Origin: Actinomycetes bacterium
GTDB lineage: Bacteria; Actinomycetota; Acidimicrobiia; Acidimicrobiales; JAKAVM01
Length of the DNA stretch: 45,276 bases
Direction of reading: 5' to 3'
NCBI GenBank assembly: GCA_021827485.1
Contig: JAKAVM010000106.1
Location: 1 to 45,276, forward strand
A program made the position numbers and the translations under genes. This document shows, in pieces, positions 1 to 45,276 of this stretch. Position 1 is the first letter of the stretch, and the number at the start of each line of letters is the position of its first letter. Under the pieces are notes generated by a model. That model was not told the origin of the DNA. It worked only from the letters and a program-made list of their open reading frames with translations, and made no database searches.

Positions 1-1
1 G

Positions 2-1393
2 CTGCCTAGCGGGGCTGAAACTCCACCAGCGATGTCGCGCGAATCATTTTGGGAACTAATGTCAATGGCAGCCTTGACGGCAAGCACGACCCCTCCGTTT
101 TTCTTTTGGCTTGACCACTGTGGATTTGGAGAGAATTGGGAGAAACCTGAGTGGGGTTCTTCACCATCGTCGTTAGATACTTACGTCAAGAAATCCCGCC
201 CAGATTGGGAGCGATATATACGGCCAGGTCCTAAAGTGAATCCTCGCGTTCTTTTTGAACCTGGAACCAATGCTTTACGTCGCACTCGTGGGGGAGGAAG
301 AGGTATCTTGGCAAATTTATGGCCAAAGCTTGATTTGATCGTGTCGATAGACCAAAGGATAAATGGAGCAGGGATGTATGCCGATATCTTACTTCCTGCT
401 GCTCACGATACCGAGAGGGTGAATCTCCAGTATCCGATAACTCACTCTCTTGAGCTTGCATTTAGCGACAAGGTATCCGATCCGCGAGGTCAAGCACGCT
501 CAGATTGGCAGATCTTCTGTGATATTGCTGATGCAATAGCAACGTATGCAAATGAACACTCGTTTGGAGAAACCTTAGTCGGTAGATTCAGACCACATCG
601 TCTTGGCGACACGGGGGTGATCATGCACAAAGATGGAAGCCTTAGATCAGACGAAGCGCTTCTTGATGAGTTGGTACGCGATAGCGCTCTTTCAGGGGTG
701 TTCGATAAAGATACTTCCCTAACATCGCTTCGCGATAGTGGTTATGCACAAGTAACGGGAAATGGGTCATTACCGTCCGGAAGGATGCTTGGCTCACGGA
801 TAAGAGCCGACGAGACCTTCAGCGCTCAACGATGGAGTGTGGAGGGAGGGATGCCATACGCGACTACGACTGGTAGGGCCACTTTCTATGTAGATCACCC
901 ATGGTTCTTAGAGGCTGGCGAGGAGTTGCCTACTCACAAGGATCCTCCTCGCGTCGGTGGGGATCGTCGTTTTGCGCTTACTGGTGGCCATCCACGTTGG
1001 AGTATCCACGCTTGCAACTCCACCAACCCTGTGATTCTGGAAACCACTAGAGGTCATCCTACTTTGGTCATTAATCCTAGAGACGCGCAAGAACTTCAGA
1101 TTTGTGATGATGATTTAGTACAGGTGGAAAATGACTTAGGCACATTTGTGGTGCACGCTAGGGTTGGATTTGGTTCCCGTCCAGGACAAGTAGTGCTATA
1201 TTCCGCGTGGGAGTCCTATGGATTTAGTAACTGGCAAGATGGGACGATGATAGAAGCAGGCATGGTCAAATGGTTGCATTTAGCTACCGACTGGGGCCAT
1301 TTACGATTCATGCCCGAGCAGTGGCAGCCGTCGCCTTCTGATCGTGCAACGAGAGTTGACTTGAAGAAAGTTCGGGGTCCTATCCGGCCCTAA
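2..1393 (+). CDS. Molybdopterin-dependent oxidoreductase (DMSO-reductase superfamily), C-terminal part, truncated at left edge
   Basis: Frame is open to the window edge upstream of ATG 32. Typical motifs: 'LDLIVSIDQRINGAGMYADILLPAAHDTER' and a C-terminal molydop-binding-like region 'HPTLVINPRDAQELQICDDDLVQVENDLGTFVVHARV'. Confidence 0.85.
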   Translation: MPSGAETPPAMSRESFWELMSMAALTASTTPPFFFWLDHCGFGENWEKPEWGSSPSSLDTYVKKSRPDWERYIRPGPKVNPRVLFEPGTNALRRTRGGGRGILANLWPKLDLIVSIDQRINGAGMYADILLPAAHDTERVNLQYPITHSLELAFSDKVSDPRGQARSDWQIFCDIADAIATYANEHSFGETLVGRFRPHRLGDTGVIMHKDGSLRSDEALLDELVRDSALSGVFDKDTSLTSLRDSGYAQVTGNGSLPSGRMLGSRIRADETFSAQRWSVEGGMPYATTTGRATFYVDHPWFLEAGEELPTHKDPPRVGGDRRFALTGGHPRWSIHACNSTNPVILETTRGHPTLVINPRDAQELQICDDDLVQVENDLGTFVVHARVGFGSRPGQVVLYSAWESYGFSNWQDGTMIEAGMVKWLHLATDWGHLRFMPEQWQPSPSDRATRVDLKKVRGPIRP

Positions 1394-1530
1394 GTTCCGC
1401 CCCACTGGTAAGGTCTATTCGGCCCTAAGTTCCGCCCCACTGGTAAGGTCTATTCGGCCCTAAGTTCCGCCCCACTGGTAAGGCCAATTTGGTGCTAAGG
1501 TCCACCCCACCAGCAATACCTATTTCGCAG
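1376..1530. repeat. Left 35-bp tandem repeat array (~4.4 units)
   Basis: Units at 1376, 1411, 1446, 1481 and partial 1516; consensus aggtctattcggccctaagttccgccccactggta. Units 2 and 3 are identical. Confidence 0.95.
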
Positions 1531-1620
1531 GGTTTCACTATCGACTTTTAGTTTGGAAAAACCTTAGGTGGTACACTAAATCCGATTATTACTTACGAAA
1601 TAGACAAAGGAGGGTCCTGA

Positions 1621-1998
1621 ATGGTTACCCCGCCCGAGCCGATGCAAATGGCAGGCCCAGGTCAAATGGTCAGTCTGGCAGCGCTGCACGAGATAGTTTC
1701 ACGCCAGTTCGGCGACCTAGTGAAGGCGGTGGTTGATGTCGAGAAAGGCACGATGGTGATAGGCGGGGAACTGCACGCCGACGAGGAGGCGTTCTTATTG
1801 GACATCGGCTCTCGCCAGAGCGACTTGTGGGGGATCAATCTTTACCCCGCCCAATACGGTGAACTGGATTGGCTGGAGTTTGATTCGATGATCAACCTGC
1901 GTCCCTCGCAGGGCAACCGATCTCGATCCGTCGAAGACCCCACCATCCGGCACCAAATCACTGAAATTGTCGCGCAGCTGGTAAGAAACGATGGCTGA
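1621..1998 (+). CDS. Small protein resembling DUF5674 family
   Basis: 125 aa; 'LHADEEAFLLDIGSRQSDLWGINLYP...EFDSMINLRPSQGNRSRSVEDPTIRHQI'. Strong SD 'aaaggaggg' just upstream of ATG. Confidence 0.75.
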   Translation: MVTPPEPMQMAGPGQMVSLAALHEIVSRQFGDLVKAVVDVEKGTMVIGGELHADEEAFLLDIGSRQSDLWGINLYPAQYGELDWLEFDSMINLRPSQGNRSRSVEDPTIRHQITEIVAQLVRNDG

Positions 1999-2350
1999 AG
2001 ATAATCTGTCCACTCAGACGCTGCCCCTTGGACATTCCGGGTTGGTCGGGGGGCGCTGGGAGCAACTCACCTTGGTAGAGCAACTTGGCAACATCGGTTC
2101 AGAAGTCGGTAGGGCCATCAGAGCGAAGTCTGCAGGGAATAATGAACGATCTCAGGCTGCATTCTATCGGGCCCTCGAACTATTCGATGCGACTGCCGTT
2201 TGTACCCGGTCGGCGGCTCGACGCGAAGTCCTCCGCGCCCGGGAAGTCGTCTGTGATTATCTGGTCGGCGACAACGACTATAACTCGGATGCCTCATCGT
2301 TGGAGGCGTACTTCATCCCGTTCGCAATGGCCGCTCGCTCCGGGAGGTAA
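1991..2350 (+). CDS. Small conserved hypothetical protein, partner of the DUF5674-like gene
   Basis: 119 aa; starts 8 bp inside the preceding ORF; 'EQLGNIGSEVGRAIRAKSAGNNERSQAAFYRALELFDATAVC...REVVCDYLVGDNDYNSDASSLEAYFIPFAMAAR'. Confidence 0.75.
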   Translation: MAEDNLSTQTLPLGHSGLVGGRWEQLTLVEQLGNIGSEVGRAIRAKSAGNNERSQAAFYRALELFDATAVCTRSAARREVLRAREVVCDYLVGDNDYNSDASSLEAYFIPFAMAARSGR

Positions 2351-2502
2351 GGTCCACCCAGTACTTAGTTGCGCCACTAGCTAAGATGTACCAGGTATTT
2401 AGTCCCGCCCCACCAGCAATACCTATCCGACGCCAAGTTCCGCCCCACCAGCAATACCTATCCGACGCCAAGTTCCGTCCCACCAGCAATACCTATTCGG
2501 CG
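2349..2502. repeat. Right 35-bp tandem repeat array (~4.4 units), same family as 1376-1530
   Basis: Units at 2349, 2384, 2419, 2454 and partial 2489; consensus atacctatccgacgccaagttccgccccaccagca. First two units are degenerate but in phase. Confidence 0.93.
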
Positions 2503-3734
2503 TTTGCAAATGTTAATATAACAATTTTCGAAACGGAACTATCGCCTTGAATGACATCAACTGTTCCAACAAGTTCAGTTCCTGATGGGTTCCAAGAACT
2601 GTCCGCGCAAATAACCCTTAGATTGCTGGACGAAGTTTGCGAGGAAGGTGAGTTGAAGAAGGTAATCTGTTTTTTCCCGGTTCCATTGGCATTCATAAGC
2701 CACCAATCAGTTCGTAGGGTCAGTCCCCAATTGGAGGCTGGGGTAAATGGCTCTCCTTGGCTAGTGATCCAAGCAATGTGTTTCCCGTCAGGAGTCATTG
2801 AAGCATGTTCATTCCAAGAACTTGTATTTGGAGTCAATAATACTGGGCTCTGCTGGCTTGCCGGATACCACTCCCATATTCCAAGCGCACATGCCTTGCA
2901 TGAGTTCTCATAAGGGCTATTCATGTTTGAAGAGAAAATCAACTCACCATTAGGTGTAAAACCATGCGTCTCATAAAAGGTACTCCGGTCAGAAATGCCA
3001 GGCCTAAACACTTTCTCTTCAGACAAATATGGGCGCCCTGAAGGGTCTATTTGGAACCTGGCAATATGAATATCCCATTGCCGAGTGAAGGTACCTGCAC
3101 CTCTGTCATAGCCTGCCCAAGCTAACTCTTGTCCATTTCGGGAAAATTGTGGATGTAAGATAGCATCGCCACGCGAGATATGAGTTAGCTGATAAAAACT
3201 CTTTCCATCTGGGGTTGCGGCCCACAAATTATTGTCGAATCCTGCTCCGCCTTGGGCAAGTTGAGGAGGTACGTAACCTAGTGAGGGATCTTCGGATTGG
3301 AAAATAATGAAATTACCATTTGGTGCCCATAACGGAATATCATTACTCAGGTGTGCTATCTGGTTGCTCGTACAGGTCAAGCACCGAGGGTTGCTTCCAC
3401 TAGCGCTAGATGTGTATATATCTGCATAACGTGTACCACTTACAATATGATCATCTAGACTATAGGCAATTGGCCCCTGTGGACTCCACGAGACGCGTCC
3501 GCCATATTTATTCACCAAGACTCTTACTCCCACCACAGGAGAACCAGGCCATCCGTTAGTTGGGAACAGTGAGGTTGTCTGTGTCGGACTAAGAGTCAGC
3601 GGAGTAGTCCGACCTACGTTATTGCGAGATAGTAGCCTGCGTAACAAGTGGTGACCGCAGGATGTCGAACTTAGCGCCGCTAATAGCAAAAAGGAGAAAA
3701 TGATAAAGCCAGACTTTGTCTTTTGAAGTTGCAC
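2493..3734 (-). CDS. TolB/WD40-like beta-propeller lipoprotein
   Basis: 413 aa; lipobox-like 'LAALSSTSC'; repeated 'LWAPNGNFIIF', 'QFSRNGQELAWAG', 'MTPDGKHIAWIT' propeller motifs. Confidence 0.75.
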   Translation of the reverse strand: MQLQKTKSGFIIFSFLLLAALSSTSCGHHLLRRLLSRNNVGRTTPLTLSPTQTTSLFPTNGWPGSPVVGVRVLVNKYGGRVSWSPQGPIAYSLDDHIVSGTRYADIYTSSASGSNPRCLTCTSNQIAHLSNDIPLWAPNGNFIIFQSEDPSLGYVPPQLAQGGAGFDNNLWAATPDGKSFYQLTHISRGDAILHPQFSRNGQELAWAGYDRGAGTFTRQWDIHIARFQIDPSGRPYLSEEKVFRPGISDRSTFYETHGFTPNGELIFSSNMNSPYENSCKACALGIWEWYPASQQSPVLLTPNTSSWNEHASMTPDGKHIAWITSQGEPFTPASNWGLTLRTDWWLMNANGTGKKQITFFNSPSSQTSSSNLRVICADSSWNPSGTELVGTVDVIQGDSSVSKIVILTFANAE

Positions 3735-3825
3735 GCTTCTATACTAACAAAAAGGACTTGGGCTCTAAGTCCACAAAACTTGCTTGGAGCACAAGAACAA
3801 CTAGTCATCTAGGTTAGGAGGCACC

Positions 3826-4668
3826 TTGATCGAAGGGATTGCCGGAAAGGTTGCGCTCGTTACAGGAGCAGCAAGGCCGCGTAGTATTGGTCGGGCCACA
3901 GCCATTAGATTGGCTCGTGAAGGAGCCGATGTAGCATGCTTGGATATTGCACAACCCTATAGCGACTTTCCAGGATATGGCCTAGGCAGTAAAGATGACC
4001 TCGATGGGCTGGTAGGGGTCATCACTTCACTAGGAAGGCGCTCGATCGCTGTTCAAGCGGATGTTACAAGTAGCAAACAAGTTATTGGTGCAGTTGACAA
4101 AGTATCACGCGAACTAGGTGGAATAAATATTCTGGTAAATTGCGCTGGAGGAGCAGGGTTTGGAATGGGCGCGGGTCCATTGCTAACTTTATCGGAGTCA
4201 GAGATGCGTAAAGTTATTGACGTCAATCTAATTGGCACTTGGCTAATGTGTAGGTCGGTTGTAAGTAAGATGATCGAAAGTGGAGGGGGAGGCCGGATTG
4301 TCAATATATCGTCACAAGCTGGGAAGCGAGGTTTTCCGCTACTTGGGGCATACTGTGCAGCGAAGGCGGGTGTAATTTTGCTGACACAAGTACTAGCCTT
4401 GGAATTAGGTCCAGCTGGAATTACGGTTAACGCAATTTGTCCAGGTACGGTAGACACAGATCTGCTAAACAAAGATCACCAGTTTGAAAAAATGATGGGT
4501 AGCTTGGAAGCCGGTGGATTTGAAGCATGGGTTCGTCGAGAGATCCCAATAGGGCGAATTGAAGAGCCAGAAGATGTAGCGGGGGCAGTTTGCTTTCTCT
4601 GCAGCAACGATGGTGGATATATTACAGGTGAAGCGCTCAATGTGAGCGGTGGGCAGACAATGGTATGA
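3826..4668 (+). CDS. SDR-family NAD(P)-dependent oxidoreductase
   Basis: TTG start with SD 'aggaggcacc'; 'GKVALVTGAARPRSIGRA', 'NVSSQAG-like' catalytic Ser, 'YCAAKAG', 'GGYITGEALNVSGGQTMV'. Confidence 0.93.
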   Translation: MIEGIAGKVALVTGAARPRSIGRATAIRLAREGADVACLDIAQPYSDFPGYGLGSKDDLDGLVGVITSLGRRSIAVQADVTSSKQVIGAVDKVSRELGGINILVNCAGGAGFGMGAGPLLTLSESEMRKVIDVNLIGTWLMCRSVVSKMIESGGGGRIVNISSQAGKRGFPLLGAYCAAKAGVILLTQVLALELGPAGITVNAICPGTVDTDLLNKDHQFEKMMGSLEAGGFEAWVRREIPIGRIEEPEDVAGAVCFLCSNDGGYITGEALNVSGGQTMV

Positions 4669-5588
4669 CCAAGAGTGTCGAAATAGCAATAGAAGATAGC
4701 CAGTTCGGAACCCTTGTATTCGATGCAATTACAGAAGGTGACCCTAATGGGCGGCCCGTTATTTTGTTGCACGGCTTTCCCCAAACATCGCAATTGTGGA
4801 AGTCTCAGTTGTCTGGACTGGCCCAGGCTGGTTATTTCGCAATCGCGATTGATCAAAGAGGTTATTCACCAAGGGCTAGGCCTGAATCAATTGAAGCATA
4901 TCGTAGCGAATTTCTAACTAGAGATATTCTCTCGATTGCCGATACGTTAGGATTTGACAGATTTCACTTAGTTGGTCACGACTGGGGTGGAGTAGTGGCG
5001 TGGCATATTGCATGCCGTCATGGGGATAGGCTTCTGTCAGTAAATATACTTTCTACCCCTCATCCGGTTGCTTTGGCCAGGGCTATTATTGGCTCGGATG
5101 ATCTAAATGTGTCGCCAGAAGAAGTTCTATTGGAGCGAGGAGATTTGTTGACCGATCAAGCTAAGCGGTCGTCATATATGGAGTTTTTCAGACGCGAAGG
5201 CTCTGAGGATGACCTGCTTGCTAATGAAATGACTGGATTGAAACTTCTACTAGAAGCAAGCGGTCTATCTCAGGAGATGGCAGCCCCATATTTGAAAGTC
5301 CTTGGCAACAAAGCTGCTCTACGAGCTGGACTCAATTGGTACCGTGCAACGGATTTGAGTTCAATCCAAGATCTTGGTGCGACTAAGGTACCCACGCTGT
5401 TTATCTGGAGCACGGGCGACATAGCACTTGGCCCGGACCCAGCCTATGCGACTAAGTCTTACGTAGAAGGACCTTATAGATTTGAGGTTTTGGAGGGAGT
5501 TTCGCATTGGATAGCTGACGAAGTTCCCGATAAAGTTACAGAACTTCTGCTAGGTCATATTGGGACTTATAACTCTCCTGACAAGTAA
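4665..5588 (+). CDS. Alpha/beta hydrolase (epoxide hydrolase-like)
   Basis: ATGA overlap with the SDR gene; 'PVILLHGFPQTSQLWKSQL', nucleophile 'VGHDWGGVVAW', 'GVSHWIADEVP'. Confidence 0.92.
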   Translation: MTKSVEIAIEDSQFGTLVFDAITEGDPNGRPVILLHGFPQTSQLWKSQLSGLAQAGYFAIAIDQRGYSPRARPESIEAYRSEFLTRDILSIADTLGFDRFHLVGHDWGGVVAWHIACRHGDRLLSVNILSTPHPVALARAIIGSDDLNVSPEEVLLERGDLLTDQAKRSSYMEFFRREGSEDDLLANEMTGLKLLLEASGLSQEMAAPYLKVLGNKAALRAGLNWYRATDLSSIQDLGATKVPTLFIWSTGDIALGPDPAYATKSYVEGPYRFEVLEGVSHWIADEVPDKVTELLLGHIGTYNSPDK

Positions 5589-5601
5589 GTCCCTATCTGA
5601 G

Positions 5602-5676
5602 TCGGGGTGCCGGGATTCGAACCCGGGACCTCCTGCTCCCAAAGCAGGCGCGCTAACCAAGCTGCGCTACACCCCG
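5602..5676 (-). tRNA. tRNA-Pro (anticodon UGG)
   Basis: Reverse complement CGGGGTGTAGCGCAGCTTGGTTAGCGCGCCTGCTTTGGGAGCAGGAGGTCCCGGGTTCGAATCCCGGCACCCCGA; cloverleaf arms and TTCGAAT loop present. CCA not encoded. Confidence 0.95.
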
Positions 5677-5926
5677 AATAAGCAAAGTTCCCGTCTAAAC
5701 CACAGCGACCGCATAGGGTGTTGCCGCACGAGAATTTTTGAGGGAACACATATACTCTACGCTCAATTGAACAAAATACCAAAGTTGAAGAGGTCTAATT
5801 TTACAAACAGGGGTCGTGGAGGCAGATTCTGATTTTTTGCCTAGTACTCAGACGCAAAAGGGCCAAAATGTCTCAGTGATCTAGTACATTGACTGATATG
5901 TTCTCTCAAAAAGCACCGGCCGAAAT

Positions 5927-8900
5927 TTGCCACGAGACTTCCAAGGCACCGGACCTTCCCAAGCAATTGAAGGTAGTCGGTTGATCTACTTAGTCGAGCG
6001 AGCATCCGAAGCCCAAAGTGTGATTGGTCAGATTATTTCAAAGGCAAAGAGCGACGACCCGATGTCTCCGGTCACAGTTGTAGTCAATAACCGGATTGCC
6101 CAAATCAAACTAAGGCGTAATTTGGCTCTGGAGGCGACAAGTGCAACTGGTTTGAACAAGCCAAACGTTACGAACGTACAATTTACTCACTTTGACTCAA
6201 TCGTTCGCTCATTTTATGGGAGATTATATGCTAACAGTTCCACCGATATACCTATTGAGAGCCTTAGCACACAAAGTCAGAGAAATGCTTGTTTGATAAG
6301 AGCACTTCAAGCTCGTGGCATACCAGTAGCCAACTTTAGAGGGACCAGTTCATCGCTGGGTCAACTATATTCAACAATGGAACAAATATCGTTTGCCGAT
6401 CCACAAGTATTGTCTAAGTTAGGTAGCAATAGCGAACTAGCTAAGTTGTATGCAACATTTTGTGATATGCTTAGAAATAAGTCATTGATCTTGTTGGGAG
6501 ATATCTATAATAAAGTCTTGAAGAAGCTTGCTGACAAACAAGACCCTCTGGTGAATAGTGAGGCTTTTGGGAGAAGCTTTTTCGGTGAATTCGGGGAATT
6601 AGTGTTCTATCTTGCGCGCACTTCTAACTATCTGACCGATAATCTAATTCTCGCTATTTATGAGTGGTACCAAAGAATGAGGCCGCAATATGACGGTGAA
6701 ATTTCGCTCGTTTTTCAGACAGTCTTAGGGCAAGGGGAAGATTTGCAGGAAGATAAGTTACACTCACTTTTCTTGAGGGAAGATAATGATGGTGAAGCTC
6801 CGGCAGAGATGCCACCAAACTCCAATGAAGTAGTGGTAAATATTCTGAGTACACCTGAACCTGATGAAGAAGTTCGAGCGGTGGTACGCAGAATATTGGA
6901 TTCAGTGCAACTTGGCACCCCAATTCATCAAATCGCATTGTTTTACAGTTCTACGAATCCATACAAACAGCTTATCCATGATCAGCTTACCGGGGCGGCA
7001 ATACCGTTCAATGGTGCCGTGCAGAATTCACTGGCTCAAGTGAATATTGGAAAGTTCGTATTAGGACTTTTTGATTTTATCTCCAATGACTTCCATATTC
7101 GTAGGTTTGCCGATTGGATTGTTGCTAGCAATTTACGACCACGTATTCAAGAATCGACTTCAATGCAAGTCTCGGCCTTTACGATAGCCAAGCAGCTTAC
7201 TATTGCAGAGTTTGAACTTGGGAGTGACGTAAAATCTACACTTGAAAATATTCAGATCTGGCTCGCGAGAAAATGCAATTCAAGTCGAGCTATGGCGAAT
7301 GTATCGCAAGAGGAGCAAATAATACTCTCGCTGACACATCTGTTGGTAAAGCAGCTCACCTACTCTTTTGGGAAACTGACTCAGGCTAGCACTTGGAGCG
7401 AACTTTCGAGCTTTCTAATTAGGATCGTTGATTACTTTTTCCCCGATGATGTCATACCTGAAGAAAAAGTCAAATTACAAATAGGCAGGGTCATCGACGC
7501 TATTGATGAACTATCCTCTAACGATCAGTCTGGAATCAACCTTGATCTAGTCATGGCTGGTGCAATTCTCAATTGCAATTTAGAAAGTGCTAAAGAGCGT
7601 CATGGTCTGTTGGGAAGTGGGATAACGGTAGGTCCTTTAGGAATGGTTGACGAGGTTCATTGGGAAGAGACATTCTTGCTTGGATGCACGGATGGTTGGC
7701 TGCCTTTTAGGGAAAGAGGAACCCCACTTTTCCAGGAGGAAAGTGATGTATTAGCGAAGTTTGAGATTAGCAGTCCCAATGCTGAAATATTCAATCAGTG
7801 GAAGAGTTTGCATCTTTTACTTGCAAACTCCAATAAGTGCACTTTATCATTCCCGCGCTCAAAGCAGTTAGACGCTTCAATATCTTATCCGTCTCTGTGG
7901 TTAGCTGAGTTGGCAGATACAGTATCGGCCACCAACCAGACGATGACTGAAGGTTCTCGCTCACCTGTGTCTACCCCTTCTTTTAGAATTATCTGCGAGC
8001 AAATCGATAATTTTCAAACAGATAGACTTAGCCCAATATCGCTTCAGGATTTTGATATAACCTCCGTAGAAAATTGGAACTCTCAAGGAAATAAGCTCTC
8101 AACTCACTATCTAAGCAAGATAGAAAGTAGTTTTGCCAGAGTAATTGAATGTAGGCAGAGACGTAAGTCAGGTTCGATTTCCGAGTGGGAGGGTAGCTTA
8201 GCAGCTGACAAGAGCTTATTAGAGATGCCAGTATCGGCTAGCCGACTTATCAAGTACTTGTCCTGTCCTTTTTCTTACTTCCTATCCAACATCTTGAAGA
8301 TTTCTACTCTCGAACCTGACGATCTACAGTTTGGTTTTAGTGCACTTCAGCGAGGTCAGCTAATTCATGAAATCTTGGACAAAGTCTATTCACGCTGCTT
8401 TTTGAGCACAACAGATAGCACTAGCAATGAAGTTTTAGAATTATTTGCTCTCATAGCCTCGAAAGATGAGGTCGCTAAAGGGATGTCGGGCACTCTTGAA
8501 ATGGCGCTCAGGAACCTCGAAGATGTAGCGGCGGAGATTGATAAAGGTAATAATTATGCGCACGCCTCTCTTCCTCTGATACTTAAGCAAGAACTCTTCG
8601 GGCAGATCGTGGCAGAAGTTCGCAAGTATATTATCTGGGATTTTGAGCAACGTAACTGTTCGGGTAATTTCCCGATTGGTTGTGAAGTTTGCTTTGACCA
8701 GAAATGTGAATCAAGCACTGCTCAGTGCACTGACGACATTGCATGGCGGGGAAGAATAGATAGAATCGATTACAACTCGGAAACTGGATTTGAGGTAATT
8801 GACTACAAGACAGGAATGAAGAATTCTCACTCTTCGGGATCGTTCAGTAATGACCTTGATACCAATTCACTCCAGCTGGCAGTTTATATTCAAGCACTAG

Positions 8901-9307
8901 CCAATCAGGATGCCAATGCAACAGTTGCTGCTTCGATCCACCACATAACACCTGAAGAGTATCCTAGCAAGACTGAGTATATCATGGGATCTGATCAAGT
9001 TGGCCAGGCAAACTTAGTATTTGATGAAATAGTTCTAGGTATTCGTGAGGGTAACTTTCCTGCAATACCCGGTCCGGCAAGCGGGTGGAGATCGAATAGT
9101 CGGATTCGTGTACGCTCACCACACTCGGAGTTTCTTCAATCACAAGATGAGCTTTACGGTGGAGATAGGTTTGAGAATTGCAGATTTTGCGGATTCAATA
9201 CGATATGTCCAACTGATAGGGACTTGCGGTGGAACAAGATACGCAAAGATAAGAATCTGGGTTCAGTAGTGGGCTTGATTGAAGCAATTGAAAGTGAGGA
9301 CGACTAA
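5927..9307 (+). CDS. AddB-like PD-(D/E)XK nuclease / inactive helicase subunit with Fe-S cluster motif
   Basis: 1126 aa; 'GLGMVDEVHWEETFLLGCTDGWLPFRE'-type segment, nuclease 'GRIDRIDYNSETGFEVIDYKTG', C-terminal 'CRFCGFNTICPTDR' with upstream 'LSCPFSYFLSN'. No N-terminal Walker A seen. Confidence 0.85.
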   Translation: MPRDFQGTGPSQAIEGSRLIYLVERASEAQSVIGQIISKAKSDDPMSPVTVVVNNRIAQIKLRRNLALEATSATGLNKPNVTNVQFTHFDSIVRSFYGRLYANSSTDIPIESLSTQSQRNACLIRALQARGIPVANFRGTSSSLGQLYSTMEQISFADPQVLSKLGSNSELAKLYATFCDMLRNKSLILLGDIYNKVLKKLADKQDPLVNSEAFGRSFFGEFGELVFYLARTSNYLTDNLILAIYEWYQRMRPQYDGEISLVFQTVLGQGEDLQEDKLHSLFLREDNDGEAPAEMPPNSNEVVVNILSTPEPDEEVRAVVRRILDSVQLGTPIHQIALFYSSTNPYKQLIHDQLTGAAIPFNGAVQNSLAQVNIGKFVLGLFDFISNDFHIRRFADWIVASNLRPRIQESTSMQVSAFTIAKQLTIAEFELGSDVKSTLENIQIWLARKCNSSRAMANVSQEEQIILSLTHLLVKQLTYSFGKLTQASTWSELSSFLIRIVDYFFPDDVIPEEKVKLQIGRVIDAIDELSSNDQSGINLDLVMAGAILNCNLESAKERHGLLGSGITVGPLGMVDEVHWEETFLLGCTDGWLPFRERGTPLFQEESDVLAKFEISSPNAEIFNQWKSLHLLLANSNKCTLSFPRSKQLDASISYPSLWLAELADTVSATNQTMTEGSRSPVSTPSFRIICEQIDNFQTDRLSPISLQDFDITSVENWNSQGNKLSTHYLSKIESSFARVIECRQRRKSGSISEWEGSLAADKSLLEMPVSASRLIKYLSCPFSYFLSNILKISTLEPDDLQFGFSALQRGQLIHEILDKVYSRCFLSTTDSTSNEVLELFALIASKDEVAKGMSGTLEMALRNLEDVAAEIDKGNNYAHASLPLILKQELFGQIVAEVRKYIIWDFEQRNCSGNFPIGCEVCFDQKCESSTAQCTDDIAWRGRIDRIDYNSETGFEVIDYKTGMKNSHSSGSFSNDLDTNSLQLAVYIQALANQDANATVAASIHHITPEEYPSKTEYIMGSDQVGQANLVFDEIVLGIREGNFPAIPGPASGWRSNSRIRVRSPHSEFLQSQDELYGGDRFENCRFCGFNTICPTDRDLRWNKIRKDKNLGSVVGLIEAIESEDD

Positions 9308-12300
9308 CGTGGATCAACCCCGTGATCCATTAGAGGTAGTTAGAAATCGACTTGAGAATACCCTTTTTGTCGAGGCTGGTGCGGGAACTGGCAAGACGTT
9401 TGCTTTGGTGGAGCGAATCTTTTCCCTGGTTGTGTCGGGAAAGGCGCAGATAAATGAGATGGCTGCTATTACCTTCACTGAACTTGCTGCATCTGAACTC
9501 AAAGATCGTATTAGAACGAGACTTTATGGTGCGAGTAAGGACCAATCGCTAGATGAAGTTCAGAGAGAGCGGTGCCGGATTCAGCTATTACTAGTCGAAC
9601 AAGCAGCAATTTGCACGTTACATTCCTTTGCAAGATTGATTATTAGTAGTTATCCAATACAAGCTGGTTTGCCTTTTGCTAGCGAAATTCTAGAAGAACA
9701 TGAAACTCAAAATGATCTGGCCCAATCCTGGATTGACTGTTGTAAAGAGTTTTATTCAGATACAAATAAAACTGAAGATCAATTGAATATAGTTAGAGAT
9801 TGCATCTATTTGGGTCTGCGAATAGAGGACTTTTATCAACTGGCTGAATATTTACGCTATAACTGGGACTTGATACTTGGGATCGGAACGTCCACTCAAT
9901 CAACTAGCCTAAATCGTGGAGTTGATCGATCTACTTTCGTGCGAATAGGTAACCAAGAGATATTTACTTTATTGCAAAGCATAAGTGTTGACTTAGACGG
10001 ATGCTTGTCCTTGGCTAGTCAAGTGAACTCAAACGAGTCAGATACAATGTGTCGGCACTTAGATGTCCTTGGAAAATTGAATCAGCATATAAAAGACTTC
10101 TTAGATTCACCCACCAGACGCGAGGCCTTGGCAATTTTGGGGCATGGGTCTTTCAGACAATCAACTTCGACTAAAGGAAACCAGAAGGTCTGGGATAAAG
10201 AAGTATTGGGACAGATTCGAGAAAAGCTCTCAGATATCAAGGATCAAGTTGAGAAAACCCTTAGGAGTATTGGTGAACAATCTTTAGCATTCATTATTGA
10301 TTCAATCAGCGCCTTTACTTTAGAGCAGTCGGACAAGCGAATAAGATTAGGTACCCTGGATTTCCATGATCTACTGGTACTTGCTACTCGCCTCCTTGAA
10401 GATAGACAGATAAGAACAGAGATCTCTGGTGAGTGGAAGCATATTTTCATTGACGAATTCCAGGACACTGATCCGCTTCAAGTCCGCTTAGCTTTGCAGT
10501 TGGGGCAAGAAGACGATTCCTATGTTCAAAGTTCCACCGCCCAAGGCTTGCTTGAGCACGAACAGATTGATGGAATCCCACCCAATGGGCCAATTACCTT
10601 AGCCAATGGGAAGCTATTTTTTGTTGGGGATCCCAAGCAGTCTATCTACCGTTTTCGCCGTGCTGATATCACGGCCTATTCAACACTCAAGGAGCTACTT
10701 GAGAAGTCGGGTCAATGTGAAAAAGTTGACCTTACTGTTAATAGGCGCTCAGTCCCCAATATCATTGAATGGGTCAACCTTGTCTGCCGTGAGCTTTTTG
10801 CGAAAGGCGACCCAAGTGAGCAAGCTCCCTATGTCGATCTTGTATCTAGCCTGAACGTTCCTAGCCCGGAGGAATCTCACGCGGTAACGATAGATTCTTC
10901 AGAGTCAAACTTAGGGACGGAGGAATCTCACGCGGTATCGATAGATTCTTCAGAGTCAAACTTAGGGCCCGATTCATCTCAATTTTCAAGCTCCAATGTT
11001 TGGAGGATTGGAGATGCTTTGGAGAAAAATGTTGGAGAAATTAGGCTGGAAGAAGCGGTCTCCGTCTCCAAAACATGTATTGAATGTGTCACATCAGGAT
11101 GGAAAGTTCGCAAGACTGTCCAGGGAACTACAATTGAACAGCCATGTAATTTTGGTGACATCGCAATACTCATACCCGATCGCAAGAATTTGGACGAACT
11201 AACGCGTACTCTTCAATCATATGGGGTCCCATATAAAGTGGAAGCATCCAAGATAGCGCTTTCATCTCAACTTATTGTTGAGCTGATTTCGATTTGTAGA
11301 GCTATTGCTGATCCGACTAATGAGGTCAATGTCGTCGCATATCTACGCTCTTGCGTTGTGGCCTGCTCCGATAGGGAGTTGCTCCAATTCAGTGAAAGTG
11401 GAGGTGTTTTCAATGCTTTACATGATTTATCAGACTTGTCAGCTAGTTCGTCGTTTGAAAATTCGGTAAGTGATACATTGTTTGATCATCCAGTGACTAG
11501 AGCATTGGCCGTGTTGCGCGATTTGCATTTCCTATCTCTAAGCACTGGTGTAAGCGATATTGTGGGGCAAGTTGTAAGAGTCTTTCGCCTTTTTGAGGTT
11601 GCGGTAGAGGATGGCAACAATTATCAAGATACCTGGACTCGCCTGAGATACATTCTTCACTTGGCTAGAAAATTTTCATATGAGTTTGAATTTCGCTCAG
11701 CCATCTGTAGTTTAGATAGCTCTAATGTTGCTGACTCAGAAAGCCCTAATTTAGTTGGCCAAGAAGGTATCAGCAACGAATATTGCGATGGGACCTTATT
11801 GGGATTTGTTAGAAGAGTTCAGCTAGAGCTTGACAAGAGGATAACTTTACATGACTCGTCCTTTCTGGATGGTGCCGAAGGTATTGAGCCATATTGGAGA
11901 TTTCATTCTTTAGATAATCCAGGCGAGGTTGAAGGCACTTTGGATTCGGCTGTTCCTGGAAGGGTTAGGATTCTAACTTTGCACGCTTCTAAGGGGCTCG
12001 AATTCCCTATTGTCATAATGGCTGGTATGGGGGTGATTTTAAAGGACCCTAAGTCGACTGAAGTTCTACGAAGCAATACTTGTAGCTGCGAATTAGCCTG
12101 CACATTGAAAAGTCCAATGCCCGCCAGCTATGAAGGCATCGTAAGTAACGCATCGTTGGCAAAACTCCAAGTTTCAACTCAAGGTTATCAATCGGCAAAA
12201 GACCATGAAAGGAAAATGAGCGACTGTGAGAAGATCAGATTACTATATGTAGGATTTACTAGGGCACGTGACCACCTGATAATTAGTATGTATCGTAAAA

Positions 12301-13265
12301 AGAAAGATAACACCCTGATTTCCCTGGTTGATGAAGTATGTAATAAGTTGAACTGCTACCCTGCTAAATTAGACGATAAGATTATACAGATCACGGCTTA
12401 CGAAGATCGAAATACTTTGGGTGACAACGCTAATCTTGCAGGCAATACTTCTTTAGATGATCGCAAAGCTTGGATAGATGCAAGACAGTCTTTTATAGAT
12501 AAGAAATCAAACTTGCCTGTTGCAAGTGCATCGTCACTTATTGGATTAGTTGAGGCATCCGTTGAATACTCTGTTCTTCCAGACCCTGACGAGGAGCCAA
12601 CTATTGTATTTGGCAAGACCATTTATTCTGAGGAAGCTGTAAAAGCGCCAAACCTTGACAAGACTTATATTGATCAGGCTTTGAGTCAAGAGACAAGTTG
12701 GGATACCTTGGCAGCCCCAATTTCCACTAGGCAAAGTAGCCAGAAAGTTGGCAAGGCGGTGCACAAGACTCTTCAAGAGGCGGATTTCTGTGACTCTAAC
12801 TATACCAAGCTAAAGGCTAGATCAAATTGTGAGTTTTACAGCGTACTTCCTGAGCATCGCGAGCGAGTGGAATCTTTAGTATCTTGCGCATTTAGCTCGA
12901 GTTGGATCAAGAAGGTGGTGCAGGGGGCTCGATGCTGGCGTGAGGTATATGTTGCTTATCCTATAGGTGGAATTCTTCTCGAAGGATTTGTGGATTTAGT
13001 TGTTGAATTCGACGACAAACTTTGGATAGTTGACTATAAGACCGACTCAATCAGATCAAATGAGCACAGAAAACTGCTTGTGGAGTCGTATGCTATACAA
13101 TGTACTGGCTACGCTCTTGCGCTTGAGGGTTCAACCAACCGTGATGTTGGAGGAGCTGCATTACTTTTTCTCAATGACGTAGGGAAAGCTCCGGATGAAG
13201 TACTTCTAACGAACTTGGAAGAATATAAGACTAAGATTTCAAACGCTTTAGTAGAGACGGGATAA
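9279..13265 (+). CDS. AddA/RecB-like UvrD-family helicase-nuclease
   Basis: 1328 aa; Walker A 'VEAGAGTGKTFALVERI', 'IFIDEFQDTDPLQVRL', 'FVGDPKQSIYRFRRAD', 'LTLHASKGLEFPIVIMAG', 'LLYVGFTRARDHLIIS', nuclease 'LWIVDYKTD'. Alternative GTG start at 9309 immediately after the AddB-like stop. Confidence 0.93.
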   Translation: MKQLKVRTTNVDQPRDPLEVVRNRLENTLFVEAGAGTGKTFALVERIFSLVVSGKAQINEMAAITFTELAASELKDRIRTRLYGASKDQSLDEVQRERCRIQLLLVEQAAICTLHSFARLIISSYPIQAGLPFASEILEEHETQNDLAQSWIDCCKEFYSDTNKTEDQLNIVRDCIYLGLRIEDFYQLAEYLRYNWDLILGIGTSTQSTSLNRGVDRSTFVRIGNQEIFTLLQSISVDLDGCLSLASQVNSNESDTMCRHLDVLGKLNQHIKDFLDSPTRREALAILGHGSFRQSTSTKGNQKVWDKEVLGQIREKLSDIKDQVEKTLRSIGEQSLAFIIDSISAFTLEQSDKRIRLGTLDFHDLLVLATRLLEDRQIRTEISGEWKHIFIDEFQDTDPLQVRLALQLGQEDDSYVQSSTAQGLLEHEQIDGIPPNGPITLANGKLFFVGDPKQSIYRFRRADITAYSTLKELLEKSGQCEKVDLTVNRRSVPNIIEWVNLVCRELFAKGDPSEQAPYVDLVSSLNVPSPEESHAVTIDSSESNLGTEESHAVSIDSSESNLGPDSSQFSSSNVWRIGDALEKNVGEIRLEEAVSVSKTCIECVTSGWKVRKTVQGTTIEQPCNFGDIAILIPDRKNLDELTRTLQSYGVPYKVEASKIALSSQLIVELISICRAIADPTNEVNVVAYLRSCVVACSDRELLQFSESGGVFNALHDLSDLSASSSFENSVSDTLFDHPVTRALAVLRDLHFLSLSTGVSDIVGQVVRVFRLFEVAVEDGNNYQDTWTRLRYILHLARKFSYEFEFRSAICSLDSSNVADSESPNLVGQEGISNEYCDGTLLGFVRRVQLELDKRITLHDSSFLDGAEGIEPYWRFHSLDNPGEVEGTLDSAVPGRVRILTLHASKGLEFPIVIMAGMGVILKDPKSTEVLRSNTCSCELACTLKSPMPASYEGIVSNASLAKLQVSTQGYQSAKDHERKMSDCEKIRLLYVGFTRARDHLIISMYRKKKDNTLISLVDEVCNKLNCYPAKLDDKIIQITAYEDRNTLGDNANLAGNTSLDDRKAWIDARQSFIDKKSNLPVASASSLIGLVEASVEYSVLPDPDEEPTIVFGKTIYSEEAVKAPNLDKTYIDQALSQETSWDTLAAPISTRQSSQKVGKAVHKTLQEADFCDSNYTKLKARSNCEFYSVLPEHRERVESLVSCAFSSSWIKKVVQGARCWREVYVAYPIGGILLEGFVDLVVEFDDKLWIVDYKTDSIRSNEHRKLLVESYAIQCTGYALALEGSTNRDVGGAALLFLNDVGKAPDEVLLTNLEEYKTKISNALVETG
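10869..10967 (+). repeat. In-frame 51-bp direct duplication inside the AddA-like gene
   Basis: 'EESHAVTIDSSESNLGT' followed by 'EESHAVSIDSSESNLGP'; nearly identical DNA. Confidence 0.9.
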
Positions 13266-13403
13266 TCTTCGTCCGCCAAGGCATGCCCGTTTTCGAAGGC
13301 GGGTGCTGGGTTTCTGATGAGCAGAACTAGCCTCCAAGAGTGGATATAATATGCTCGATGAGATTGGCGGGGATGTGGCAGAAAATCGAAGTAGAGATCG
13401 GTA

Positions 13404-13442
13404 GAGAATCCGGGCAGAGAATCCGGGCAGAGAATCCGGGCA
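13404..13442. repeat. 13-bp perfect tandem triplication
   Basis: gagaatccgggca x3 at 13404, 13417 and 13430. Confidence 0.95.
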
Positions 13443-13447
13443 GAGAA

Positions 13448-14026
13448 GTGGAAAGGAAGAAAGGACGAATTATCACTAATTATCCTAAATTTGTAGCTTT
13501 GGTATTTTGCTGCGTTTTAGCGGCGGCTAGCTGTGGCTCAAGTCATGGTCGGCCCGTTTCTAAGTCGCCAGTCCAGCTACGACACCTTCCTCAAGTGAAA
13601 CGTCCAAATACCGCGACTTCAAAGTTTCCGTTAATCTCGCATTCAGCCCAACGGCTAGTGGACTTTTATATTCAAGCTGGAGTAAACAATGGGTTTAATT
13701 TTGATGGAGATACCAATGGAAAGATGGAGCTTTTCATACCTTTAGGTTGGACTGTCAATATACAATGTCATAATTCTGCGACATCTCTATACCACAGTTG
13801 CGCGGTTACGAATGGGGCAAACAGTACTACCCCCGCTTTCCCTGGGGCAAGCGTTCCAAATCCTCAAGAAGGAATCGACCCAGGTGGTACAGCGTCATTT
13901 ACTTTCGTTGCGTCACAAGCAGGAACCTTTCGGATTGCCTGCCTGCTTCCCGGTCATGAAGAGGCCGGAATGTGGGGTAAGGTTATTATCTCTTCAAGTA
14001 TAAATGATCCTGAGTTATTAAGCTAA
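13448..14026 (+). CDS. Sulfocyanin-like blue copper lipoprotein (cupredoxin)
   Basis: 'NGFNFDGDTNGKMELFIPLGWTVNIQCHN', C-terminal copper motif 'GTFRIACLLPGHEEAGMWGKVIIS'; signal/lipobox 'FVALVFCCVLAAASC'. ORF track begins at 13340; GTG 13448 gives a clean signal peptide, but the exact start is uncertain. Confidence 0.85.
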   Translation: MERKKGRIITNYPKFVALVFCCVLAAASCGSSHGRPVSKSPVQLRHLPQVKRPNTATSKFPLISHSAQRLVDFYIQAGVNNGFNFDGDTNGKMELFIPLGWTVNIQCHNSATSLYHSCAVTNGANSTTPAFPGASVPNPQEGIDPGGTASFTFVASQAGTFRIACLLPGHEEAGMWGKVIISSSINDPELLS

Positions 14027-14047
14027 GCTCGTATATAGATACTTATT

Positions 14048-15088
14048 ATGAAAATTGCTCAGATTGCTCCCGCCTGGTTTCCAGTACCTCCACTTGGATA
14101 CGGTGGTATCGAACTTATTGTCTCACTCCTATCCGATGGTTTGGTAGACCGTGGACATGAGGTGACTCTTTATGCAGCCAAGGGTTCAACTACCAAGGCA
14201 AAATTAGTAACTCCTCTGGATGAACCTCCCGATCCAAGTCAATTAGGTGATGTTTGGTTCGATACAATGCATTGCTTGATTTCATATCTCGATATCCAAG
14301 TATCAGAGTTTGACATCATTCACGACCATTCAGGAATAATAGGACCTGCAATGGGAGTATTAAATAGAGATAGAGGTAACCGGCCAGTCTTAGCTCATAC
14401 ATTGCATGGGCCGTGGACAGAACAGGGGAAGAGATTTTACGGGCTAATTGATGATCTTATTTCCTTGATTGCAATAAGCAACACTCAGATGGAAGACAAT
14501 CCTAAGGTTCATTATCAGGGGATGGTTTACAATGGCATTGAGCTAAGTGACTATCGTTTTGAGAGCAAGAAGCAGGATTATTTGGTTTACATTGGCCGCG
14601 CTAATCCAGACAAGGGGCCAGTGACGGCGCTGGAGGTTGCACACCGTGCTGGTCTGGATCTCAAAATGGTAATCAAGCGCAACGAGCCAGCAGAACGAGA
14701 GTATTTTGACCAAGAGATAGCGCCCCTTGTCAATAACCAAGTTGAGGTATTTGAGAATATTCCGCACAGCCAGAAAGTTGAGCTGCTCGCAAATGCAATG
14801 GCCATGATTTTTCCTATTCAGTGGCCCGAGCCTTTTGGGCTAGTTATGGCGGAGGCAATGGCGTGTGGGACGCCAGTTATAGCTGGGAAGTGGGGGGCTG
14901 CCAAAGAGCTGGTTGTCGACGGAGAGACCGGATTCCTTTGTAATAGTATGGAGGAGTATCTTCGGGCGTTAGATTCAGTATCTAAATTAGATCCAGCTCG
15001 CTGTCGAAAATGGACTCAAGAACAGTTCTCTGCCTCTATTATGGTTTCACGATATGAACAAGTTTTTGAGAGTTTGCTCAATCGCTAG
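14048..15088 (+). CDS. Glycosyltransferase family 4
   Basis: 'IAPAWFPVPPLGYGGIELIVSLLSDGLVDRGHEVTLYA', 'YIGRANPDKGP', 'EPFGLVMAEAMACGTPVIA'. Confidence 0.93.
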   Translation: MKIAQIAPAWFPVPPLGYGGIELIVSLLSDGLVDRGHEVTLYAAKGSTTKAKLVTPLDEPPDPSQLGDVWFDTMHCLISYLDIQVSEFDIIHDHSGIIGPAMGVLNRDRGNRPVLAHTLHGPWTEQGKRFYGLIDDLISLIAISNTQMEDNPKVHYQGMVYNGIELSDYRFESKKQDYLVYIGRANPDKGPVTALEVAHRAGLDLKMVIKRNEPAEREYFDQEIAPLVNNQVEVFENIPHSQKVELLANAMAMIFPIQWPEPFGLVMAEAMACGTPVIAGKWGAAKELVVDGETGFLCNSMEEYLRALDSVSKLDPARCRKWTQEQFSASIMVSRYEQVFESLLNR

Positions 15089-15128
15089 GCCAGAGTTGCC
15101 CCCCTGGCAACCTTGGGCCCGCGATTCG

Positions 15129-16385
15129 GTGCGGGATCGCTTTCGTTGCGCTGCGGTAACAGTGCTTGGTTTGCTGGTGACGATTTCGGCTTCGTGTTCA
15201 AACGTACACCATGCCAAGTCTTCGACGGCTCGATCGAAGTCCTCGACTCCGCTGGTGGGTATTGAGCAATCAACGACTTCTACTACTACCGGACCTCTGG
15301 CGATTGGGTCGACCGTTCCCGGCCGGGATGCGCAGTCGTGGTCTTTTCTCACAGTGAAAGACGGGTTTGGGATTGATACGGAGACGGGGAACCAGGGAGG
15401 TGCACTCGAATCACAACCGCTTACCACGGACAACGGTGGGCAGTCCTGGATGGTCACCGGAGTTCCGATTATTGGTGCCCGTTATGTCGGCGATCTCGAT
15501 TTCATAGACGCCAAGCACGGATATGCCGTTGGGTTAGACGAGGGCTTTCCATTCTTCATTACCGACAATGGTGGAGCGACCTGGCACGAACCACCATTCG
15601 GGCACTTAGGTGCCAATCCCAGACAATCGACCGGCTCTCCGTTTGGGGCAAAGGGAAGCTCTGTTTGGGTCACGTCTGTCTCGTGTACATCCGGGGTTAC
15701 GCCATCCTGTCATTCGGTAATTGAGATCTCCGAAGACTATGGTACTACCTGGACATCGGAGGACCTGTCTATTCCCTCGGTATACGATTCAATAGGTGTC
15801 GCTGCCGAAAGCGGACAGGAAGCCTATGTGTTGGCAAATTCCACGGTTAATGCACCGATTCTCGTACACACGACTGATGCAGGCAGGACGTGGAACGCAG
15901 TATCTGTCCCGTCCCTTCAATGTGAGATCAACTTTTTTGCGCCCGAGCCATCAGATCTGTGGCTGTTCTGTGGCGAGGGTCCTGCGACCAACATGACCCC
16001 AAAAGCTCTTTACCGTTCCTACAACGGCGGGGCCACCTGGTCGGTTGCCAGTTCGACAGGGAGTCCGGATACTAGCCCTCCATGGGTATCCAACGGTTTG
16101 TTGCCAGCACAGGTGGGGTCGATTACTCTTCAAGGCAACTTTCCCGTGTCATTTGCGGCTGCGTCTCCCAACCGTGCGTGGCTGACGTTTGGACGCGGTG
16201 ATGTCGAGGTGACAAGCGATGGGGGCAAGACGTGGACCAGTGCGTTCCCCTATCCGGATATTGATGCCTTCAGCCTGATTCTGGATCAGCTCTCGCCGTC
16301 GGTGATCCTGGCGATCGGATTTAATGCTGGAATCTGGTCGACTACTGATGGGTCGACATGGTCCCAGACGGTTACTTGGCAGTGA
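15129..16385 (+). CDS. Ycf48-like / BNR-repeat beta-propeller lipoprotein
   Basis: Repeated 'TDNGGATWHEP', 'TDAGRTWNAV', 'SYNGGATWSVA', 'TSDGGKTWTSA', 'TTDGSTWSQT'; lipobox-like 'TISASCS'. Longest ORF begins at 15054; GTG 15129 is more plausible. Confidence 0.75.
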   Translation: MRDRFRCAAVTVLGLLVTISASCSNVHHAKSSTARSKSSTPLVGIEQSTTSTTTGPLAIGSTVPGRDAQSWSFLTVKDGFGIDTETGNQGGALESQPLTTDNGGQSWMVTGVPIIGARYVGDLDFIDAKHGYAVGLDEGFPFFITDNGGATWHEPPFGHLGANPRQSTGSPFGAKGSSVWVTSVSCTSGVTPSCHSVIEISEDYGTTWTSEDLSIPSVYDSIGVAAESGQEAYVLANSTVNAPILVHTTDAGRTWNAVSVPSLQCEINFFAPEPSDLWLFCGEGPATNMTPKALYRSYNGGATWSVASSTGSPDTSPPWVSNGLLPAQVGSITLQGNFPVSFAAASPNRAWLTFGRGDVEVTSDGGKTWTSAFPYPDIDAFSLILDQLSPSVILAIGFNAGIWSTTDGSTWSQTVTWQ

Positions 16386-16392
16386 GACTGCG

Positions 16393-17067
16393 ATGACCCC
16401 AACAAGGAAGAACGGAATCTTCGCGTCAGATAAAGTAAATACAATTGTGATTTACAAGCAAAAAGTTAGGGCCCTGAATACACACAAGTTCGGCGATTAC
16501 AAGATCCTGCCTCGCTGGGCAATCAAATCGATTGCGTTGCTATGTGTTGGATTAAGCATTGCCGCGTGTGGTGGGGCCACTCATAAGTCTCCAACTTCGA
16601 TTCCCAAGCCAAGGACGCTTCACGAACCGGCGACTCCGGGCTCTACAGGTCTATCGACCGCCCCCTCGGTCAATGCAGCTGGTTTTCCAAAGGTACCAGC
16701 CAGCGGAATTTATGCTGACGGCGCGCAAGGAACTCCCCACTATTTTGTCTCGCTCAGCTCGACACCCGATGGTCATATTTCCGGCTCGATGAATTTCTTG
16801 TACCAGGACGGCCAGACTGTCTCCGTATTCACATTCGCCGGATCTGGCCAAGATGGAGTCGCTAGTCTTTCACCAGTGGCGTCAGGACAGTTTGGGCCGG
16901 GAAATGTCATCCCGGCTAGCCTTCCTCGGACCCTTTCTATGACTTGGGGAGCGGGCGGCATTTCCTTTGGAGAATGCACTGGCTATCTTCCCGCGGTAAC
17001 TTCCATGTCAGGGTGCGCATTCGAACCGGCCTACCAAGGGATGAGCACCTCAGCTAGCGCGCCGTAA
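16393..17067 (+). CDS. Hypothetical lipoprotein
   Basis: Signal 'SIALLCVGLSIAACGG'; no recognised domain. ATG 16393 preferred over the 16324 ORF start. Confidence 0.65.
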   Translation: MTPTRKNGIFASDKVNTIVIYKQKVRALNTHKFGDYKILPRWAIKSIALLCVGLSIAACGGATHKSPTSIPKPRTLHEPATPGSTGLSTAPSVNAAGFPKVPASGIYADGAQGTPHYFVSLSSTPDGHISGSMNFLYQDGQTVSVFTFAGSGQDGVASLSPVASGQFGPGNVIPASLPRTLSMTWGAGGISFGECTGYLPAVTSMSGCAFEPAYQGMSTSASAP

Positions 17068-17096
17068 TGTGTTGATTGTTCACACCAACGGTGCAA

Positions 17097-19655
17097 CTAG
17101 GTAGCGTGACCTATTTCTAACGCTCCAAGGTTCTTCGAGGAGGTAGCCTCGGATTCATTTTCCGAGCGCAAGACAAGTTCTCCATCCTTTTCTGATACAA
17201 CTATTGTATCGTGCGGGGTGAACCTTCCTTCTAGAAGTCCCAGCGCAAGCTTGTCGGCCAGTGCTTTTTGGATCAGTCGTTTGAGGGGTCTGGCACCGTA
17301 GGCAGAGTCGTAACCATTTCTTGCAAGCCACTCTTTGGCTTGGGGTTCAACAATTATCTTGATGTGATGGGATGATAAACGTTTTTGGAGCTGCTCTAGT
17401 TGGATGTCAACGATCTGGAGCAAATCGTCCGTAGTCAGGTTGATGAATCGCACGATTTCATCAATACGATTTATAAATTCTGGTCTGAAGAAGCTAGTAA
17501 GCTCTCCAACTAGATTTGATGTCATGATTATTATGACATTCTTAAAGTCAACCGTTCTACCTTGGCCATCGGTTAAGCGACCATCGTCCATTACCTGTAA
17601 GAGCGTGTTGAATACATCCGGGTGAGCTTTTTCTATTTCATCTAACAGTAATACAGCGTATGGTCTCCTTCTGATAGGTTCAGTGAGCTGCCCCCCCTCT
17701 TCGTAGCCTATATAACCGGGAGGAGCTCCAATGAGTCGAGATACTGAGTGCTTTTCCATATATTCCGACATATCAATTCGAACCATTGCTTTGTCATCAT
17801 CAAAAAGGAAATCTGCTAGTGATCTAGCCAACTCAGTTTTTCCAACTCCTGTTGGGCCAAGGAACAAAAAGGTCCCAATTGGCCGGTTTGGATCCGAAAG
17901 GCCAGCTCTTGAGCGACGAATAGAGTTAGCCATGACATTTATGGCTTCGTCTTGCCCAATCACGCGTCGATGCAACTCCTCTTCCATCCGGACAAGCTTT
18001 GACACCTCTCCTTCCATGAGTTTCACTACCGGAATTCCGGTCCACTTGGATATAACTTCGGCGATATCTTCTTCGTCAACTTCTTCTTTGAGCATCTTGG
18101 TATCTCGCTGAAGCTCTGCAAGCTTTAGAGTGGCTGATTCAATCTGCGAGTTGACCTGGGGCAAAGTTCCATATCGTACCTCTGCAGATTTTGCTAAATC
18201 GCCATCGCGTTCATATCTATCGGCATCAGATCTAAGCGACTCAGCCTCTTCCTTGAGCGATCTAATAGTTGATATCGCATCTCTCTCAGCCTGCCAGTGG
18301 CCTTTCATCGCTGTAGATTGCTCACGAAGTTCAGAAAGTTCTTTCTCGATCAAGCTAAGTTGCTCAGAAGAGGCGACATCACTTTCTTTTGAAAGCGCCA
18401 TTTGCTCTATTTCGAGCTGCCTTATCCGCCGCTCAACAACGTCAATCTCTGTTGGCATGGAATCGATCTCTATGCGCAACTTTGAGCTAGCTTCATCAAT
18501 TAGATCAATTGCTTTGTCAGGAAGAAATCGTCCTGTAACGTACCGATCAGATAAAACGGCGGCTGCCACCAGAGCTGAATCTTGTATTCTTACGCCGTGA
18601 TGGACCTCATAACGCTCTTTGAGACCTCTTAGTATTGCAACAGTATCTTCTACATTCGGAGGACCTACATATACCGGTTGGAAGCGCCGCTCTAATGCAG
18701 CATCTTTTTCTAAATATTTGCGATATTCATCTAAGGTAGTAGCACCAATTAATCTAAGTTCACCTCTTGCGAGCATGGGTTTGATCATATTGCCCGCATC
18801 TACTGAACCTTCGGAAGCGCCAGCTCCCACGATTGTGTGAAGTTCATCGATGAATGTTATGACTTCTCCATTCGATTCGGTTATCTCTTTCAAGACCGAC
18901 TTGAGGCGTTCTTCAAACTCGCCTCGGAATTTAGTTCCGGCTATCAAAGTACCGATATCCAACGATATGACGCGCTTGTTCTTGAGTCCTTCGGGAATAT
19001 CGCCCTCGACAATTCTTAGGGCTAATCCCTCAACAATTGCAGTCTTGCCAACACCAGGCTCGCCAATTAGTACGGGATTGTTCTTGGTTCTTCTAGACAG
19101 AACTTGGATTATTCGCCGTATTTCTTCATCTCGCCCAATGACAGGGTCCAACTTACCCGAGCGCGCATAATTAGTAAGGTCCCGTCCGTATTTGTCGAGC
19201 GCCTGGTAGTTTTCTTCAGATTCACTACTTGTTACCCGATGGGTCCCGCGGACTTCTTTAAGGGCATTTAGCAGCTCGTCTCGCTTAATTGGAATTAGAT
19301 CGGCCATCGATAGAAGTAAGTGCTCAGTTGAAAGATAGTCGTCGTGCATCTCCTCCATGGCCTTACCTGCCCTCTGGAGAACCTCTCTTAGTTGATTCCC
19401 AAATGTAGGCTCATTCCCGCCGTAGCTGCGAGGAAGTTTTGATATTTGAAGCTCGATCTGATTGCGAACTGGCAGTATTGACACGCCTACCTTATCCAAA
19501 AGTGACAAAACCACCCCAGCGTCTTGGGTTAGCAAGCTCAGAAGTAGATGTTCAGGGGTTATCTCGGGATTGTTATGGTCTAAGGCAATCTGAGCTGCTG
19601 TTCGGAATGCCTCTTGAGTTCTCAGAGTCCAACGGTTTGGATCAAAAGGATTCAT
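17097..19655 (-). CDS. clpB: ATP-dependent chaperone ClpB
   Basis: 852 aa; Clp_N domain, Walker A '[15 protein letters not shown]' and '[15 protein letters not shown]', coiled-coil middle domain, 'ISKWTGIPV', '[11 protein letters not shown]'. Confidence 0.96.
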
Positions 19656-19704
19656 AATTTTAGTATATCAAGTTAGAAAATCTAAGTCTAGTATTATTAA
19701 GTTC

Positions 19705-21924
19705 TTGCAAGTGGGGGGAAAGGGTCGATATTTGGTGGTGCAGCCTTTTTTGCCTGTGATTCTAATATCATCCAAGATTGTGATTAATCTTAGAAAAAGC
19801 CAGCACAAAGCCCGTTACATTTTGTTAGTTGCGCTCTCTCTAGTTCTGGTGGCTTGTTCACATACGTCAAGCGCCAGTTCGAGCAAGCCAAATCGCGGGT
19901 TCGCTACGACTGCGGCGCTACAGATTCCAGCAATTGAGGCAGGCGTACTTCCTTGGACGCTGCAAGCTCCAATTTCGCGCGAAGTGGTTTTTAGCGGATC
20001 TGGGAGTACGTTAGAAATCGTTGGTGGTCTTGAGTCCAATGGTAGCTCGTCGGCAGGAGTATATTCTCTGGACACTTCAAATGGATCCTTGACTTATCAA
20101 AGTCAACTACCAAGTGGGGTGCACGACGCTGGCGGACTTCAGATCGCAGGAAGTGATTTTGTACTTGGTGGGGGATCTTCCGCAACAGTTTCTTCCGTAG
20201 AGGAGATATCCGGCGTGCCTCTGCCCTCATCTACGACCCAATCATCAGGTTACGGCCCAAGTTCTTCACCTTCTAGCACGAGTACCTCGCAATCTCCCAC
20301 AGTACCCATCAACAATTCTCCTCTAACCGTGTCATCAACAGGAAATCTCCCGCAAGCAAGATCTGATTCCGTTGGACTCAATGTTGATGGCACTGGATAT
20401 ATCGTTGGAGGATATGATGGTACTAACCCTGACCCAGAAATACTTTCTACCACAAATGGTAAGGTTTTTGATAATGTTGGAGCACTCAAAATACCAGTAA
20501 GGTATGCAGCGGTGGCTTCTGTTGGGTCAAACATTTATGTTTTTGGAGGCGAACAGATAGGAGGTGCGAATAGTGGCACCCCAACTAATGAAATTCAGAT
20601 GATAAATACTCAAAAAAAGAGTGTAAAAGTGATTGGGACACTCCCCCTTCCCCTAGAGGGGGCTTCTGCCTTTAACCTGGGAGGAAATATTTATATTGCA
20701 GGGGGAGTATCTACGCAAAGTCCCACAACTCCTGCGCAAGTCAGTTCCGGATGTAGTATCTGTTTACCGGTTACGTCGGGCTCGCAAACGACCGAGACTG
20801 CAATCTGGGCATTCAATGCATCGACTAAAACAGTTACAAATGCCGGAACCCTACCAGAACCTCTAGCTTATGCTGGCAGCGCTATAGTTAATGGACGTGC
20901 GTGGATGATAGGGGGAGAAGTAAGTGGTACTCCCGTATCAACCGTTGAAATGTTGGTTCCTAACTTGGGCTTTGGGGTAGTAGGACAGCCTGGGGCAGGA
21001 TCACCATATTATGGGGATAAACTTCTTATTGCTGACCGCGGAAATAATAGGCTTCTCGTACTCGATGATAGCGGTCAGATAACCTGGACCTACCCTTCGG
21101 CCAGCGCACCTGTGCCTAACGGGAGTTTTTACTTCCCCGATGACGCCTTCTTCATGAATCACGGAACAGCTATTATATCGAATCAAGAGCAAAATGAGAC
21201 AATCGTTGAAATTGGATATCCCTCCGGAAAGATTATCTGGTCTTATGGCCATCCAGGACAATCGGGTTCGGCTCCAGGGTACTTATACGAGCCAGATGAT
21301 GCTTATCTTCTCAAGAATGGCCAGATTACGGTAGCCGATGCATACAACTGTCGAATCTTATTTATTAATTCCAATGGAACTGTCGCGGGCCAGATTGGAA
21401 CCACAGGTGTATGTAAACATAATCCTCCGACTGATATAGGTACCCCTAACGGGGATACTCCATTACAAAATGGCAACTTACTGGTGAGTGAAATCAACGG
21501 ATCCTGGGTATCTGAGTATACTCCTCAGGGATCGCTTGTCTTTACGGTTCATGTTCCTATCTCCTACCCATCTGATCCACAGCAGATTGGACCTAACTCT
21601 TTCTTGATCTCTGATTACACAAAACCTGGGGCAATCTTGGAGTTCAATAGCCAAGGTCAAGTAACGTATCGCTACCAACCCAGGTCAGGACCGGGCGAGA
21701 TGAATTATCCTTCCCTGACTGAGCTGCTCCCTAGCGGAGTATTTATGTCAAATGACGATTATAACGACCGAATTATTGCAGTCGATCCAACGACTCAAGC
21801 TCTAGTGTGGCAGTATGGCACCACCGGTACTCCAGGTACGGCGACAGGACTTCTCAAGACTCCCGACGGGTTCGATATTTTAGCACCAAACGGTACAACG
21901 CCGACGCACCCGTACACTGGCTAA
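19705..21924 (+). CDS. Kelch/NHL-type beta-propeller lipoprotein
   Basis: 'LLVALSLVLVACSH' lipobox; kelch-like 'GYIVGGYDGTNPDPE', 'NIYVFGGEQIGG'; later 'LLIADRGNNRLLVLDDSGQITWTYP' propeller repeats. Actual start may be downstream. Confidence 0.75.
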   Translation: MQVGGKGRYLVVQPFLPVILISSKIVINLRKSQHKARYILLVALSLVLVACSHTSSASSSKPNRGFATTAALQIPAIEAGVLPWTLQAPISREVVFSGSGSTLEIVGGLESNGSSSAGVYSLDTSNGSLTYQSQLPSGVHDAGGLQIAGSDFVLGGGSSATVSSVEEISGVPLPSSTTQSSGYGPSSSPSSTSTSQSPTVPINNSPLTVSSTGNLPQARSDSVGLNVDGTGYIVGGYDGTNPDPEILSTTNGKVFDNVGALKIPVRYAAVASVGSNIYVFGGEQIGGANSGTPTNEIQMINTQKKSVKVIGTLPLPLEGASAFNLGGNIYIAGGVSTQSPTTPAQVSSGCSICLPVTSGSQTTETAIWAFNASTKTVTNAGTLPEPLAYAGSAIVNGRAWMIGGEVSGTPVSTVEMLVPNLGFGVVGQPGAGSPYYGDKLLIADRGNNRLLVLDDSGQITWTYPSASAPVPNGSFYFPDDAFFMNHGTAIISNQEQNETIVEIGYPSGKIIWSYGHPGQSGSAPGYLYEPDDAYLLKNGQITVADAYNCRILFINSNGTVAGQIGTTGVCKHNPPTDIGTPNGDTPLQNGNLLVSEINGSWVSEYTPQGSLVFTVHVPISYPSDPQQIGPNSFLISDYTKPGAILEFNSQGQVTYRYQPRSGPGEMNYPSLTELLPSGVFMSNDDYNDRIIAVDPTTQALVWQYGTTGTPGTATGLLKTPDGFDILAPNGTTPTHPYTG

Positions 21925-21937
21925 TTTCGACAATGTA

Positions 21938-22666
21938 TTGCAAACTGGGGGAGTGAATAAATATTCGTGGTTCTTTACTGAATCACCCCCCGTTGGTGTT
22001 GACTATGAATCGCCAAGATCTGTTCAAGCCTATGAGCGCAATCAACGAACTAGTGCGTTAGCCGATAAGAATATCTTGGAGCGCTTGGGGGTTAGCGAAG
22101 GTTGCAACTTTTTGGATCTGGGCTGCGGGACAGGAGCGCTTATTGAACAGGCTCTAATGCTTGGAGCTAATTGTCATGGAGTTGACGTATCAGAGCAAAT
22201 GATAATATCGGCTCGCAATAAGCTTTCGAACTTTGGGGAGAAGGCTAAGCTTTCTCACTGTGGTATCCTAGACTTTTCGGCTAAGCAAGCTAGCTTCGAC
22301 GTAATTGCCATGCGTGCAGTCCTGCATCAATTTCCAGATTTCTGGAAGCAAGTTGTCTTGGATAAAGTCGCCAGATTTTTGCGACCTGGCGGGCTTTTTT
22401 ACCTGTGGGATATAATTTATTCTTTCAACTCTCTTGAGTTCGAAAGCGAATTTGAAGGATGGATCGAAGTAGCTGGGAACTTAGAGACAGAAGGCTATAC
22501 TCGGCAAGATTATGAGACTCACATACGTGAGGAGTTTTCGACATTTTCTTGGATAGTTGAAGGGATGTTAGAACGTTCAGGATTTACCATTTCAGAGATT
22601 AGATATCCTATGAAAGTTCATGCTGAGTACATTGTGAGCAAACCTTCTCAAGGCGGATCGAAGTGA
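21938..22666 (+). CDS. Class I SAM-dependent methyltransferase
   Basis: Motif I 'FLDLGCGTGALIEQAL', 'GVDVSEQMI', 'RFLRPGGLFYLWD'. Confidence 0.9.
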   Translation: MQTGGVNKYSWFFTESPPVGVDYESPRSVQAYERNQRTSALADKNILERLGVSEGCNFLDLGCGTGALIEQALMLGANCHGVDVSEQMIISARNKLSNFGEKAKLSHCGILDFSAKQASFDVIAMRAVLHQFPDFWKQVVLDKVARFLRPGGLFYLWDIIYSFNSLEFESEFEGWIEVAGNLETEGYTRQDYETHIREEFSTFSWIVEGMLERSGFTISEIRYPMKVHAEYIVSKPSQGGSK

Positions 22667-23265
22667 AGGCGGGACCCGGAGAAGTTCGTTATCGGAAATC
22701 GGTGATAACTGGGGCACTTGCAATTGCTGTTGCACTCGTTGGAAATGCGATTGGAGATGTTCATAGCCCTCACCACCTAGTTCGAGCTACGGCCTATGTC
22801 GCTGCGGCAGTATTCCTGGTAGTGGCTATCATCGCATTGCGAAGTATAACACATGTAATTACCACTCTTACGTCAAAGCACATCGGTCAGAATGTCGGTG
22901 CACCCTTACATCTAGTTATTTCCGTATTGGGAATAATCATTATTGGCTTTATCGACCTTGGAATGTTGGGTGTCACTGCACAAAAGCTGCTACTTGGGGG
23001 AGCAATTACCGGAGTAATTGTTGGGATTGCAGCCCAGCAAAGCCTCGGAAATGTTTTTTCGGGGTTGGTACTCATGTTTGCGCATCCTTTTAGAGTTGGG
23101 GATTTTGTAAGAGTTAGATCAGGGGCCTTAGGAGGCGTCATCGAAGGTAAGATACTCAACTTGGGACTAACTTACGTCAAGATTGAGATTGATGGACTCC
23201 CTGTCAACATACCGAATTCAACCCTCTTAGCTGCAGCAGTGGGGCCAGCCGATAAGCAGAGCTAA
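22663..23265 (+). CDS. MscS-family mechanosensitive ion channel
   Basis: GTGA overlap with methyltransferase; 'GAITGVIVGIAAQQSLGNVFSGLVLMFAHPFRVGDFVRVRSG' pore helix/beta-domain signature. Confidence 0.9.
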   Translation: MKAGPGEVRYRKSVITGALAIAVALVGNAIGDVHSPHHLVRATAYVAAAVFLVVAIIALRSITHVITTLTSKHIGQNVGAPLHLVISVLGIIIIGFIDLGMLGVTAQKLLLGGAITGVIVGIAAQQSLGNVFSGLVLMFAHPFRVGDFVRVRSGALGGVIEGKILNLGLTYVKIEIDGLPVNIPNSTLLAAAVGPADKQS

Positions 23266-23813
23266 TTTTTCTTGTGATGTTGCTTGACCACCTCTCTGAA
23301 AGCCTTTAGGTGAATCCTATCCTTCGGTCTGCTTACGTTGCGCTTCGACAAGTAGATGTCGTAAGCGTCGGCTACCGGAAGAGTCATGACATCTCCACTT
23401 CCAGGCACTTCAACATCCACCTTCTTAGACCTCTTCACCATTTCATCGTAGCCGCCGTTGAATCCCCCTGGGTATATAACGATGTCTATGTCACCGAACT
23501 TGCTGGTAAAGTTCCAGGACTCACCAGAAATAATCTTCCTAGGATCATTCCTCAGCATATCGGTAGCATCGGGTTCCGATACGGGGTGACCATCTTTTCT
23601 GTATTTGACGTTCAATTCAACAAGTGCAGCTGCAAGGCGCTTTGCATTCGCTAAACTCCTACTTGGCAGGAAGTCAATATCTGTCAGTGGTAAGTCAACA
23701 TCCTGGATGATGGCACCGTAACTCCCGATGATCAGGTACTTGACTCTGTACTCCTCCAGGACGCTTATGATGTGCAGTATCGAAGCGTTCTTTTTGTCGT
23801 AGGCGGTGGTCAT
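23262..23813 (-). CDS. Nucleotidyltransferase-fold protein (AbiEii/MNT-like putative toxin)
   Basis: 'YLIIGSYGAIIQDVDLPLTDIDFLPSR' matches GS...DxD NTase motif; ATG at 23813 overlaps the upstream TAA (TAATG). Confidence 0.75.
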   Translation of the reverse strand: MTTAYDKKNASILHIISVLEEYRVKYLIIGSYGAIIQDVDLPLTDIDFLPSRSLANAKRLAAALVELNVKYRKDGHPVSEPDATDMLRNDPRKIISGESWNFTSKFGDIDIVIYPGGFNGGYDEMVKRSKKVDVEVPGSGDVMTLPVADAYDIYLSKRNVSRPKDRIHLKAFREVVKQHHKKN

Positions 23814-24133
23814 TAGGATATCTTGACTACGCACCGCCTAAGAGATTCTGCCATCGCGTAGGCGTCCTCGGCAGAGATGGAAGCATCGAGAGTGTACTGT
23901 TCTATATCCGCAGCGGTCAGCTCTACCGCTTCCATGCGAAGCTCCATGCCGCAGGCCGCGATGATCCGCTCCAGTGTCCCGACTGTAGGGTCTACCTTGC
24001 CGGACTCGTAGTTGGCTACGGCGCTGCACGACGTACCAGCTCGCTTGGCAAGCTCCCTCTGAGAAAGGTTGGCCCGTAGTCGAGCATCTGCCAATAGCCC
24101 TGCGGTAGGCGTTGATGAACGATTGTTTCTCAT
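23813..24133 (-). CDS. XRE-family helix-turn-helix regulator (putative antitoxin)
   Basis: 'LLADARLRANLSQRELAKRAGTSCSAVANYESGKVDPTVGTLERIIAACGMELRM' HTH. Confidence 0.88.
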   Translation of the reverse strand: MRNNRSSTPTAGLLADARLRANLSQRELAKRAGTSCSAVANYESGKVDPTVGTLERIIAACGMELRMEAVELTAADIEQYTLDASISAEDAYAMAESLRRCVVKIS

Positions 24134-24249
24134 TCCCCTAGTCTATCATAACATAGGTTTGAATGGCACTATATCTAGTAGCAGCCTGGTGGTAGCTAAC
24201 CGCGCTAGATGACGTTTCTTAGTTAGTTCCATCCGATGTGCGAATTTGG

Positions 24250-24714
24250 CTATTCGGAAGGGGCCGACCTAGGCGTTAGCTCGATAAGCTTTTCCAGCAC
24301 TGGTAACGCATCCACTAGAACTTGAAAATCGTTATGAGATAATTGACTTAACCCTTTATCCAAGTAAAGAGCACTCTGCATTCGCACTCGTTCCAAAACT
24401 TCGTGTCCAGATTTTGTTGACGACAAAATTGCAGTCCTTGCATCATCGGCTGAACGGCTACGTTGGATTAGTTTGTCGCCCTCCAGTTTTGTAAGAACCC
24501 TTGATACCATTGTTGGATTCATATTTGTAAGGAGAACTAAGTCTGAAATCTGGATGGGCCCCTTGAATGCAATAGTTACCAAAATCTCGTATTGGCTTGG
24601 CGAGAGTCCAACCCTAGAGTGAAACTTCCAGAGTTGTCGGTCGAGAATTCGAATACAACGGCGTAGTCTAAGTGGAGTCTCAAGATCAGTTTTTGATATT
24701 GATGGGCGTCGCAT
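24250..24714 (-). CDS. MarR-family transcriptional regulator
   Basis: 'LSPSQYEILVTIAFKGPIQISDLVLLTNMNPTMVSRVLTKLEGDKLIQRSRSADDARTAILSSTKSG' winged HTH. Confidence 0.92.
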   Translation of the reverse strand: MRRPSISKTDLETPLRLRRCIRILDRQLWKFHSRVGLSPSQYEILVTIAFKGPIQISDLVLLTNMNPTMVSRVLTKLEGDKLIQRSRSADDARTAILSSTKSGHEVLERVRMQSALYLDKGLSQLSHNDFQVLVDALPVLEKLIELTPRSAPSE

Positions 24715-24728
24715 TCCAGTGTATAAGT

Positions 24729-24762
24729 ATATTTATTTACTTGCTGGCAAGCAACTAAATAT
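24729..24762. promoter_or_regulatory. Candidate MarR operator (imperfect palindrome, 14/16 matches per arm)
   Basis: ATATTTATTTACTTGC-tg-GCAAGCAACTAAATAT in the 54-bp divergent intergenic region. Confidence 0.65.
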
Positions 24763-24768
24763 GAGTAT

Positions 24769-25860
24769 ATGCTAACTCTGATGAAAGAGAAGACGCTTCC
24801 GGCTGTAGATTCAGCTAATAATTTGATTTCAAGGGATCCTGAACCCGGCGAAGTATCGGAGACGCAGGGAGCATCGGAGACGCAATGGGCAGTGCGGACC
24901 AGTAACTTATCTAAAGCCTATGGAGAAATAATCGCAGTTAACGCAATTGACTTAGGAGTGGCAGCGGGGGAGACCTTTGGATTTCTTGGCCCAAATGGTG
25001 CCGGTAAATCTACAACTATCAAGATGCTATGTACACTTGTTCGCCCGACCGACGGTCAAGCTTATGTTGCGGGATATAACGTAACTAAAAATAGAGACGC
25101 AGTGAGAAGGAATATAGGTCTTGTCTTTCAAGAGCCTACGCTCGATTCATATCTCAGTGCTGAGCAGAATCTCAAGTTCCATGCTGATCTATATGGAATG
25201 AAGCGATCCATTGTAGCTTCCAGAATCAGAGAAGTATTAGAAATGGTGGGACTATGGGAGAGGCGAGAGTCTAAAGTGTCAACGTTCTCGGGTGGGATGA
25301 AGAGACGACTTGAGATCGCTCGGGGGCTGCTACACTCCCCGAAGGTCCTTTTTCTCGATGAACCGACAGTTGGGCTAGATCCCCAAACGAGGAGTTCAAT
25401 CTGGAGCTATATAAATAATCTTCATGAGACCGAAGAGATTACGATATTTATGACTACTCACTATATGGACGAAGCTGAGTATTGTGATCGTATTGCTATC
25501 ATGGACAAAGGGCAAATTGTGGCATTGGGAAGCCCAGCCGAACTCAAAGGTGCAGTCGGTAAAGATCGTATAACAATGGAAGTCAACGAAGTTCAACGAA
25601 CGATCGAATCAATTGATAAGACTTTCGGTATCAGAGCTGAGCTACGCGAAGGGGTTGTATCTATAAATGTCGAAGATGGTGCACGATTTGTTCCACGACT
25701 TTTCAATGAGTTGGATGTGCCAATTAGGTCCATTTCTGTATCACGCCCTTCATTGGATGATGTATTTCTATCGTATACAGGAACAACCATACGAGAGGCC
25801 GAAAGCGCGGGTCCGGCCGATTTTGTTAAGACAATGTTAGCGGCGCAGGCCAGGAGGTAA
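24769..25860 (+). CDS. ABC transporter ATP-binding protein (DrrA-like)
   Basis: 'GFLGPNGAGKSTTIKML', 'VSTFSGGMKRRLEIARGLLHSPKVLFLDEPTVGLDP'. Confidence 0.95.
   Translation: MLTLMKEKTLPAVDSANNLISRDPEPGEVSETQGASETQWAVRTSNLSKAYGEIIAVNAIDLGVAAGETFGFLGPNGAGKSTTIKMLCTLVRPTDGQAYVAGYNVTKNRDAVRRNIGLVFQEPTLDSYLSAEQNLKFHADLYGMKRSIVASRIREVLEMVGLWERRESKVSTFSGGMKRRLEIARGLLHSPKVLFLDEPTVGLDPQTRSSIWSYINNLHETEEITIFMTTHYMDEAEYCDRIAIMDKGQIVALGSPAELKGAVGKDRITMEVNEVQRTIESIDKTFGIRAELREGVVSINVEDGARFVPRLFNELDVPIRSISVSRPSLDDVFLSYTGTTIREAESAGPADFVKTMLAAQARR
24855..24890 (+). repeat. 18-bp tandem duplication in the N-terminal extension of the ABC ATPase
   Basis: atcggagacgcagggagc / atcggagacgcaatgggc, encoding (V)SETQGA/SETQWA. 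Confidence 0.8.
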
Positions 25861-25862
25861 AT

Positions 25863-26741
25863 ATGTCGTCCGCAAGTCCTGTAATCAATCCAGCTCTTGG
25901 AATTGCACCAATTACCGTACCAACCAAATCGATGGGAGGCAGTCTCCGAGCCGTTAAGATAGTGATGCAACGTGAACTAATTAGATTTAGGGAAGATCGT
26001 ATTAGAATAGTTACTACACTATTACAGCCTCTTCTATATATTTTTGTGACTGGAACTGGGTTATCAGTACTGACACGTAATAATTCCATAGTAAATCTAA
26101 GAACCTTTATTTATCCTGGCGCTCTGGCAATGTCGGTTATGTTCACCGCCATGTTTTCAGCAGGTTCTATTGTTTGGGACCGGGAATTTGGCTTTATGAG
26201 AGAGATGCTTGTTGCACCGGTAAGTCGCACTGCTATTGTAATTGGCAAGGGACTTGGCGGAACTGTGGTAGCTACTTTTCAAGCTGTGATAGTTCTTTGC
26301 GTTGCCGGACTGGCGGGTGTTCCGTATTCGCCGACACTGCTTATCGAGATACTTTTTGAAGCAGCGCTTCTTGCATTTGCCTTAACTGCTTTTGGAATTG
26401 TTGCAGCAGTGAGAGTAACGACTTTTCAGGGTTTTATGGGAATGACTCAAATGTTAATAATGCCATTATTTTTCACCTCTGGAGCAATGTTTCCATTGTC
26501 GAAACTCCCGACGTGGTTAGCGATCATCACTCGGATCAACCCACTAACCTATGCAATAGATCCAATTCGACGTGCGGTATTTGCTCATTTATTGATTCCA
26601 GCAAGTGTGCGCGAAATCTACGCACCAGGAGTTACATGGGATGGCTGGCGAGTTCCAACTATTGTAGAGCTTGTCATAATTGCGGCAATGGGTGTTGTGT
26701 TGTTAGGTATTGGTATTCTTCAATTCCAGAAAGTTGAGTGA
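25863..26741 (+). CDS. ABC-2 type transporter permease
   Basis: 292 aa, multiple TM segments; 'GSIVWDREFGFMREMLVAPVSRTAIVIGKGLGG', 'FFTSGAMFPLSKLPTWLAIITRINPLTYAIDPIR'. Confidence 0.93.
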   Translation: MSSASPVINPALGIAPITVPTKSMGGSLRAVKIVMQRELIRFREDRIRIVTTLLQPLLYIFVTGTGLSVLTRNNSIVNLRTFIYPGALAMSVMFTAMFSAGSIVWDREFGFMREMLVAPVSRTAIVIGKGLGGTVVATFQAVIVLCVAGLAGVPYSPTLLIEILFEAALLAFALTAFGIVAAVRVTTFQGFMGMTQMLIMPLFFTSGAMFPLSKLPTWLAIITRINPLTYAIDPIRRAVFAHLLIPASVREIYAPGVTWDGWRVPTIVELVIIAAMGVVLLGIGILQFQKVE

Positions 26742-26815
26742 ATTGCCATCAGAGAAGTCACCGCCAGGTCTTGTGAACCTTTGGAGAGTGCTGTTCACTT
26801 GGATAGGATAGTTTA

Positions 26816-26850
26816 GCCCCCCCTCGCTTTTTAGTGCGAGGAGGGTGGGG
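26816..26850. terminator. GC-rich hairpin between convergent genes (possible bidirectional terminator)
   Basis: ccccccctcgc-tttttagt-gcgaggagggtgggg, one internal mismatch; no long U-tract on the + side. Confidence 0.5.
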
Positions 26851-26878
26851 AGTTAACTATCGTAGGGAAATCTATATT

Positions 26879-28144
26879 CTAGAGTACCGCTACTATTTGG
26901 TTGTGTAACTGCTGAAGCTCGGAAACTGCTTGGGACATATCAGTTTGGGCATCGTTTAGGTCGGTAATGGCTTGTGAAATTCCTGATTGCTGAGTTGACT
27001 GAGCACTTGAGGCGTTTGCATTCTGTATGATCGACGTAGCACCTTGGAGCGAAGTTTGTGCTGAGCTAATATTGTTCTTATAGTTTGAATATGTTTGCTC
27101 CATAGTTGACGTTGATACTCCCGCCGAGTTCAGCGCGGACAGTATCGCATTGGCAAATGTTTCTAAGTCTGACCCGAATTTTACGAAGTTGTTTAGGGCA
27201 CTTGCTTGCTGTGCTAATAGAGCTATTTCTTGACCGAACTGTTGTGGAGGAGGACATGAGGAACTTGTGGATTGGGTGCTCGAAGTACCAGATGGGGCCG
27301 TGGTAGTAGAGGATGGAGCCGTTGTGGTCGAGGTCGTCGGTGGGGCAGTTGTAGTCGAGGTCGTTGAAGTACTAGAACCACTGCCACTGCCCGAGGAACC
27401 ACTGCCACTGCCCGAGGAACCACTGCCACTTCCCGAGGAACCACTGCCACTTCCCGAGCCGGAACTTGGAGGACCTTGCGGGCAAGGGTTGCACCCATCG
27501 TCGTGAGCTATTGAAGGTGTGCTCGAAGTACCAGATGGGGCCGTGGTAGTAGAGGATGGAGCCGTTGTGGTAGAGGTAGTCGGTGGAGCCGTCGTAGTCG
27601 AGGTCGTCGATGGGGCCGTTGTAGTAGAAGTCGTCGATGGGGCCGCGGTAGTCGAGGTCGTCGAAGTACTAGAACCACTGCCACTTCCCGAGCCGGAACT
27701 TGGAGGACCTTGCGGGCAAGGGTTGCACCCATCGTCGTGAGCTATTGAAGGTGTGCTCGAAGTACTAGATGAGGCCGTTGTAGTAGAAGTAGTCGATGGG
27801 GCCGCGGTAGTCGAGGTCGTTGATGGGGCCGTGGTAGTAGAGGATGGAGCCGTTGTGGTAGAGGTAGTCGGTGGAGCCGTCGTAGTCGAGGTCGTTGAAG
27901 TACTAGAACCACTGCCACTGCCCGAGGAACCACTGCCACTTCCCGAGCCGGAACTTGGAGGACCTTGCGGGCAAGGGTTGCACTTCTTGTCGTGGCTCGT
28001 AATTGAATGGTGACTTCTGCCCGAACAATTGCCGCCGTCATGGCCGCCATGGCCACCATGACCATCGGCATATGCAATGCCACTTGCAAACTGGCCAGCA
28101 TAAATAACACAGGCTGCAACTGCTAATATGAGCTTTCTTCGCAC
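26879..28144 (-). CDS. Secreted Ser/Thr/Gly-rich repeat protein with CNPCPQGPP motifs
   Basis: GTG start at 28144 with SD GGAGGAG; signal peptide 'RRKLILAVAACVIYAGQFASGIAYA'; His-rich 'DGHGGHGGHDGG'; three 'CNPCPQGPPSSGSGSGSGSS' segments separated by 'TTSTTTAP' tracts; C-terminal helical region. Confidence 0.75.
   Translation of the reverse strand: MRRKLILAVAACVIYAGQFASGIAYADGHGGHGGHDGGNCSGRSHHSITSHDKKCNPCPQGPPSSGSGSGSGSSGSGSGSSTSTTSTTTAPPTTSTTTAPSSTTTAPSTTSTTAAPSTTSTTTASSSTSSTPSIAHDDGCNPCPQGPPSSGSGSGSGSSTSTTSTTAAPSTTSTTTAPSTTSTTTAPPTTSTTTAPSSTTTAPSGTSSTPSIAHDDGCNPCPQGPPSSGSGSGSGSSGSGSGSSGSGSGSSGSGSGSSTSTTSTTTAPPTTSTTTAPSSTTTAPSGTSSTQSTSSSCPPPQQFGQEIALLAQQASALNNFVKFGSDLETFANAILSALNSAGVSTSTMEQTYSNYKNNISSAQTSLQGATSIIQNANASSAQSTQQSGISQAITDLNDAQTDMSQAVSELQQLHNQIVAVL
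27222..27990. repeat. Degenerate low-complexity tandem repeats within the Ser/Thr-rich gene
   Basis: Recurrent (antisense view) 'gagccgttgtggtagaggtagtcggtgg...' and 'ccactgccacttcccgag' units, plus a repeated block 'ggaacttggaggaccttgcgggcaagggttgcacccatcgtcgtgagctattgaaggtgtgctcgaagtac'. Confidence 0.85.
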
Positions 28145-28371
28145 GGCTACTCCTCCGGGTTCAAATATCGGTAACACCAAAAAGTTGTTGACTTTTACTC
28201 GTCACGTTCACTGAGATTATTTATCAACAATCACCCAATTTATGAATCCACAACGCACAACTATTTAGCGAAGTACGGGAATAGCCCACGTCGCCAAGGG
28301 CGGTAAGGTTCACTAAGCGGACGAGCGCGGGCGCACGACTACGATTCAATCAGCTTGCGGCTCGATTTTGG

Positions 28372-29709
28372 CTACAAAATCCAGCGCCGAATTGACTTCC
28401 AACTAAATTTGAAAATAAATAGAGCAATTATTAGGGCTATCAATCCAAAAAGCAGCGGACCAGCAATCGCAATAACATCGTCGAATCCTCGCGCAAATCC
28501 GTTGATCGCTTTATGCCAAGCAAGGGCAATTCCACTTTCTGGAGTGTGGATTTGAACTGGGTGACCGGTCCGGCCAAGTTCGTTTACTGAGATGTTTAAC
28601 GAAGAATATATCGTTACAGAATTCATTAGATTCTGTTCTCCTTGTAACTGCTCTATCTGCGACTGGATGGAATCAATTTGAGATTGAACCGATAGTACGT
28701 CACCGATTGAGTATGCTTGTGAGAGAATCTTCTCATATTGAGCAAGGCTGTCTTGAAGGGCTTGTATTCTCGAAGCCAAGTCAACTACTTGTCCAGTAAC
28801 GTTTGTGGCTTTAGTAGAAACTGAAACAACTTTGCCAAGGCTTTCGACTTGGCCGACTACACTCTCAAAGCTATTAACCGGAACTTCCAAGGTAATTGAT
28901 CCAGTCATGAGACCATTTTCACTTTGAGACTGCGAATTGCCAACAAATCCTCCACTACCAGTGGCAAGTCCACTTAGCCGGTTGATCGTCTCATTGAATG
29001 TCCCATATTTGACAGAGAGAACTACACTTCCGGTTTTTTCAATCGCGTTCTGAGAAGGTGGCGGTTGAATAGCACCAGGCACTACAGGAGAGATACTTTG
29101 AGTAGAATTCTGGCCAGGTGGAGGTGCCTGAGCTGCTTGAGCTGCCGCTTGAGCAGCTCCTTGAACAGCAGCAGAAGAACTACTACCCGAAGCAGAACCT
29201 GAGAACGTTTCACCCTGGCTGTTGATTTGAGGCTGGCTTGGGAATTTACCAAATTCATTTAGCCCCAGCCGACTCGTCGAACTGCTATTTGGGATATGAG
29301 AGGTAGAGGGTGCCTTCGTGCCCGGAAGCGTTTCCTTGGCAGTTGAGCTAGCAACATTGGCTCCGGTAGTGTGATTGATTCCCGCAATAGAAAGAGTAAG
29401 GAATATAGTCAGAACTATCGATGCAGCAATTGCAACAGGAAGTGTTTTTCGGCTAGCCGATATTTTCTTGGCACGCTTTCTAAATCTCAGCGTGATACTC
29501 TCAGTTTCATTGAGCTCATCCCAAATAGGCTCTTCAATTTCGCTAACATCTGCTTGTAAATCTTTATCCGTAAATCGTTCGTCGTTCTTGGCTGGTGCTT
29601 GAAGCGAGATTGAATTATTCAAAATCTCCTCTATCACACTTTCATCAATCCGGAACTGATCGGCTGCAGTGGACATTGCCTCAGCGATGAAACGTTCATC
29701 AATTAGCAT
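28372..29709 (-). CDS. DUF4349 domain-containing membrane protein
   Basis: 'IEKTGSVVLSVKYGTFNETINRLSGLATGSGGFVGNSQSQSENGLMTGSITLEVPVNSFESVV...LASRIQALQDSLAQYEKIL' plus TM segments at 'SRKTLPVAIAASIVLTIFLTLSIAG' and C-terminus. Confidence 0.85.
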   Translation of the reverse strand: MLIDERFIAEAMSTAADQFRIDESVIEEILNNSISLQAPAKNDERFTDKDLQADVSEIEEPIWDELNETESITLRFRKRAKKISASRKTLPVAIAASIVLTIFLTLSIAGINHTTGANVASSTAKETLPGTKAPSTSHIPNSSSTSRLGLNEFGKFPSQPQINSQGETFSGSASGSSSSAAVQGAAQAAAQAAQAPPPGQNSTQSISPVVPGAIQPPPSQNAIEKTGSVVLSVKYGTFNETINRLSGLATGSGGFVGNSQSQSENGLMTGSITLEVPVNSFESVVGQVESLGKVVSVSTKATNVTGQVVDLASRIQALQDSLAQYEKILSQAYSIGDVLSVQSQIDSIQSQIEQLQGEQNLMNSVTIYSSLNISVNELGRTGHPVQIHTPESGIALAWHKAINGFARGFDDVIAIAGPLLFGLIALIIALFIFKFSWKSIRRWIL

Positions 29710-29711
29710 TA

Positions 29712-30293
29712 CTAATTCATCTCCTCTTCGATAGATGGTAGTTGTGAGGTTCTTGCACTTGCCTTGACGGCGAGCCACTCCGAAGCAAGTAATTGAAGAG
29801 CAGGAATCTCGCTTAGAAGTCTTCGTCCCTCGTGTAAACGAGATTTGACAGTTCCAGGTCGTTTCTTTATTGCCATGGCTATTTCTCTCTCTGATAAACC
29901 TACATAATATCGTAGAACGAGGGTAATGCGAAGGTGGTCAGGCAATGAAGACAAAGACTTGAGCATTTCCGTGGCCAGTTCCAACCTGTCCCCTTCCTGA
30001 TCAGGTGATAGTTTAGGATCGCTAAGATGCTCAAGTGAGGCTTCAGGTGCTCTGCGGTCTCGATGGGGGATTTCTTTGCGAAGTTTAGAGACACAAGTGT
30101 TGACGACAACTCGATAAAGCCACGGCCTAATTGCATTGCCTTGATTGTCGCTAATAGAGTCTCGGAAGCGCCATGCTCTAAGAAATGCTTCCTGGACCGC
30201 CTCTTCGGCATCACTAGAGTTCCCAAGAATTAGGCAGGCGGTCTTGAAGGCCGGAGCGTACCCCTCTCTTATCCAATCGGCCAATTCAGCCAC
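29712..30293 (-). CDS. RNA polymerase sigma-70 family (ECF-type) factor
   Basis: 'GNSSDAEEAVQEAFLRAWRFRDSI', 'VVNTCVSKLRKE', 'RITLVLRYYVGLSEREIAMAIKKRPGTVKSRLHEGRRLL'. Confidence 0.93.
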   Translation of the reverse strand: MAELADWIREGYAPAFKTACLILGNSSDAEEAVQEAFLRAWRFRDSISDNQGNAIRPWLYRVVVNTCVSKLRKEIPHRDRRAPEASLEHLSDPKLSPDQEGDRLELATEMLKSLSSLPDHLRITLVLRYYVGLSEREIAMAIKKRPGTVKSRLHEGRRLLSEIPALQLLASEWLAVKASARTSQLPSIEEEMN

Positions 30294-30623
30294 GAGATGA
30301 TATTCGCATTTCTTTGCTAAATCGTAGCGTAGACTTGGAAGGGGAAGTTCGTGATTTCGAACTTGATTCAGTTCGAAAATTCATTATCTCTTTAATCTCA
30401 AATACAGGCACGGTTGTTAAGACGCATCGAAGGTGCATTTGGTTCGCAAACTTCTTGAAGAAGTGGGTTATTTAGTTAGCCAAAAATTAAACTAGAGTTA
30501 ACTCAAATGGTTCAGTCCCAACAGTTGCGATTGATTTTCCGGGCCTTTGACTATAGCATTTAGTTATTAATTGATTTATCCAATGAGGGGGAGAGACAGT
30601 CCTCGAATGATTGAAGTAGTCCC

Positions 30624-33600
30624 TTGATCCGCCAAGTAATGCGACTATTAATATCGGTGATAATAGTTGGATCATCGATAGTTTTGCAGATTTTTACTGG
30701 TGCTATGTCAGCTTATGCATCGTCAAGCTATACAACTGCAGTATTGGCTGATAGCCCAATTGGTTATTGGCCACTTGACGACCCAAGTGGCTCTGCAACA
30801 GTTGCTGATCTTTCAGGAAATAATTACACAGGTACAGTTGACGCTGGGGTGACACTAGGTAACTCTCCTGGTCCGATTACGCTTTCGCCGAACAATCTAT
30901 ACGCTGCGACAGCCGGGAGTGGCCCTCTTGCAACAACGTCAGCCCCACAGACAAGTGCTGTTGCGTGGAGCGATGAGATTTGGTTCAAAACAACACAGAC
31001 CGGCAATTCAGTCCTACTAAGTGATCGGAATATGTCCGGAGGTGGTGCGGGCATGTCCCTGTCTTTAGAGATCGGGGGTAGTCCAATCTCAGCCGCTCCA
31101 GGTTCAATCGGTTTTGGACTTGATTCGAATGCTATTTGGATTGGTGTGCAGACCAATAGTGCGTACAACGACGGAAAGTGGCACTACGCTGTTGGAGTTT
31201 GGTCTGCCCCGAGCGGAGCAGCTATCTCGCCAAGTCAATTTACAATATATATAGATGGAGTTGCAGCTGCTACCAGTGCGCATTCCACTGGCAGCGGAAC
31301 TTCACCACTAAGTGGTTCCGGTGGCGAAACAATAGGGGCCCAAAATAATGGGGCGCTTGCTTTTTCTGGTGATCTTGCCAGAGCGGCCATTTATGGGAGC
31401 GCACTCTCGTCTTCAAGAGTACTTGCTCACTACCATGCAGCCGGGACAATTATTCAGCAAGCTCCGTTTTCGACAATCGCAACGGCTGGCAATACATATT
31501 CGAGCCAACTAAATGTTTCTGGAGCCAGCGGTACTGTTAGCTACGTGGTTACATCTTCAAGTCCGCAGTTCGGAGTATCCTCAACGGGTGCTATATCTGC
31601 CCCAAGCACATTATCGGCTGGGAGCTATATTGTTTCAGGAACTGACTCTGATACTTCGGGTGATGAGGGTGTATGGTCATTTACTTTGACCGTTGCTGCG
31701 CCGGGGACTGCTTACAATACCGCCGTCTTAGGAAATCACCCTATCGCTTACTGGCCACTCAATGATGCAAGTGGTTCTGCAACAGTTGCTGATCTTTCAG
31801 GAAATGGTTATACAGGTACAGTTGGCGCTGGGGTGACATTAGGTAACTCTCCTGGTCCGATAGTATCATCGTCAAATAATCTCTACGCTGCAACAGTTGG
31901 GAGTGGCCCTCTTGCAACGACGCCAGCTCCGCAGACAAGTGCTGTTGCGTGGAGTGATGAGATTTGGTTCAAAACAACACAGACCGGCAATTCAGTACTA
32001 CTGAGTGATCGAAATATGTCCGGAGGTGGCGGTGGCATGTCCCTGTCTTTAGAGATTGGTGGTAGTCCAATAGCACATGCTCCGGGTTCGATTGGTTTTG
32101 GCCTTGATTCAAATTCGATTTGGATAGGCGTGCAGACTAATAGTGCTTACAACGATGGGAACTGGCACTATGCGGTTGGAGTATGGTCAGCTCCAAGTGG
32201 AACAGCTATCTCGCCCAGTCAATTTACTATTTATATTGATGGTTCTGCAGTTTCAACAGTTCAGGAAAGTACTAATAATCCTCCGAACTCACCACTTAGC
32301 GGTTCAGCTGGCGAAACAATAGGGGCCCAAAATAATGGGGCACTTGCATATTCAGGCGACCTAGCCGGTGCGGCCATTTACGGAACAGCGCTTTCTTCAT
32401 CAAGTGTATCGACCCATTACCAAGCTGCTACTGCTGGAACCATTACTCAAATAGCTCCGTTTTCGGGCATCACCAGCGTCGGGGTACCCTTTAGCGACCA
32501 GTTAAATGTGACAGGATCGACCGGTACCCTTAGCTACACTATAACCTCGGCAAGCCCGGCTTTTTCTGTGTCTTCGACTGGAGGAGTTACGGCTCCAAGT
32601 ACTCTTTCAGCCGGGACATATGTGGTTTCGGGAACTGATGCTGATACTTCAGGAGACTCTGGTACTTGGACGTTTACGCTCAGCGTAAAGGCACTCGGTA
32701 CTTATGGCAGCGCGGTTGTGTCTGATAACCCCATTGCTTACTGGCCACTCAATGATGCGGCTGGCTCAAGTACGGTAGTAGATGAGTCCGGCCATGGTTA
32801 TGCCGGTACTGTTGGGACTGGGGTGACTCTTGGTAATTCACCCGGGCCTATCACGACTTCGTCGAACAATCTATATGCTGCGACAGCCGGGAGTGGCCCT
32901 CTTGCAACGACACCAGCTCCGCAGACAAGTGCTGTTGCGTGGAGCGATGAGATTTGGTTCAAAACAACACAGACCGGCAATTCAGTCCTACTAAGTGATC
33001 GGAATATGTCCGGAGGTGGTGCGGGCATGTCCCTGTCTTTAGAGATTGGTGGCAGTCCAATATCAAATGCGGCAGGTTCGATTGGTTTTGGACTTGATTC
33101 GAATGGGATTTGGATTGGTGTGCAGACTAATAGTGCTTACAACGATGGGATCTGGCACTATGCGGTTGGAGTCTGGTCAGCTCCAAGTGGAACAGCTATC
33201 TCGCCAAGTCAATTTACAATTTATATAGATGGAGTTGCAGCTGCTACCAGTGCGCATTCCACTGGCAGCGGAACTTCACCACTTAGCGGTTCAGCTGGCG
33301 AAACACTAGGGGCCCAAAATAATGGGGCGCTTGCTTTTTCTGGTGATCTTGCCAGAGCGGCAATTTATGGGAGTGCACTCTCGTCGTCAACAGTACTTAC
33401 TCATTATGACGCAGGCGAGGGTAAGATCTCTCAGATCGCTCCTACTTCGGCTACGACGACAGTGGGAACATCCTTCACCGACCAGCTCAACGTTACAGGA
33501 GCGAGTGGAACAGTTACTTACGTTGTAACTTCTGCCAGTCCAGCATTTTCTGTTTCTTCAACTGGCGCAGTTTCTGCCCCAGGAACGCTATCTTCAGGAA

Positions 33601-35021
33601 CCTATACAGTATCGGGTACTGACTCAGATACCTCTGGCAACAGTGGTGCTTGGACTTTTACACTCATAGAAGGCCAATCACCCGTCATAACAAGTGCTTC
33701 GTCGACCACTTTCTCGGCTGGCCTAGTCAACTCATTCAATGTTACGGTCGCCGCTGGTACTTATCCGAGTGCGACAATTACTGACACCGCATTTTCTGGT
33801 TGCTCACCTTCAACCTTACCAACGGGTGTCTCACTGAGTACAAGTGGGACATTATCAAGCACCGCCTCTTTAGTGGCTTCGGGAACTTATACCATATGCC
33901 TGACTGCATCGAATGGGATTGGGACAAATGGTACTCAGTCATTTTCGTTAACGGTTCAATGGGATGATACTGGCTTTGCTACGCTTGCCCAGCAAAACGA
34001 GGCAGGAGATTTCTACGGTGTGGCCTATGACGGCGCCAATATCATTTCAGTTGGCGATGATAATAGCGCAACTTATGGGGAAGTGAGCTACGAGGCAGGA
34101 GTAAGTGGTTCAGATTGGAATGTAGTTGATGATTTTAATAGCTTGACAGTTACGGCTTCAGATGGAGCAGGAATTATCTCAGGTCCGCTATACGCGGTGT
34201 CATGTCCATCCTCGGCAGTATGTGTCGCGGTAGGTCAGAACAGTACTCTAACAGGTGCGCAAATTCTCTTTACAACCAGCTCACCCACAGCAGGGGCATC
34301 ATGGAGTAACGCTACAATACCTGCGGGAATAAAAGGGCTATATTCGGTATCGTGTCCGACACCATCTGTCTGTTTTGCGGTTGGAGATGGTTCGGGAGGT
34401 GGAGCGATTCTAGCTTCCACAAATGGTGGATCAAGTTGGAGTACTAATTCAGGAGGAAGCGATACTTTGCCGACCAACTTGGGGGTAATTACCAGCTTGT
34501 ATGGTATTACTTGTTTATCGACGAGCGATTGTAACGCTGTAGGGGCAGGGATAAACGGGGGTGCCGATGATGGGGCTTTCCTCTATTACAACGGGACAGC
34601 GTGGACAACTCAGAATTATTCCTCTAGCGGCGGGGAACTATCTGGTATTACCTGTACCAGTTCTTCTGTATGTATAGCAACTGGTTATGGCGGAGGAAGT
34701 TCTCAAATATATACGACCAGTTCGGCCACAAGTGCGACGGGTGGATGGTCAGTATCAGCAAGCTGGCCAGGTACCGGAAGCTATTTATACGCGGTTGCTT
34801 GCTTGAGTTCGACAAATTGTTATGCGGTGGGTTGGTCGGCAGGCTCAGGCTGGATGCAAGTGACTACAAATGGTGGGAGTTCATGGAGTACAAGAACCAT
34901 AAGTGATGGTGAAATAAGTTGGTATGCAATAGTCTGTCCTCCCATCTCTCCAAACGCGTGTACAACAGTTGGATCAAATGGGCTTAGCACTTTCTATCCA
35001 GTCGCGGTTTATGGGAGTTAG
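30624..35021 (+). CDS. Large secreted protein with three LamG-like modules, Ig-like linkers and a C-terminal propeller-like domain
   Basis: 1465 aa; TTG start, signal peptide; three copies of 'IGYWPLDD...SDEIWFKTTQTGNSVLLSDRNMSGGG...FTIYIDG'; C-terminal 'YAVSCPSSAVCVAVG' repeats. Confidence 0.85.
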   Translation: MIRQVMRLLISVIIVGSSIVLQIFTGAMSAYASSSYTTAVLADSPIGYWPLDDPSGSATVADLSGNNYTGTVDAGVTLGNSPGPITLSPNNLYAATAGSGPLATTSAPQTSAVAWSDEIWFKTTQTGNSVLLSDRNMSGGGAGMSLSLEIGGSPISAAPGSIGFGLDSNAIWIGVQTNSAYNDGKWHYAVGVWSAPSGAAISPSQFTIYIDGVAAATSAHSTGSGTSPLSGSGGETIGAQNNGALAFSGDLARAAIYGSALSSSRVLAHYHAAGTIIQQAPFSTIATAGNTYSSQLNVSGASGTVSYVVTSSSPQFGVSSTGAISAPSTLSAGSYIVSGTDSDTSGDEGVWSFTLTVAAPGTAYNTAVLGNHPIAYWPLNDASGSATVADLSGNGYTGTVGAGVTLGNSPGPIVSSSNNLYAATVGSGPLATTPAPQTSAVAWSDEIWFKTTQTGNSVLLSDRNMSGGGGGMSLSLEIGGSPIAHAPGSIGFGLDSNSIWIGVQTNSAYNDGNWHYAVGVWSAPSGTAISPSQFTIYIDGSAVSTVQESTNNPPNSPLSGSAGETIGAQNNGALAYSGDLAGAAIYGTALSSSSVSTHYQAATAGTITQIAPFSGITSVGVPFSDQLNVTGSTGTLSYTITSASPAFSVSSTGGVTAPSTLSAGTYVVSGTDADTSGDSGTWTFTLSVKALGTYGSAVVSDNPIAYWPLNDAAGSSTVVDESGHGYAGTVGTGVTLGNSPGPITTSSNNLYAATAGSGPLATTPAPQTSAVAWSDEIWFKTTQTGNSVLLSDRNMSGGGAGMSLSLEIGGSPISNAAGSIGFGLDSNGIWIGVQTNSAYNDGIWHYAVGVWSAPSGTAISPSQFTIYIDGVAAATSAHSTGSGTSPLSGSAGETLGAQNNGALAFSGDLARAAIYGSALSSSTVLTHYDAGEGKISQIAPTSATTTVGTSFTDQLNVTGASGTVTYVVTSASPAFSVSSTGAVSAPGTLSSGTYTVSGTDSDTSGNSGAWTFTLIEGQSPVITSASSTTFSAGLVNSFNVTVAAGTYPSATITDTAFSGCSPSTLPTGVSLSTSGTLSSTASLVASGTYTICLTASNGIGTNGTQSFSLTVQWDDTGFATLAQQNEAGDFYGVAYDGANIISVGDDNSATYGEVSYEAGVSGSDWNVVDDFNSLTVTASDGAGIISGPLYAVSCPSSAVCVAVGQNSTLTGAQILFTTSSPTAGASWSNATIPAGIKGLYSVSCPTPSVCFAVGDGSGGGAILASTNGGSSWSTNSGGSDTLPTNLGVITSLYGITCLSTSDCNAVGAGINGGADDGAFLYYNGTAWTTQNYSSSGGELSGITCTSSSVCIATGYGGGSSQIYTTSSATSATGGWSVSASWPGTGSYLYAVACLSSTNCYAVGWSAGSGWMQVTTNGGSSWSTRTISDGEISWYAIVCPPISPNACTTVGSNGLSTFYPVAVYGS
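30720..33680 (+). repeat. Three long direct repeats (~985 bp each) encoding LamG plus Ig-like linker
   Basis: Landmark 'gctgttgcgtggag' at 30957, 31941 and 32931 (spacings 984 and 990 bp). Confidence 0.9.
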
Positions 35022-35091
35022 ATCTTCCAACGATCTTTATAGTCGTCCTTAGAATGAATTATGCATTAGAATATCCTCCAAGGATAGATTA

Positions 35092-37038
35092 TTGATTTTG
35101 AATCGAGTCTTAGCCTATAGAAGGCGCTATCTTGGCTTAGCCGTCTTTGCTAGTCTGGTGGCCTTATCGGTTGGTTTTGTTGGTATCGTTGGTGTGCTTC
35201 AAGCACATGCCTCATCCGCTGTGGTACCGACAATTTCAAGCGTAGTTGGCAAACCACAAGTGGCAGGCTATGGGCCAGCTGGAATTGCCACTTCTGCTGA
35301 ATTGAACGATCCCAAGGGAGTTGCTCTTGATTCAGCTGGGAATCTATATGTGGCAGATACGGGCAACTGTGTAGTGTGGAAAATTTCTAAAGGGGTGGCT
35401 TCACTCTATGCAGGTAACCATATCTGCGGAGACAGTGGGGATGGTGGTCCGGCAACTTCTGCAGAATTAGATGCTCCAACCGGACTTGCGCTAAATGCAG
35501 AAGGTGACCTGTTCATATCCGATATGGCTGACTGCGCGGTCAGAGAAGTCACATTCTCCACACAGGATATCTCGACTATTGCAGGTACCGGGTCGTGCGG
35601 ACTTTCAACTTCGGGAGGGCCTGCCACGTCGGTTCGGTTAGATACCCCGACCGGGCTAGCAGTTAGTTCTACTGGTGATCTGTTTATTTCAGATGAAGCA
35701 GCTTGCGCTGTTTGGGAGGTGTCCAACTCCGTTATCAGCGATTTTGCCGGGGAACCCGGTGTGTGCGGATTGTCAGGTGTCGGAGGGCCTGCAAGTCAAT
35801 CACAGGTGGGTCGCATCTCAAGTGTTGCCCTAGATGCAAATGGAAATGCGTACTTAGGTGATTCGGTCAATTGTACAGTTTGGAAAGTCGGAGCATCTTC
35901 GCGGGACTTGAGTGTATTTGCTGGATCAGGCGATGGGCATTGTGGAAATAGTGGCGATGGATATCCTGCGCAATTTGCTGAACTTGGGCAGGTTACAGGA
36001 GTTGGAGTCGATGCGGCGGGTGATATCTATATCGTCATCAATGACTGGTGCCAAGTCAGGGAAGTTTTTGCATCAGGCTTTATTGATACCGTAGTCGGCT
36101 CATCTTCTAGTCCATCGTGTGGATATTCGGGTGACGGAGGTCCTGCCACTCAAGCAAGACTATTTTCGCCAACTAGTATCGCGATAGGTGCTAAAGGTAT
36201 TGACTACATTGCAGACTCTTTCAATGATGTAATTAGAATGGTCTCAGATCCGACACCAGTAATTTCTTCAGTATCACCTAGCAGTGGTCCTACAACTGGA
36301 GGTATACAAGTTTCAATAACGGGATCAAACTTGGGAGGAACTACATCTGTAGAATTTGGAGGAGTTTCTGCAACCGCCGTTGAGGTAGTCTCGCCTACTC
36401 TAGTTTTTGCAACATTACCAGCAGGTCCGGCTGGCAATGTAGACATATCTGCCGCTACCCTTGCCGGTAGCACGCCGCTTTCCCCGGCTGTTACATTCTC
36501 CTATCAAGTCATGCTATCTACGACCACATCAACAAGCACAAGTTCATCTACAACCACATCAACCAGCACAAGTTCATCTACGACCACATCAACAACGGTG
36601 AGTTCAAGTACGAGTAGCTTCGCAACAACTTCTACTACATCAGTAAACCCGGGTAAGGCGTCCTCAAAAGGCTACTGGTTGGTCGGATCCGACGGCGGCC
36701 TATTCTCCTTTGGCGACGCTCAGTTCTTTGGTTCAATGGGAGGCCAGCCACTCGCCGCGCCGATCACTGGAATGGCTACTACCCCCGATGGCAAAGGCTA
36801 CTGGTTGGTCGGATCCGACGGCGGCCTATTCTCCTTTGGCGACGCTCAGTTCTTTGGTTCAATGGGAGGCCAGCCACTCGCCGCGCCGATCACTGGAATG
36901 GCTACTACCCCCGATGGCAAAGGCTACTGGTTGGTCGGATCCGACGGCGGCCTATTCTCCTTTGGCGACGCTCAGTTCTTTGGTTCAATGGGAGGGAAGG
37001 CTCTTACCTCTTCGGTTGTAGGTGTCTGCGCCCTTTGA
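35092..37038 (+). CDS. Secreted NHL-repeat / IPT-TIG protein with Thr/Ser linker and C-terminal WLVGSDGG repeats
   Basis: '[24 protein letters not shown]', '[19 protein letters not shown]', IPT/TIG '[36 protein letters not shown]', then '[25 protein letters not shown]' x3. Confidence 0.87.
36518..36602 (+). repeat. 30-bp tandem repeat encoding Thr/Ser linker
   Basis: ctacgaccacatcaacaagcacaagttcat-type units at 36518, 36548 and 36578. Confidence 0.85.
36670..36994 (+). repeat. 126-bp essentially perfect tandem repeat (~2.6 copies)
   Basis: 'ggctactggttggtcggatccgacggcggcctattctcc...' starts at 36670, 36796 and 36922. Confidence 0.95.
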
Positions 37039-37112
37039 ACTCCAAATAAGATTTTAGTCGGCACTTGGGACTATCTCCTCTAGTTATTATTCTGCAAGAT
37101 TTGTAAGTATAA

Positions 37113-38822
37113 TTGCGAATACAAGGCACGAGTACAAAAATTGAACTTCAATCTCAAGGAGATTTCGTGGGCTTAGCTGTCGCACAAACTGATTGTGCAA
37201 ATTATGGTGCAGATGGATTGCGAAATCATGACTTGCATCATAAAGTCCTGCAGCAACACGCAAAACAAGGGGCTCCTATCAGTGAGGAGATGGCTTTAGC
37301 CTGTGTGTGGGACGACCAAATGCTATTGGATTTGGGTATTGAGACGAAGTTCATTCCATTTGTGACAATCGGAGGTGGCTTAGGCTCTTTCGCTATGGTA
37401 GATCTGTTGAGGATAGCGGGAGTTTCATCCTCCGATATAGAGGTAATTGGTCCTTTCGATAAATCATATGGGATGCTGAAGGTGCTTCTTGACAATTCTC
37501 AGATCCCCGAGTCCGAGCGAATTCGTTCAGGATCTTCAGATCGCATGGACAACCTATGGGGCTGGCCTGGCTACTCGCTCGAAGAGGCCTTCCAGGATCG
37601 CAGGCTAGCTCCTATCTGGCATTCAGTTACCGAACCAATACTATCGGAGTACCATACGCCTCGGGCATCTCAAGTTTATAGCGGGATTGACCGAGAAGCA
37701 CAGCGAATTGGATGGGCGTCAATGTTCACAAGGGGTAGAGTGCCTTTTATCAGGAAGAGGCGCGAAGGGGGGTATTACATTGTGATTGTGCCCCCTGAAA
37801 ATACTTCACTGAGTAAACTTGAGATACACCAGGCAAAATATGTGCATTTAGCCGTTGGGTTTTCGGGGATTCATAGCCTACCTGATGTTATTACTTACAA
37901 GTCCAAAAATCATAATAACACTTTAGAGTCAGATGGGGGCATCCCTAGGGTAGTAAATGTCTATGAACCGCATGAATCTATTTACCAGCATGTTGCCTCT
38001 AACCCAAGTTCTATCTTACTACGAGGTGCAGCGAGTTCTGCGATGCAAGTAATTCAACGGTTGGCTAACGACAGGAAAATAGCTGGAAGCAATGTGAAGC
38101 TCTACCACCTAATAAGAGAACATCCAGACACAGCGCATCAACCACTCAGATCGCGCATTCCGACCAAGAACGGGTTTGCGTTACAGGCATTTACCTTTGC
38201 TAAGGGATCTTTTGGCGGACAGATCCAACGTAAGTATCGAAAATTACAGGATGATGAGAAGAGGGTAGCCCTCCTTGGCTCCATTGCTAGTACTGCAATA
38301 CCTAGGCGAAGTCTTTGGGAACACCAACTTGAAGAAGCAAAGCGCAATGGGTGGTATGAAGTCCTGGTTGGGAGCGCTGGTGGATTAGAAATTGGTGCAA
38401 ATGGAAAAGTCATGTCAAATATTGTGAAGTCCGATGGGAGTATTAGTCGTATAGAAACTGACTTTGTTATTGATGCCACTGGTGTTGAGGCAAGTCTGGA
38501 AGATCATGAAATTCTTTCAGATCTCGTAAATTGCAGCGGGGCAAAGCTCAACTCAATCGGTCAACTAGACGTAAATGAGGCTTTTGAAGTGGAGGGAACC
38601 CGAAGTCCGGGCACTGATCCTAGCAAACCCGGTAGGCTTTTTGCAACTGGAATAGCAACGTTGGGTAATCCTCACTGCATTGCTATGTATTCTTTCTGGG
38701 GTTTGCAGTACTCGGCTTGGAAAACGGCTGAAGAACTTTCTAAAGATGGATTCTCAAAAAGGATAGGATTCTATCGTTCAACGACTAGTTGGATAAGAAG
38801 AATGCGAAATCGCGAGCCATGA
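37113..38822 (+). CDS. FAD/NAD(P)-binding oxidoreductase
   Basis: 569 aa; Rossmann 'FIPFVTIGGGLGSFAMVDLLR', 'DFVIDATGVEASL', 'PGRLFATGIATLG'. Non-ATG start (TTG) uncertain. Confidence 0.75.
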   Translation: MRIQGTSTKIELQSQGDFVGLAVAQTDCANYGADGLRNHDLHHKVLQQHAKQGAPISEEMALACVWDDQMLLDLGIETKFIPFVTIGGGLGSFAMVDLLRIAGVSSSDIEVIGPFDKSYGMLKVLLDNSQIPESERIRSGSSDRMDNLWGWPGYSLEEAFQDRRLAPIWHSVTEPILSEYHTPRASQVYSGIDREAQRIGWASMFTRGRVPFIRKRREGGYYIVIVPPENTSLSKLEIHQAKYVHLAVGFSGIHSLPDVITYKSKNHNNTLESDGGIPRVVNVYEPHESIYQHVASNPSSILLRGAASSAMQVIQRLANDRKIAGSNVKLYHLIREHPDTAHQPLRSRIPTKNGFALQAFTFAKGSFGGQIQRKYRKLQDDEKRVALLGSIASTAIPRRSLWEHQLEEAKRNGWYEVLVGSAGGLEIGANGKVMSNIVKSDGSISRIETDFVIDATGVEASLEDHEILSDLVNCSGAKLNSIGQLDVNEAFEVEGTRSPGTDPSKPGRLFATGIATLGNPHCIAMYSFWGLQYSAWKTAEELSKDGFSKRIGFYRSTTSWIRRMRNREP

Positions 38823-38879
38823 CCTTTACTTCGTGTAGTTGGATAAGAAGAATGCGAAATCGCGAGCCATGACCTTTAC
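38786..38879 (+). repeat. 50-bp-period tandem duplication across a stop/start junction
   Basis: tagttggataagaagaatgcgaaatcgcgagccatgacctttac at 38786 and 38836. Confidence 0.95.
38819..38872 (+). CDS. Candidate 17-aa coupled mini-ORF (MTFTSCSWIRRMRNREP)
   Basis: ATG overlaps the upstream TGA (ATGA, 38819-38822); its TGA overlaps the downstream ATG (38869-38872). Confidence 0.3.
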   Translation: MTFTSCSWIRRMRNREP

Positions 38880-39423
38880 CTTGTATGGCAGACTTCAGAC
38901 TAGGCTTTTTCTAGTTGGGACTATTGGGGTTATCTGGACGGCAATTGTCACACCAATACTGCCTAGCCCGCCGATGACGGGATACGGTGGTATAGGCATG
39001 GCGCAAATGATCATGACTAAAGATTCGTTTGTGATTCTTCCCTACAGTCGCCTTGGACTTGATTATCAGATCACCTTTGAGACTATTGGGTTGGTTGCTG
39101 TGCTGGGTCTATTTTGGGAGTTGATTTATCACTTTTTGCAGCAATTTCGTTGGGATAAAGACTGGCCACCTATGTTTACTCTTCTTGCCGCAATACCGGA
39201 AGGGCTACTATTGTGGCTGGTAATCAACCTGATTGGGGTTGAACACGGGAGCTTGGCCTTAGATTCTTCGGGCTTTGCAATGTTTGCTATTCACTTCGCC
39301 AGTACATGGGTTCTGATGTGGCTATTTATGGTTGGGCCACTTCATGCCATTAGCCTCCACTGGCGATTTGAGGGCGGCGAATTCTATGAGCGCAAGCATT
39401 CTGGTAGTACTAGCGCACTTTGA
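38869..39423 (+). CDS. Integral membrane protein of unknown function
   Basis: Several hydrophobic segments ('LFLVGTIGVIWTAIVTPIL', 'TIGLVAVLGLFWELIYHFL', 'WVLMWLFMVGPLHAI'). ATG 38869 preferred over TTG 38839 inside the duplication. Confidence 0.7.
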   Translation: MTFTLYGRLQTRLFLVGTIGVIWTAIVTPILPSPPMTGYGGIGMAQMIMTKDSFVILPYSRLGLDYQITFETIGLVAVLGLFWELIYHFLQQFRWDKDWPPMFTLLAAIPEGLLLWLVINLIGVEHGSLALDSSGFAMFAIHFASTWVLMWLFMVGPLHAISLHWRFEGGEFYERKHSGSTSAL

Positions 39424-39481
39424 GGGCGGCGAATTCTATGAGCGCAAGGCAGCTGGCAATGCACTTTGAGGGCGGCGAACA
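39367..39481 (+). repeat. Direct repeats over the 3' end of the membrane-protein gene
   Basis: tttgagggcggcgaattctatgagcgcaag at 39367 and 39419, partial tttgagggcggcgaa at 39465 (spacings 52 and 46). Confidence 0.93.
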
Positions 39482-39618
39482 GGGACTTTTGACCCTTGTT
39501 ATAGCGAACTTTCTTCCCTAACATCCGAAATAGAGCTTGGTACAGAGAGACACTTTTTGTACCGTAGTAGCTTCTAAGACTGAATATTTCTCTATCTCGG
39601 AAAGGCGACGTTTTCTAC

Positions 39619-41277
39619 TTGGAACAGAAAAGCAAAACGCTTGAATTCCCCAAGTACCAGGTTGGAGGAAAAACCCCGGGAAGTTATGACGCAATAGTCA
39701 TTGGGGCTGGTCACAATGGGCTTTGCCTAGCTGCTTACCTACGCCGGGCCGGACTTTCAACGCTAGTCATAGAAAGGCGTCACGAAGAGGGGGGCGGGGT
39801 CAATACCGAGGAACCGGTTCGACCTGGATTCCGCCATAATATGCATGCCCAGTACATGGAATTTTTTGATGTGATGCCCATGATAGCTGATTTTGGTCTT
39901 GAAGATCTTGGGCTCAGGACGGTTATGCCAGATGCTCAAGCCGGGATTGTTTTTAGTGATAATCGTCCTCCGATTGTTTTACACACACCTGATTTGATCG
40001 AAAAGACTTGGGCAAGCATTGCGCGTTATTCCAAGAGTGACGCAGACCTTTATGTTGAGCTAAAGACGAGAGCAAAAGCGATGGAACCAGTAATAGCTGC
40101 TGGAGTTTATAGCCCTCCTTCCCCTGAAATGATCGAAGGTCAAGGTAGTGTTCTTGAAGCAGTATTCGGCGATCTTGGTATTTCGGCAAATTTCATGCAA
40201 AAAAGTCCTCGCGTTGTCATTGATGAGCTTTTTGAAACGCCGGAGCTTAGAGCGTTGCTGTATAGAGTTTCAGTGGAATGGGGAGCTCCTGTAGATGAAT
40301 CCGGATTGGGGGCCATGTTTCTTAGCTTTGTAATGTGGACGATTGGAAATTGGAAATTATGTCTTGGAGGGACACATTCATTAGCCAAGGCAATGACCCA
40401 GGCGTGTTACAGAGAAGGCGTTGACTTGGTTGAGAACGCTTGCGTCGAGAGTATTGTAGTTGAAAATGGAAGAGCGGTAGGTGTAGTCCTTACTGGCGGC
40501 CAGGTTGTTAGGGCCGAGCAAGTGATTGCCTCGAATGCTGACCTTCGCCAGACGTTACTTGGAATGGTGGGTCCGGAAAACCTAAGTGATCGATGGATAA
40601 GAAGAGCAAAAGCATTTCGCTACGGTCCTAGCCACGTACTTGGTACTCTTGCATTTTGTCTCCATGAGGCTCCTGCCTATAAGGCATCACGTTGGGACAG
40701 CGATATAGATAGATGCTTTTACACAGTGGTTGGTTTTGATGGTCCCGATGATGTACTCAGATATATTAGAGATGCATACTCTGGAACCCTGCCGAAGCCA
40801 GCTGCAGGTACTTGGGTAAATAGCTTATGGGATCCTTCACAAGCACCGGCGGGGGCGCACTCAGCTGGTGGATGGTACTTTTTCCCGACAGCCAGTTCGC
40901 TGAGTAGCCAAGAGTGGGCAGATGTGCGCTCTAATTTCAACGACAGATTTCTGATCGAGTGGCACAAGGTGGCCCCAAATATGACAAGCGACAATGTGAT
41001 CGCCCATAAGTTGTATACCCCTGATCAGATGGAGCATAAGAACCTAATGAGGGAAGGTGACTTCTCTAATGGTGAATTTTCATTGGATCAGTTAGGTTCG
41101 AATCGTCCATTCCCGGAAGCGTCTAACTATCGTACAGAAATAGAAGGACTGTATCTGTGTGGACCATCAGCAGCACCCGGAGGAGGAGTTCATTCGGCGT
41201 GTGGATACAATGCATTCAAGGCCATAGCGGAAGATCTCCGCTTGGAGTCCCCAATCAATAAATTACGAGGTTATTGA
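39619..41277 (+). CDS. Phytoene desaturase-like (CrtI/COG1233) FAD-dependent oxidoreductase, copy 1
   Basis: 'YDAIVIGAGHNGLCLAAYLRRAGLSTLVIERRHEEGGGVNTEE', C-terminal 'GLYLCGPSAAPGGGVHSACGYNA'. Confidence 0.9.
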   Translation: MEQKSKTLEFPKYQVGGKTPGSYDAIVIGAGHNGLCLAAYLRRAGLSTLVIERRHEEGGGVNTEEPVRPGFRHNMHAQYMEFFDVMPMIADFGLEDLGLRTVMPDAQAGIVFSDNRPPIVLHTPDLIEKTWASIARYSKSDADLYVELKTRAKAMEPVIAAGVYSPPSPEMIEGQGSVLEAVFGDLGISANFMQKSPRVVIDELFETPELRALLYRVSVEWGAPVDESGLGAMFLSFVMWTIGNWKLCLGGTHSLAKAMTQACYREGVDLVENACVESIVVENGRAVGVVLTGGQVVRAEQVIASNADLRQTLLGMVGPENLSDRWIRRAKAFRYGPSHVLGTLAFCLHEAPAYKASRWDSDIDRCFYTVVGFDGPDDVLRYIRDAYSGTLPKPAAGTWVNSLWDPSQAPAGAHSAGGWYFFPTASSLSSQEWADVRSNFNDRFLIEWHKVAPNMTSDNVIAHKLYTPDQMEHKNLMREGDFSNGEFSLDQLGSNRPFPEASNYRTEIEGLYLCGPSAAPGGGVHSACGYNAFKAIAEDLRLESPINKLRGY

Positions 41278-41293
41278 GTGAGAGGTCGATATT

Positions 41294-41821
41294 TTGCCTG
41301 ATATTTATACTCCTTCTTGGTATGAAGAAGTGAAAGAAGCGATGAATGAAAGCGCCAGTAGGCTGACGGGTGTTCCAGATGGATCGTTTGTGGTCGCAAT
41401 CGAAATCGGCGGGGACGGGATGTCACCTTATGTAGATATAAGTGGTTTACGTCGATTCCTAATCAAGATTGATCAAGGAAAATGCCAGTGGTATAGGGAA
41501 ATTGCCAATAAAGAAGAGGAGACTGAGTTGTCTAACGGTGGGGTCAACTTCCGTTTTGCCGGTCCGGCAACCGCCTTTGATGAGATCGCAGCAGGGTTGC
41601 TCGATCCAATTGATGCAGCACTGAAGGGTCTAGTAAAGGTCCGTGGTGACATGCGATTCTTGATGCGCCACTCTGAGCACGTCAAAGCATTACTTGATGC
41701 TTATTCAAGAAATGTCGTTACCCTTTGGCCGCAAGGAATGCCACCTTATGGCGTTGCAATCCAGCCGCAAGGACAAGAGGCGAGTTCTAATATATCTACT
41801 AGCGAGATTACAAATGCGTAA
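41294..41821 (+). CDS. SCP2-like sterol/lipid-binding domain protein, copy 1
   Basis: 'GVNFRFAGPATAFDEIAAGLLDPIDAALKGLVKVRGDMRFLMRHSEHVKALLDAY' resembles SCP2 C-terminal region. Confidence 0.65.
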   Translation: MPDIYTPSWYEEVKEAMNESASRLTGVPDGSFVVAIEIGGDGMSPYVDISGLRRFLIKIDQGKCQWYREIANKEEETELSNGGVNFRFAGPATAFDEIAAGLLDPIDAALKGLVKVRGDMRFLMRHSEHVKALLDAYSRNVVTLWPQGMPPYGVAIQPQGQEASSNISTSEITNA

Positions 41822-43412
41822 TACGTACGACGCCATCATAATTGGTGCTGGCCATAACGGTTTGACATTGGGTTCCTATCTGGCCAGGAGTGGATTAGAT
41901 GTCGTTGTGCTTGAGCGTCGTCATGAAGAAGGTGGCGGGCTGGCAACTGAGGAATTAACGCTTCCTGGTTTCTTGCATAATGTTCATGCGAATTACCACA
42001 CCTTTGTGGATATGGCCCCTCCAGTGAAAGACTTGGAGGTGCGATCGCATGGAGTAACTTACGTTCGGCCAGAGGTACAGATGGCTTCTGTCTATGATGA
42101 TGGAACTGCGTTGGTAATTCATACAGATCTTGACAAGACATGTGAGTCGATAGCACGGTTTTCTGAAGAGGATGCTCAAACCTTCAGAAGGCTGTATTTG
42201 GAAGCGCATGGATATGTTGATCTCTTGCTAGGAACTCTTATGTATCAACCGCCAATGTCGGTCAAGGAACTTACTAAAGCCCTAGCTTCTTTTGGGATAG
42301 AAGACAGGTCTGAGTTCTTGGGCGTAAAGCTTCGCAGGGAAAGCATCAATTGGTTTCTTGATAAACACTTTACGAACTCAAAAGTAAAAGCCCATCTCGC
42401 TTTTCACGCTGCTGTATGTGGTTATGTCAATGATTTGCCTGGATTGGCAATAGGTTTTCCGCTATTAGTAGGAAAGATTGATAATTGGCACCTTTGTGTT
42501 GGTGGGTCACACAGACTGGCACACGGTCTGTGGAGAGATCTAGCGCGCAATGGAGGCGTGATGATCTCAGATGCAGATGTTGTACGTATTGTTGTAGATA
42601 AAGGTAGGGCAGTTGGGGTTAGATTGAGCGATGGAACCGAGCTGTCGGCGCGTAAGTTAGTCGCATCGACAGTTGACATCGAGCAGACATTTTTGGAGAT
42701 GGTCGATGAAGATTCGATTCCTAGTGAACTTCGCAATAAGATTGGATCTGGTTTAGCTCACCAGAAGTGGTCTCTGTTTTCAGTACATTTAGCGCTTAGT
42801 GAACTTCCTCACTATGAAGCTTCAAGTTTTGATCCAGATGTAGATCGAGCTTGGGTTGTTAACCTCGGATACGGTTCAACCGGCGAACTAGACTCTGACT
42901 GGGAGGTAATAAGGAAGGGGTTACTACCGAAGTTTCCGCGGCCCAACGCAGCAGTCAATTCTCTTTACGATCCCACCGACGCACCTGAGGGGTGCTTTAC
43001 GGGTTTGCTCCGGCAGTTTGCACCATACTCGATCCATGGCGAGGGGCCTGCTGGCTGGGATGGGCTGAGTAATTGGTACGCAAAACAGTGCTTGAATACA
43101 TGGGAGCGTTTTGCCCCAAATATTAATGACAATTCAATCTTAGATTGGGCTCCTTACTCTCCGGCTGATATTCCACGCAAGATCAAGAACATGGTTGACG
43201 GTGATTGGATGATGGGTGAAGTATCTTTGAGCAACATGTTAGATCAAAGACCGTTGCCAGAGCTAGGGCAATATCGAACTCCGATTGAAGGACTTTATTT
43301 GGCAGGCTCAACTCAACATCCACACGGATTCATTACTTTTGGTCCAGCATATAACGCCCTTCAGGTAATCGCTGACGACCTGGAATTAGATAAATGGTGG
43401 AACGAGATTTAG
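41814..43412 (+). CDS. Phytoene desaturase-like (CrtI/COG1233) FAD-dependent oxidoreductase, copy 2
   Basis: ATG 41814 overlaps upstream stop; 'YDAIIIGAGHNGLTLGSYLARSGLDVVVLERRHEEGGGLATEE', 'GLYLAGSTQHPHGFITFGPAYNA'. Confidence 0.9.
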   Translation: MRNTYDAIIIGAGHNGLTLGSYLARSGLDVVVLERRHEEGGGLATEELTLPGFLHNVHANYHTFVDMAPPVKDLEVRSHGVTYVRPEVQMASVYDDGTALVIHTDLDKTCESIARFSEEDAQTFRRLYLEAHGYVDLLLGTLMYQPPMSVKELTKALASFGIEDRSEFLGVKLRRESINWFLDKHFTNSKVKAHLAFHAAVCGYVNDLPGLAIGFPLLVGKIDNWHLCVGGSHRLAHGLWRDLARNGGVMISDADVVRIVVDKGRAVGVRLSDGTELSARKLVASTVDIEQTFLEMVDEDSIPSELRNKIGSGLAHQKWSLFSVHLALSELPHYEASSFDPDVDRAWVVNLGYGSTGELDSDWEVIRKGLLPKFPRPNAAVNSLYDPTDAPEGCFTGLLRQFAPYSIHGEGPAGWDGLSNWYAKQCLNTWERFAPNINDNSILDWAPYSPADIPRKIKNMVDGDWMMGEVSLSNMLDQRPLPELGQYRTPIEGLYLAGSTQHPHGFITFGPAYNALQVIADDLELDKWWNEI

Positions 43413-43552
43413 GCGCCGAGCGGACTCAAGACCGATACCGCTCATTAGATGCTGAGCGGACTCAAGACCGATACCGCTCTTTAGGCGCCGAGCGGAAAAG
43501 AGACCGTCAATCCTTTTTTGTAGTTGCCAGGTTGAACTCATGCCGCAAGTAG
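43397..43552 (+). CDS. Candidate 51-aa mini-ORF with 12-aa repeats (GTG start)
   Basis: (V/M)ERDL-GAERTQDRYRSL-DAERTQDRYRSL-GAERKRDRQSFFVVARLNSCRK; overlaps both flanking genes in another frame. Confidence 0.2.
   Translation: MERDLGAERTQDRYRSLDAERTQDRYRSLGAERKRDRQSFFVVARLNSCRK
43409..43496 (+). repeat. 36-bp tandem repeat (~2.4 copies) over the stop codon of CrtI-like copy 2
   Basis: ttaggcgccgagcggactcaagaccgataccgctca units at 43409, 43445 and partial 43481; each full unit has GAGCGG-N14-CCGCTC. Confidence 0.95.
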
Positions 43553-44019
43553 TTGTAGTAGGCGATGGAGAGGCGCAAGGCATGGCAGAGATGGTTAGAG
43601 GTCTGATCGGGGCCAACCTTGAAGATTCGCCAATGAGAGCAAGACTAACGAGTATGGTTCATGGGAGCGTTGTACTCGAAGCAGCCGATCGAGGACTATC
43701 TGTCACTCTTAGCTTCATGGGCAACGTCATAGAAGTTCGTCCGTTCGCTTTGAGCGGAGTATCGTGCTTACAGGGGCCATGGTTGGAGATGACTAAAGTA
43801 TGTAGCGGTAGGGAGTCTCCCCTAAGGGCCATAGCTAATCGCGATCTAAAAGCAATTTTGCTAAGACCTTATCTTGTCATGTTTGTAGCGGCCTTCGCTA
43901 TGAAAGTACCACGCTCGACCTATCGCGAAGGTTCAGTCAAGCAGTCCATTTGTCGAATGTTATCGAAGTTTTGTAAGAAAATCGTGAGCTTATATCCAAT
44001 TCGCCACAGAAAGGAATAA
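43540..44019 (+). CDS. SCP2-like sterol/lipid-binding domain protein, copy 2
   Basis: 159 aa; 'MVHGSVVLEAADRGLSVTLSFMGNVIEVRPF' and position after CrtI-like copy 2 parallel copy 1; family assignment tentative. Confidence 0.45.
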   Translation: MPQVVVVGDGEAQGMAEMVRGLIGANLEDSPMRARLTSMVHGSVVLEAADRGLSVTLSFMGNVIEVRPFALSGVSCLQGPWLEMTKVCSGRESPLRAIANRDLKAILLRPYLVMFVAAFAMKVPRSTYREGSVKQSICRMLSKFCKKIVSLYPIRHRKE

Positions 44020-44022
44020 TAG

Positions 44023-44112
44023 ATGAATCCACTGATCAAGAACCCAAGAGGAGTGACCAAGGGTCCAAGAGGAGAAACCAAGAACCCAAGACGAGTTGAG
44101 GAAAATCAATGA
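44023..44112 (+). CDS. Candidate 29-aa coupled mini-ORF with 7-aa repeats
   Basis: MNPLI-KNPRGVT-KGPRGET-KNPRRVE-ENQ; starts 3 bp after the upstream TAA and ends ATGA-overlapped with the MCP start. Confidence 0.35.
   Translation: MNPLIKNPRGVTKGPRGETKNPRRVEENQ
44038..44100 (+). repeat. 21-bp tandem repeat x3 upstream of the chemoreceptor gene
   Basis: aagaacccaagaggagtgacc / aagggtccaagaggagaaacc / aagaacccaagacgagttgag. Confidence 0.92.
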
Positions 44113-45276
44113 GTATATGGAAACGACTCATGGCGACTTTGGGTCTAGGATTGCTTGCCGGTATTGTACTAGCTGCGGGAGGAATAACTGGTCTTGCTAA
44201 GATTGAAGGAAACGCTACAAGAGGTTTTGTAGATGCGCAAGCGATCGACTACTTAGGGAAGCTTCACGATGCACTAGGTGATGCAAGGGTAGAAGCTCTT
44301 AGCTATATCATTGCCCCTAATTCCGCTAGGGCAGCTATTATGAACGGGAATTCACCATTAGTACCGGCAAATATAGTCAGCACAGACGCTGAGATTTCCC
44401 ATGATGCATCAATGTTCTTGTCGCTGACTTCCTCGCTCAAAGGAGGAGCTGCACTTCGAAATCAAGTACTGCAAAATGGAAAGTTGCTAAATCAAGGAAT
44501 GCAGGCATTGGGAAATTGGCGCAACGTGCGCAATAATCTAGTCTTTACTGCGGCCAACAATGGAAATACTCAGCAAGCAACAACTGCCGCACTTGGACCT
44601 CTCATGAGTGCTTATGACGCATACTCTACACCTTTTGATACTTTGGTTAGCAATGAGTCAGGTCTCTTGAAGAGTGAACTTGCTTCAGCCAGAAATACCT
44701 ACACCGAAATGAAAGATGCTCTCCTGGCCATAATTATTGCGTCGTGTATAGTTGTTCCAATTTTTATAGTTGTGCTTACACGCTCTTTGACAAAGCCCCT
44801 TGCCAAATCGGCTTCGATCCTGGAAGAAGTGTCGAATGGGGATCTTCGATCTCGGATAGACCATATTGCAAGTGATGAGATTGGTAGAATGGCCCAGTCA
44901 TTGAATAAAGCACTGGACAAAATTGCACAAGTAATTGCTTATATTAATCAACACGCCGACACACTTAGCAGTGCTTCTGTAGAGCTATCAGCGGTTGCAA
45001 AACAGATGCAGAATAATGCCTCGGTGACATCAAAAAGAGCCCAGTCAGCGTCAGTCGGGGCGGTTGAAATTACTTCTAGTACATCAAACGTTGCTTCGAA
45101 CACCGGGCAGCTACTCATATCTGTCAAGGATATTGGGCGTAATGCCTCCGAGGCAGCTATATTTGCGACGTCAGCAACTAGCAAAGTTGAAGCTGCTAAC
45201 ACTATCGTGAAGCAACTTGATGGCTCAATTGAAACCATTGGTACGATTGTCAGTCTTATATCCAAAATTGCGGGGC
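44109..45276 (+). CDS. Methyl-accepting chemotaxis protein, truncated at right edge
   Basis: Not in the ORF track because no stop lies within the window. Translation MSIWKRLMATLGLGLLAGIVLAAGGITGLAKIEGN..., TM 'LLAIIIASCIVVPIFIVVL', HAMP 'TRSLTKPLAKSASILEEVSNGDLRSRIDHIASDEIGRMAQSLNKAL', start of signalling domain. Confidence 0.9.
   Translation, partial: MSIWKRLMATLGLGLLAGIVLAAGGITGLAKIEGNATRGFVDAQAIDYLGKLHDALGDARVEALSYIIAPNSARAAIMNGNSPLVPANIVSTDAEISHDASMFLSLTSSLKGGAALRNQVLQNGKLLNQGMQALGNWRNVRNNLVFTAANNGNTQQATTAALGPLMSAYDAYSTPFDTLVSNESGLLKSELASARNTYTEMKDALLAIIIASCIVVPIFIVVLTRSLTKPLAKSASILEEVSNGDLRSRIDHIASDEIGRMAQSLNKALDKIAQVIAYINQHADTLSSASVELSAVAKQMQNNASVTSKRAQSASVGAVEITSSTSNVASNTGQLLISVKDIGRNASEAAIFATSATSKVEAANTIVKQLDGSIETIGTIVSLISKIAG

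Follow-up and report, generated by a model that had tools for sequence, protein, structure and literature searches.

A DUF5674 gene pair between arrays of a 35-bp repeat as a candidate mobile, toxin-antitoxin-like module

In a contig of an Acidimicrobiales bacterium, two small overlapping genes are enclosed on both sides by arrays of one and the same 35-bp repeat, which raises the question of what kind of unit these genes form and what part the repeats played in its arrival. An earlier note, made from the letters of the window alone (the whole stretch of 45,276 nucleotides that was analysed), had described the two ORFs as GC-richer than their neighbours and had proposed a mobile or domesticated module using the array as landing site or boundary. 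The described arrangement was confirmed, with about four repeat units on each side, ORFs that overlap by 8 bp and a GC content of 57.5% for positions 1621-2350 versus 47.3% for the window, only 0.6% of equal-sized stretches being higher. The locus comprises the following features.

32..1393, plus strand: molybdopterin oxidoreductase ORF, 3' part at the contig edge (Pfam PF01568/PF00384)
1380..1524, plus strand: left 35-bp array with three form-A units, one hybrid A/B unit and a partial unit
1525..1620, plus strand: 5' region of the module, ~95 bp, with presumed promoter and strong ribosome-binding site (from sequence)
1621..1998, plus strand: DUF5674 protein, 125 aa, candidate enzyme/toxin (PF18924, E 3e-33)
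1991..2350, plus strand: partner protein, 119 aa, predicted four-helix bundle, candidate antitoxin (adjoins DUF5674 in homologues; AF2 model)
~2346..2498, plus strand: right 35-bp array, degenerate units followed by form-B units, from the partner stop to the PD40 gene stop
2493..3734, minus strand: PD40/WD40-like beta-propeller protein, convergent neighbour (weak PF07676)

Using Tandem Repeats Finder, the left array was delimited at 1380-1510 (period 35, 91% match) and the right array at 2401-2496 (period 35, 96% match), while an ungapped repeat search found a 30-nt core eight times in register, the copies being spaced by 35, 35, 35, 869, 34, 35 and 35. The left and right flanks also align with each other in blastn (127 bp, 71%, E about 5e-19). 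On the left, near-identical form-A units start at 1380, 1415 and 1450 and are followed by a hybrid unit bearing the form-B end CACCAGCAATAC; the change of form that had been noticed before is real, but it concerns only this last unit (1485-1519) and not several of the last units. On the right, degenerate units from about 2346 precede form-B units at 2423 and 2458. The last ~5 codons and the stop (1391-1393) of the oxidoreductase ORF, which is a few residues longer than its homologues (these stop near residue 447), fall within the first left unit. Likewise, the partner's stop TAA (2348-2350) is common to the first right-hand unit, as had been pointed out, and the stop codon of the PD40-like gene forms the far end of the right array. 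The first right-hand unit is degenerate and allows two alignment registers, so the phases at the junctions are compatible with either a split or a duplicated array. The window locus is a real insertion-like structure. Ahead of the DUF5674 gene, a strong ribosome-binding site, AAAGGAGGG, is present at 1606-1614, and a promoter is presumed within 1525-1620, where no match to the sigma-70 consensus was found.

The DUF5674 likeness of the first ORF, suggested earlier, holds: the protein is a clear member of the family PF18924, scoring 114 bits against a curated cut-off of 27. DUF5674 is a family without assigned function, neither DUF5674 nor PF18924 was mentioned in the literature searched, and the pair is uncharacterised. 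Among 57 DUF5674 sequences, the polar residues K35, D39, H52, D54, E56, N73, E86, S89, N92, N99 and R102 are invariant, together with V38, W70, G71 and P95, and this polar set looks enzyme-like as judged from conservation. The AF2 model of the protein is confident (pLDDT 86), with no fold match in the PDB. The partner, which gave no match in Pfam, NCBIfam or PADLOC, is confidently modelled as a four-helix bundle (pLDDT 89). Its best structural match is FliS (TM about 0.54, E 0.6), a weak similarity from which no function was derived. No toxin, antitoxin or DNA-binding domain was recognised in either protein (Pfam, NCBIfam, PADLOC and, for the partner, PDB).

Concerning the repeat, no 22-mer match (up to 2 mismatches) was found elsewhere in the 2.78-Mb genome, and none in the three family genomes or in collections of plasmids, phages and viral contigs; the search suggested by the earlier note for copies flanking other cassettes, in this genome and in related ones, yielded no further copy. 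This genome is rich in spacer arrays whose units are unrelated, be a module nearby or not. A 301-kb sample, window included, holds 17 spacer tandem arrays, two of them belonging to the window locus; the repeat units vary, each array having its own, and 11 of the 17 lie at most 60 bp from the 3' end of a gene. In a same-genus genome, one such array was found in 400 kb, so that spacer arrays are >20 times denser here, with units ever different and many near stops. Within the window, a second array with a 36-bp unit (43408-43496) begins at a stop codon, and a further spacer tandem array lies at 44037-44096. Given these many arrays with their varied units, the simplest view is that the 35-bp array is one more spacer minisatellite of this genome. 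Hence, of the original proposal, an acquired two-gene module in or with repeated DNA remains, whereas a specialised role of the array as landing site or boundary is not supported: the 35-mer is unique to the locus, other copies of the module adjoin different sequences, and spacer arrays are commonplace in this genome. A CRISPR array was also rejected because the repeat units are contiguous, without spacers. What merits attention at this locus is the gene pair, the array being nothing unusual for the genome.

This pair is conserved across many phyla and, to judge from its distribution, was probably acquired horizontally in this genome. DUF5674 is encoded in 1 of 395 genomes of the class, the one being this genome, and is absent from the other three family genomes and from all 394 other class genomes searched; in the phylum, it occurs in 18 of 397 genomes. 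The partner is encoded at every phylum DUF5674 locus with readable downstream sequence. Starting from the partner, 80 loci from many phyla (Patescibacteria lineages, Omnitrophota, Nitrospirota, Chloroflexota and others) were collected, and DUF5674 lies directly upstream in 69 of them, or in 70 if a fused or read-through frame is counted, which bears out the earlier remark that similar paired small proteins exist in diverse prokaryotes. In the tree of the pair, Actinomycetota members are scattered, with 6 changes, at least 3 of them forced. DUF5674 and its partner are two small, adjacent and translationally coupled genes kept as a pair, with a patchy horizontal distribution, and make up an old, mobile two-gene unit. 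Partners without DUF5674 were found at 10 of the 80 loci, DUF5674 without a downstream partner at 0 of about 23 (p = 0.11, not significant), a pattern that agrees weakly with a toxin role for DUF5674 and an antitoxin role for the partner. In cyanobacteria, plasmid-borne DUF5674 genes are likewise followed directly by a small gene (118-124 aa; 6/6 plasmids, loci L042, L043 and L254-L257), but that gene belongs to another conserved family, with no detectable relationship to the window partner (hhalign probability 2%, E 0.025), a possible partner swap; no plasmid relatives of the window partner were found. A phage origin was discarded, as the pair occurred on only one viral contig and on none of the phage records.

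In other genomes, direct repeats of 38-261 bp (E <= 1e-5) bracket 12 of 92 modules, inverted repeats none of the 92; the window was omitted from these counts because it had been chosen for its repeats. Of 294 control intervals taken from these loci, 5 have direct repeats at their flanks (modules versus controls, Fisher p = 4e-5), three of these five being toxin-antitoxin genes themselves (ParE/RelE, AbiEi and a nucleotidyltransferase). As positive control, ParE/RelE modules displayed direct repeats at 14 of 106 loci and inverted repeats at 0 of 106, versus 3 repeat-flanked cases among 171 size-matched genes, two of which are PIN-domain toxins. Controls thus consisted of same-locus intervals and size-matched genes, with accessory non-toxin-antitoxin genes forming no separate group, and the genomes surveyed are mostly metagenome-assembled. 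With 80 of 92 modules lacking a detectable flanking repeat, the signature is confined to a minority. A looser design gave a weak excess for the partner (p about 0.05 versus controls) and no significant one for RelE, in part because the control matches were other toxin-antitoxin genes; this design was dropped in favour of a stricter one since its controls held many spurious ORFs besides such genes. Among the control matches, PIN, HEPN, AbiE and nucleotidyltransferase toxin-antitoxin genes appeared. Repeat-flanked ParE/RelE loci in Actinomycetota, with repeats of 37-447 bp, include L187, L197, L204, L216, L223, L225, L229 and L239. Flanking direct repeats are possibly a general footprint of toxin-antitoxin mobility.

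The duplicated segments around the DUF5674 modules are unrelated to each other: 3' ends of rluB, fumC and a Pup-ligase gene, the 5' end of uvrC, and 5S rRNA. Usually, the downstream copy begins 4-75 bp past the partner stop (in the window, at the stop), and one of the two copies remains part of the intact gene. At two orphan partner loci (L114 and L077), the 3' end of the upstream gene recurs after the partner. Beside the module copy at L101, a partial 5S rRNA gene lies on one side and an intact one on the other (3072-3181 and 4098-4214).

For one of these sites, an unoccupied counterpart is available. Genome G552 carries the rluB 3' end (~265 bp) on both sides of the module, while G453, of the same genus, has a single rluB without module or second copy there; in G415, the module sits at the same rluB end without a second rluB copy. 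As synteny beyond the insertion point is not conserved, the comparison supports insertion without fixing every step. For the window locus, the empty site with a contiguous array that the earlier note had envisaged was not found in the three family genomes, in which the flanking genes are not syntenic. Full-length homologues of the oxidoreductase are only 41-45% identical and stand in other contexts, and the PD40-like gene has no homologue in the same-genus genome. Where a gene end is duplicated (four cases: rluB, Pup ligase, uvrC and fumC), the two copies differ at 58 of 210 third codon positions, but at only 30 of 422 first and second positions (p about 2e-11). Such a bias is expected of donor and resident orthologues diverged under selection, not of a neutrally decaying duplicate; it appears to point to homologous donor DNA and favours homology-assisted insertion over pure target duplication. 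In E. coli, single crossover of circles with a short homologous arm is reported to yield flanking duplications of 109-950 bp (PMC3240628).

Taken together, we slightly favour the reading that the pair is a mobile, toxin-antitoxin-like module spread by homology-assisted recombination, in this genome into a spacer array. DUF5674 and its partner would form a compact module of two genes that moves horizontally but carries no transposase of its own, most likely working like a type II toxin-antitoxin pair in addiction or defence, in which DUF5674 would be the active enzyme and the helical partner would neutralise it. DNA bearing the module would integrate by homology-assisted recombination, either as a circularised fragment by single crossover or through one homologous and one illegitimate end, and would leave direct repeats of local sequence on either side. 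In the window, the spacer of two convergent genes would have supplied this local sequence in the form of a 35-bp minisatellite, which is why the direct repeats there are arrays. A more far-reaching version, held only tentatively, is that the pair represents a novel system of toxin-antitoxin or defence type, widespread and with an enzyme whose fold is missing from the PDB, and that addiction pairs including ParE/RelE spread likewise as naked modules. Homologous recombination at the ends of neighbouring genes would then carry such pairs between relatives, and the direct repeats would remain as a footprint usable to find further systems.

Alternatively, the genes could be a horizontally acquired housekeeping or metabolic pair, around which an unrelated 35-bp minisatellite expanded on both sides after insertion. 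The abundance of spacer arrays near gene 3' ends and the confinement of the 35-bp repeat to this locus agree with this, yet one repeat family on both sides with a hybrid unit next to the junction implies either that the array predates the insert or that a duplication took place, and flanking direct repeats recur around the module in other phyla; this course of events is considered unlikely. It is also rather improbable that the module arrived by a transposon-like insertion with long target-site duplication, the copies being identical at first and decaying later. Here, the geometry does fit, with 38-261 bp direct copies at the module ends and one copy usually in an intact gene, and restriction-modification systems are reported to insert in this way with duplications of about 100 bp (PMC3874152, PMC3031569). 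However, the third-position bias of the gene-end copies is unlike neutral decay of one copy, and in the window there is neither a transposase ORF between the arrays nor any inverted end that would mark an insertion sequence or transposon.

That the contig was misassembled, the module having been joined to it via the repeats, has to be weighed for a repeat-flanked locus of deviating GC content only 1.4 kb from the contig end. The two arrays, however, share at most a 19-bp exact string, which is shorter than usual assembly k-mers, and the contig runs on to 141 kb, making an artefact very improbable. Least probable of all is an integron-like or other site-specific gene cassette with the 35-bp repeats as recombination sites. 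Although the repeats start exactly at stop codons, as attC sites do, and are co-oriented on both sides, this idea is largely refuted: the region holds direct tandem units and none of the inverted repeats of attC sites or structured RNA, Rfam gave no match, the repeat is absent from the rest of the genome, and other copies of the module adjoin unrelated sequences.

Among known systems, the mobile toxin-antitoxin-like module favoured here comes closest to type II modules such as ParDE and RelBE, which are likewise two small adjacent genes of patchy distribution and are flanked by direct repeats equally often among the loci surveyed here (14/106 versus 12/92). In contrast to these, neither module protein has a recognised toxin or antitoxin domain, the likeness stemming from the genomic footprint. 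Restriction-modification units (Nobusato 2000 and Furuta 2010, as cited in PMC3031569 and PMC3874152) are also compact pairs without transposase that insert with direct flanking duplications of about 100 bp at sites empty in a relative, comparable to G453 versus G552 for the module. The module differs from them in lacking restriction and methylation genes and in flanking-copy differences that resemble donor/resident divergence. If the favoured reading is true, a conserved protein pair, present in hundreds of bacteria that are mostly uncultured, would acquire a role open to testing, and direct repeats around a small gene pair would mark mobile addiction modules even if these contain no known domain. 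Light would also be shed on the movement of toxin-antitoxin genes without a transposon or phage carrier.

Elsewhere in the window, a 126-bp tandem repeat (36667-36995; 2.6 copies, 100% identical) lies in coding sequence and is translated into a repetitive stretch of protein, and a tRNA-Pro (tgg) gene is located at 5601-5676 on the minus strand.
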